41,796 bases of DNA from Ectocarpus siliculosus (taxonomy: Eukaryota > Sar > Phaeophyceae > Ectocarpales > Ectocarpaceae), in NCBI GenBank assembly GCA_000310025.1, contig FN649741.1:3199651-3241446 (forward strand). The letters run 5' to 3'. Of the stretch, positions 1 to 41,796 are shown one piece after another. Made by a program: the position numbers and the translations under genes. Under the pieces are notes generated by a model, which was given only the letters and a program-made list of their open reading frames with translations, was not told the origin of the DNA and did not search any database. Positions within the stretch are counted from its first letter, which is position 1, and every line of letters starts with the position of its first letter.

Positions 1-289
1 GGGGGTTTTTTTTTTTTTTTTTTTTGGTGGGAATTTTGGAAAAAAAAAAGAATAAGGAAAAAAAAATAAGGGAATTTATGGGTATAGAAAAGGGTAAAGT
101 TGGGGGGAAAAGGGAAGGGGGTTTTTTTTTAAAGGGTGGTGGTTAGAATTATGAGGGGGGGGGGGGTGGAATAGGAGGAAAATTTGGGGGGAAAAAGGGG
201 GGGGGGGGGGGGTTGGGGGAAAAGGAATTTGGGGGGAAGGGGGTTTGTTTTGGGGTTGGGGGTTGGGGGGGGGGGGGGGGGGGGGGGGG
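1..289. other. C-free low-complexity contig end, probable artefact
   Basis: The plus strand has no cytosine from position 1 to 289; the first C is at 290. The stretch is runs of G, T and A, including a G run of about 25 nt at 265-289 and a T run near 6-25. Normal composition resumes at 290. This is most easily explained as a read-end or assembly artefact (poly-G tails are typical of two-colour sequencing), not as genomic sequence. Proline- and phenylalanine-rich minus-strand frames across it are translations of the homopolymers. Confidence 0.75.
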
Positions 290-793
290 CATGGTTTTGA
301 CGACGAAACGAAGAAACTACGTACTGAAGTGGACGAAGGTTGACTGAAACGTAGAGGCAGGCCTGCGCCAACCCAGGTGCCGGTGGTCGTTGCTACAAAG
401 GGTTGGCGTGCCAACCTAGCAGCGGGGGCCAGGAAAGGTCTTGCAGGGACACCACGTGTTTTGACTGCTGTATCGTGGGCACGACTACTGGTGTGCCGTA
501 ACGAGACGCGTCACACACAAAACCCAAATACTCCTACAACAAATGAAATACTCTGTTTCCATGCTTGAAACTCAGATTACCAAGAACCGCACATTACAGC
601 ATTAGCACGAAGTACAACATGACATACCCGTGCCCGAAAAGCGAGGCTTACCGTAGAGTCAAGGAGTGAACTCAAATCCGATCGTGACAACACCACCAGC
701 TACGATCACCTACCCAAAATATTCTTACTTACACCACATTCGCTCCATGTGATCATGCCGTCGGGGGTCCCGCTGAGCTACGGCCAGACTTAC
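290..793. other. Partial last visible intron of the MFS transporter gene
   Basis: This is minus-strand sequence downstream of the donor GTAAGT at 793-788. The next exon must begin by completing a Gly codon (phase 1) and should encode the cytoplasmic loop and later helices of the MFS fold. No such exon is visible here. The rest of the gene presumably lies past the left contig edge. Confidence 0.55.
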
Positions 794-2400
794 CCGGGAT
801 GAACGTTGCGCCGACGAGAGCGCTGAGGATGTACACGAAGTTCGCTTGCCCGCCCGAGATCTTATCGTAGTACCTCGGCAGCAAGAAGGTCACACCGAAA
901 TAGCTGAAGCAGTCGTACCGTCCATGACGCGCGGGGAATGGGGGGGCGAAAGGGAGGAGGAGGGTGGAGGTATGACTAGGCGCATCATCGCCTTCGTAAC
1001 GCAAAGATCAATCGTCCTGGCTGACGTCTGTTGGTGGATGACATCCTCAGAGCCTTGGTCGACCGTAGGCGGTGCAAGTCCATCCGGTTCAAGAGCGCCG
1101 CTCGCGTCGATTGCAGAGTCACGGCCCCGAAACGGCTGCATGAGTACCACGCGATCGCACACTAACACAAGTGGTGCGTCACACCAAGGGGGCTCTTGGA
1201 GTGCATACACAGATGCATTGCTCCAAAACTCGAAGAGCCCAAATGGGGGGGGTTCTATTGTATACCAGGGGTTTACAAACCTATAAGCATCATTACAGGA
1301 TTACTACGTCCATACTTAAACACCCACAGATCTCTATATTTCATGAGGTGCGATGCAGAATTTCATTACAAAGTCTAAAACTATGCATATTTTTTAGCAT
1401 AGCCACTAAATCCTGCAGACAATACAATAGACCCCCCAAATAAACTTCGACAAGCCCAAAAAAGATACGACGCGGGGGGGGGATCACTATGTGCACGCCG
1501 GAGCCCCCGTGTCTGTACATGGCAGAAACCCCGCCAGAGTGTTGGGGGTGGTGCTTCCGACTCGTGTACAACGCTGCCCTCGGCTCCCACCAACCGACGA
1601 AACCAAGGTCAGCGCACATCGTCAAGTCACCACTTGATGCAACAAGAAGCCATCCATTGCGTTATATCTACCTTTTTCAGAACCACCTAGCATACAAGTC
1701 CTTATTTCTCCCCACCTAATGTTCACGGTGAACCAGACTACCCATCTGGTACGAGCACGGGGTTCCAGCGCCAGCACGCGGGACGAAAAAAGCGGACGAC
1801 GAGCGGAGCAAGGAAAGCTCAGCCAGCGGGGAGGAAACACGAGCAGCACGAACGGAGCTACAACACGACCGCCTACATTCGAGTACGTGAGGAATACACG
1901 GGTTGAGGGCAGTTAGTTCGGTACGTTGAGAGAGAGAGAAGGAGCGGCGGAAGGGGGGCCGAAGATTAGGAAGTGGGGTGGACCGGGAGACGACAACGAC
2001 GGTCAGCCGACATGCTGAGAGGAAAGATGGTCAACAAGATCATGCATCATCAGCACAACGCAGAAAGAGGAGCATCGGGGCCAAAGCAGAGGCGACACAA
2101 ACATGGACGTAAAGCATGAACCATGCGCGTGCCAAAAAAAGGGGTGCTGTATGAGCACAGGCGAACATGTAGATCGCCTCTCTCTTTCATTCGGCTGTGC
2201 TCTCTCTCACACACACGCCCCGCCGGCGCCGGCGCCGCCTCCAAGCGCGCATCTGGCCAGATACGCCGCCCGATACTCACAAGGACAGCGTTATCCTTCT
2301 AAGGATGGGAGTGTGGAACAGCTCGCGCACATCCCCGGCCTCAGCGTTCTCCGCTTCCTGCCCGTGCGACGCGGCGTCTCCGATCCCGGCCGCAACTGCT

Positions 2401-2433
<33 letters not shown>

Positions 2434-5400
2434 GAGTCCAGATCTGTCGGAGAGAGAGACAGCGTCATCGTCATCTGCCGAGATGTATGTGACATCGACT
2501 TACGAGTGAGGTGTTGGGGTGGGGTAGGGGGTCACCCCACGCCCAAAGGAAACGACTCACCTGTTTGCTTATCGCTACAATACTGTCGATCACGCGCAAA
2601 CGATCTCGTTCCCGCTAGAAGAGTGCCGTCGTTGTCATAGAAGCTGTCATATGTTGTCAAACGTGTGTGAAGTCGAGTGTTGTGCCTCATGGGAGAGGCA
2701 CCGGGAAGTTGCTGCTGGCGCATCGATCGGTTTTGATGTGCCTGGAATGCGTGCGTGTCGTACGTTGATATCCCATTGTTCTGGAAGTTCATTTTCACAA
2801 ATCTTTCGGCGTGCTTTCGGTCGCACCAACCGGGGTCACACAGGAGGATGGTCTCATAGGATGTGTTTTCTTCCTCCCCTTTCCTGCCGCCGTGTTATTG
2901 CCTTACCCTTCTTCGTCCCGAAGACGATTCAACTGTTTCTTTCGGCCGGGAAGCCGGGTTCTTCGGACACACGAATGAATCACCATCAACCTTTACTCGG
3001 GAAAATGCAAGACCAAGACCAAACGTCGGTTCAAGTAACTGCACCGAGATTCGACTCACGCCAAACCGCCAGCGGGCTGGAAGGTTGCAAGACCACCAAC
3101 GAAACTACCGGAAGCAGTCAGCTCTCAACGGCAGGATCAAGTATTGGTGATACACCACCGTCTGTTGCTTTGAAACGCACACCGACCGTCCCGCACGAAC
3201 TGCGGGTTAGGTGCGAGAGCCTAAGATTCCTCTCAAAAAAGAGTAATGGACAGGCCGCCTATGAGCCGCGTGGAGACAAGAGATACGACTACCCGTCTCA
3301 TTCGGCACCTGAGCTCTCCACATCTTACACCCCCATTCTTTTCTCTCCTCACCCCCCCCCCCCCCTCCCCGAAGCCAAAATAGGAACACGGATAGAAACC
3401 TGACAACCCGGTCGTTCGAAGGCGTAGAGGGTCGCCCTCGTCGACCGCCTGCCCTGAAAAGCCCAACCCGAGCACGTCCAGCTTGCCATTCATTCTCGCC
3501 ACGTGCTCCAGCACCTGTAGGACGGATACCACAACAGCCTCAATCGATGTCGTCGTCATTGGCTTGGGGGCAAACATCCCGCCTGTCTCGATATCCGAGG
3601 GTCTTGCACTAGGCAACCGCTCTCCCTCCCTCCATAAATCAATCGGTGACCTCGCAATGCGGTCTCTCAAGGCAACCCTCCAGCCTCCGCACCCCCTCGC
3701 GTAGACGGCGCCAAAATTGACCCCCCGTCTCTCGAATGCGCTCTGACGGCGCCGCCCTCCCTGCCTTTCAATGCCAGCACATCCCCCCCTTCAAGAAAGC
3801 AACGCCTTAAACTACACGTGGACCTCCTTCTCAACGCCACACGATAAACCAACACACCACACCACATGTACGACATACCTGCATCGCCTCGTCGTGCCTC
3901 CCCATGACCTGCAGGAAGCGGGGGGACTCAGGAAGCAGCCGGTAGGCCACGGCCACGATCGCGGATGGAAGCGCGGCCACCCCAAGAAACCAGCGCCACA
4001 TTGCCTCTTCCTTCCTGTTGCATGCACCGTTCGTTCGAGGACTCGATTACTTCGATAGGGGAAGTGTTACGCCAGGACGTCAGCATCGCAAGGGTAAACC
4101 TCGAGCTAGAAATACTATTAGAGTTTTGTTTTTGTTAACGAGAAAGTACGTTCATAGGAGAAGAAGAAAAGCTTGCCGCAGCAAACACCGGTATACGAGG
4201 GAGTCCGTCTCTTACACAACGGTTGAACACAGATTTCTCTGTAACAAACCGAAGTCACGAATTAAGAGAGCTCCTCTGGCTTGGCACAACCCTCGATGAA
4301 CCCGTAGCCGGAAACGTACAGGGCGCGGCAGAGTTAGGCTTGACCGAGACGATGTCGGGGGCATCTACGGTATCGGACGGAGTGGAAGGGGGGGTCTAGA
4401 TGGCGGTTTGAGGGACACACACAAATGGACAACGTCACCGTAAAAGGTTTGCCTAAGTGCGCGCGCAGGGGGTGGCACGGTTTCAGTCACAACGTTCGGA
4501 AGATGTCCCACACTTACCCGGGCCCGAGAACATTGGCGAGCATGAGGCCAAGGAGGGAAGCGAAGATCATGCCGATGCCCCAGAAAATTCCAGCAGTTGC
4601 GCAGAGAATATTAGCCCTATCGTTTGTCGGCAGAAACTCGGTGACGAGCGCGGTCGTCACGGGCAAGTTACCTGCCGTCAGAGAGAAAAACGTAGGACGA
4701 CCCGGGCTACTTCTGAGTATTGTTGCGTCATACGGTACCGCTGTGTCGTCTTGAGTGCTGCCTTGGATGCGTCTGGTGGTATTACGTTCAGGCAGGTGTG
4801 TAGCCCTCGCAGCACGACGTGTGGACGCACGAGAGAGATTCCAAGCACCTGTATCGGCTGCCTGGATGAGCCTGTATCCTCATCACGCTATGGGTCGGAT
4901 GCGTGCAAAAATGCTTGGTTGGACTAGATGGAGGACATGGAGGACATGCTTTGCGGTTGCGGTTAACTGGACAGCAATGACGAAGAATGGAAAGCCGAGC
5001 GAAGTGAACGGGATGCTTAGGTACGTTTTCGGCATCTTCTGACCACTCAAATCGCCATTTGGCTCTGATTGACACTGGAATGGCGCCGGCCACGCTGCTA
5101 AGGTTGGTTTCGTTGACCGTCCTAACGCGAAAATCCCACCAGGGAGCGTGGTGTTGTGTGTGTCCCGCCCGCCTTACCTCCTACTCCGAAGCCGACGAGC
5201 ACTCGGCACAGACAGAGAACAAAAAAAGACGGTGCGAGAGAGGAGAGGACCCCGCCGACAAAGACGCAGGCCAGGGACGACACGAAGGCGGTCCTGCGGC
5301 CGCGTTTGTCGGCGTAGATGGACCAGAAACCCGCGCCGACAAGCATCCCTGCAGCGGAGAGGGACGGAAAGGTAGAGGAGACGAAAAGCGGGGTGAAAAG

Positions 5401-8400
5401 GCAAGCCACGAAGATGGTGGCGTGGGGGGGTTCTAATGCGTTTCGGTCACGTATTTAGCACAGTGTGTGCCATTTACCGTGCTGATGACGCACACACGGA
5501 ACACCTTGGAAACCCTCGGAAACGTCTGTCGCTTTGTGCGTCACTCCCTCTTGCCCTGCCTCCTGACCCCCTGTCCCCCGTACGCTCGCCCCTCTTCGCC
5601 TCACCAAAGAAACTAGCACTGCCGATTAGCCCCTTTCCGACGCTGCTCAGCTCGAACGAGGTCGCGATGGCTTCCAGCACAAACGCCAACACAAGAACTT
5701 CCATCGAATCGACCACCCAACCCTTGCAAGCAGAAAGGGATAAGAGAGAGACGGCAAGGCACGAAACGACAACAACACACAAGCAAAGGCAGAGCCGCGG
5801 GCACGCGTGGGAGAAAAAATCGTGCAGGCGGCGAATGGGAGATGTTGCATGTCGATTTTCCGCAAACGTGGGCTCCGTGCATGTCCATCCCCCCGACGAC
5901 GGTAGAAAGAAAAAAATAGACCGCACCTAAACAGACAGCCAGTCTTCCGAATAGTGAGCGGGTACGAGAGAGAGAGACACACACATACCCTGCACTGGCC
6001 AGGTGCAGCTGCCGTAGAGGCACCAAACAGTCATTCGACACACCGCTTGCACCTTTGGCGTCGTGCCACTTGTTCCTCTGCAGCAACAAGTGATGCTCGG
6101 CGAGCTTTCGGTTTGGCTCCTTCCTCTCGCGTTCTGCTATGAAGTACTGTAACTTCGAAGTACCGTCCCCTGTATTTTTTGTACGTTACGCTTGGAGCGG
6201 GCTATTTCGCTTCCGTTGCACGCGTTCTAATCTTCACCTGATCTGTGTGCGTCTGCTGCCGGCGCTACTTTGTTGATGCTTAGATATGATGCTACACACA
6301 GATCTTTAAATAGAGGGGACGTGAAAGAAAAAACAGGTTCGTTTTGTTATGCGTTCGTCTGCCTCTTCCATCAGTTCTTTCCCAGGAATACTATAAAGCA
6401 CCAACAACGACAGCCGCAAACCTATGTTCGTGTGTTCGACCTTAGTATATGCACCCTACACCCAATACAATAAAATTGGAGATGCTTTTCTATTTCCATT
6501 CTAAATCACCGACCCCCCGCCCCGGCCACGGCGCGCCCAAAATCTGGAAAAGTGGAATGCGTGTCCCGCAAGGTCCAGGGAAATGTTTTTCGCGTACTGC
6601 AGTGCCGGCTTGGCAGTAGTGAGGACTTTTCGACTTCATGGTACAGCGCTTACGTTTTGCGGGGCTGGCAAAAGGACCAAACGAACGGTATACGGATCAA
6701 TTGTGAGGTGGGCGGCGTCTCGTGAGGCTGCTAGCCTATCGAAAACACGGCTTTGATCACATCAAGAATAACTTGACCAGATACATTTGTTTGGTGCACC
6801 AGTTCACACCTCGGCGCACCCTAAGGTAGTGGTGCAGTAGACCATGCTGCCCGATCAAGGGGCACCCCGCTATCAAATGATGTATTGTTGCGGCAAGAAG
6901 GCTGTAGCACTATTTAGACAACTTCAAAGGCACCCCTCGACAACGAAATAAAGACGCTCGTCATGCACGCACTCGATGTACATTTGGAGGTACAACATGG
7001 ATGTAGTGCTCCTTACACGAGCACAACAAAAGCAGATGCAACCCAAAGGGGCGAAGAAGAAAACAAACTCGCCTGTTCCTTCGACAAAACGCTAGAGAGA
7101 AGACCAAGCCTTCAGACGCAAAAAAGACGCCAACCGAAAGACGTCAGTCTCAGTGCGGTTTAAAACAGAAAAATATATGTTTCTCAAGGCCCTGATCTGG
7201 GACCCCGTGAGAGGGTGTCATGGCGGAGGCAAAGCTATTCTGATCAAAGGCGGTGGCAACAGAGGACAACTGCTACTTAACACTTTGCACCACGGAAGGC
7301 GTCTGCGTCAGTTGGACCAGTACGGACATCATTAGAAGGTACTGAGCGGAGACCGGAATGGTTTTTAAAGTGAAGACAACAACAACAACACCAGTTCGTT
7401 TCGGAGTGAAATCATCCTCCTTGCATTTTACCACCACTACTACTCTCGTCACTAACTTTTCCACTATTTTTCGGGCGTTCATCTCCAGACTCTGCCCCCC
7501 TGCGGCGTTTGTTGTGAGGAGGGTCATCTGGCTCGAAACTCTTGTTCCCCTCAACGCCATATTTTCCACCTCCATCATCACTGCTATCCTTCGCTATTTT
7601 TTCCACATCCGTCGTCACTACCACTATGTTCCTTGTCGCCCGCCTCACTACTACTGAAATCCCAACCTATTGGCTGAATTTGCTGTGGTGGAATTTGGTC
7701 GATCTCTACACCATGACATTTGAAGACGTCATGCGTACCGACAGAAACCGAGCTATACAAGTAGCTCGAAGGTTAACCGTCTCAATCATCCTGTTGGTGT
7801 GCAAGACTTGAGGCGAAAAAAAGCTGTGTGTGGGGGTTTGTGAACCGGCACTATTGAGGGGTTCGTATCTGAACCGGCACAATAGCGGGCAACCCTCAAT
7901 AGTGGCGGTTTGGCACTATTCAGGTCTGTGTCTGCGTCAAGAAAATTTACCGGGCACTGGTGTATATAGGACTCTGGCACCAGCTGTCTGGCACTATTCA
8001 ACCGGCACTATACCGGGACACCTACTGTTGCATCCATACCGAAATGTACCTTCCTTGCCTATGTACAGTAGTACTACCGGTACACATGGAGTTTACATAC
8101 CTACTGCTGTACATACAACCAACAACGAGACAGCAACATCTGTGTGCAACAAGAGTGCAACCACACCAATTCAAAGAGCCGAGCTCCTGCAAGTGCTGCC
8201 CGAGTCGGGCACCTTGCCTTGGGCGCCAGCAGCGCAGGCTGTTGCTGGTTACGCCGTTCAAACGCGTTTTGAATTATCGTCCGACTGCCAGAACGACATT
8301 GCAGGTCTGCCACCCAGGTGGTAATTCGTGACGATGACATCGACAGCACGTGACATCGCAGCGCACGCTCACCAATCCACACATGGTGACCAGCCTCGTC

Positions 8401-8606
8401 TGAAAAGGGCCCAAACCTACGCGATCAATCGCTTCAGAGAAGCTCCTAGGCGGGTTATGGAGGGCGTCCGGACCATCATCTGCACTTGGCGCAGACGGAC
8501 GCATGAAAGGCGTATGTTCAAGCTGCTGCTCCGGTCGACGAGTTGTTGCAGTGGCGGCCTCCTCAATCTTGCTCTGAGGAAATGGCTGCCTCCGTCTGCT
8601 TTCCAT
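794..8606 (-). CDS. MFS transporter, SVOP/SV2-like (3' end missing)
   Basis: Membrane transporter of the sugar-porter-like MFS branch that includes SVOP/SV2; substrate unknown. Minus-strand exons: 8606-8373, 5722-5605, 5348-5178, 4671-4518, 4014-3879, 3514-3400, 2443-2281, 1745-1716, 903-794. All introns are GT-AG and every junction keeps phase, giving 410 residues. Residues 55-72 (SFSEAIDRVGLGPFQTRL) match the SVOP N-terminus; GWVVDSMEVLVLAF starts TM1; DKRGRR (131-136) is MFS motif A; EFLPTNDRA follows TM4; PESPR (254-258) is the sugar-porter motif after TM6; RELFHTPILRR precedes TM7. The central loop carries ten glycines (314-323) encoded by a GCC/GGC repeat. The start is the first in-frame ATG. 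TM9-12 are absent because the contig ends. Intron 1 is 2.65 kb. Family assignment is firm; substrate is not inferable. Confidence 0.93.
1716..1745 (-). other. 30-nt microexon of the MFS transporter
   Basis: The acceptor ends ACCAG and the donor is AG|GTGGGG. The exon supplies one base, nine codons (WVVWFTVNI) and two bases, joining the LSL end of the previous exon to the YFGVTFLL start of the next. The result is a continuous TM7 that aligns with the SVOP pattern LLLWF..NAFSYYG. Without it the helix would be shortened by ten residues but the frame kept, since 30 nt is a multiple of three. Confidence 0.85.
2402..2431 (-). repeat. GCC/GGC trinucleotide repeat coding for Gly10
   Basis: About ten tandem GCC units on the plus strand sit inside MFS exon 7 and are read as glycine codons on the minus strand. 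They fall in the central cytoplasmic loop between TM6 and TM7, where length change should be tolerated. Confidence 0.85.
7131..7225 (+). repeat. Dispersed repeat copy A (partner at 34862-34950)
   Basis: The core CAGTCTCAGTGCGGTT preceded by AGACG is shared with 34,87x on the same strand, followed by further matching blocks (GGCC.TGATCT.GGA and TCATGG). About 80 bp align with small gaps. This copy lies in MFS intron 1; the other lies in the coiled-coil gene region. Confidence 0.6.
7843..8011. repeat. AACCGGCACTATT hairpin repeat cluster
   Basis: Arms 7843-7860 and 7893-7910 are inverted copies of 18 bp with one mismatch (core CACTATTGAGGG / CCCTCAATAGTG) around a 32-nt centre. The centre holds another AACCGGCACAAT, and AACCGGCACTAT recurs at 8000-8011, with GGCACTATTCA in between. 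This could be a small hairpin or MITE relic. It sits in MFS intron 1. Confidence 0.6.
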
Positions 8607-9354
8607 GTTTCTCTCCCCCCCCCTCTCTCTCTCTGTGCTGTTCTGTCTCTCCTTCCCCCCTCTCCTTGGCGGTGGATGGAATAGTGGTCCCGCTCTTTTT
8701 TTCTTTCGGAGATGTACCGCCGCTCGGGGCTCCGTGTATCTCCTCCCCCGCCACCTGTCATTTCTTTTGGCCAACAAAGCCAGTATCCAGATATCCAGAT
8801 CCTTCTGTTCTGATCGGGGAGGGGGGAGGGGACCTGCCCATGCTCTTGTTTAGACGGTCAGCTTCCATTAGCATACAAACGTACCCAGTTATGGGCCAAG
8901 AAAAAAACGCGTCTGCTCATTGGGAGAGAGGCTGTACAGTCCCGAGGGCCGAAGGCTGACTTGGCTGAGCGCGGAGAAGAGTTGCGGAGGTGGTTATGGC
9001 GGCTAATGAGAAGTTTTTAAGACGGGTTGTCCATGAAGCATCGGAGATCGAAGAAGACGAGTTGTTGTCCATGTTGAGGTGAAGAAGGATATGCCGACAG
9101 CGTTGTTGGAACGAAACTCCATGGGACGATGATTCGAACCGTCTTCAGGTCTCTTTTAGACAACCAACACCAACGGTGACACGCCGGTAGTATCCATCTC
9201 ATCCATTCCAGCCACATGCCCTACGCATCCCATTGCACCTTTTGCTCTACTTCGCCTTCTGTGAGTCACTTCCCACTTCTCATTCGACGACAACCCTACT
9301 GGGGGCCTTCCACGTTACAAAGATGTACACCACTTAGTTAGGGACGCCTCGTGT
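8607..9354. other. Spacer upstream of the MFS gene, no gene seen
   Basis: Immediately upstream of the MFS start (plus 8610-8660) is a CT-rich tract, purine-rich on the gene strand, which may belong to the 5' UTR or promoter. I find no TATA box at a convincing distance and no coding signal. Confidence 0.5.
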
Positions 9355-9925
9355 CAACCACGGCGACGTTTCTTGCCTGTGGTTTCTCCTGAAGAAAGGT
9401 GCAACACCGCGTTCCTTTCGCGACGCCCTCACCGTTTGCGGGCTTGAACATTGCACCTTCAAGGAAGCCGCTACCGCTTCTGGCCATTTCGACGACCCCT
9501 TTCTCAATGAAGCCGGTTTTGCTCTTGAACAGGCCGTCCAAAGCTAAGGCGCACCGAAACAACTGTGCGGACTGTTACCCTGCCACCACCACCTTCGACA
9601 TTTTTTCCCCACGAGATCGAAGAAGCGTGGAAGAACGACACTCTATTGCCAGGAACTTCACCATTTTATCTCGGACGGCTGTAGGCATATCAGCCACCTC
9701 GGAATCGACGTCCCGGAAGGTTTCGACTTGAGCAATTCCCACCTGCAACGTGCAAGTGCTAAGCAATTTCTTGACCAAAGGGACACGGATGTCGAAACCG
9801 TTAAAGGCCGCCCTCCTCATGTTCACTGCGGAATGTCTATTCGACAAAGTCCGCAACGCCTACCATTCCGGAAGCGACGCTCTATTTGACATTCACAGAC
9901 ACGCCAGTACCGATAGACGGTTTTG
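9355..9925 (+). pseudogene. Decayed reading frame of unknown family
   Basis: Coding-like stretches appear in all three plus frames, interrupted by stops. One frame from 9355 gives GDVSCLWFLLKKGATPRSF and continues to a TAA at about 9546. A second frame gives HEIEEAWKNDTLLPGTSPFY near 9610-9670. The first frame resumes as SDGCRHISHLGIDVPEGFDL near 9670-9730. Another frame then gives KAALLMFTAECLFDKVRNAY near 9808-9870. No introns with matching phases rejoin them. I do not recognise the family. It reads like an old transposon or duplicated gene fragment with indels. Confidence 0.4.
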
Positions 9926-10038
9926 ATCCTGTTGGAATAAGTGCCGTGCCCGATTCACACTCAATGCCTTGCACGGACTGGGTGCGGCGGGTATGTCGTA
10001 GTCCCTGCTTCGTCGACCGCGATTCTTTGTTTTTCTTC

Positions 10039-10162
10039 TCGTTTTTCTGGCGTGTCTTGCCTTACATCTTCGTTCTTGCGCGTTCCTATTCGATAGTTTC
10101 TCGTTTTCCTGGCGTGTCTTGCCTGCATCTTCGTTCTTGCGCGTTCCTTTTCGATACTTTCA
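10039..10162. repeat. 62-bp tandem duplication
   Basis: Copies 10039-10100 and 10101-10162 share TGGCGTGTCTTGCCT, ATCTTCGTTCTTGCGCGTTCC and TCGATA with only a few substitutions. The sequence is pyrimidine-rich and non-coding in appearance. Confidence 0.8.
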
Positions 10163-10265
10163 TCTTTCTCCCCCTCCGCACACCCTGATAAACGCTTCCC
10201 ACGTCTCGTCTTGCGTGTCGTCTCTCTCATCTCCCTTTCTTCTGTTTGCAAAGATCCTCGAGGAG

Positions 10266-11077
10266 GTAACTGGCCGTGGGGGTGACGCTTGCCTTCGACC
10301 CTACCTACCAGAAGGTACGCGCTTCGCACCTGCTGGAAACTACCTTTCTCGCCGCCGATGAGAGAAAGGTGGTCGAACCAAACCCGGTGGGGCTACCGCG
10401 TTGTCGCCCTTACCGCCGACGAAGACGCCGTGCGCCGTGCCCTCTCCGCCACCGAGCCCCCCGCCGACACCATCGGCCTTTCTGGGTCTTCCACCAAATC
10501 CACCAAGAGAAAATCCTCCATAAATCCCCGCTATTCTTCCGACAAATCCGTGAAACGTCGTCGGGCCAACGACCGTACGATCGGCAACTCCACCAACGAC
10601 AGCGACGACGATCACTACGGCGGACGCGGCGGCGGCGCCGGGAACAACGATTCCCGCGGCGCCGACAGCAACGACGATGACGACAAAAATGACAACTACG
10701 CCAACAGCGACAACAACTACGAATACGACGACGATGTCGAAAACGACGACGACGATAACAACGCCGACGACGGCGATGACAGGGACGATTTCCTCGACGT
10801 TGGACGAACCCATTCCTGCGTCATTTCCGATGTGGGAAATGCGTATTTTTCTATCCCCGCCCCCCCCCCGGTGTTTGCCATCGGGGTTGGGCTTTCGCCG
10901 CATGGCAGCGATTTTGTAAGACAAGCCGATCACTTCGTGAGCTCGGCAACTTTTTTGTTTGCCTTTGGTTTTTTTTTCGCGGTAACCATGAATGGTGGTC
11001 GAGTAGATTTTGTTTTGCGGGGTCGAGAACCGTCACTTCGCGCAAAGGGGATGATCGCACCACGTTGTGTTACATAG
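10266..11077 (+). other. Open frame with Asp/Asn-rich tract, uncertain coding
   Basis: A plus-strand frame is open from about 10289 to 11077. Its early part (GYRVVALTADEDAVRRALSA, near 10390-10450) looks coding. It continues into a basic segment (KRKSS, KSVKRRR) and a long Asp/Asn tract encoded by an imperfect GAC/AAC repeat at about 10650-10790. The overlapping frame just upstream (GVTLAFDPTYQKVRASHLLE, 10278-10340) also looks coding, so this may be a frameshifted relic that continues the decayed block at 9355-9925. No family is recognised. Confidence 0.3.
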
Positions 11078-11387
11078 GTCAAACACCCTCGAGCGTGCTT
11101 ACAACTGTCTCTGGAAGTGAAAGTACCAGACATCATACGCAGCTGTCATCCGTACGCAAGGACGTAAGCACAAGCTGCCGAACACTCTCAGCAGGATGCA
11201 GCGCACCCTTCATGCGACTCGCCGAATACGTCACGGCGCTTCGTGCTTGGTGATGTGAGAGCCTGGTCCGGTGAGAACCCGGCGTGCTCCGTCCCGGTTT
11301 GGTAGGGATGCGAGGTCAATGGTGTAACGACTACGGCATGCACGACTATGAGTACACACCACCCCCCTGGCCCTGACATTGATTCGT

Positions 11388-12168
11388 GACCTATTCTGTT
11401 TCCTTCTCATTTTTCTCCCATTTTTTTTGTTCGTACTATCGTATGTGTCTTCTTCCTTCCCGTGACGTTTCTACTCCTCAATCTTCTCCCTTTGGACATT
11501 TTTTTTTTTCCTGTGACTTTGTTGCATGCAGGCTGCGATTCGGTCTTTCTTGCGTTATGTCAGTTGGTAGGGAGCGCTTCCATTTATGGTCTCGTTGGTA
11601 CTTGCCGATGTCTTTGTGCTTCCGTCTCTGTTTTTTTCCTTTTCTGTTTCCCCTTCCGTCAATAAGTTGACCCTGCAGCGTTCTTTCCTTTTACCGCGTT
11701 ACGACCTTTCCTGCTTCCTTTTGGATATTTTGACCTCTTTCGTCCCCCTCCTCTTGCTTTTCTCTCCCTCTGTTTCCTGTTTCTAACGAACTTCTCTCCT
11801 GTGTATTTGTCCTTCCAATTTCCTTTTTTTCCTGCTTTCCCCCTTTACCCTTGCGGTTGACCAGTGGGTGTACTACTCTGTTTCCTCATTCCTCTCCCTT
11901 TTCTTCTTTTTTCGCTTCATATTTTTCGCCTATGACTTTGTTGCATCTACGCTGCGTTTCGATCTTTCCTGCGTCCTGTCAGTTACTGGGGAGTTTGTCC
12001 CTTTTTCTCTTTGGTACTTGCCTACGTGTCTTCGTGCTTTCATTTTTTCCTCTTTTTCGTTTGTCCCCTCGGCAATATTTGACCTTGTTTCGTCGTTTAG
12101 TTTATGCCGCGTTACGTCCTTTCCTCTTGGATATGTTGAGTCCTTGCCGCCCCCTCTTCTTGCGCCTC
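11388..12168. repeat. Diverged ~420-bp tandem duplication, pyrimidine-rich
   Basis: TGACTTTGTTGCAT occurs at 11514 and again at 11933, an offset of 419. The similarity continues through CTGCG.TTCG.TCTTTC, TGTCAGTT..GGGAG and GGTACTTGCC. It extends to CCGCGTTACG.CCTTTCCT and CTTGGATAT.TTGA. The strand is T/C-rich. Apparent Phe/Ser/Leu-rich open frames here follow from that composition. Confidence 0.7.
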
Positions 12169-13697
12169 GGTGCCTCTGATTCTTGGGGAGTATTTGCACT
12201 TTTTCGCGCGAGATAAAAGGCTAGCCGTGCTGGCGAGGGCTGGAGTGTGCGCAGGCAGGGCGAAAAACCTCGTCGTCGTGGGCGTTGTTGTGGCGTTGTT
12301 GAGCTCAGAGACTTCAGCTGCGGAGAAGAGAGCAACACGACAAGCACACTAACGCTAAAGGGATGCTGGTGAAGGCATAAGCAAGACAATATGCTTGCGT
12401 TTGGCACCGGTGTCGACTTCATGTACACTCCTTAGAAATGGTTTCGAGGTGTAGGTTGCACGAAGGCACCGCCGCGATTTCGTGCGCGTAGCTTTCGCGA
12501 GATGACAAAAAATCGGTCGTGGTCAAGAAATCGCGGTGAAGAAACCGCTTAAAATTATTTAAAAAAAACGGTGCCAAAATTCCTTTTGTTTGTTTTTTTT
12601 CCGTAGCAGAAACCAACCCAATGCAGGATTGGAATATAGCAACAAGAAGTAGTCTACAGAGTACGTGTAGCGAATTAGGGGCTCACTGTCTAAGGGGCTC
12701 ACCCATATGACAGCGGTAAGTCCTCCTGTTCCGACTGCTGCCTTGCCCAGTATCACATGGTTGACACACATGATTACTGCGTCATCCTCATCATTATCCA
12801 ACCTTGTATACTTTGGCGGGAGTTCTCAGTATCAAACCAACCATACTGACGGAGTTACGGAGTATTGCCCCCCCTTCTTGATACTCATTGTCACGAGGCT
12901 TGGTACAATAGCCCCCCCTCGCAAGTGTGCTGACAGGTGCGGGTGAAAGAGAACAACTCAAAATCGACTCTCGGCCAGCGACAGCATTGGGTGCATTTAA
13001 AGCATGATTCTCTATATAGTTCCTTGTTACCGATGCATCCAACTGCATTGAAATACGGTCTTCTTGAACGTCGCCCCTCATTCTTCTGCTTCCACCCTTA
13101 TGCCAACACAGGGGTTTAGTCCGAAGTCCGAATAAAAGCAAGGCTCCACAATTCCGTCAACACAAATCGTCCTCAATCAAAGAAACCTAGAGCTTTCCGC
13201 GCGAATCGTTTATTATGCAGTATTGCTCGGCCACAAATCCCGCTAAAGCGGGCAACGGGTTGGCTATTGCGATTCTGTTTCGATGCCGAAAAGAAAAATG
13301 ACTTCTTGCAACCCTTCCGGGGGCATCACCGACGAGAATCATGTGACAGCCCTCGGCCACCAAGATGGGCGATGAAAGGTACTGCCGATACTGTTGAAGA
13401 GTATTGCTTCACCCGTTTTCTGTTCTCCCATCCTGGGAAGGTTCGGGGAACAAGCGAAGCCTACCTGCTCCAGATCCCACAGCAACACTCCCGCCCCGCG
13501 CAACACCACCTGACAGGATCTTGTCACTCAAGACGCCGGCCACTGTTAATTCGCAAGAGGGCAAGGCGTGGGTAACAACACTGTGCCACCCAAAATACCT
13601 CGTCTTGCCACCAAACAGGCACCAGCCCATCCCTCACACCGTGCGCCTCGGTGTCAAATCCTGAGGCTACCACTTTTCCTCTGCCACATTTTCCGCT
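12169..13697. other. Spacer downstream of the CKS gene, no gene seen
   Basis: Contains a short direct repeat AGGGGCTCAC near 12670-12705 and a CCCGCT/AGCGGG hairpin near 13238. Minus-strand open frames at 12559-12801 and 13409-13630 have no recognised motif and no clear splice partners. Confidence 0.5.
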
Positions 13698-15900
13698 TCA
13701 GGATCGGTTCTGATTAATAAGCTGTTGCCTGAATGCTGCTTCAGCCATGCGTTGCCGCGCCGGGTCCACTGTCCCAGTGACGGGGTCGGTGCCCATAGGC
13801 CGCCGGAACAGCAAGATATTTGGCTCCGGCCTAGAGGAAACGGTTAGGCAGGTGAGCGCGTCGAACATACCGCTTCGTACGTAAGCATCAGGACACGCCC
13901 CGCCGATACCGCTGCAACGCAAACGTGCGGAGCGTGAAAATGATATACGAAGTAGGAAATTTCAGACTTAAAGGTCATGACTGCATGTGCCTGGCCCGAT
14001 TTCGGATCCGGCAGCGTAGGAGCATCGTTCATAGATTCATCGCTACCTCGACCGCAAGCTCGCGAAAAATTGGCCATGGCTGTTGTTCCGAATTGCGTTG
14101 GTTTTCGCTAGCCCGATTCGGCGGTCATTGTACCCTTTTGCGGCCAGAGCTGTGCGTTGATGTCGTTGCAGAGGAAAACATTTTGCCTTGGCTAACTTTG
14201 CGTACTGTGGTCGAGATCATGATCTTTCCATTGCCATTGTTTCGGGAATACATGTGTCCCTACGTGAAAGCTCAAACAACGTGGTTAGCCGCCTGGCGGC
14301 ACCCTTGAAAAAGAGGGATCCATCGATCGACTTCCATCAATATACATAGCACTGGGGAATTTTTCTCGCGTGCGCTTTGCAGCTGTCTCAAAGCATCACT
14401 CGCCTGAGGATGGAGTAGTGCTCCCAGCCGCGGTCCTGGAACACGCCCAAAGATTCCAGTTCCGCCTCAGAAAGCAGCTGCGAAGGTGACAACTTGTTCA
14501 TAATTGAGTCGGGCAGCGCTATATGCCTGTCGGGTGAACGTAAAATCCGAGTAATACGGAAACAACAAACGATTGAACGTTGGAAAACTCCATTTTTCAT
14601 GCCATTACAATAGGAGCTCTGCACCACGGGATTGCAGGCGTATTGTGACTTCGACTATGGACAGTGTTAAAGACAGCAATAAACATCAGTCGTGTGGTAA
14701 TTGTTTTCGATAGTGCCCGCGAGGACCTGTACATAATCAAGACTAGTTTTTTTCACCTCGAAGAACAGAACTGCAGCTGGCATGGAGACGTTTGCTCAGC
14801 CAAAGTTGAACGTTGATGCTGTTTTCGGCGGAAGACTCGCGTCGTGCTTTCGCGCAAGATCCCACGCTTTTACGCCAAGTCAAGTACAAGCTCATCGTTT
14901 CATCCGTGATATGTAGTGTAGCTCCTACTGGAAATGTGGTAGCTTTGCGCCACCAAACAAGATTGCACCTCGACTCTGGGTCTGGCGAGACATGACGATG
15001 CCAGCCCGCTCGTAAGAGGTACGCACCTATTTTCGGCGAGGCCCAACATCTTAATTGCCGCAGCAATGTGCGCTGTAGTTCTTAGGACGGCTAAAATGTT
15101 TTGAGCCACCTTTGGCAAAGCAGCAAAGAACGATTGGCCATCGGTGATCGATCATGTGGGAACCATGCTCCATCCTCTCGAAGATGCATAGTCAATAGTC
15201 TAACAACTGTAGGGAAGCGAAGCATGATAACGCCCCCATGCACTTAGTGCACCAATGAGTGAATTCCCGAGGAAGTCGCCCCCTCCCCCCGCCGTCCATT
15301 GAAGATGGGCTAGGCAGCCGCCCGCCCCCCCCCGAGGAAACATGTGGCAGATGATAGCGGGGGATGTGTTGGGCACGTACCAGAACTTGTAGGGGAAAGC
15401 ATGTCGGCACCCCACATGGACGCGAAACGGATGAACAGACCCATCCGAAGTCGGGAGGGCTGTAGGGTCGCGATGATCATTAGAGGGTGCTGGACAAAAA
15501 AAGTAATTCGTATTCTTCGTCCTCCTCCCTCCGGGACGCACTACGGTAGGCTGATACCTCCTAACCCCTGATATTGATATATTCGGTAGTCCCAGGCGAT
15601 GCTGGTGGACAAACCCCCTTCATCGTGGGGCAATACCGATCAAGAGAGCCACATTGCAGCCGGTTCATTCCGAAAGTGATTTTTTCGTTGTTGTTGGAAT
15701 CCCGCACAGATTGGACGATGTAATGTAAACAGAACCCGACCGACCGAAGTTCATAAATGCAGTCTAATACACGCCCTCCTACAGCGCGCGCGAATGATGC
15801 CACGATGCTCGTAGCGAAATGGACACACACACACGCAGCTTGCTCACCTGTACTCGTACGATCCATCTACGTAGGCGCTGGAGTAGACGATGCTGTTCAT
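13698..15900 (-). CDS. Cyclin-dependent kinase regulatory subunit (CKS1/Suc1)
   Basis: Small CDK-binding adaptor that docks phosphorylated substrates and cyclin-CDK complexes in cell-cycle control. Exons 15900-15848, 14526-14404 and 13830-13698 give 102 residues plus TGA. Family landmarks: SYEYRHIALP (14-23), LLSEAELESLGV (35-46), RGWEHYSIL (50-58) and the hinge and strand RPEPNILLFRRP (59-70). The start ATG is preceded by an in-frame TAG. Intron 1 is GT-AG; intron 2 begins AG|GCGAGT, a GC-AG intron, and the homology allows no other junction. Compared with human CKS1, two of the five anion-pocket residues differ: K11 becomes Ala9 and S51 becomes Asp49. R20, W54 and R71 are kept (Arg18, Trp52, Arg69), and the CDK-contact Glu63 is kept (Glu61). 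A 32-residue tail after FRRP is Gln/Arg-rich. Confidence 0.95.
13831..14403 (-). other. GC-AG intron of the CKS gene
   Basis: On the minus strand this intron runs from 14403 down to 13831. The donor is CTCAG|GCGAGT and the acceptor TTTCCTCTAG|G. The split Arg codon AG+G restores the near-universal RPEP hinge of CKS proteins. The donor matches the strong AG|GC[AG]AGT form expected of GC-AG introns spliced by the major spliceosome. Confidence 0.88.
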
Positions 15901-16632
15901 TGGCGAGCTGGTGTGATGGAAAAGGGGACAGCAGGCGAAAATATCGCAGGATATGGATTGCTACATCAATAAGTACCCTGGTTCTACCAGCAGTGTGTTT
16001 CGCCACGTCTACGACCCGAAATTCACACAAGCGAGATTGAGTGACGACTTCAATACCAACACTCTTATTTGTGTTATCGGTATGGCCATTGGCGCTTTCA
16101 TTAATGGTCAAATTTTTCCATCTTCTCCAACGGTCCTCATTCATTACACAAGCAGTCTTCGTCAATCCTTCCTCATCTACAGTACAACGTCTAACGTCAT
16201 TCTTGCTTACTGCCTTCCTTCCCTTTCCCGCGTCCGTTGATCTTGGTCTGCACTTTGTTCCAACATACGTACAATGTTATCCTACCACCAAGTTACCACA
16301 TACAAAGTTGGATATCTTATCTGGTTCGCCGTTTTCTTCGGGCCCCGCCGCCCATTGAAGGCGGTGGGGCCTTTCATTGCGCTACAGCTTACATAAAGAG
16401 TGACTATCCGTTCGAGATTACACCATGGTGTCCAAGTCTTTGGGGTGGAGGGGAAGATAACCTGCTGGAGGCTGGGCGTATTCTTAGTCCTACAGATATC
16501 TTTCTTGGATGACGCATAAGATGACGCATAGGCCTTCATTTCGACACGCTGTTGAGACGATCTTCGTGGAGACATGTCCATATGGAGACCTGGTCTCTCA
16601 CACTACTGGGAGTTTTGATAATTCGCCCATGG
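15901..16632. other. Spacer upstream of the CKS gene, one strong hairpin
   Basis: At 16341-16371 a 12-bp GC-rich stem (GGCCCCGCCGCC against GGCGGTGGGGCC, with one G-T pair) encloses CATTGAA. A related but weaker sequence (GCCGTCCATTGAAGATGGGC) occurs at about 15291-15310 inside CKS intron 1. No coding signal is recognised. Confidence 0.5.
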
Positions 16633-16716
16633 GCACTTCATGTGCTACCCACGAGCTGCCCAAGGGCAGACAATGAATTGCCCAGGTGAGCATCGCATGG
16701 GCCGCCCATCATGGGC
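16633..16716. repeat. GCCCATGGGC-family repeat, short copy
   Basis: Contains CGCCCATGGGCAC at its left and ATGGGCCGCCCATCATGGGC at its right. The right end matches, in reverse complement, the outer left terminus of the larger array at 21294. This indicates a dispersed palindromic repeat family. Confidence 0.65.
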
Positions 16717-19700
16717 GCTCACAAAGATGCGCAAAAAGGCCTGTAGGGCTACACGTACAAGAGCCCGCCATCACCTATTCGGGCTGGAGGAGTGAAATCG
16801 GAGGTTCCTGTTGTATTCTGTCTCCATACCGAGGATCATTTTACGTGAGTATTGGATTGGATGAGGCCTCCTGCGCGGGACTATTGCCCCGAACATCCTT
16901 CGTTCCATCCGTTGGCTTCACATAATTTGACCACTCGTCCGGCGCGAGATCATCTCACCTAAACTTCTTTTATACACATGATAGTACCGGCCTCAATGAA
17001 AACGCACACGAGGCGTACTCTTGTTGGGACGCTGCCAGTATGGGGCCAACATCGGCGTAGCGCTGGCTGCAGAACCCCTTGCCACATTTGCACACACCAA
17101 CCCCCGATCTCCAGGACCTGATACCACTTCCGCTCCCACCATGGGTTGGACGAGGGGACCTCCAACACGAAAGGGACAACCCTGCACCTTGAATGGCGGT
17201 CCGCAGAAAAAGGAAGGTCTCCTCATTTGCCTTCCGCCGTCACCATCGCCGGGAATAAGTGCCCGATGGTCAGGTCCCGACCGACGTGCTGAGCGGCCGC
17301 TACGTACGTCGTGACCACACGAAATGCTCAAGAGCTCGGATAGGCATAGTCTGCCAACCCCACCACCGCTCCGCTAAATAGATGCCCGAATTTGCGACCA
17401 AACTGGTGACCGACAATCAGGCCATGAATCCCCGGAGGATCGGCCTCTCCGTGGCGACCGTAAAGGACAGGTCGGCAACCCGGCCAATTAAAAGTGATTC
17501 CAAGTAGACGGTTACATCGCTACATAGTCCGAGCGAGGCGCACCCTTAGCTGAGGAACCTGTGTGTGCGCGACCGCGTGTCACGCCAAGCGGCGACCAGC
17601 GCGGCGCCAGCGCGAAACTCGGCTGTCTCTGCGTACTTCTGGCACGAAAGAAAGTGAAGTAATGAGCTCTTTACGAATGGAGCAGGCTCTACCGCGGGTC
17701 GCCGGTCTGGCGGACGTTGTCCCATGTCCTGCTGAAGGAATGCAGCAAACACCCTATGGTGCGGAGAGTGCAGAGCGATGTCGACCAAATCTGCCACGGG
17801 GGCCACCCCGATCGATCGTGCGGTCGTAAGCTGCCTGCAACAGACTAAACCCAAACGCCAGGATGCCAGGCAAGAGAATAACTGCATAAGCCGCGGATTC
17901 CGTCAAACACCGCGCAACGCGGCCAGCCATAGTCGGGGGGCTGGCGGCGGGAGCAGTACAAACAAAAGTAGACAAATACAAACGACATGAAATGCCGGAA
18001 CGTGGGACCTAGGCTAACCCGGAATCCTCTCCTGCCCACCGATATGCTCGTGGTCATAGACACCTCGACAGCAGCGCACTGCGTTGGGTAAGGTGCACAT
18101 GGTCGCTCCCGAGAAATAAATGGATCGCCCCGGGTGTCAGTAGTGACGGGGCACGAAGAAAACCGTCATAGTGTAAACGTACGCAGGGCGAGGGGAACCT
18201 CAGAAAAGGGGTTGCGAATAGCTACGGCGTAAGTAATACCGTGGAAAGGAAAAGCCCGCGAAAGTGTGGATACGCACCGGAAAAAGTCGATTGGACAAGA
18301 TGAGCAAACGTCGAAAATATGCTGTGTATCTAACGGGCCGTCGAGAAAACATGACGACTGAACAGCCACAACTCCGGGCTATCTACGTATGGCAATAGGG
18401 CAAACCAAGGTTACGGATAACGAAGTTTCCCCCCGGAGTAGATCGTATTTCGCCCCCCCTTTTTCGATGCCCGACCAGGGGGGAGGGTGGTTTCAGAAAA
18501 CGAAAACATCCCCCCGGCGGTTGGAAACCTGTTGACGATATTCAACTCACCAAAAGAAGGGTGTTGAGTACTAACGACAATTACGCCATCTTTGGATACT
18601 GAATAAATTAATCTGAGCCGCGTGTACAACCTTGCCCCACAAGTTGAAGGTATCCTTTCTGTCGGGTCACGGCTAAACATAACATACTTCATCCCCCCCA
18701 ACGTCAACTTCACCCTCCCCCGTCTTACCGACAAGCATGGTATTTCCCGCGGTACAACACATAAGAAATATGGCTGATCAATAATGTCTCAGTGATTTTC
18801 ATGCCCAGTGATAAATGTACGCCTCTTTTGCAGGAATGCACTTAGCACAGCTTCAGGTACCCACTATGTTGTCATGGGTGTGGTGCCTGAGACACAGGTT
18901 CGTACGTTCGCACCTGTCTTAGGTCAGTCGGCTGTGTAGGCACATGAGAACAATATCCACACAGTGACCGGCACGAGGAGAGATTACAATGAATGGTTCG
19001 AACACACGGGAATTGATGTGTCGGCGAGCAGTCGAACAAGCTGCAAGACTCCCGTAAAGAGGAACACACAAATAAATGTTAGAGGGAAAAAAAAGGGAAA
19101 GCAGGTACTGGGCTTCCTTCGCGATGGCGATAGAGCAACGAAACGATTTCACCACTGTATCAAATAGGCTGACGAGCCTGAGTAGAGGTAGAAAAAACAA
19201 GCAGTCCACGGCGGCATGTGCTCGTCGGCGCCGTGCATCTCCTGGCCTGAACGAGGAGGCAACATAACATGGGTCGACTCCGACATTCAAATATACCACA
19301 ATTTACGGCTCCGAGAACGAAGAAGGTATGAAGGCACACGTGCAGCTAGATGCCGCACTCACACGGGTCATTTGTTTTATGTCGTTCAAACGGTAACCTT
19401 GCGTGAGCAAGCGATCATAATTTCATAAGCACATTGCCATGGGTCATCCGACTTTCGTTTCCTTTCCCATTCGAATGTGGTTGGTGCAAGGATCATTGCA
19501 TGCGTCGCGAAATTGTAGACACTAACTAATTGATCGCCCTGTCGGGGGTGGGGTTTTGCCGGTGGTTGCAGACTCAGGTTTCGTCCTCCTCTGGTACGCG
19601 ATACCCTTCTCCTATTCAATGAACTGGGAGTCAAATTTCAACAAGACGTTGTGGACCCCATACACCGAATGCTCCGCCATTTGCCCTCAATCGCTGTTGA

Positions 19701-20160
19701 CGGTGATATGCTCCGATCTGGTTGTAGCACCTCGAACGTGCTTCCATGAGCGAGCGCGTGAGCCGCTGTTGTTGAGCTTATTCGTTATTGGTACCAACCC
19801 GTGTCCTTTGTACCGCCTTACACCGAATGCTCTTGGTCATTCTCATTTATTTGTATACCTCCGTGTTGCCTTGATGATACTTTGTTTCTGTGGAATGCGT
19901 GGTGTTCAAGGGCATTATCGATGAGTCTTGGCGCGTGTGAATGTTTCCGACGGGATTTATTGTAGTTTGAGACGTCGTCCTGATTGAAGCGTTGTTTCAA
20001 ATGTTCGTTAGGTTCGAAGGATATTTTGTGTTTTTCGCCTTCCCAGGTGGTCTATTTTGTGGTGGCTATTAGAGACCACAGGGCGATTGGAGGCACGGAA
20101 ACTGAGGTGGCGAGGGTCAACATCACGCCGGAAAAACACCCACCGCGCCAGCAACCAGAT
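16717..20160. other. 3.4-kb spacer, no gene recognised
   Basis: Open frames on both strands (for example 17546-17981 minus, 18411-18734 minus, 19556-19924 plus) lack recognisable motifs and consistent splice phases. The 17754-17981 frame contains a hydrophobic stretch (AAYAVILLPGILAFGFSLL), but part of it doubles as a plausible polypyrimidine tract and acceptor, so I do not call a gene. Confidence 0.45.
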
Positions 20161-20523
20161 TTTTTTGCTCTTTGGTCTGTGTCGCAACTTTGGTTTATCG
20201 ATGCTCCCTCGCTGCCCACTCCAGCACCAGCGATGACAAAGGTATCCGCCATGAGCTGTGTGTATGGTCCGCCTTGTGTGGTGGTTGATGCAGACCAGGA
20301 GGAGGCTGAAGGGTGCTCAAGAATTGTGAGCGCAAGAGTCGTGAACAAGCGGGAAAAATGACCCGCCTCGTCTTCAAGCAATTTGTTTTGCTCTTTCGCC
20401 CGTGTCGCAACTTTGGTTCATCGATGCTCCCTCGCCATCCACTCCAGCAACAGCGATGACAAAGGTATCCGCCATGAGCTGCGCGTATGGTCCGTCTTGT
20501 GTGGGGTGGTTGACACAGATCAG
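20161..20523. repeat. 223-bp tandem duplication
   Basis: Two copies, about 20161-20300 and 20384-20523, share GTGTCGCAACTTTGGTT, ATCGATGCTCCCTCGC and GCGATGACAAAGGTATCCGC, then CATGAGCTG and GTATGGTCCG. The offset is 223. The minus strand reads QLMADTFVI in both copies, so it may be a duplicated fragment of a coding repeat. No family is recognised. Confidence 0.8.
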
Positions 20524-21293
20524 GAGGCTAGGGCGCCCAAAAGTTGGGTTCGCAAAAGTTGACAGCACACCAGCAAAGACCCCCCGCTGCTGCGTCCAGA
20601 CTCTCTCGGCTCGTTTGCCGCTTGTTTGCGCCGCACACATCGGGTTGTCCACTTGGTCCAGCCGAATGAAAAAACAACGCTACCGCTGATGATGCTACTG
20701 ACTCTGCACCAGTCACATGACATAGCTCGTGTGAACACCGTTAGAGTTTGCGCGGATCAACCGTCGAGAGATTAGTTTGTTTGTAGGTAGCGTCATGTGG
20801 TTGTCACCAAAAAAAGACCACAGAAAAAGACAGCCCCGACCTATCCAAAACTGCCCCAGAAAAGACAGGATGGGCTGTCCAAAACGGGTTGTCTTTTTTT
20901 GTTGGCCTTTTTTCCCTGAAAAAAGACGCCGTAAGAAGGGGTTTTGAGAAGGAAAAAAGAAAAAGACAGCTCCAAAAAAGAACCGTAAGAAATGGCCTTA
21001 CAAGGACATCGCTCGCTGTACGTGTACCCCAAGCGTTTTCGCGTGCTCACTCGTTGCACGAGGACCGGGGTTTGGTCCCAAGCATCCGCGTTGTCATGCT
21101 CTTTCTATCTTCAATTATACATAGGAGAGTGTACCCTCTTCACGTTGTCACGGTTTTTTTCCGACTTAGATATTGTAGTCCGTCTTGTCGTGGGATCACG
21201 GGAATCTGTACGTATTTTTTAGGTGAGTGGACGAACCAAAAGTTATCGGCCAAACAGAAAGGGATCCTGGCCAACCGTATTTCCCTGTAATAT

Positions 21294-21614
21294 TGCGCAC
21301 GATGGGCGGCCCACGGGAATGCCCAAAATATGTTCACCGTGGTGGGCTCACCAGCTGCCCGAGGGTGGCGGGCAATTTAGACTTTTGCCCATGGGCCTCC
21401 CGTCGTGGGCAAAAACGAAGCCCATGAAGCGCCCACCATGAGCTGTCCAATGGCTTGCCCATACTTGTAGGCGTTTTTCATGGGTGGCCCATGGGCACCG
21501 CTATGCCCACGCTTTGCCCATGGACATGGGCTGCCCGTGGTGGGCTCACCATGGTCGGCTGTCCATGTTGGGCAATTTAGGCTTGCCCATGGGGCATGCC
21601 CATGTGTCGCCCAT
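21294..21614. repeat. GCCCATGGGC palindromic array, left part
   Basis: Dense GCCCA/TGGGC motifs with an internal tandem period of about 198-211 bp. CGTGGTGGGCTCACC occurs at 21338 and 21536, and GGGCAATTTAG followed by GCCCATGGG recurs at both. The array resumes after the transposon at 26237. Minus-strand Trp/Pro/Gly-rich frames here are products of the repeat. Confidence 0.8.
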
Positions 21615-21618
21615 CGTG
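21615..21618 (+). repeat. Target-site duplication CGTG, left copy
   Basis: CGTG directly abuts the left terminal inverted repeat and recurs at 26233-26236 after the right one. In the neighbouring uninterrupted unit of the same array, CGTG occurs once (21404-21407) followed by GGCAAAAACG. The right flank of the transposon continues as CGTG then GTCAAAAACG, so that unit serves as an empty site. Confidence 0.75.
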
Positions 21619-21644
21619 GGCGGGTTCCGCGGTCAAGACGAATT
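21619..21644 (+). repeat. Left terminal inverted repeat of the transposon
   Basis: Begins GGCGGGTTCCGCGGT and ends CGAATT. Compared with the reverse complement of 26207-26232 it differs at two positions (the 16th and 20th). Confidence 0.85.
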
Positions 21645-21900
21645 GGGTCTCCCGCGGCGAAAAAAACTTTTTTCAAAAAAACGCTTTTGGTTCTAAGTCT
21701 AAAACGACGTTTCAGCGCATAGAAAAAAGAGAAATAAAAAAAAATCAGTTCGGATCATGCCGAACTTTTTTTTTCGGCGCATTCCCGATCTCGCCGCCTC
21801 CATTTCTCCTCGGCAATCGACTCCGCTTGGCCGATTTAGGGGGGGTAGAGCCACTCAGAAAGTTGGTCTGACCAAAAGTGGCCGCGGGAGGGGGCCATAT

Positions 21901-24900
21901 ATGAGTGGGGCTGGGGCTGGAGCTGGCATCCCAGCGGGCAACTGCATCCGCATCGTACCGCTGGGAGACAAGCAGTGGAAAGTAACGCACCAATGGGTTC
22001 CACACGACCTAGGCCTCAAGCTCACCACCAAGCTGATGGACCAGCGGAAGGATACCCGCGTTGTCGTACAGCTTGTGGCCTACCCCAAGGATGACGAGGA
22101 TGCCTTATGCTCGAAAGCTAGGGAAAAGGCCGAGGAAATCTTGAAGACGAGAAGGGACAGATACGAAAAAACACTGCAGCCTAGCAGCGGCGTGCGAAGA
22201 TGCGGCAACACCGGCAGGAGGGCAGACAGCGAGATGAGCTGTCCAGTGAGAGCGGCGTTGCCGCGGAAGACTCGTGCTGGCGTTACAAGGCCGACTGCTC
22301 CCGATCGCCCCCCTGAGGAAGAGGTAAGAATCTGCTGCTGCTGGGTGCTGCTGGGTCTGTCTGCTGTCTTTCTCTCGCTATCCCCTCTTGAACCCCTCTC
22401 CTCTTCTGTTGTACTAGATGAAAAAACAACAACCTTGAGGGTACTGCTGTATGGGAAAACAAAACTGAAAGGTTGCCTGCATGTACTGGTACCACCTTTG
22501 GTTGTAGACTGCTGTCTGCTCTCTTTACCGTAGATGCCTGCCGACTGCTGAAGGTAACAACGAGTGTTCGCTGTGATGCGAGACTTCTTCTCTACCTCCA
22601 GAGTTGTGGATTGCTCTCGCTCGATGCGTTGTATGCCACCACTGGCGCAACTTCCGATTGCTGTCTACGGCGAGTGTACATTTGGTATTCGCATCGAAGT
22701 AAAAATTGAATCACAGGCTTTCATTCTTGATTTCTTCTGCTGCTACCCCAGCGCTGACGTTTCCAAATGCCCCCACTGCTGTACGTTGCACTTGACCCAC
22801 CCTGCCGCTCAAACCTTCCAGCCACCAGAGCAATTCGAGTGGAGTGACACCTCGCCAGCATTCGTGGCGGCCATGAGAGCGATGACCACAACAGAGTTGT
22901 TGCGGTGTCTGGCAGAGCTCAAGGTGCCCGCCGCTGACAAGCTTCGAGAGCAGCTGGAGGAAGCGAGGGAGCTCCAATCGGCATGTCGTAGAGCCTTAAA
23001 GGATGCCGCAATCCAAGGGCGAACCAAAGAGGGAAGGAGAACGTTCCAGACGTTGCTCACGGCTGTTGCGTACGATGGAGACGGGCCTTCGAAGGTGACA
23101 GCCAAGCGCAAGTCCGAGATCTTTGGCGTTCACCCAGAGCACCTCGTCGTCGCCCGACGGCGGGTGACAGCGCTGAGGCCTGAGCTCCCTCCACTTCAGG
23201 CAATCGACGAGAAGGCGTACTACTTCCACTCCCGGACCAAGAGGAGCGACGCAACCCCTCCAGAAATGCTGGAGCTCATGGGAACATTCTGGCACACCGA
23301 CGAGGTATCTCGTGCATCGGGGAACTCCAAGGACATCTGGCGGGAATCCAAGTCGCCCAGTGCGAAAGGACACCCTCGTCGGCAGCTCATCGTGGAGGGA
23401 CAGGGTGAGGCAGTCTACGAAAAGTTCTTGGTGTGGCCAGGTTGGATCAACTTCAAGAGGGGTCTGGAAGGAGGAGAACGGCGAGGTCCTGGCGGACCCC
23501 GGCCGCACTCTGTTCCTCTCGACGCGGTGCAGGTGCTTGACTTCCCCGAAGACAGACCAGTGCGCGTGCAAGATCCACACGCAGCAAACTTATTACCTGG
23601 CTGCGCTTCGTGAGGTTGACGTGCAGGGGCGTGACGCGTGCAACTGTCGGTGGTGCAGCGTGGAGAATGGAGGCTCCGAGTGGAAGAAGATGTGGTCGAA
23701 CCTTGGGTCTTTCTCGGAAGCCATCGCGTGCCCAAAGGTTGACCTGCGAGCTGGGGACCCCGACGCCACGGGTGAGTTCATGGGGCGGAAGCCGGAATGC
23801 GGTTCTTCGGACTGTGAGGTCTGTGGGTTCGGGCGGGAGGGGGGCATTCCCACGTGCAAGGCACTGGAGGAGTCTCAGCAGCTGGTGGAGTGGACGCGCT
23901 ACGAAGATCTAGACAGGGAGGGGAAGAAACCGCTGCCGAACCAACTAGTGACCAAGGAGGGCAAGCTCTGCGATCTTTGGAGGGATTTCAAGCAGCACAG
24001 CAAGGTGTACATGGATCACCACACGAAGGCCATGTGGGGGAGGAACTGCCACAGGGAGGACATGTACACGTTCCCAAACGGCGACCTGGTTATTGAGGTG
24101 GACTTCATCGAGAAGTTCGAACATGTCCCTCCATCCGTTCTGACGTGTGCGAGACACGAATCGACCACCCTCATGGTCGCAGTGGTACACTTCAGCCCGC
24201 AAGTGTTGGAAGGCGGCGGCAGGGTGCACCTCACCGAGACATGGATCTTTGCTTCCGAAGACCCTCGCCACGACTTCGACTTCCACCTCCATGGGATGCG
24301 TCAAATCGCCGATCACTACCTTGACGGAGACGGAAGCGCAGCAACTGCGGCCGCTCGAGAGGAGAAGCGGACGCCCCGCATGCACATTTTCACGGACGGC
24401 TGCGCCAAGCAATACAAGGGCAAGCGGAACTTTCGGTTTCTGTCAAACAGCGTGCGGCAGCTCGGCTACATCGTCGAGCACCATTTCGCGGTTACGTCTC
24501 ACTTCAAAGGCAGCCACGACGGCATCGGCGCCATAGCCAAGGGTGCCATGAAGAGAGAGGTGCTCAGGCCAGGGGGTAAGCTCATCACCGGCGCGGCCGG
24601 CGTGGTGAACTTCTTGGCCGAGTACTTCAAGAGCATCGGAGACAGGACGCTAGCTGACTTCTTCGCCTCGTGGACGCCGTATCGCATTCGACGTGTGTAT
24701 GTGAAGCTCGTCGGACCAACGGAGATCTATCGGCCGGAGCCGGTCCTGAAGGGGATTAAAGGTACGCGGGACACTTACGTCTTCATCGGGGCGAACACGG
24801 CGAGAGACGCTTCCACTACCACCGGGCTCAGCGGAAACTCACGCATTCCAGACGTCATGAAGAAGGATTGGGAGTTGGCGAGGGGAACGGAGACGGGGAA

Positions 24901-25709
24901 GGTGGCGGGAACGGAAATGGTTGTGCTCACGGCGAGGAAGGTTGGGGAGGAGGAAGAGGGCAGCGTGCCCGAAGAGGGAGGGGCGGGGGGTGCAGGGGGC
25001 GGGGCGGGCGGCACCAGGAAGGGTAAGAGGAAGCGTTCAGGGAGGCAAGGCGCCCTCCGTGGCGAGCAAGAAGAGGAGGGGCGGGCGGCAGAGGCGGGGG
25101 GCGGTTCTGACGGCATCAGGAGGAGCAAGAGGACGACCGCAGTGAGTGTGAGGCATATCGCCCTCCTTGGCGGGAACTTGAAGGGCGGGGGCGGGGGGGG
25201 CTAGAGCGAGCAGCGAGGAAGAGTCGTCGGAGGAGTCCGAAGAGGAAGAAAGTTCCGAGAATGAGGAGGACGACGAGGACGACAAGGACGACGAGCACGA
25301 CGAGGGGGAGGGGGAGGGGGAGGGGGAGGAAGAGGAGGGCGGGGAGGAGGGGGGGGAGGAAGGTCCGACTCTGGCGAAAGAGACGGTTTGTGTCGAGAAG
25401 GTGGTTCTCCGGCACAAACTGCACACCGGTTCGGCCTCTTGTTTTTGCTCTGCCTGTCGCGTGCATGAGTACGAGCGGTGCTATACCAGGAGCAAGTACC
25501 CGGCCTGCGGCACGAAGCTCGAAGAGCAGGTAGTAGAGGAGACAGTCATCATGGTCACTGGTGTAGATCCTGTGGTTGGGGTGGATCCTGTGGTCGGGAG
25601 CAAAAAGAAGGCGAAGAAAATTGTTTTCCGGAAGGGGGCGACCACCTGCCAGATGGACAGGGTTACCGGTACACAGTTTGGGGTCTCATTCTGCGGTAGC
25701 AGCAAGTAG
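21901..25709 (+). CDS. DDE-type transposase, one intron, two frameshifts
   Basis: Probable cut-and-paste transposase of about 1,100 residues. Exon 1 is 21901-22323 (ATG to donor GAG|GTAAGA); exon 2 starts at 22822 after CTTCCAG, phase 0. The frame then shifts in a G4 run at 23459-23462 and again in a G8 run at 25193-25200, and ends at TAG 25707-25709. Order of parts: basic N-terminus; TFWHTDEVSRASGNSKDIW near 23285-23340; Cys-rich zinc-type clusters (RCRCLTSP..QCACKIH, CNCRWC, CEVCGFG); RNase-H-like core. Candidate acidic residues are Asp at 24101 (EVDFIEKF), Asp at 24395 (IFTDGCAKQYKGKRNF) and Asp at 24518 (SHDGIGAIAKGAMKRE). An Asp/Glu-rich tail and a final Cys cluster (CFCSACRVHEYERC) follow. 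Homopolymer sequencing error is as likely as true decay. An alternative start is ATG 21757. Confidence 0.8.
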
Positions 25710-25997
25710 ATATTATTGAGGGGCTGGGTGATGGTGCGTTCAAATCTTGGTTTGCATTTTTGCTGTATTTTGTGGAGATAAGCGCGTGGTTTGGTGGAGA
25801 TTGTGCGTGTTGCGACTTGTAAACTTGCAGTTTTTCTGTTGTGCTTCAATCGGCGGCGGCGAGAAAAGTGTAACGTACAACACCCATCATAACTTTGTTC
25901 AGAACGCGAGAAAAACAAATCCAACGACGGATTCGTGATCCCCGCCCCAAAATTGACAAACCCTGAATTTTTCAGATCGATCTGACGATTTTTCAAA

Positions 25998-26026
25998 ACC
26001 GGGGATATTTTGGCATCATCCCCGGT
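25998..26026 (+). terminator. Hairpin in transposon 3' region
   Basis: A perfect 9-bp stem ACCGGGGAT / ATCCCCGGT with an 11-nt loop lies about 290 nt after the transposase stop. Just before it is the palindrome TCAGATCGATCTGA (25972-25985). It may be an RNA 3'-end or subterminal transposase-binding structure; its role is not known. Confidence 0.35.
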
Positions 26027-26206
26027 CTGTGCGTTTTCGCAAATTGGCGAGCGAAAAAGAGCATAATCTATTGAAACCCGGCCACTACCATCGAGTTTGT
26101 TTTTAAAATTTTGCATATCATCATAAGTATGACATAGGATCATTGTATTTAATTTTCAAATGTTGGGGAGGGGATGGTCACAATCCGTCCCCCCCCCCCC
26201 CAAATA

Positions 26207-26232
26207 AATTCGGCTTTACCGCGGAACCCGCC
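26207..26232 (-). repeat. Right terminal inverted repeat of the transposon
   Basis: Reverse complement begins GGCGGGTTCCGCGGT, matching the left end at 24 of 26 positions. A C14 run lies just inside it (26188-26201). The second CGTG target duplication follows at 26233-26236. Confidence 0.85.
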
Positions 26233-26236
26233 CGTG

Positions 26237-26428
26237 GTCAAAAACGCAGCCCTGGAGTGCCTTCCATGAGCTGCCCATGGGCTTGCCCATAGATAGGCGT
26301 TTTTCATGGGCAGCTCATGGGCTGGCTGTCCATGAGCAAGCGGTCCCCATCGGCAAATTGGCATTTCGGCGCCCAAGAGGGCGCAACGTTGTGCCCATGA
26401 GCAGCCCATGGGCTGCCCATGTCGTCGC
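26237..26428. repeat. GCCCATGGGC palindromic array, right part
   Basis: Continues the interrupted array in direct orientation. It matches 21408-21500 through CAAAAACG, ATGAGCTG, GGCTTGCCCATA and TAGGCGTTTTTCATGGG. The outer right end (reverse complement GCGACGACATGGGCAGCCCA) is an imperfect inverted copy of the outer left end at 21294 (GCGCACGATGGGCGGCCCA). The host element may therefore itself have terminal inverted repeats, about 520 bp when the insertion is removed. Confidence 0.7.
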
Positions 26429-28029
26429 ATATATAATCAAAACCCGCGAAAGTGTGGGAGAGACCCTCCTCCATACATACGTGGTACGGAGTGGTACGAG
26501 CGTTCAAGGCGCCGATCATATCGATACCTTGAGTATCGACCAAACTCGGCGATTCGGGCACGGGGCAGAGAGATGGGAGCACACGAACATAAGTGTGGCG
26601 TTCCATCTTCGCTGGCGTGGGAGGTGGTTTTGTTCATTGCTCAGTTCAGTTCAGTTCAGTTCACACTGGCTCTCAACCCGGATCTCAACCCGATTCTCAC
26701 ATTCTTCTCAGCAGGAGGAGAGGAAGAAGACACGATGGAAGCTCCTCTGATCGCCCGTACCTCGTACTGCAAGCGGTCAGAGAGCCGCTTCGAACCGAGG
26801 TGAGAGCCGAGATGAGAACCGAGAGGAGGGGGAGTGGGTTCGCGTGCGAAGTGGGAGCGGGGTCCGTGCTGAAAAGCTATTTCAAACGTATTCGAGCTCG
26901 AAGAGCCCGCGAAGAACGGCAGAAAGAACTCATAGAACCCCCTTTTCTTCACCCGCCCAACGCAGTTTCCAACGCAAATAACGGAAGTTGTTCTTGAAGA
27001 ACCCGCCAAGAGTCCCCTTCGCTGCTTCGTGTTGATTTGGTCGGTGCGCCAGTCCCGCGACATGGGCACAAATTCTCACTTTGGAAGAACAACAGCAGTT
27101 GTACATCTTTGTCGCGTGGTCGGTATCTAGCAGTGGATGGAGACTGTTCGGGGAGCACTTCGTCCGTTTCTGTGTTCAGGCAGCTGTGAGACCCAATGAA
27201 TCCATCTCTACTAATCTCTATCTTGCAGCTTTGGGCCGCTTGACTCGAACAGACCGACGGAAAAACGCACGTACTCGTCCGGACCCGTAGTTGCTGCAAG
27301 GCTAGAGCAAAAACACACACGCCGGCGAGAAGGCTAAACCGCTGAGTAAAGCGCGGGCGGGTATGCTATTTACGGACAAACTCTGTGGTAGCAAAGAAGA
27401 ACGCACCGACCGCGACCCATACCCCAGCACCCAGCACCGTGGCTCGACTGAAACATAGATCAAAGTCGGAACCTTCAACTGAACATAGAACAATGTAGAA
27501 CGTAGGAGTAATTTATAATAAATATTTCCCACTGCATGGTCGAAGAATAAAATAAACGTATGGGGGTGTTTGATTTAATTAATTGTTTTTGGGTTTGGGG
27601 AGAACACATGGACGCAAGACCAATTATTTCAGGCGCAAGCGCCTTGCAGGCGACGCTCTTTGGCCATGTGCAAAAATCGCCAAAGTTGGAGGAGTTGAAC
27701 TCAAGGCGGGTAAGCTCACGGACAGAAGTCTGTCCCCGAGCACACACACACGCGGCCCACTCTTCGATATAACTAGACGTGAAAAACTCCTTTCTTTCTT
27801 AACAGCAAAAAACAACGAATAGCCCTGGTGCCAGGTGTCAGTCAGTGCAGCCCGGCTTCTGTATGAGCAAAGTCGTGTACGGAGGAACAGCAGTTCTTCT
27901 ACGAACCCTCTCACACTCTCACACTTGCCACTGCTCTGGCAAATTTAATTAATCCATACAATCTCAAGTAATTAAGAAATTTTCGGTTTTTAGGAGACGA
28001 TAAAGAAAGGTAATGAAGGAAAAAATAAG

Positions 28030-28071
28030 CACACGCACAGAAAGACTACCCATTCGAAATATATACCCACA
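28030..28071 (+). repeat. Dispersed repeat, partner at 38341-38380
   Basis: Shares ACACG/ACACACACAG, GACTACCCATTCGA and TACCCAC in the same order and orientation with 38341-38380, which lies in DUF1995 intron 1. About 40 bp align. Confidence 0.6.
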
Positions 28072-28236
28072 GTCGAACGGGATGTGGTGGAGTCTTTTCA
28101 GTGAGTGGAGGAAAACCGGCTGGGTACTGGACTTTTTTCGAGTCTTTTCAAGTCTGTCTATACTTGTACGCTGATGATTTGTATCAGTCATGTCAGCTGG
28201 TGCCAAGTACAAAAAACATCTGTCTGTATAGGTAAC

Positions 28237-28350
28237 CTACATTTTACAATACAGCCATCCCCTGTAGTTCTCTACTAGGTCAACGACAAAATATCTGGGA
28301 GAATCCCTCCGTTGTGTCGTGTATTTTGTAAAATGTAGCCTTCACAGGGG
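28237..28350. repeat. Interleaved inverted repeats
   Basis: CTACATTTTACAA (28237-28249) is inverted at 28326-28338 (TTGTAAAATGTAG). CCCCTGT (28259-28265) is inverted at 28344-28350 (ACAGGGG). The two pairs interleave instead of nesting, so in RNA they would form a pseudoknot-like arrangement. More likely it is a rearranged MITE end. Confidence 0.5.
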
Positions 28351-31300
28351 ACACGGCGCAGTGTCTATTGACAGCTTGCTGGTTTGTTAGATTTTAGGAA
28401 TAATACAATTAAAATTGAAGCACGGGCAGCAGTTTGTTGTTTCCCCCCTCCGTTTTTTTAATTTACTAAACGTATCAGTGATGCTTACAGTAGATGAGAA
28501 TAGTACATCTGGTGCATGGTAGGTAGGGCATAGCATTCAGTTTGTATCATGTCAGCTTGTTTCTTGTTATGTTTGGTGTTGGTAAACAACATCATCAGTA
28601 AAGCACGGACAGTTTCCAAATGATATAATACATCCAATGTGGCGGTTGTTGCCAACTTCCCTGCCTGGTGTTCCTCAGAGCGGTTTGCCGAGATATCTTG
28701 TCGCAACCATGTCGTAATCACGTTGTAGAGCATCCGTCATGAAGGTCAGCAGCAGCAGCGAGTGGCAGTTGGTCTCTCCGTGTGGAGCAGTGGTGTTGAC
28801 ATGTTACGGAGTACGGCGAAGGATACATGTAGAAATTACCCACCTGGATGCAGCGATCAGCAGAGAAGGCGACGTATGTCAGCCGCGAGATCAATATGGG
28901 AGAGAGAGCACCTTTGTATATGGATGTGTATGTGCGTGTAGGACTTGGTGTGACGGGGTGCCAAAAACAGCAGTCAGTAGAGAGGTCAGGGCTCAGGTCG
29001 CTGTGGATGTGAGTTCGAATCCATGCAGGGAACCATGTTGTTTCTGTTTCTTCCTTTCTCCATGATAATCTTGATAAAATATCCGGAGTACGTCGTCTTG
29101 GTTGGTTGGTAGTCCCGCCCCCGACGTACGTGCAGGTAAGTGTGTGTGTTTTGTGAAATATACATGCGTGATAATATTTCGGCTGTGTATTGCGTGTACG
29201 TATGTATGTGTCTTCTTTGAAAAATCTGTATCCTATGCATACTCCGGAGTAATCGAAAAATACGCGGCTCCTGTCGGGGTTTCACTCTCTCTCTACAATC
29301 ACTCATTCATTCATTCACTCTTCGTCGGACCTGGTTGAACATATATTTTTCTTCTTTCATTTTTCATTCCCCGTCCTTTCATTTATTTTTCTCTGTGTTT
29401 TTTATTCTGGCATAATACGTGCAAAACACTCCTCCTCTTATTGTACAGCAGTAACATCATCTGCGTAGAATTGTCTACGACCGAAAAACAAACATACAAA
29501 TTTGCTGGAGAAGATGATATCGCGTCTGCCTGCTTACTTCCTCGTGAAGGTGGTATGAAAACCATTCCACACGGCCGGTTAACAATGTAGGCACAATTTT
29601 TGAAGTCGACACAGCTATTCTATCTATAAGTATCTTTACTTCTATCAGTCAAAGAGGGCATCGAACTGCGGATGGACGAATAAATCATTTTCGAGACAAC
29701 TGCAGAAGAATATATTCTGGTACAACAGTTAGTGAGTACACTACAACCACTCCTGGCTGTCTGGCTGTCTCTCTGTTGTTGTGTGGCATTCCCCTGCCTG
29801 CACGTCACACCATCTGTTCCGGCCGAACGTCCCAATCGGTTCTTAATACGATGATGGATACTTCTCTATGATCGCGAAGTATCCGGAGGGCGCGAGCTGT
29901 AATGACCGGGGATTCGAACAGACCTATTATGTTCCCCCGGTCCAGCCTGTTGGGGATGTTCAGGACATGTTCCCTGACCCCCAGGATTGTACCGCCTCCC
30001 TCGGCGTGCTTTCCTGACCAACACCCAGGTGGTTAGTTACCATCGCTGATCACGCAAGAGAAACTGAGCCATACCCTTTTGCCTTTGTGCCTGACCAACT
30101 GCCAACCCTTGTGGTGAGTGCTGAACCTGATAATCTGATTATCGAGCTTGTGAGGAACCATATGACTGCTGTTGGGCGTCGCCGATCACCCGCTTGAAGT
30201 CGTACCACCGCTTGATTGTTCTGCATGATCGATCTTCACAGATATAGCTTATTATCTGTGCCCAGGTGAGAGGTAACTATTCCGGTTAAAAGAGATGTCT
30301 GGAACACATGTAGCTTGCTTTTTGGTGCTAATAATACGAGTAGTTTTCTGGGTTTGTTTGTCTGTTTTCCGTCTGTATGACCCCGGCCAGTGCGTCCAAA
30401 ACACCCCATCACACTACTCCTGCTGCTAAAAGGCAGAGAGAGAGGTCGCATTATAGCTGAAAGCAAACCAACATAAACGACATCCCCGAGGTCACTTCAT
30501 TGGAAATCCTGCAAGTCGTGTATCCTTCGTGCCATCACATGCATGCACTTGACCTAGAATCTGGTTGGATGCTGGTCATGTTCATTCGCAATATCTAATC
30601 GAAGAAAAGGAATTGTGCGTGCAATCGCCCTGAGAATTGATGTAGAGGTACTCTCGCGAGGGCCTCCATTCGCCAAGGTTTCACACACTACGTTTGGAGG
30701 CCATGATATGCAGGCAGGGAACCTCTTCACACCGTCGATAAGTAATGTCCGTTGAACGTTTCCCCTCCAACCACACTCACTCATTCATTGATTAATCCAT
30801 ACTATACTCTGTCTCCAGTTTACTCTCCTCATAACCTCCGCCCACCACCGTACTCAGGCCCTACATGAAAACATTGTTCACATGTAGTCCAGCATCGTCC
30901 CTTACCTGTGTTAAAGCGCAGCATCAGTTTGGAATCAAACAGTGGTTGACTGCATTTCTCCAGTTTGACTGTAAAAGAGATTGTGTTCGGGCTCCACAAC
31001 CTGGAATGATCCTTGAAAAGGCCCCACTTGTTTATTGGTGTTCGAATACTGGTCGCATGAGGGGCGGGATTTATCCGTTAAAGGGGGCTGCTGAAGCCCC
31101 GTCCCCTACTTACTACGATATATTCCTTCAGATGGGAGCTACTTTTCCGCGGCTGACGTCTTGTGGTTCCTCCAACCGGAAAATAATACCCTTGGCGCCG
31201 CTGTACTCAAATTCCCTTATTTTTGTAGCCCACCCTGGAGGTTCGCATGCTTAGATCCAGACACGTACAAACCCCAGCATGTACATAATAGTCAACTTCA

Positions 31301-32291
31301 TTTTTTTCAGGGCACGGATCTCCAAAGAAATACAGCGATTTACCATTCTAAACCTCTGCATTCACTCTACATTGGGCCACAAGGTCCTCGTTCGACCGAA
31401 ACTGAAGGCAGAAAATACAAAAACTGCTTGGATTCATGCTGCCAACTCATAAAGTGGCGGGGCGGTCCTGTACATACTTATTGCGTGCAACGCAGCGGAT
31501 GCCCGATTTATGGCGCGCGTGGTCCGTCGCGAGAATGGTTACACACTCCCGGGGCACGTACACCGCTTCGCGACAGAGGCACACGATCGGCACGGTAGCA
31601 TTTTTCCCGCTAAGGCGACGAATGCTAGTGTCAACAAGAAAGCTCCACACACCAAGAAAAAACGAGTTGATGGCTAGCGAAAATGAAAGAGTGGTCGCTT
31701 CGCTTATCTTAAGTGACCTGATGCACAAAAAGCGCGTCCACCACCACCACCACTACCACACGCGGCAACACAGCTGGGAAAAATACAGATACACATCTCG
31801 CGGCGTCCTTGCCCTCTTCGTGTTCCAAGATGAACACATACATCTGCATGACACATGCGTGCCACAACCAACCAGTAGAAGGATTCTCGTTTCGCAAGCA
31901 AGGGACCGAGGTGGCACATGGCAAGGTGGGGGCGGGCGGTACCGAGGCCGCTCACTGCACCACCACCACACCCAGCAATCACTCACGTGGCGGCAAGAAC
32001 TAAACAGGAGCATCATAGCACGTCCTACTCCCGGAACGAACGCAAGAATGCCGGTTGAGACAGAACAAAAAAAAGCCGCTCAAATAACCAGCTCTCGATC
32101 CTTTCGTTAGCTCTCTCTCTCTCGAGCCTGGAACAGAAACCCGGCGATACAAATCCGCCAGGCACGGTTCAAGGCTTCGCTTCGTTCACGACCCGAGGGA
32201 GTTCCACCCGCCGCCGCGGTTGGCGTGCTGCATGGATGCATCAGGTACAAGTCTGCACATCATCTTGTACCCGTCCCGTCGTTTCGTGGTG

Positions 32292-35200
32292 CTACCTGCC
32301 GCCGCCGCTGTTGCTGTTGCTGTTACTGTTGCTGCTACTGGGCGACATCGCCGTGATTAATTCCGCCGCCTCTCTGTGTCTGCCCGTGGCCTCCTCCGCG
32401 AGGGCCGTTACCGCCCGCGTGAGATCCTTCCGCTGTTGACGCACCTGTTTCCCGAGAAGATCGACATAAATACAAACACACACACCCAACGGTAGGTGCC
32501 ACAAGCAGCCGGTTGGTGTCCTGTCCGTTGACTCTAGCAAGACGCGCATGCACGGCTATCGCATCGCCGAGACCTATGACCCCCGTCAACGAACAAAATG
32601 ATTTTTTCATGGCGCATTGTGTACCCCCTCACGACTGAGGCAACTTTTCCAAGACGGTCAATTGGCACAGTCGACGAAGGTCCCGTCCTTCCCTCTCATC
32701 GTAGAAGGCGCGCGTGTTCACGGCTTCCACGTGGTATCTCCCACAGGCGACGGGTACCATTTATCGCGTGAGGGCAGGCTTGCCGTTCACTTTCCGGTGC
32801 TCCTGCATTTCACTGACTGGTCCGTTCTCGAGCAGTCCTCGCCGCAACCGAGTAAAGAGTCTCCGAAATGTAAGCTACAGATAGAGTCATAGACTCGGTG
32901 GGTGTATGTTGCATACCACCCCCCGTGACAACTTCCGCATTCACGTAGCCAGCCGGTCATACGCGAACGACGCAGGGACACCCCCCCGTTTTCGTGCGCC
33001 CTTGTTGGTTAAATTTTCCTCGGTACATCCGACTCTTAGTACGATCATGCTTGTTGGGTCTCGCTCGAGCTGTACTGGTGCGTCCACCGTTTAAGTAGAG
33101 CTCACCTCGTCCTTTCCGGTGGTGAGCCCGTGTGTTGCCACCGCGTCCACCTCGTTGAACTGAAACTGTGTCGAGGGCAACGAACAAAAAAAAACACAAG
33201 GAGCGGTTTAGGCACACTCGAGAAAACCTACATTCATGCAGCAGAAGGGGGGGGGGGTGGGGGGGGAGGAAAGCAATGTCCGAGAAAATGCCTACAAACA
33301 GAATAGAAACTCTTCGGCATCTCAAGCCCGAACTCAGGTGTATTCTGCCGCCCAAACAATAGGGCTATGAGGTAGGCCGAGGAACCGCGGGCTAGCACAA
33401 GAGCAAATGCGAGCTGCTGCCGTTGTGGACCAGGAACGACAAAGGTGGATGCAAAAAAATGTGCAACAAACTTTCTCCCGCCAGCGTCCTGTTGTGTATT
33501 CTCCGTCGTATCTAACCCGCAACACAAGTCGTGGCTGCCGTCTATGGACATTGTTAGATTCACTTACGTACTTGGAAAATGTCTGCACACGTTTGCGCAC
33601 CAATCGCGTCTCTTCTAACGTTACAACCACGCCAACAGAATGACACGGTAGGGACCGAGCAGAAAAACGAAACAACCATGGGCACCGGCAAGGGCCGAGG
33701 ATAAGCATATGTGCACCAATACTGTTGGTTCCACGTGCAGCATGCTGCATGCTGCAAAGTTTCCCAGAGTCACCCACGGCGGGGCGTGAGCGCAGGTCGA
33801 CATCGGGCTGCGCATGAGTAGTTTGGCAAGCAATTAGATCCGAGAGACCGCAATGTAGACCTCAACATCTATGCTTGCGGCAACGGCCTCTTCTCTCCCT
33901 TCGAGCCAGAGCACACCGATACGGCACTGAGTAAAACCCAACGCACCAGCACACGGCAAACGGCTACAAATGCCGCATACATAGCCACGTTCCTCTGCCA
34001 ACAAAAAACAAAATAAAACAGGGAAATGGAAAACCTCTGCCAAGCGTCTTCCATCATTTGCGGTGTACAAGCCGGCGTGAACCCTACAGTACCTGGTTCT
34101 TTTTGCTATACTTCCGGTTTCCGACGTCGACGATGATAGGCAAGCGCGCGCTTGCCAAGCAAGTGTTACGTCACGAGTCAAACAACAAGAAGGGTACGTC
34201 GCGCCCGCACTTATGAACGTCCAGGTTTTGCCGAGTACAGGGTTCGTACCTTACCTTGTAGTTCCGACGGATAAGCTACAGACGGCCGCTTATAGACAAG
34301 AGGTATTAGCATAGCGGTTCTAAACCGACGTCGCGAATGGTGCTCAAGTTGCTACCATCATGTAGTATAATGTTGGGGATGAAGTTTTAGGCTTCAGCAT
34401 AGCGGTTCTAAACCGACGTCACACACGGTGCTCAAGTTGCTACCATGCAGTATTTTTGTTGAGCATGAAGTTTTTCAACTACCAAGTTCGTCGTAAGTGC
34501 GGGCGCTAGCTGTAGACTACATGAGCAAGAACACTCCCGCCCTTCGAACCCGCGTACCTTCTCTAGGCTCCCGACAATCTGCGCCAGCTCCAGTTTGGCT
34601 TCCAGGAGCTCCTGCCACAAGCGAGCCAGCATGTCCGATCGAACCCGCCGCCGCCGCCGCCGCCAGACCCGCCACGTCGCGCGAGCGAGCGGCCCGAACA
34701 AACATAGCACGCAGAGCGTCCGTTGCACGTAAGGGGGCAGGGGGGCAAGGACGGAAATAGCGAGGGGTCGAGCGTGACGGAGAAAACGCGAGAGATGAGC
34801 GGGTAAGAGTGAGGAGATGTGTGTGCGTGTTTTATTAGCGTCCATCGCGCTTGCCGTCCGACCAGTGAAAAGACGCCAGTCTCAGTGCGGTTGAAACACA
34901 AAACGCTAATAACGGCCATGATCTTGGACTCCCGGATGGAGCCTCATGGGGGGGGCTATGCTACCCCCGGATAAAATACAGATACTGCGTACGTGTGTTT
35001 TCGCCCCCCATCTACCTTGGGTGCAAGTCTACACAACCCGGTACATGTTGAGAGCACCAGTCAGGGTCACACAGGGCAACAAAGACAGCCAGCCCACACT
35101 CAAGATTTCAGACTTGTGTGTGCTTCAGACCGCAGAGTCCCAACAGCGCCCCCCGCCAACCATCGCAGTAAAAAAAATGAAGTAGATAGTTCTACGGACG

Positions 35201-35487
35201 GCTCCGCCCGCCGCTCTCTGGCGAATCTCCTGCCTACGTCGCCTCTTTCAACTGTTTTGTCGCTCGCACACACACACCTGTATGGTCGAGCTTTGCGAGG
35301 ACACGACCTCTGTCGTCTTTCGGAGCGCTTCCTCGAGCTGCTCGAAACGTTCTCTCAGCTGACCGACCGTGTTCACGGCGGCCCTGCTCGACACTGACAG
35401 GGTGCGGTGCACGTTCTGTGGCGGCTGCTGTTGCTGCTGCTGATGTTGTTGAGGCGGTGGCTGCTGTTGTCGAGTTTGGTCTTCCAT
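32292..35487 (-). CDS. Small coiled-coil protein, family unrecognised
   Basis: Proposed exons: 35487-35278 (ATG to ACAG|GTGTGT), 34611-34558 (GGCAG| to GAGAAG|GTACGC) and 32444-32292 (AACAG| to TAG). All junctions are phase 0, giving 138 residues. Residues 1-25 are Gln/Pro-rich (poly-Gln from CTG/TTG repeats on the plus strand). Residues about 40-118 are heptad-like and charged (LRERFEQLEEALRKTTEVV, ELLEAKLELAQIVGSLEK, VRQQRKDLTRAVTALAEEAT). The C-terminus is SNSNSNSGGGR from another trinucleotide repeat. Length and shape resemble small subunits of multiprotein complexes (BLOC/BORC- or Mediator-like), but no specific match is recognised. The 2.1-kb second intron could hide a further exon. No methionine-led alternative is better. 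Confidence 0.55.
34308..34472. repeat. 88-bp tandem duplication in the coiled-coil gene intron
   Basis: AGCATAGCGGTTCTAAACCG occurs at 34308 and 34396. Each is followed by ACGTC, GGTGCTCAAGTTGCTACCAT, AGTAT and GAAGTTTT. Period 88; the second copy is slightly shortened. It lies in intron 2 of the coiled-coil gene model, close to its donor. Confidence 0.85.
34862..34950 (+). repeat. Dispersed repeat copy B (partner at 7131-7225)
   Basis: Carries CAGTCTCAGTGCGGTT preceded by AGACGC, and downstream GGCCATGATCTTGGA and CTCATGG, in the same order as copy A in MFS intron 1. Confidence 0.6.
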
Positions 35488-37511
35488 TGTGTTCCTGCTG
35501 CTACTGTTGGCCGGGGAGAAGTGGGGACGAAGATTAGGCACGGTCAGCAAAAATAGAGTGAATGCCTTCCGACATTATTGGAGGTACAATCCGTGGTCCC
35601 CTGGCATTGTTCGGTACGGCAGTACTTCTCTCTCGCTCTCTCTCTCTCCCTGTGTATGTGTGTCTAGGTGCATGACGCTGGTGTTCTCGCTGTGCTCATG
35701 CTCGGGTCCCGGTGGCTCCGCAAGATCCTAGACATAAGCTGTCACAGACACACGGTGGACGACCCCGGGCGGCGGAACAACCAACCGGACGACGCGAGCG
35801 CTCGCCATGCGGGGGTGCACACACGTCTCAGAGTCTCACCCAGCTACTAGCAACAGCTGATTCTATTGTGAGCAGCAATCTAGCACGAAAAGCAACAGGC
35901 AGCACCACCACCGGCACCAGAATCGATTTTTCATCTGTGGGCCTGAGTGCGCGCATACCGTGAATACCGCCGTAAGTGACAGAAGATATCCCACCCCCTT
36001 GCCCGATTTGCACGACTCAACTACATACTCCCCAGCAGAGAGAGTTGGAGGTGCCTGGAGTTGTGCCCCGGCAGGGGCAGAACCGGGTACCCGCTAACGG
36101 GTTCCTGGTTTTGGTTGTACAGCACCACAAATCCGGGGGGTACATGGTGATATTCACAAGGCGGGTTTTGGTGGCACGGAACCCACAGAAGCATGAGGTA
36201 CCCCCTAAAATACATACACGGCGCCCCCTCGCGAATACCCGGGTGCCCGGGAGGTTCCAACCCGCCAGACGGGTACCCTGTTCCAGTTTTTCGAGCCGGG
36301 GCACAACTCTAGCGGTGCCGACAATGGCGGCGTTGGAACCGTTTTATAGTCATGTGTACATCTCCTTCCACGTGGAGCAATTGTGCTTCGAAAATCGGAC
36401 CAGGTTGTGTTATAGTGTCACCAACGGTAATCATCTACACGAACCACAACATGGCAGTCCGCGTAACCTGAAAGTTGTGCCGCATTTGCTCGCACCGACA
36501 AAGAAAAAAGAACACAGCAGTAGTTGATGGTCGCGGGTACGTGTGGCTTTCGCAGGAATAACTCACTGACCGTGTCCGAGTAACAACTGCAAACACTCGA
36601 TCGGCCACTGCAAAGCGTCGCAGGTTTACCCGACAGTTTGAGTGTGGAAGACAGGGCTCTCCAAAAGCGCCATGTCCTTGGGCCCGTTTCCCAACAATGC
36701 CCTCCTCCCACGCCGTTGTGCACCGGTTGCGGTGTTCGAAAGAGTATGGCTCATTCTCGTACACATGGGGTGCCCATCTCTGGGCGACACGATGGGAGAT
36801 GTATAAGAGACAACAAGCAGTGCCACTTGCTCTGCCGTCTTGTCCACTACATCAAACCGTTTTTTGGGAAACGCGATAGAAAACAGCGAACCTGGGACTC
36901 ACAGGAACACATCTTGTTGGAGGTACTGCTGTACACTTGAAGGGGCTATGTCCTAACCCCCCCTTGACACAGACCGAAGCTAACAAAATCTGGGCCATAC
37001 TCCTGCTCTGCAAAAATTCTTGCAGGCGAGCCTCGGTCGCACCGTTTGCTCCATCCCCATTTTGCTTGCAAGGCGAGTGTCTGTCTCACGCATCAATACA
37101 TTTAAATCATCCGAGATCGTCATTCTAACAGAGCTTGTGCAACTGGTTGTCGTAGCATAGTTGAAGTGCGAGTTCTCACATGTGCGCGAGTGTTGTAGTA
37201 AACCTTCACGTTCCCACTTTCTCGTGTCTCGCTCCCCCTCTCGATACGCCTGCTCCTGCCCGATCGCGCGATAATGCTCCCGTGGGGCGTGGGGGCGTGG
37301 GGCTGTCTGACTGTCTGACTGATGCACCTGATGGCTTCTCGAAACATGCGGCGAGTTTTTCGCCACGTATCGCTCCGTGGGAGAACCTGAGAACTGAGAA
37401 CCTGCCCAGTACCTTGTTCCTGTTCGCGCACCCCCTCCCCGTGGAGGATTGCAATCCTGATTGCGAAGGAAGTGCGAAAGACAGGGACAACTACAGCAGT
37501 ACAGCGGTAGC
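35488..37511. promoter_or_regulatory. Divergent spacer between coiled-coil and DUF1995 genes
   Basis: About 2 kb separates the two outward-facing start codons, so it should hold both promoters. It contains a CT-rich tract (about 35627-35650), a MITE-like insertion (36058-36309), and no recognised gene. An in-frame TGA at 37458-37460 separates the spacer from the DUF1995 start. No TATA or initiator motif is convincing. Confidence 0.45.
36058..36309. mobile_element. 252-bp MITE-like inverted-repeat element
   Basis: The ends are perfect 15-bp inverted repeats: GAGTTGTGCCCCGGC at 36058-36072 and GCCGGGGCACAACTC at 36295-36309. Similarity continues inward at slightly different offsets (GAAC.GGGTACCCG, then CGGGTT). 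The interior has no ORF of note. I see no unambiguous target duplication. Size, terminal repeats and lack of coding capacity fit a non-autonomous DNA transposon. Confidence 0.75.
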
Positions 37512-41760
<4,249 letters not shown>

Positions 41761-41774
41761 GTGCGTGCGTTTTC

Positions 41775-41796
41775 GGGGGGGGGGGGGGGGGGGGGG
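41775..41796. other. Terminal G22 run, contig edge
   Basis: The last 22 nt are all G, beginning 14 nt after the donor of DUF1995 exon 5. This mirrors the G-rich left end and probably marks an assembly break. Confidence 0.85.

Follow-up and report, generated by a model that had tools for sequence, protein, structure and literature searches.

The element in the window, which is the whole 41,796-nt stretch of Ectocarpus siliculosus DNA that was analysed (C16:3199651–3241446), is likely to be a DNA transposon of the cut-and-paste type that has amplified recently. It most probably belongs to the Sola superfamily, and its host genome appears to be the nuclear genome of a brown alga. It represents a clean young family with a base-exact anatomy, and this appears to be an ordinary family of a known kind, not a new kind. 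The very young family is fully delimited, and at least one copy (on contig C19) has both ends together with an open transposase frame. Short non-autonomous relatives accompany it. The lineage is rich in DNA transposons, and 51 DNA transposon families of one well-studied species, Ectocarpus, are listed as unclassified in the accessible part of PMC12477816 (Table 1). The base-exact ends, the target preference and the empty sites make the family a promising subject for tests of Sola-type transposition, as well as an aid to annotators who seek related families. The genome searched comprises 189 Mb in 492 contigs.

Coordinates of the transposon, its gene and the interrupted host repeat (positions in the window)
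Feature	Position	Strand	Basis and remarks
Transposon	21619..26232	+	4,614 bp; junction alignment and four further full two-ended copies
Left terminal inverted repeat	21619..21644	+	26 bp, 24/26 identical to right repeat
Right terminal inverted repeat	26207..26232	-	26 bp, 24/26 identical to left repeat
Left target-site duplication, CGTG	21615..21618		Junction alignment, copy comparison
Right target-site duplication, CGTG	26233..26236		Junction alignment, copy comparison
Uninterrupted neighbouring repeat unit (empty-site paralogue)	21337..21496		Pairwise and multiple alignment; single CGTG at 21404–21407
Interrupted repeat unit, left part	21535..21614		Pairwise and multiple alignment
Interrupted repeat unit, right part	26237..26322		Pairwise and multiple alignment
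Predicted transposase exon 1	21901..22323	+	141 codons, then donor GTAAGA; splice model predicted from sequence
Predicted transposase exon 2	22822..25709	+	After acceptor in same phase; predicted splice model
Cys-rich region upstream of catalytic domain	23534..23857	+	Read by eye; Cys spacing similar in L069 and L073
Candidate catalytic Asp 1 (VDFIEK)	24101..24103	+	Protein alignments
Candidate catalytic Asp 2 (FTDGCA)	24395..24397	+	Protein alignments
Candidate catalytic Asp 3 (SHDGIG)	24518..24520	+	Protein alignments

Ends of the element and the interrupted repeat

The left terminus reads CGTG followed by GGCGGGTTCCGCGG (21615–21632), and the right terminus reads CCGCGGAACCCGCC followed by CGTG (26219–26236). 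Since the bases that precede the element vary among copies, both of its ends can be placed without ambiguity. The original prediction of a transposon flanked by two CGTG copies is exact to the base, and it is matched by other insertions and by untouched sites. The terminal inverted repeats (TIRs) that it described are real, but the 14 bp quoted for them is too short, and the repeat extends over 26 bp. TIR words with 0–1 mismatch are present 164 times in the genome, compared with 113 for a reversed control.

The element interrupts one unit of a host repeat. In the adjacent unit, CGTG is single, as had been claimed from the sequence and is also seen in the alignment, and it is followed by GGCAAAAACG. 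The CGTG at the right flank of the element is followed by GTCAAAAACG. The alignment proposed at the outset, of the adjacent unit (21337–21496) to the joined flanks (21535–21618 plus 26237–26322, with one CGTG), gives a local alignment score of 120 versus 24 for the best of 200 mononucleotide shuffles. The right flank alone scores 89. The control with the left flank alone (102) is void because the compared stretches have 51 window bases in common.

The locus was initially described as a tandem array. Instead, it consists of two neighbouring units that have diverged from each other (73% identity in the genome search) and belong to a dispersed repeat; Tandem Repeats Finder has no matching entry, i.e., no array of about 160–200 bp at this locus. 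A genome search with the joined flanks produced 10 rows: the two flanks themselves, six that cross the junction and two that match the right side only. The junction-crossing units are the adjacent one and copies on C24, C12, C25, C2 and C7. The presence of five further junction-spanning copies elsewhere in the genome shows that the repeat is dispersed. In a multiple alignment the six units are uninterrupted and have a single 4-bp site, which is CGTG in four, CATG in one and CGCG in one.

The locus is repetitive and CCCATGGGC-rich and short matches are common in it, and the duplication and empty site could on this ground be read as chance features of a CGTG-rich repeat. That reading is extremely improbable. 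It is excluded by the six uninterrupted units across the junction, and also by perfect 4-bp duplications, of nine different sequences, in 10 of the 11 two-ended insertions examined in the genome.

Copies, target sites and age of the family

A search of the genome with the left-end DNA finds 12 places, eight of them at 99–100% identity, and the right-end DNA gives 13 rows, 10 of them at 99–100%. Combined, there are 11 near-identical loci (on C2, C3, C5, C12, C16, C19, C20, C21, C24, C48 and C434). Both ends are readable in five of these, which are the window copy on C16 and the full copies on C2, C19, C24 and C48; the latter four have 99.87–99.94% identity to the window copy. The C5 copy is missing the final 10 bp of the right end, and the C12 copy has an altered left tip and a run of N. 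The right ends on C3 and C20 (L051, L055) have N to their left, and the C434 locus (L058) is at a contig start. The C12 copy (L044) was considered as a case of gene capture and the C21 copy (L046) as one truncated at its 3' end; both readings were rejected, as each sequence runs into assembly N.

Deleted and short relatives are also present. An internally deleted two-ended derivative of 3,049 bp is found on C17, and its two main pieces are 92% and 95% identical. Diverged two-ended relatives of 852–900 bp, too small for the transposase gene, are on C21, C24 and C23. Two others are on C26, i.e., L056 (617 bp, near 5.99 Mb) and L086 (855 bp, near 4.86 Mb), the latter 74% identical to the short element on C24. 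L087 on C2 is a short relative with a left end only. The count of two-ended insertions is thus restricted to loci where the second end is readable, which leaves out L044, L045, L046, L051, L055, L058 and L087. Neither the one-mismatch TIR words nor the shorter rows of the short-relative search are part of it. Five exact TIR words (L050, L052, L053, L054 and L057) have no right end with a matching target-site duplication (TSD) within the stretch inspected.

A perfect 4-bp TSD is present in 10 of the 11 two-ended insertions, with nine different sequences. These 10 are the five near-identical full copies, the deleted copy and four of the five short non-autonomous elements. In the six longer insertions the TSDs are CGTG, TGTG, CGAT, AGCT, GTGA and TGTA, all perfect, and in the four short ones they are CTCG, TGTA, TCTG and CTAA. 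The CTAA case (L056) is weaker than the others, since its right end was located by requiring a TSD and has one extra base. The exception is L086, an old relative with mismatched flanks (TCAG on the left, CTAG on the right), where mutation of an old copy is one explanation of the inequality. Thus the 4-bp duplication first proposed from the window is borne out by the search of the same genome with the TIR that accompanied the proposal, with one old diverged copy as the sole exception. No copy with a different duplication length was recognised among the two-ended insertions examined, and none of the young copies has ends that fall elsewhere.

C precedes the left TSD in 8/11 insertions, and G follows the right TSD in 10/11 (p 7e-6, with one side counted per insertion). 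Read as half-sites, a C adjoins the TSD in 17 of 21 (p 2.5e-7), and in 23 of 29 after later half-sites are added (p 3.5e-9). A is the commonest next base outward (12/21 half-sites). Within the TSD the second base is most often G and the third most often C in the 21 half-sites; since both half-sites of a two-ended copy have one TSD in common, each such copy contributes its inner positions twice. The target is a loose palindrome, RC/NRYN/GY, with the TSD between the slashes. L056 departs from this rule, with T before and C after the TSD.

The six full or nearly full 4.6-kb copies have a total of eight single-copy substitutions, about 0.03% per copy, as counted in an alignment of seven copies with L046 left out. 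This small number of substitutions across six copies implies that the family amplified very recently. Indels of one base, some of them within homopolymers, may be errors of the assembly.

Transposase gene and candidate catalytic residues

The second predicted exon of the window copy is frame-shifted twice, near 23459 and near 25193, in each case within a G run. With this frame-shifted gene, the window copy would now depend on transposase supplied by another copy in order to move. On C19 and C5 the frame stays open for 1,049 codons and holds the full 961-aa exon-2 product, and other copies have breaks of their own. A comparison of C19 and C17 over 246 of the 961 codons shows nine synonymous and nine non-synonymous changes, with a dN/dS of about 0.31 (Fisher p 0.02). 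This is modest evidence for past selection on the transposase protein. An AlphaFold model from the single sequence of the window's own 462-aa frame has a pLDDT of 31.7, too low for a fold such as RNase H to be read from it.

Three Asp residues are candidates for the catalytic triad, and in the window they are spaced D-97-D-40-D (codon positions). All three are invariant in a three-sequence alignment (A1), which includes two distant proteins of the same genome with 25–27% identity. The same motifs recur in a protein on C27; the third is also found on C30, where the second-D motif is absent. In total, the three Asp are conserved across three distant relatives from this genome and the third Asp across four. 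Conservation of the first is based on A1 (the L040 row) and on the C27 row, and the comparison of the Cys-rich region is made without C15. The Cys-rich region may bind zinc. The relatives have an E two residues past the third D (SDSEG, SDAEG), and the window family has no E there. A third catalytic residue of D rather than E is a reading of these alignments.

The distant relatives of the transposase within this genome are found on C18 and C456 (broken). A second lineage is represented by two relatives on C15 and by others on C463/C90, C98/C27 and C30; with this lineage as query, the window family is recovered at an E value of about 1e-8.

A cut-and-paste mechanism is proposed. The transposase would be a protein of about 1,100 aa from two exons, made up of an N-terminal region, a region rich in Cys and a catalytic domain of the D-D-D type. 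It would bind the 26-bp inverted repeats, excise the element and insert it at the loosely palindromic RC/NRYN/GY site, where the two target strands would be joined 4 bp apart; gap repair would create the 4-bp repeats.

Relationship to Sola and to other superfamilies

Pfam and NCBIfam list no transposase or integrase model for protein P0001 (961 aa) and four window frames, only weak unrelated families, at a limit of E 1 with filters that drop most matches above about 0.1. Families such as hAT, MULE, Harbinger, Tc1/mariner, piggyBac and Ginger, among others, have Pfam models, and none of these is listed for the element. A PDB sequence search shows one insignificant row (E 0.65). Superfamilies other than Sola can also leave 4-bp duplications. 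The element could belong to one of these, a DDD/E superfamily with TIRs (Ginger, Academ, or piggyBac- or Kolobok-like), and this possibility gains from the fact that the likeness to Sola is by description and that the third catalytic residue is assigned as D by conservation, with an E two residues on in the relatives. We consider it improbable. PiggyBac and Kolobok duplicate TTAA, whereas none of the 10 perfect TSDs of this family reads TTAA, and the lack of a listed transposase or integrase model at E 1 also speaks against it.

Assignment to Sola is weighed here on anatomy. The superfamily is said to comprise the groups Sola1, Sola2 and Sola3 of Bao et al. 2009. According to the accessible text of PMC10741241, Sola elements have a DDD transposase, a 4-bp TSD, TIRs of 11–1124 bp and a size of mostly 2–9 kb. 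The element agrees in its TSD, in a D-D-D transposase as judged by conservation, and in its 26-bp TIR and 4,614-bp length, both of which are inside the ranges given there. Sola membership, which rests on anatomy as set by published descriptions of the superfamily, is thus probable. The Sola-type assignment first made from the window stands at that strength, by comparison with the description, and Pfam and NCBIfam recognise no other superfamily in the transposase.

The groups of Sola have low mutual similarity, and non-recognition by the domain models is therefore unsurprising. The same non-recognition would also suit a lineage outside Sola1–3, either as a fourth group or as a superfamily of its own, that has a D-D-D triad, an upstream Cys-rich region, the RC/NRYN/GY palindrome and a 4-bp stagger. 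Two other results point the same way: the TIR string has no occurrence in the main texts of the literature searched, and the target differs from the AT-rich duplications reported for dictyostelid Sola2 in the part of PMC3627910 available. Such a lineage is nonetheless unlikely, because the general anatomy agrees with the Sola description in PMC10741241 and because the Sola groups are described, in the text available from PMC4455052, as distinct subgroups within one superfamily.

Dictyostelid Sola2-Fanzor1 elements, as described in the accessible part of PMC3627910, carry a Fanzor1 gene and have short TIRs and 4-bp TSDs that are AT-rich (AWWT and similar). The family described here is similar in its short TIRs and 4-bp TSDs. 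It differs in that most of its TSDs contain G or C, although AT-richness is reported in that source and is not shown there to define Sola2, and in that Pfam recognises no further gene in those frames of the window that were scanned. No Sola group is assigned here, because those dictyostelid TSDs are AT-rich, unlike most in this family. The available portions of PMC5199201 and PMC10294476 hold no Sola sequence or target rule for comparison.

In Ectocarpus sp. 7, Table 1 of PMC12477816, as far as available, gives one Sola-2 family with 48 copies, 14 of them intact. Like it, the element's family is of low copy number in a brown alga and has some intact copies, and it may be this Sola-2 family or one of the 51 unclassified DNA families. 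The same source describes Sola-1 in this species as one giant 21.5-kb family (Sola1-1) with a ParB/methyltransferase gene. Unlike this, neither PF02195 (E up to 1) nor PF01555 (E up to 0.01) has a match in the genome searched, which would mean either a different species from the one surveyed or a gene that escaped these searches.

Outside this genome, three scans of viral contigs gave 0, 238 and 2 pattern matches and a scan of prokaryote genomes gave 115, none confirmed as a relative, and no transposase relative was found in phages and plasmids. The contig scans take short peptide patterns as their starting point, and distant relatives can escape them. Among the genomes, viral contigs, phages and plasmids searched, relatives of the transposase were found in this genome only.

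The reading of the host as a brown alga is based on the EsV-1-7 domain (PF19114). It has at least 150 matches in the genome (150 of 880 first-look candidates were scored), and those listed are above the family cut-off; none of 14 control genomes has a match. According to the accessible part of PMC12477816, this domain has expanded in number in brown algae, and most of its other known occurrences are in giant viruses.

Relatives of the window element

Short non-autonomous elements with both ends are present at L047, L048 and L049 (contigs C21, C24 and C23 as a group). They are 852–900 bp in length, with a mutual likeness of 83–86%, and are flanked by perfect 4-bp target-site duplications (TSDs). 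Their terminal inverted repeats resemble those of the window element, and there is 74–82% identity to that element across their left 250–280 bp. Further diverged short relatives are found on C26 (L056 and L086) and C2 (L087). The longer C17 copy, L043, is an internally deleted derivative whose main pieces show 92% and 95% identity to the window element. In the C5 copy (L045), the right end lacks its terminal 10 bp, which have given way to other sequence near position 4902, and the transposase frame is open despite this alteration.

A distant second lineage of DDD transposase-like genes is represented by L073, L075, L084 and L085. These genes are located on C463/C90, C15 (two), C27/C98 and C30 and are for the most part similar pairs.

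Insertion site and remainder of the window

The seven open frames of at least 190 aa outside the element gave no Pfam match at E 0.01. The transposon is flanked by a dispersed repeat, and a genome search revealed at least five other copies of this repeat that span the junction, with 76–80% identity.

Coordinates of the elements and window features
Feature	Location	Remarks
Short non-autonomous element	L047 406–1305	reverse complement
Short non-autonomous element	L048 388–1244	
Short non-autonomous element	L049 304–1155	
Diverged short relative	L056 290–906	TSD CTAA
Diverged short relative	L086 112–966	flanks unequal, TCAG/CTAG
Diverged short relative	L087 from 118	reverse complement; left end only
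Internally deleted derivative	L043 339–3387	3,049 bp; TSD TGTA
Dispersed repeat	window 21337–21618 + 26237–26322	CCCATGGGC-like words abundant
Tandem duplication	window 10036–10161	61 bp
TC run	window 41309–41458	150 bp
G run	window 265–289	25 bp
Open frames outside element	window 2528–3403, 5613–6185, 8274–8849, 10286–11077, 10340–11032, 31406–32110, 40818–41732
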